A stretch of 16,552 nucleotides of DNA from Glomus cerebriforme (taxonomy: Eukaryota > Glomeromycota > Glomeromycetes > Glomerales > Glomeraceae): NCBI GenBank assembly GCA_003550305.1, contig QKYT01000378.1, positions 16,203-32,754 on the forward strand, read 5' to 3'. Positions within the stretch are counted from its first letter, which is position 1. Every line of letters starts with the position of its first letter. The translations under genes and the position numbers were made by a program. This document shows positions 1-16,552 of the stretch, in pieces. A model generated the notes under the pieces. It was given only the letters and a program-made list of their open reading frames with translations, did no database searches and had not been told where the DNA came from.

Positions 1-35
1 ATAAAACAAATATGTTTTAAGAATATATATTTTTT

Positions 36-1509
36 ATAGGGATACCTTAGTTTAACAATTCATTATATTGACCAAAATTGGGTTCTTAGGCATTTTTTAC
101 TTGATATTATTCCTTTTAAAACTTATTATATAGGAATTAATATGGCAATAGCAATTACTAATATCCTTAATGAATTCAATTTGGCTAGTAAAGCTTTAGC
201 ACTTATTACAAATAATGAATCTGCAATGTTAGTATGTGAATAAAAATTATCAGCAGAGTTTGAAAGAGAATTGGATAATCTTACATTTAGTTATTATCGT
301 TATTCAGCACACATACTTAACCTTGCAGTTAAGCAAGAAATGGAAATAGTTAATCAAGAAATAGTAGATGTGTGACAATTAATGTCAAAGATTAAAAATT
401 TGGTTTTATTATATGATGAGCTACGTGAATTATATGTTATGGAAAAACTGGAGTATCTTCATCCTAAGATAGATATAGAAACAAGGTGGAACTCCACCTA
501 TTACATGCTTTGTAAATTACAATGAATGGAGATAGCATTGAAGATGCTTGCAGTTTAACATGATAATGTGTGTGAATTAATGCCAGATGCTGATGCATAG
601 ACTAAAATAAAGGTAAAAATGAAACAATAATTTTTTTTATTAAAATGTAATTAATAGTATATGATTTTATGATTTTATTAAAAATAAATTTCTTTTATTG
701 TCTTAATTTTATAATACAAATAACTAATAATTAAATAATATATTATATATTACTATTTAGTACTTACAAATTAATTTTTTATTAATTAAAGGAAACAATA
801 GTTGTTTTAAAATCCCCTTGAAAGAGCAACTAAAAACCTCTTAGGATCATTATATCCAACTATTGCAGATGTTCAATTTTACTTTAATAAAATTCATAAT
901 CATCTAAAGTATTGTATGAAAAGGGAGGATGAATTCAGTCAATACATGTTAGCTTCTTCAATAAATGAAAAAATTGAAGAATACTGGATAATTCTTGATA
1001 ATAATACTACCATCTTATCAATCTTGGACTCTCAAAGTAAAATTTCTTTTTTTGAACCAAATGAACCAACAGCAAATGCTATTGCTGCCTTACGTGAACA
1101 GTTTTCCTTCTACCTTTCTCAAAAACTACCATCACAAGCTTCTTTTTCTTCTATATCACCACGAGAATATTTTTATCAACTAAAAAAATGCTGTATAGGA
1201 GTAACTGCTGAAAATACACTATTACTCTCATCTAGTTCTGACTATGCCGAAATAGAAAGATATTTAGCTTTGCTATGTGATGAAAATGTGAAAGTGCTTC
1301 TTTGGTGGCAAGTTTACTCTATAGAATTTCTGGTACTCTCATTAATGGCAAAAGACTACTTAGCAATACAATCTACAAGTGTAGCCTGTGAACAAGCATT
1401 CTCTATTGCAGGTAATACAATTACCAAAGTTCAAAATCATTTATGTTCAGAAACTGCATGGGTATCATTATGTACAAAAAGCTGGATTGAAAATAGTATT
1501 GGTGAATAA
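36..1509 (+). pseudogene. Decayed hAT-family transposase
   Basis: This is a remnant of an hAT (Ac/BED-type) transposase. The N-terminal half reads in one frame from about 46 to 600, with in-frame stops at 241-243, 373-375, 523-525 and 556-558 and another near 598. It still holds the hAT signature TRWNSTYYML, encoded near 480-511. An AT-rich stretch at about 610-790 interrupts it as an old intron or insertion. The C-terminal half is open from about 820 to 1509; its first ATG is at 916 (197 aa). It includes the C-terminal hAT dimerisation segment, with a YLAIQ motif and then SVACEQAFSIAG. No BED zinc finger is visible upstream, so the 5' end is lost or lies outside the window. The multiple stops mean it cannot make a working transposase. 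Family recognition rests on motifs, not on a search. Confidence 0.88.
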
Positions 1510-1856
1510 AGTCAATGAAAGTAAATCAAATATATTTTTAGTATTTCTATCTTGTTAAATGTATTATGTTATATAACATAATCATTATTTACATAAATAA
1601 AAATATTTTTTTTTGAAATTGTTTTTATTTTTGAAAGTACTTACAGTATAATAATTTTAAGAAAAGTAAAAAAAAATTTTTTTTGACAATAAATTGAACC
1701 AGTTTAGGACTGAGTCTTATGATCAAATCTGTGACCAGATCTGATCGGACTTAAGTCCTGAACTAGTCATATTTGAACTTAGTCTGTAGGTCTATCAGAT
1801 TGGACTTATAAGTCTTAGGATCAAAACTGGACTAGGACTGACTTTACCAACCCTAG
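1510..1856 (+). mobile_element. 3' non-coding end of the hAT element with subterminal repeats
   Basis: AT-rich sequence follows the transposase stop. From about 1690 to 1840 it becomes a block of short repeated and palindromic GACTTA/GGACTTAAGTCC-type words, as found in hAT subterminal regions. It ends with TACCAACCCTAG at 1845-1856, whose complement CTAGGGTTGGTA resembles the common hAT terminal repeat start (CAGGGTTGG-like). The matching 5' end is not in the window, so the 8-bp target duplication cannot be tested. The right boundary is inferred. Confidence 0.55.
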
Positions 1857-2980
1857 ATATAGTACAGTATGTGCCAATTTTTTTTCAAATAACATGTGGC
1901 TGAAGTTCAATGAATATAAATGATTTTTAGAAAATTGGCTAAATTCGAACTATCTGAATTATATTCATAGATCAGGTGAACAAGAATGGATCAACACCTT
2001 TAGCAGAAAACATTATTCTCTGGTAATTATTATCAATTAATTGTTAATTTTTAAATATTTAATTTTAATTTTATTTATAATAGATCATGCGAAAAATGAA
2101 AGACATAAAAGGAAGTCATGTCTCAGCAATTTGATCTGCTATTCTCAAAATATATGGACTGCAATTAGCAAGTAATAGATATAAAAACTCGAAAAATATC
2201 CTGAAATAGAAGCAATCCAGAAAAGTAAAAGATAATTATAATAGATTATTTACTAAAAGTACCATGATAGAGAATATCACCAGTCCTGCATTTCTATTGC
2301 TAGATGATGCTAACAAAGAAAGATTTAATGATATATACATTTATACTGCATCTATATGTGATATATTATTGAATCTGAATTACTATACTCTTGAAGTTTT
2401 CAGAAAACTGTTGGAATTGCAATTAAAAAGATTTAGGATATTTATAAAATTCATTTTGTTATTTAAAAATTAATTTTATTAATAAAAATCAAAATTAAGA
2501 TGCAATTGATAAAAACAGTCAAATTAAACTTAGCAATTCAACATTGGTCTTATGTGAAAAAATACCCGATAATTATAGCAAAAATAAATTTACTAATGAT
2601 AATGAAGACGAAGAAGAGCTACTCAAAGATAAAATAATGTTTAATGATACAAGTTTTATAATATATGATAAATTATTTGATTAATAACAGTAATTATTTT
2701 ATTGCAGTTTTCAAAATTGTGCTATCTTCTGCAAATCACCTGATAAAAAAAATTATTAGATTTTTCTCATAAAAGTGAACACGCTTAGAAAAAAAACTGC
2801 TATACTGTAAGATTTTTACATCTTTTATAATTTTTACATATAATATATCCAAATATAGCTTGTTGTTTTTGAGTGGTTGTTGAGATTTCTAATCCAAAGT
2901 TTTCAATTTTCATTGATTTTCTCTATTTTCTACCAATTTTTCAATGCTAGTGACTTTTAGTAATAATTTGAAGTAGAGAA
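1857..2980. other. Gene-poor AT-rich region with unrecognised decayed coding-like pieces
   Basis: I recognise no gene here. A 69-aa open frame at 2264-2473 (+) and an acidic stretch near 2525-2690, read in a frame containing NDNEDEEELLKDK, look like fragments of old coding sequence. Both are short and lack splice-supported continuations or family motifs. They may be debris of repeats. No RNA gene is visible. Confidence 0.4.
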
Positions 2981-3325
2981 TAGTATATTTACATTATGAT
3001 GGCTTTTCTGCAAAGCAAATTGTACAAACATTTTATATAAGCAAGTATATTGTAAAGAAGGTTTTAAAAATCTATAGAAAATGGAGGTATGTGATTAATT
3101 TATAGTTAAAAAAAGCTAGGCAATATAAAATTTTTAATGGAGATGATATGAGGGCAAGTGTTATAGCTTATTTTTTATATAAGTTATCTCATTTATCAAT
3201 AAATCAATATTATCAATATTAGGCATTATAACAACTTGTAACCAATAATATAGATTGATATTTAGATGAATTTGTCTTTGAGATGGAGATCCTAACTGAA
3301 AAAAGAGCTTTTTATGTCAAATAAG
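2968..3325 (+). pseudogene. Tc1/mariner-type transposase fragment (N-terminal helix-turn-helix)
   Basis: Translation near 2975-3100 gives RIVYLHYDGFSAKQIVQTF and then ISKYIVKKVLKIYRKW. This is the homeodomain-like helix-turn-helix at the N-terminus of Tc1/mariner/IS630-type transposases. After a frame break, 3130-3165 reads FNGDDM, and 3258-3320 reads YLDEFVFEMEILTEKRAFYVK, which matches the linker that normally says WYLDEL.FEM before the catalytic domain. Stop codons and frame shifts separate the pieces, and the DDE catalytic domain is missing. It is a truncated relic. Assignment is by remembered family pattern, so the subfamily is uncertain. Confidence 0.65.
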
Positions 3326-3416
3326 GATAGTATTTTAAGAAATTATTAGGAATGATAGATAAAATTACTCTAATAAATAATATATTTAAAAAAATATATA
3401 TAGAAATTTTAAATTA

Positions 3417-3600
3417 ATTCAATTAATTTAATTTAAGATTGGCTTGATTTGATTTGATTTGACTTAATTCAAACTTAGATTCAATTTGACAAGTTTAATT
3501 TTTTACTGATTCAACTCAAATAAAATTTGATTCAAATTTGACTTGACTTGACTCAACTCAATTCATTTGTAATATAACTTGACTTGACTCAACTCGTTAG
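3417..3600. repeat. TTGAC/TTGAT-type low-complexity repeat with a 36-bp-spaced direct repeat
   Basis: The segment is built of variants of TTGAC, TTGAT and CAACTC words. A 19-bp word made of ACTTGACTTG plus ACTCAACTC occurs exactly twice, at 3541-3559 and 3577-3595. Such blocks resemble subterminal repeats of DNA transposons, and this one lies just downstream of the Tc1-like fragment, so it may be the end of a decayed element. No terminal repeat pair was found. Confidence 0.6.
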
Positions 3601-4171
3601 GAGTTCCAGGTTAAATTTTCATTATGTATATTTTTCATTTAGAATGCTTTCTTTTTGTTTATTATGTTTTTAAACTGACAAATAAAAACTTTTTACAAGT
3701 CATCATTAACATTATTTTTATAGTTCATATATTTGATGCAAGAGGCCACCATTCTTTATCAAACTTCTCTATTGAAAATTCATCAAGTGGTTGGTTAATA
3801 TTAAAGAGAAGTTTCTGTTTTTAATTTTTAGATATAAGTATATTTATTATATTAGAAGCAAATGAAGTTATTTATAAAGTATTTTGAAGTGTTTAATACA
3901 AAACTTTGGTTTATTTTATTAATTTTATTTGGTTTTTTTTTTAGAAAAAAAAATTTTTTCAGAGTTTTCTTAATAACCTTCAAAAAATTACAAGAAAAAG
4001 AAAAGGTGAAAAAACCAAAATAAAAAATTTATTTACTACATTGCAAAGAGTATATTTATGTTTATTGTTATTATTGTTATGAATTAAAAATGATAATGTT
4101 CACTATTTTAAAAAAAATTTCTTTAAATAAAAATGTAACACTATTTTAAAGTTTAACTATTTTTATTTGCG
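3601..4171. other. AT-rich intergenic sequence without a recognisable gene
   Basis: This stretch has homopolymer A and T runs and one short open frame (3624-3824, 66 aa) of low-complexity composition rich in Phe and Ile. That frame has no motif and no splice-supported extension, so I do not call it a gene. Confidence 0.4.
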
Positions 4172-4203
4172 TAACATATCCAAATTCCGATTTACCGGTA
4201 ACT

Positions 4204-4414
4204 ACCACGAAAAATTCACAGTCATGTGATATTTACTAATTAAATATGCACGAGCACGTGAAAGCATGTGGCGCACCTGTGATAAATAGGTGGTGACAAA
4301 TAATTTTTTCACGCGAAAAAATTCTGAAATAAATATAAAAAATGGAAGCATCTGAAATCACGTGGGGCGTGACATTAAACATCACCGGTCATGTGACTGT
4401 GAATTTTTCGTGGT
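4204..4414. repeat. Inverted-repeat (foldback/MITE-like) element with CACGTG motifs
   Basis: A perfect 21-bp inverted repeat joins 4204-4224 (begins ACCACGAAAAATTCAC) and 4394-4414 (its exact reverse complement), with a 169-bp spacer. The segment is visibly richer in GC than its surroundings. The palindrome CACGTG occurs at 4255-4260, 4359-4364 and, just outside, 4453-4458. ACCGGT also flanks both sides (near 4194 and 4384). The pattern suits a small non-autonomous transposable element or foldback repeat. Its position about 340 bp upstream of AP4S1 would also allow a role as a bHLH-type binding region, but nothing here shows that. True ends may extend to about 4172 and 4465. Confidence 0.6.
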
Positions 4415-4757
4415 GATGCTGGGAAGTGGGAAGATACTTACCGTCGATAAATCACGTGATCGAACACACCCCAATTTAGGGTAAAGTCTGACTTTTATAA
4501 AATTAATAGCTAGAAATATAATATACGAGATTATCAAATAATTTACATTTGAATCTAAATAACGTGAAGATTATGTGGAAAGTGTGAGAGTTCAGGTTGT
4601 GGGAACTTTTTTCAAACTTGACATTTCCAAAATTAGAGATTTATACATAATTCTCAGAAGTAAGTTCACAAGCCAATCATGTGCAGAAATAATTGTCATG
4701 CATAAGCCACAATATAAAAAAATTATTTGGACAAAGTTTTTTTATTGACAGTTAACT

Positions 4758-5493
4758 ATGCTGAAATTTTTTCTTTTAGTTAATAAACAAGGACAAACTC
4801 GTTTTTCTAGATATTATAATACACAAATACAACCAGAAGAGAGAGTTCTTATGGAAGCAGAAATTTCACGAAAATGTCTAAAAAGAGGTGATTCTCAGGT
4901 GCGGTTAATAAACCTTTTAAACCAATTGTATGCTTATAAAAAAAAAACTTCGATCTAATCTTTGTCTAATCAAAAGTGTTCAATATTTGAATTTAGAAAT
5001 TACAAATTAGGTTAGTAGTAAAGAATTTATTTATCTTTTAATGTTAGAATCTAATCCTAATATATTGTAACAGCTTTTAGGCGATATGCTTCGTTATTTT
5101 TCGTAATCGGTTTTGATGAAGAGAAAAACCATTTCGCCATCCTTGAGCTCGTTCAAGCATATGTAGGTAAGTTCAAAAAGAAAGAAACAAAAGATTATTG
5201 TCTTCTAATTTGCTTGATCTATATTTTATTTATTATTTATTTTTATAAAAAGAAATATTAAATACATACTTTGATAACGTGGTAAGATTTCAAATTTAAT
5301 TTGTAAATAAAATGAGTTTTGTATAGTAGTTATCTCATTATTTTTTTGATTATAGTGTGAACTAGATATTATGTTTAATATTGAAAAAGTACATGTAATT
5401 CTTGAAGAAATGGTTTTAAATAGTAGAATAGTAGAAACCAACAAAAATAATGTATTGGCTCCTGTATTGGAAATGGATAAAGCATCAAAATAG
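4758..5493 (+). CDS. AP4S1: AP-4 adaptor complex subunit sigma
   Basis: This is the small sigma chain of the AP-4 heterotetramer, which sorts cargo at the trans-Golgi network without clathrin. Five exons join in phase: 4758-4898, 4977-5010, 5074-5166, 5253-5281 and 5356-5493, giving 144 aa, the usual AP-4 sigma length. Introns are 63-86 bp with GT-AG ends. The protein starts [20 protein letters not shown], then has [36 protein letters not shown] and [13 protein letters not shown] segments, and ends [12 protein letters not shown]. The KQGQTR start and LAP..EMDK tail separate AP-4 from AP-1, AP-2 and AP-3 sigmas. The first exon alone looks like a 66-aa frame that runs into intron 1. The intron 1 donor (GTGCGG) is weak. 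The stop lies 45 bp from the POP4 stop on the other strand. Membership of the family is seen in the sequence; function is taken from the family. Confidence 0.95.
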
Positions 5494-5538
5494 TCAATTT
5501 AAAATAAAAGAAAAAGGTTTACTTTATTATTATTCTTT

Positions 5539-6443
5539 TTATAAATCTATTGACGGTTTATTCTTGAATTTTTTTGTTGCTCTAATTGCGGACCTGTATC
5601 GAAATTGGTCACCATACAAAGTATACATATGATCACGAAGTTGAAATGTAAAAATACTATGCCCTTTTGGAATACATTTCATATTATTATCTTTTGTAAT
5701 CAACTTGAACATATTTTCAGTTTCTTGAATAGCGATTCCTGTAACTCCAATATAAGATGCGCATTTTGATCTAGAAACTAACACATTTTAATAAGAAAAT
5801 TAATATTAATTTAAGAGAAAACTAAATTTAACAGTAATACTTATATTTTTCACCTGTAAGAATTGCTCCGTGAAAATCAGCTTTTAATAATTTTTGGCCA
5901 AAAATATTTGGACTTGATTTTCCATAAAGCTCTTCGATATATTGAAGCCAAAGCTCATGTAAAGGAACAAAAAGTTCATATCTGTAAAGAGGCGGATAAT
6001 TTTATAATAAATGTTTAATTTTCCTTAAGTAATTATAATTACTGCAACTTACCTATGACATTCCTTTGGAACTTCATAAATCTTCGATTGTCTCTTCTCT
6101 TTCGCACTCATCGACTTAACTTTCTTTTTTATTTTTATTCTTTTTTTCTTCTCCTCAGAACTCTTCAAAGGATTATCGAGAAGTATAACTTTGTCCTTTA
6201 CTTTTGTTGCATAAATCTTCGCAGGATCCTTTGAGGTAGACTCTATAGATCCTATAACAAAATTTGGGATAAATTTTCTTGTAGTTTCGGAAACCGGCGG
6301 TGATCTCTAATAATATTTTTTTGTAACAACTTGTTTCATCAAATACAAATATATTTTCAAGATTAAAAGAATAAAATTACTTCATTTTTCGCCACTTGAG
6401 AACTTTGTACATAGCGAGGAAGGTGTGAATATAAGTTAGACAT
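5539..6443 (-). CDS. POP4: RNase P/MRP protein subunit POP4 (Rpp29)
   Basis: This protein subunit is shared by RNase P (tRNA 5' maturation) and RNase MRP (rRNA processing); it is nuclear. Four exons on the minus strand, in transcript order, are 6443-6381, 6306-6053, 5981-5854 and 5777-5539. They give 227 aa, close to the human protein of 220. Introns are 71-76 bp with GT-AG ends. The N-terminal third is basic and has a DKVILLDNPLK segment. The conserved part follows: RYELFVPLHELWLQYIEELYG, then QKLLKADFHGAILTV, then the Sm-like barrel region with SYIGVTGIAIQET, FKLITKDN, IPKGHSIFTFQL and LYGDQFRYRS, ending ATKKFKNKPSIDL. These are the diagnostic Rpp29/POP4 motifs. The chosen ATG is the first of the exon and is preceded by AT-rich leader. 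It is divergent from the U6atac gene, whose start lies about 120 bp away. Confidence 0.94.
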
Positions 6444-6490
6444 TGAACTAATAATAAATTTTTTTCGAACGTATATAATCTAAATATTAA

Positions 6491-6507
6491 TGACCGTAAT
6501 CCCATAA
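6491..6507 (+). promoter_or_regulatory. Possible proximal sequence element of the U6atac promoter
   Basis: ACCGTAA at 6493-6499, within TGACCGTAATCCCATAA, lies 57-73 bp upstream of the U6atac start. It resembles the core of animal snRNA proximal elements (ACCGTAA in the human U6 gene). Whether this fungus uses such an element is unknown, so this is a resemblance in sequence and position only. Confidence 0.3.
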
Positions 6508-6532
6508 TTTTCTAAATATTTAAAAAATAGGG

Positions 6533-6541
6533 TTATATAAG
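6533..6541 (+). promoter_or_regulatory. TATA box of the U6atac gene
   Basis: TTATATAAG lies 23-31 bp before the mature 5' end of U6atac at 6564. This is the spacing expected for an external (type 3) Pol III promoter as in U6-class genes. AT-rich surroundings make chance matches common, but the position is right. Confidence 0.6.
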
Positions 6542-6563
6542 TTTACAAATAGCAATTAATATT

Positions 6564-6690
6564 GTGTTGATAAGAAAGGAGAGATAGTTGGCAATCCCCT
6601 CGATAAGGACGGAACTAGGGTCTATCCCTCATCAACACATCTAGTGTTAAGGCAATGTCAATCCCCTTTGGGGTGCGACGTCTTGAACAG
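6564..6690 (+). ncRNA. U6atac: U6atac snRNA, catalytic RNA of the minor (U12-type) spliceosome
   Basis: The 127-nt segment aligns along its length with U6atac as I know it. It has GTGTTG at the 5' end, AAAGGAGAGA at 6575-6584 (pairs with the U12-type 5' splice site), the TTGGCAATCCCC triad and U4atac-pairing region, an internal stem-loop (CCCCTCGATAAGG), a matching ATCAACAC at 6631-6638, and GTTAAGGCAATG-like sequence at 6647-6656. Structure supports it: GTGTTGAT 6564-6571 pairs with 6631-6638. The 3' stem pairs TGTTAAG 6645-6651 with CTTGAACA 6682-6689 (one bulge), GTC 6657-6659 with GAC 6677-6679, and CCCC 6663-6666 with GGGG 6670-6673. It is followed at once by ten T residues and preceded by a TATA box. 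It is not U6, which carries ACAGAGA. The catalytic triad reads GGC (6590-6592) where human U6atac has AGC. Confidence 0.95.
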
Positions 6691-6700
6691 TTTTTTTTTT
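6691..6700 (+). terminator. Pol III terminator of U6atac (T10)
   Basis: Ten consecutive T residues directly follow the closing base pairs of the U6atac 3' stem, as expected for RNA polymerase III termination. The mature RNA probably ends within the first few T residues. Confidence 0.85.
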
Positions 6701-6855
6701 ATGTGTTAGCGCAATGGCCAAAATTAATATTGTAAATTGACTGAATTTTTGGTGGCCAAACGCAAGATTTGCAGATTAAACTCGTGATTAATTAACAGCC
6801 CGAGAAATAAAAAATTTAATTTTAAACAAATACAGAGAAATTTGAAATGAATAGT

Positions 6856-8526
6856 TTATCCAATGCCTCTCGTTCTGACACCAGAATTAGATGCCATTGC
6901 AAAAGGAGTTCGTGTTTGCGTAAAAGGACCTTTAATGTGCAATTAATTTATCAGAAAACTAGTACAGATATTCGAAATTTCCGATTATTATTACCTAAAG
7001 CATTCATTTCGTTCCCATCCATCATTCTTCTTCCAACACCTCCTAATCCTGTAGCATAATTATTGTTGATTCCAATTACAGGTGTTTGTTCACGCACAGA
7101 ATGATAATCTTGCGTTGAAGATTGAACTCGATGAAGCATATAAGGATCACGATAATTGTTTTCTACACGTCAATTTTTTTTTTTTAGTAAAAAAATAAAT
7201 AGTTAGGGTTGAACATAATATTTTGAATACCTTGTTGTTGGTTTATAGGTATCCGGTTATTAGACATTATATTTTCACCATATAATCGTGGCATTCCAGG
7301 TTGCTTGATTTTATAATAAATATTAAAATTTTTTTATTTTAGAAGAATTAAATTTTTATAGCAAAAACTTACTCCATCTTGTCTCATACTCATACCACCA
7401 ATCGGGTTAACGTTAGGAACAGCATTATTTTGGACAGTTTGTTGCATCGCTGGAACCAATGTTCTACGTTTTAATTTATCATACATTATCTATAAAAAAA
7501 AAACAAGATATTTTTTAAGATTCTTAAACAAGAATCAAATATCGATAAAGAATCAATCGCAACAGACTTGTAATTTCGAGAATTGTCTGCTCTTCTCTTG
7601 TAGTTGTTCGGCTAAATCATGTGTTTTTCGTTTTTCAAGTTCCATGTCTTTCTGTAATGCTAAATAAATAAAAATTTTTTAGAATTTAACACAATACAGA
7701 TTAATACATAACATATGCAATTTACCTTGAAGTTTAGCTCTCAAAGCTTATTATTGAAATTGAAAAAATGTTCGAATTAAAAAGTGCATTATCGATAATT
7801 TGCAGCCATATAATATTAAATATTATATTCTTACAAGTAATTTCAGATTGAGCATCTCTCATAACTCCTTGCACTTGCTTTTCTAATTGAGTGTACTTTT
7901 CTTCTAGATTCTTGTACAACATTTCTTGAAAACAAGCTTCCTGCGTTGTCTGATATGTCCAAAATGATAATGCTCGCGAACAAATTTCCACTACAAGATC
8001 CGGCCGAAGACCTGAAAGGACAGACTTTGGAAATATTATTCAAAAGTTAAATATATACATTAATCACGAAAAATAAAGATATAACATATTATACGGATTT
8101 GTAATCTTCGCTTGGATTTAAATCAGTGAATACAATATCGTCACTAATTATACGCAAATTAAAAATTCTCAATCGATTAAACTATATGCCAACAACGCTA
8201 AAATGTAATTAATAATGCTAACTTTTCCGTTAGACTTGTTTCACATGCCGGACAGACCAAAGCCGAAGAAAAAGCATTATTGGCGCAGTCAACTAGAATT
8301 TTCCGAATTTAGTAAGAATTTGAGAAAAAAAAATATATAATTAACATTTACCGCAAAAAATGTCTAAAGAAAAAAAATGGGTTAAATTTTAGATGATTAT
8401 TTATAATTATTTTTTTAAAAAAAATGAAATTAATACTATACGCGAACACGTCGTCACACACGCGCGACTCTCAGTATTTAGAATTTTTCGACATTGTACT
8501 ACATTACACCTCAAATCTGCTTCCAT
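6856..8526 (-). CDS. HEI10: HEI10/CCNB1IP1-like meiotic crossover RING-finger protein
   Basis: HEI10 is a RING E3-type protein that marks and promotes meiotic crossover sites along the synaptonemal complex. Eleven exons in transcript order are 8526-8442, 8363-8352, 8292-8223, 8143-8095, 8024-7835, 7746-7726, 7659-7568, 7489-7373, 7303-7231, 7162-6995 and 6929-6856. They give 316 aa (human 277, Arabidopsis about 304). Introns are 59-88 bp, all GT-AG. The C3HC4 RING uses C7, C12, C27, H29, C32, C35, C46 and C49. Next come the family block DIVFTDLNPSEDYK, SGLRPDLVVEICSRAL and SFWTYQ (residues about 58-97), a coiled coil to about 185, KLQIMYDKLKRR, and an Asn/Gly/Arg-rich tail ending RTPFAMASNSGVRTRGIG. 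All RING ligands are intact. Exon 2 (12 nt, HIFC) and exon 6 (21 nt) are microexons. The donor of intron 7 (GTCTGT) is unusual. The last intron could be retained, which would give a slightly different tail. Confidence 0.93.
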
Positions 8527-8845
8527 AACGACGAGATTTAAAAATTTCAAAATCACGAAAGAAACAAATTACCGAACAATTCATTTATTTATGTAGACTT
8601 TAGACTTTTCACTATTCTACTACTATTATTATATAATAAGAAGAATTTATACTTTTTTTTTACTTTTAAACTTTTAACTTGTGAAGTAAATGTTAAATGT
8701 TGATTATCATATAATTTAATAATATTTTCTTGACATTTACAAATTTATATTGAAACGCGTATTTTTATTCTTTAAAACATTAATTTTCGAAATGTAATCG
8801 AAGAAATATCGTATGGAAGCACCACAAAAAAATAAGCAGATTTAC

Positions 8846-8913
8846 CAGAATTACGAGAGTTTTGGCCAGCATTAGGTGCAAAAACGGTGCTTAATTTCGG
8901 AACCGTAACGGTA
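8846..8913 (-). other. Orphan exon-like segment (22 codons)
   Basis: On the minus strand the segment is bounded by ATTTACAG before it and GTAAAT after it, a good acceptor and donor. Inside, one frame is open and reads TVTVPKLSTVF and then APNAGQNSRNS. Composition is less AT-rich than the flanks. No partner exon was identified. It may be a 5' untranslated exon of HEI10, which starts 320 bp further on, or a fragment of a dispersed repeat. I do not recognise the peptide. Confidence 0.3.
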
Positions 8914-10329
8914 CTGTAAATAATATCACAAATCATTAATTAATTCCTTAAATCGTGTACTGAAAAAAAAGCAAGGATTTCTACGCATCATAAAAAAAGT
9001 ACTCATTCAGTACTCATTCTTGTGCTTAAGATGAGATCGGTGAACAACGAACGACGACGTATTAAAATAGGATAATACGTATTCTTTTTTGTGTTACGAA
9101 TTTATATTGAAGGTGTATTAATTCTTTAAAAACATTAAGTTGGCAGGAAATATTATCATAGAACTTTGATGGGTTAACGCAAAGATCTGAAATTTAAATC
9201 TTGTAAAAAAAAAGTGATTTCTATTGTATCAAGCAAAGACTGAATGAATTATTTCATTTGATGTTAGTGCAATTACATGATGACATTACTCGATTTACCA
9301 AATATTGAATATAAACAACAAACAAAATAGACGTAATTATAAGAGATCGTATAGTAATAATAAAGTTTTTCGATCATTGTTTATAAAAATTATATTAAAT
9401 TTATTGACGAAATTTGACTTTATTATTTAGGTATAAAGAAAAGAGTTATTTAAAAATATACAAATTTTGTTAATAATAAATTGATAATCAAATCGGATAA
9501 TTATAAAACATAATTGAATTTAAAAATACTTATCTGCCGATCATTTTTTGCTATAAATATAATAAAAATATAAAAATATTTTTATTTACAACGTACAAAA
9601 GAGGACAAAGGACTTCCATTTAGTAAACACCTTCCAAATCGGTAAATATTTATTTTTTATTTTTTTTTTTGTGCATACGAAGGTACGAACTGTCCAAGTT
9701 ACTAACATTTTAAATATTTTCATTATGTGAAATGTCAGACACTTTTAGTAAACAAGGTATCTTTTTTTTTTTATTTATATGTTATTGTAAAATTCTACAA
9801 TCAACTTTTCAAGTTGCAAATGTTTCCTAAGAAAAAAATTATTATTATAATTTCTTCCCCCCTTCACAGAGAACAACACTTCTATTCATCTAGATCTATG
9901 TAATCCTGCATATAAAATGTTGGGAAAGTGAGTTTTCCGATTTTTTAAAAAGGACTGATTTTTATTAGTAAAACGGCTATTTTCTGAAAAAAGGAATTTT
10001 GATAAGTCCATGCTTGAAATTAAACAGGTAAATTGTTTCTAAAAATAACTTAAATCATTCCATTCATTGATGGAAAAAATATCATGAGATAAAAAAAATT
10101 TTAAAATAAGGTTTTTCACAGAAAATTATTTTCGGAGTAAAACTTAATTTCTTCCCATGCCGGAATCTAATCCGTTATTATATAATGATCATACATATAT
10201 TCCTTTTGGGGTTGGTGAAATATTATATTCCTGCATTGAAACATAAATAAACTTTATAGGTTCCACCCATATCAGGAATACTAATTAAAATATATGGTCA
10301 ATTTATTTTTATTCCCTTTTATCAGAAGA

Positions 10330-10338
10330 TATAAATAA
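10330..10338 (+). promoter_or_regulatory. Possible TATA element of the copper oxidase gene
   Basis: TATAAATAA lies about 130 bp upstream of the ATG at 10470 and is followed by pyrimidine-rich sequence (long T and CTTT runs near 10378-10415), a common fungal promoter arrangement. In such AT-rich DNA the match is weak evidence. Confidence 0.35.
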
Positions 10339-10469
10339 GCAATGCTTCGACCAAAAAGTTCTCTGGAAAATTTTGAAATTTTTTTTTTCAATATTCCTTT
10401 CTTTTTTTTGTTACCTTCAAAAAAACTAAAATTTACTTTTTAGTTTTCGCATTAACCTTAATTAAAAAG

Positions 10470-12220
10470 ATGAAAGTAACAAAATTTATGTCAATTTTGG
10501 CCCTAGGAATTGGTCTTGTATCGGCCTCTCCTCTTCATCCTAGGCAAGCACCAGTAGGTAAATGGGATATAGTTGGTGACTCTCAAGTTGCGGCTATGCA
10601 CATAGTTCTCGTTTCCTATAAAGACATATACATAATTGATAAACTTGAAGTAAATAAGATTAAACAAGCGAATGGAAATCCAGCAATTTCTGCTGTATAT
10701 GATATTGAAACAAATCAAGTTACACCCCTCGACCTTACTTCAGATACATTCTGTTCAGCAGGTTCGTTCTTTGCCAATGGAACTCTCTTTCATGCAGGTG
10801 GTGCAGAACCAGGTCTTGGATATAATCCAGGTTATCAAAGTGCAAGATTTATAACACCAACTGATCCAAATCCTGACTGGATGGAAATACCGGATGGAAT
10901 GGTCACAAGTAGATGGTATCCAGCTATGGCAACACTTCCAAATGGAAATGTTCTTGTAATGGGAGGAGCATTAAAAGGGACAGGAAAAAATACTGTTGCT
11001 CTTAATAATCCAACTTATGAAATTTGGTCAGCCGGAGGAGCACCACAACCACAACCTGTACAATTCCCCTTTTTAGTAGATGCAATGCCATATAATCTTT
11101 ATCCATTTACACATGTTATGCCAAATTTTGAGAATAAGCAATTAATATTCGTGTTTGCAAATACACAAGGAGTTCTTTTTGATATTGAAACAAATACTGT
11201 AATTTCAAAAACACCAGTATTACCTGGTGGTATTAGATCATATCCATTAACCGCTAATTCAATTTTATTACCTCTTAGACCATCATTAAATTATAAACCA
11301 ACTATTATGATTTGCGGAGGTAATACGGTAATGGAAATTACTTCTCCTGCACTTGCATCTTGTGGTAGAATTGATCCAACTGATCCAAACGCTCAATGGG
11401 AAATGGATAATTTCGGTGGTACCGGACGTGTTATGCCAGATTCTGTTCTTTTACCAGATGGGAAAATTTTATATTTAAATGGTGGTGGAACGGGTTTCGC
11501 TGGATATCATCGTGGTGTAAAAGGAAACCCTCTTTATGTTTCTGATAATCCAGTTTTTACACCTTTCATTTATGATCCTGAAACAAAAGAATGGAATACT
11601 AATTTAGCTCCATCAACCGTTCCAAGATTGTATCATTCCGTTGCAACCTTGGTATCAGATGGAAGAGTTTTCGTAACAGGTAGCAATCCACAAGGATCTG
11701 TAGAAGTTGGTACTAAATTTCCCACTGAGTAAGTTATTAAATTTATTTAATTTATTTTTAATTATTTTACAGATTAAATTTACTTAATTTACTCTTTTTC
11801 TTTTCACTTAGATATCGCGTTGAAATGTTCACACCACCTTACTTGCAGACAGGATTGGCACGTCCTGTAATCAGTAGCGTTGCAGGATTTACAACATTAA
11901 ACACTCAAAGAATTCAAGTGACATATCAACAAACAGTTGAAGTTAAAGTTACAAAAGGACAAACCAATTCATTCATAACAGCTGCTATAATTCATCACGG
12001 ATTTGTTACACATTCACAGAGTTTCTCCCGAAAATATGTTATGCTTAGAGTATTATCTGCACAATATGATCCCGATAATAATAATAATCTTACATTAAAT
12101 CTTGAAATGCCACCAAATCCAACTATACTTCCTCCTGGTCCAAGTTATCTATACATTCTTGATAATGGTATTCCTGCTACTTATTCTGTTGCACTTACCC
12201 TAGGATTTCCTACAAATTAA
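10470..12220 (+). CDS. Secreted glyoxal/galactose oxidase-type copper radical oxidase (AA5)
   Basis: Copper radical oxidases of CAZy family AA5 oxidise aldehydes or alcohols and release hydrogen peroxide outside the cell. Two exons, 10470-11728 and 11812-12220, join in phase across an 83-bp GT-AG intron. They give 555 aa, close to fungal glyoxal oxidase. A signal peptide is visible (residues 1 to about 19, FMSILALGIGLVSA). The active site looks intact: C95 (DTFCSAGS) and Y150 (SRWYPAM) as the cross-linked Cys-Tyr cofactor, Y388 and H389 (RLYHSVATL), and H487 (GFVTHS). The N-terminal half carries kelch-type beta-propeller blades (GTLFHAGG, GNVLVMGG, GKILYLNGG). The C-terminal part, from about FTPPYL, is the DUF1929-type domain. 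GFVTHS sits in it. The order CSAGS then RWYPAM suits the glyoxal oxidase branch (AA5_1), but the substrate cannot be read from sequence. It is a single gene with no linked pathway partner. Confidence 0.93.
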
Positions 12221-13370
12221 AAAAAGAAAAAAATTTAATGATAACGAAAATTAGATGATATATTACACAACATAGAATCAGGAGTGGTTATTTACACAAT
12301 TATATAATTATCCATAGATTAAATGATTATTTAATATTTACTGTATACATTAATTTATCATTACAAATTTTTTTTTTCTTTAAAATAAAAAAAGATTCTA
12401 TGGAAAGTTTTTGTTTGTATTTTTAGTTAATTATTTTATTTTAACTTTAGAATTTTAATAAATTAAAAAATATTTTTTTTTTTTTAAAAAAAAAAAAAAT
12501 AATATATATTACCTAATTTTTTATCTGTTGATATTTGCGAACCTATCAAATTTCTCAGTTGTCTATTTAAAGAACAAAATAATTTATTTTGTATTACAAT
12601 CAAATTTATCAACGTTTGTTCATTTATTTGATGTTACCATGGAAAGAAGGTTATAATATAATTTATTCAACAAATGTATTACATCAATGAATGATGAATG
12701 CTTCTTTGATTGGTAAAAACGCCAAGAAATTACGGTAAAACAATAGGGGAATAAAATTTTTTATGGAGAATAATTATTTTTTTTTTGTTTTTTTACCATT
12801 TTAATTTTTGTTTCGTATAACAAACACAATCGCAAAATGCACCCTGCACGCATGATATCACAAATTATTTGTTAAAAAGTTCATCGGCAGCGCTTAGCAT
12901 TTAATTAAATTCCGGAGATATCCGGGATAATTTTTTGTCCGGTAATTTTATGATTTCTAGAAATAATAACTGATTAAAATTACAAAGTTTTTACTGGTAA
13001 AATTTTTGATTTCTAGAAAACCAAATTAAATTATTAGAAAGCACTAACTACTAAAGTAAAAAACATAATTTAAGTTAATAACTATCATTTTTTGCTATTG
13101 CAGAAAACAAATTTAAAAGATCGTACAATATCATATAATAATTACATGGATCTTCAAATTATATTTATTACCGTGCATATTCCCCCCTTTAACAATAGTT
13201 ATCCGATAGGCCAATACCCCCATGGGTAATTATGTAGAACTGAATGCATGTTGACACGCAAAAATCGCTCAGCTAGTTTATCATATGATTAATCTACTCA
13301 CAAAGATATTTGTCACATGGTTAATTTCTTAAAATGCCGTAATGCCGGCCAAGGGGTAAATATGTAATAA
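12221..13370. other. Intergenic region downstream of the oxidase
   Basis: No gene is recognised. The 3' flank of the oxidase is AT-rich. Near 12470-12500 a T run is followed by an A run and could fold back. Related words around GGTAATTTTATGATTTCTAG (12941-12960) and GGTAAAATTTTTGATTTCTAG (12996-13016) suggest a short diverged duplication. GTGCATAT followed by a C-rich stretch near 13174-13190 resembles the complement of sequence near 14078, outside the foldback element, hinting at nested repeats. Confidence 0.4.
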
Positions 13371-14051
13371 CTAGGGGTTAGATAAATTAACGGGAGGGGA
13401 CAACTTAAGGTTACATAACTGATCAAATGATCCGCCAGAACTGATGGCATATGTAAATTACTACTGTATATGTTAACAGTAAAATGCAACGTTTAAAGTG
13501 AAAAATCAACCGATAATCGATCTAATTATGGAAAAAAAATTTTTTTCGGTAACAAGAAAATACTAGAGAATATGTTCATGTAATTTTTTTCGCTATACAT
13601 TTTTTGAAAAACAGGATCAGCTATTTTAAATAGCTTAAAATCATATAAAATTTTATTAAACACTTGAAAACAATACACAATAAAAGAAGAAAACACTATT
13701 TTTAATTTTAAATAAAAATATTTTATAACTTTTTTATTGAAAACAAAAAAAAAAAAAATTTTTTTTTACTTTCTATCACAAGAGAACAAAAAACATATAA
13801 ACCTAATAAATAAGCAACCAGTGGTCCTATTTGGATAAAAACACTTCGCTTATATAGAGCTAGCATATACAAACTTAACTTGCAGGATCGGCTACTCTTC
13901 TATGGACGTGTGTCAAAAAAATAAAAAAAAACTGAAAATTTTAATATGGGATTTCGTTTGTGTAACCAATTTTATGAGCTTCAGTTATGACTTGTGATCA
14001 TAAATATGTGTAACCTTGAGTTGTCCCCCCGTTAATTTATCTAACCCCTAG
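13371..14051. mobile_element. Foldback/MITE-like element with about 43-bp terminal inverted repeats
   Basis: The left end 13371-13414 starts CTAGGGGTTAGATAAATTAA. It is matched as reverse complement by 14010-14051, which ends in TTAATTTATCTAACCCCTAG. The 44- and 42-bp arms differ by a 2-bp indel in the G tract and one substitution. The element spans 681 bp. Immediately outside, GTAATAA (13364-13370) on the left and GTAATAG (14052-14058) on the right agree in 6 of 7 bases and could be a target-site duplication. No transposase is inside. It fits a non-autonomous DNA transposon. The superfamily is not assigned. Confidence 0.72.
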
Positions 14052-14237
14052 GTAATAGTTAATTTATGATCACGGGATATGCACCAATGATTGACAAAAA
14101 CCGTGCCTGCGCCCACATTTTCCTGAGCTCATTTCATTTTTAACAATAAACCTCTCATAATCTTTAGATCTACAAACTTTCCTGATTTTTAAATTCATTT
14201 TTTATTAGAAATTTACGATAGGTTATAAAATATAATT

Positions 14238-15425
14238 ATGGATAAGGAAAAAGAATTAGAAGAAATTTTTGGAAATGACGCAGATGAGTTGTCTGATGTC
14301 TTGGAAGATTATTCCGATTTCGATAACGCAAGTTCTGAAGAAGACGTAAGGAAATCCTCTGTAAAGTTAAAACATAAGAGATCTCCAACACGTCATACTT
14401 CAGAAGGAGACAAGTATGATGAAGAATATGTTCCTACACCACCTTCAAATAAAAGACGCAGGAAAACAACTGAACCTCGAGTAAAACGACGAAAACGTGC
14501 TGAAAGGATAGAAAGTGTTGGTGATCTAGATGAAGATGAATCAGGAAATGTAGAACCCGCTTTAGCACCGTTAATGGCGTCCAAGGCTTTTGTCGATCGT
14601 GATTTTGATGAGATTCTACCAAAGAGAAAAGGTCGATCGAAGAAGACTGATATTGAACTTGATAAAATGTATGATGATCAGGCTTCAAAAGTTTATCAGC
14701 GCATGATGGAAGCTGGTGAAAAAGACCTATCTAATAATGTTCGAGGAAATCATTCATCTGAAAGAAATCAAATTTTATCGTGGGTTATGGACAAATTGGA
14801 AAAAGCGTACCTTAGAGAATCATTATTAGAACATAATATATTAGATGCAATTAAATTGTGGCTTGAACCATTACCAGATCGTTCATTACCAAGTCATAAT
14901 ATTCAGGAAGATTTATTAAAATCATTAGATGATGTAAGTTTAAATTAAGAACATGAAATGGGAGTTGATTCAATTTAACATAATTTTTATTTATTTTATT
15001 TATTTTTTATTTTAGTTCAACATCACAACTGATCATTTATTGAGCTCAAAAGTTGGTCGTATCGTACATTTCTACTCGAAAAGTCCTCGTATAAACATAA
15101 ACATCCAAAGACAAGCACAACAATTAGTTGATAAATGGGCTGGACCAATCAATGGAGAATCAAGCAATTATAGAGAAAAAATTATGAGAATGGTTCATGA
15201 AGCAAATTCGTGAGTATTTTGATTTATTTGAAAGAATAATATGAATTTTATTGTATATAATTAATAAATAATTTTTATAAATTTATTTTTAGTGGAGCAC
15301 CTTTACCGGTTGCTGGTACATTTGATAATATCCCAACGATTCGTGGCGGTAAGCGTGACGACCCTTACAAGAACATCAAAAGGACAATGGCTCGATTGAA
15401 ACGTACTGGAAAATTCGGAAAATAA
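14238..15425 (+). CDS. IWS1: IWS1/SPN1 transcription elongation factor
   Basis: IWS1 (Spn1 in yeast) binds Spt6 and RNA polymerase II during elongation and links transcription to chromatin and mRNA export. Three exons, 14238-14933, 15016-15209 and 15293-15425, join in phase with GT-AG introns of 82 and 83 bp and give 340 aa (yeast Spn1 is about 410). Residues 1-65 are acidic and probably disordered. Residues 72-90 are basic (KRRRK, KRRKR), a likely nuclear localisation signal. From about residue 150 the conserved Iws1/TFIIS N-terminal-like helical domain begins (YQRMMEAGEKD, ILSWVMDKLEKAYLRESLLEHN, LDAIKLWLEPLPD). It continues in exon 2 to QLVDKWAGPI, followed by a basic C-terminal tail (KRTMARLKR). 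EEIFGNDADEL near the N-terminus resembles short TFIIS-N-domain-interacting motifs of elongation factors. The first exon alone would read 236 aa into intron 1 and lose the end of the domain. Confidence 0.94.
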
Positions 15426-16552
15426 ATATGTTTTAACGAGCATATTTATATATTATATTTTTGATCATTAACTTTGTATATCTGAATTGTTTAATTGGTT
15501 TTAGTTAAGATTTTCGATTCATGAATTTTTTATTATACGGTATTATTATTTCAAAAAAAAAAAAGAATTTTTTGCGATCACAAATTACTACCTTATTAAG
15601 GAATGAATGGTATTAATAGGTGTAATTTTACATCAAATTATTTGTGAAAAAGGGTTAAATGATAACACAAATTTGATTAGATTATGTATTGCCTATTTTA
15701 AAATATCAATATCTTTATTAAAAGAATTTATAATAATCCAAATAATGGTAGGATATATCTAATAAGAAAAAAAAAACAACTTGTTAAAAATAAAACTATA
15801 AAATAAAGTTAAAAGAAAAGCATAAACGGACCGTTATTACCGTCATTAATCTAAAATGTGGGATAAATATTAGATAGATATTTTAATAAACAAAAATATC
15901 GTATTATCGTAAATAAGACCTTTAACAAAATAGCATTAATTTTGACCAGAATTAAAGTAACACCTTTATAAACTTTTTTTTTAATTTCGGCCTAAATTAT
16001 GTATAATTATTTTTCTTATCGACGATCAATGTGACTAAAAAAAAAAAAAACGTACACGAAAAAAAAAAATTATAAAAATTATGAATAAAATATATGAAAT
16101 TTTATTTATTATATAAAGTATAATAGTATATATAGAGTGTATAATAATCTAGTCTCAGAAAAAAAATATATAGAGTGTATAATAATCTAATCTCAGAAAA
16201 AAATAGTTTAAAGATAATAAATAAATAACACATAATGTATCCAAAAGTTTTTAAAGAAACAATAATGAAATTAAAGAACTCGGCGTAAAAAAGAGAAAAT
16301 ACGCGGGAACTTTATTAAAGTACATTTTTATAATTTATTTATTTTGATTAATTTTCGAGTAAATCGTTTTAAGCGGATATATATGAATCATTTATATAGA
16401 TTCATTTAATTTATAAATATTTGTAAGTTTATAAGAAATTTGAATAAAGAGATTGAACGACGTGTTTTTGAATTATATTTTATATTTTGGTATTTTAGTT
16501 TGATATTGTTGTTTGATCTGGATTTAGGTTTTAATTTTTATTTTTATTTATT
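15426..16552. other. AT-rich intergenic sequence downstream of IWS1
   Basis: No gene or RNA gene is recognised. The stretch holds A and T homopolymers and a 38-bp tandem pair (listed separately). The likely 3' untranslated end of IWS1 lies in the first 100-200 bp. Confidence 0.5.
16129..16204. repeat. 38-bp tandem duplication (two copies)
   Basis: Two head-to-tail copies, 16129-16166 and 16167-16204, each begin TATATAGAGTGTATAATAAT and end in an A run. They are identical except for one clear substitution (CTAGTC against CTAATC). This looks like a recent local duplication with no coding capacity. Confidence 0.85.

Follow-up and report, generated by a model that had tools for sequence, protein, structure and literature searches.

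U6atac in Glomus cerebriforme: the gene, its minor-spliceosome partners and the promoters of snRNA genes

Minor (U12-type) splicing has been documented in a relative of the fungus studied here. Larue and Roy (2023, PMC10639083) report that Rhizophagus irregularis has the full set of four minor snRNAs, together with 205 minor introns; the main text of that paper does not contain the words Glomus or cerebriforme. The mucoralean Lichtheimia corymbifera, a basal fungus, has U12 and U6atac among its described snRNAs, and the authors of that study saw no TATA/PSE motifs of the expected kind at its Pol III genes (PMC4133162). In plants, one upstream element (USE, RTCCCACATCG), together with a TATA box, is described for the snRNA genes of both Pol II and Pol III (PMC9845283). 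In human cells, U12 is one of the genes bound by SNAPc at which Pol II is reported to predominate (PMC3499247). The telomerase RNA of Hymenoptera, from a class of RNAs believed to be made by Pol II, is reported to have switched to a type 3 Pol III promoter (PMC9841428).

Here we describe a U6atac gene of Glomus cerebriforme, an arbuscular mycorrhizal fungus of the Glomeromycotina. The gene lies in a stretch of 16,552 nucleotides (the window) on contig QKYT01000378.1, and its partners were sought in the 112.5 Mb assembly. Since minor splicing is published for the relative R. irregularis, the system is of a known kind.

The U6atac gene and its partners

We found that positions 6564-6699 of the window are a genuine U6atac snRNA gene of G. 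cerebriforme, of which one copy was found. A U6atac gene had been proposed here in a preliminary description made from the letters of the sequence, and the covariance search bore this out. U6atac (RF00619) was the single Rfam family detected by cmscan in the whole window (6564-6699, + strand; score 77.2 bits, gathering threshold 33; E 1.9e-17), and the match covered model positions 1-126 of 126, the full length. A permissive Rfam search found no other family at 6300-6960, even at E ≤ 1. Since no second family matches there, U6 is no competitor at this locus, and we rejected the reading of the gene as a U6 paralogue. The features of the RNA are as follows.

6564-6699, + strand: U6atac snRNA gene (RF00619, 77.2 bits, full-length)
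6575-6584, + strand: box AAAGGAGAGA for pairing to the 5' splice site of U12-type introns; same letters as the Rfam consensus, position checked
6590-6592, + strand: catalytic triad, GGC in place of AGC; under the consensus AGC in cmscan, pairing with U12 in the register used
6595-6613, + strand: segment pairing with the 5' end of U4atac; 18/19 positions, same duplex by RNAduplex
6644-6690, + strand: 3' stem-loop, from the cmscan structure line and alignment; a stem-loop is present there in the minimum-energy fold
6691-6700, + strand: T10 run, putative Pol III terminator, from the sequence

The 5' splice-site pairing box looked for in U6atac, AAGGAGAGA, is present as AAAGGAGAGA at 6575-6584; we take its role in pairing with the U12-type 5' splice site to be established. 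This box, a TATATAA at 6534-6540 and the T10 run at 6691-6700 had all been named in the preliminary description and are in place. The catalytic triad, for which AGC was expected, reads GGC at 6590-6592, and the family call rests on the score of the whole model. As to the claim that base pairing is kept where the sequence differs, no broken pair is marked in the printed part of the cmscan alignment, which omits 17 bases in the region of the 3' loop. In the pairing with U4atac, one consensus G-C pair is G-A here.

The gene was the sole U6atac match at E ≤ 0.001 across the 112.5 Mb assembly. Of 2738 candidates from the first look, 46 went on to scoring, so this copy number is a lower bound. None of 14 control genomes gave a U6atac match.

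One flank of the U6atac gene holds an RNase P/MRP p29 gene, and the other holds open frames without an assigned type. Genes and domains recognised elsewhere in the window are listed with it.

5539-5787, - strand: RNase P/MRP p29 gene
10377-12220: copper radical (glyoxal) oxidase gene; a G. cerebriforme protein matches 99% of the query at 100% identity
811-1509, + strand: hAT transposase C-terminal dimerisation region and RNase-H fold

Two further frames gave no Pfam match. By eye, the frame at 7734-8039 (- strand) recalls a HEI10-like meiotic E3 ligase and that at 14229-14948 (+ strand) an Iws1-like elongation factor.

All four snRNAs of the minor spliceosome, U11, U12, U4atac and U6atac, scored above their Rfam cut-offs in the assembly. 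We found one U4atac gene (55.9 bits, barely above the cut-off of 53), one U12 gene (70.8 bits, cut-off 53) and two U11 genes (77 and 69.2 bits, cut-off 39). Scoring was confined to the best candidates, which makes these copy numbers lower bounds. In the 14 control genomes, none of these four families turned up.

Locus L002, 1501-1623: U4atac gene
Locus L004, 1501-1646, - strand: U11 gene
Locus L005, 1501-1644, + strand: U11 gene

The two U11 copies have unlike 5' ends (TAAAAGGG and TACAAGGG). They differ in one stem by a G-C to A-U exchange (ATGGGC/GCCCAT vs ATGGAC/GTCCAT), and therefore both look maintained.

Of positions 1-19 of U4atac, 18 pair with U6atac 6595-6613. Both bases of one pair are exchanged (C-G in the Rfam consensus lines, U-A here). 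C-G pairs stand at two positions that are U-U in the consensus, and another two are now paired through a change in U4atac.

The genome also contains a U11-48K gene with a PF05253 domain. Its 242-residue product, spliced by script, matched human U11/U12 48K at E 1.3e-17. Among 23 homologues, 19 are from species that we placed in Glomeromycotina, one is from Jimgerdemannia and one from Piromyces. PF05253 by itself is not specific: it also occurs in one of the 14 control genomes (Sulfolobus) and in gametocyte-specific factor 1.

Of the partners named in the preliminary description (U4atac, U11, U12 and the 65K, 48K and 35K proteins), we found U4atac, U12 and two U11 genes above their cut-offs, and the 48K protein. 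Its reading of U6atac as the mark of a minor spliceosome is supported, and none of the results that it gave as grounds for rejection was obtained. That the U12-type system is a working one, as it had proposed, is suggested by the intact partners and their pairing.

We also scanned by script for U12-type introns, which carry the signals RTATCCTT and TCCTTAAC; their pattern of 5' splice site, branch site and YAG is described in PMC2426677. The script returned six weak candidates and no convincing U12-type intron in 295,459 bases, some of them overlapping; the scan is uninformative because fewer than one U12-type intron is expected in 295 kb at the density of R. irregularis. A candidate in the U11-48K gene (GTATCCTTG) was rejected: the stretch is coding, with V-x-S-L kept in 9 of 11 homologues aligned.

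Promoters of the snRNA genes and the polymerase of U12

We found that the U6atac promoter has a layout common to the U6 and SRP RNA genes. It contains two elements.

6499-6507, + strand: upstream element ATCCCATAA (USE/PSE-like) at -65, an exact match to RTCCCAYAW
6529-6543, + strand: Pol III-class TATA block AGGGTTATATAAGTT, including TATATAA at 6534-6540; matrix score 18.9, leave-one-out

We compared 19 snRNA and SRP genes above Rfam cut-off (three each of U1, U2, U5 and U6, two of U11, and one each of U4, U12, U4atac, U6atac and SRP RNA). An exact RTCCCAYAW, an element similar to the plant USE (RTCCCACATCG), lay 44-73 bases upstream of 17 of the 19. The exceptions were U4, with a one-mismatch form (ACCCATAAT, found by eye), and U6c, which has no such element. 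Three weaker loci were excluded from the counts (L017, L010 and L025, sub-threshold U1-, U6- and SRP-like copies), and none has an exact element. One of them, L017, is a U1-like copy that keeps a 3' box and has a degenerate upstream element. The RNA of U6c (L009, - strand) is identical to that of the other U6 genes; the upstream element is missing as if lost, and the gene has a T21 run.

A subunit of the factor that binds the USE/PSE is encoded in the genome. SNAPC3 (PF12251) gave three exon matches on one contig, and the joined stretch matched human SNAPC3 at E 7.3e-37. Of its 27 homologues, 22 are from species that we placed in Glomeromycotina, and those outside include one each from Basidiobolus, Coemansia and Dispira; the search was limited by length and shared words, and absence elsewhere is uninformative. 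A common upstream element and an encoded SNAPc subunit point to promoters of SNAPc type.

The promoters fall into two classes, for which training genes were sorted by their established polymerase, with U12 and U4atac outside both training sets. The TATA block scored 11.7-19.1 (leave-one-out) in five Pol III reference genes (U6a, U6b, U6c, U6atac and SRP) and at most 8.3 in twelve Pol II-type genes (U1, U2, U4, U5 and U11). The 3' box scored at most 6.2 in the former and 15.8-28.8 in the latter, a clean split that is partly by construction because the genes were pre-sorted and the box was found by looking. The box, AGCGGG, starts 8-20 bases past the gene end in 12/12 Pol II-type genes. It is a candidate 3' processing box of G. 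cerebriforme (loci L004, L005, L011-L016, L018-L020 and L046). USE and TATA are 35 apart in U6a, U6b, U6atac and SRP; both elements were found in eleven of the Pol II-type genes, at distances of 12-32.

Other marks of class did less well. The genes are separated by their spacing, by the AGGG-type block and by the 3' box, but not by a TATA box alone. A run of at least six T ends all three U6 genes and is also found near the 3' end of three of the twelve Pol II-type genes (U5a-c), and internal T runs of at most 3 are also a property of three of the twelve (U1a, U1b and U4). We therefore demoted a terminal T run and the absence of internal T runs as marks of Pol III. U4atac has an upstream element and a TATA at a spacing of 22, scores 2.9 for the TATA block and 2.6 for the 3' box, and fits neither class; the two classes are therefore not exhaustive.

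The external promoter, the T run and the 3' stem-loop of the U6atac gene are those expected of a Pol III gene, as judged by sequence. Very probably, U6atac is made by Pol III from a SNAPc-type promoter and works with U4atac and U12 in U12-type splicing. The gene, the partner RNAs, their pairing potential and the promoter elements were seen directly; from established minor-spliceosome biology, we infer expression, polymerase and splicing activity as follows. SNAPc would bind the USE at -65 and TBP the TATA at -30, and Pol III would transcribe an RNA ending in the T10 run. U4atac would hold this RNA in the near-continuous duplex of 19 positions. Once U6atac is released, the AAAGGAGAGA box would replace U11 at the 5' splice site, and the 5' portion of the RNA would join U12 in the catalytic core, with removal of U12-type introns.

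The U12 gene has a promoter resembling that of U6atac.

Locus L003, 1501-1663: U12 gene with a U6/SRP-type promoter, a T9 run and no 3' box

Its TATA block scored 19.9 with a matrix built without U12, its 3' box scored -5.6, the USE-TATA spacing is 35, and T9 stands at the 3' end. With an earlier matrix, made without SRP and U4, the score of the U12 TATA block was reached at a frequency of 3.4e-5 among 176,988 positions. Past the USE core, 25, 25 and 26 of 43 promoter positions are identical to U6atac, U6a and U6b, respectively, and 5-16 of 43 to the twelve other genes compared (U6c, SRP and U4 lie outside this comparison). Random 43-mers reach 25 identities at a frequency of 3.7e-4. The promoter of U12 and its 3' end are those predicted for a type 3 Pol III gene of the U6/U6atac/SRP class, and we consider that U12 is likely to be a Pol III gene in G. 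cerebriforme.

Our results might also indicate that U12 is still a Pol II gene, and that its U6-like TATA block and T9 run are coincidental or do not decide the polymerase. Human U12 is reported to be bound by Pol II (PMC3499247), runs of at least six T also occur at U5a-c and internal T runs of at most 3 in U1a, U1b and U4 (three of twelve Pol II-type genes in each case), and the example of U4atac shows that a gene may belong to neither class. However, the TATA block of U12 scores 19.9, against 11.7-19.1 in the Pol III reference genes and at most 8.3 in the Pol II-type genes, its 35-bp spacing is that of U6a, U6b, U6atac and SRP, and it lacks the 3' box present in 12/12 Pol II-type genes. We regard this alternative as unlikely.

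We lean towards a fuller reading, in which U12 has moved from Pol II to Pol III, so that U12 and U6atac would both be Pol III transcripts from one type of promoter, U12 would be without a Pol II cap, and the GGC triad of U6atac would be fully paired to the 5' end of U12. A cap-linked assembly route is thought to load Sm proteins on U12; if U12 is a Pol III transcript, this loading must differ here. The 5' region of U12 had no match in viral contigs. Among the titles and beginnings of abstracts listed in our literature search, none reports U12 made by Pol III.

The catalytic triad

All known U6 snRNAs are reported to share the AGC triad without variation (PMC3510501). In the G. cerebriforme genome, AGC is kept by the three U6 genes that score above cut-off, and U6atac has GGC.

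Against the 5' end of U12, the triad region of the fungal RNAs is paired at 5/5 positions (UUGCC x GGCAA), and that of the Rfam consensus lines at 3/5 in the same register (AUGCC x AGCAC). We take this register to be that of U12/U6atac helix I. RNAduplex gave -6.9 for the fungal U12/U6atac pair in the same register and -5.3 for the consensus lines in another register. Consensus U12 with the fungal U6atac stretch gave -7.6. Because consensus U12 pairs with the fungal U6atac at least as well as the fungal U12 does, U12 itself is without clear co-adaptation.

The G at 6590 might be an assembly error, the true triad being AGC: the change is a single base in a single assembly, and U12 is without clear co-adaptation (-7.6 with consensus U12 vs -6.9 with fungal U12). 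Against an error, the substituted G is paired to a C of U12 in the register used, and at an adjacent position a U-A pair stands where the consensus lines have a-c. We think an error at this base improbable.

A decayed, non-functional copy, with the replacement of the triad A by G and the loss of one consensus pair with U4atac as signs of decay, is highly implausible, as the match is full-length and no second U6atac copy was found, the promoter and terminator are laid out as at U6, and 18/19 positions pair with U4atac, including one two-sided change. We thus hold a pseudogene to be unlikely. A GGC triad would probe whether splicing catalysis really depends on the A of AGC.

Comparison with known systems

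The gene resembles RF00619 U6atac in its full-length match, its 5' splice-site box, its stem-loops and its T-run end, and differs in the triad, which is AGC in the consensus and GGC at 6590-6592 here. G. cerebriforme is like R. irregularis (PMC10639083) in being a member of the Glomeromycotina with all four minor snRNAs and in having minor-spliceosome proteins, 48K being the one found here. They differ in that 205 minor introns are demonstrated in R. irregularis, whereas the system of G. cerebriforme is known from its snRNA and 48K genes; the passages of that paper considered here treat neither promoters nor the polymerase of U12. These sequences add one more species of Glomeromycotina to the fungi with a documented minor snRNA set.

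The larger value lies in the surroundings: in one genome of an early-diverging fungus, the snRNA and SRP genes follow a consistent promoter code. U12 and U6atac are found in both L. corymbifera and G. cerebriforme, but TATA/PSE-type motifs have been found only in the latter; the promoter code contrasts with the report from Lichtheimia, where the expected motifs went unfound (PMC4133162). The likeness to plants is that one element serves both polymerase classes and the USE-TATA spacing depends on class (PMC9845283). The element itself differs, being RTCCCAYAW in G. cerebriforme, and the spacing is reversed relative to that described for plants: it is longest in the Pol III genes (35) and shorter in the Pol II-type genes (21-32 in 10 of 11, and 12 in U11a). 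Unlike plants, G. cerebriforme has a downstream AGCGGG box at its Pol II-type genes.

The possible history of U12 is like that of the telomerase RNA of Hymenoptera, in which a switch from Pol II to Pol III was likewise inferred partly from promoter class (PMC9841428). The RNA is a different one, and transcripts were examined in that study, whereas U12 of G. cerebriforme is known as a sequence in the genome.
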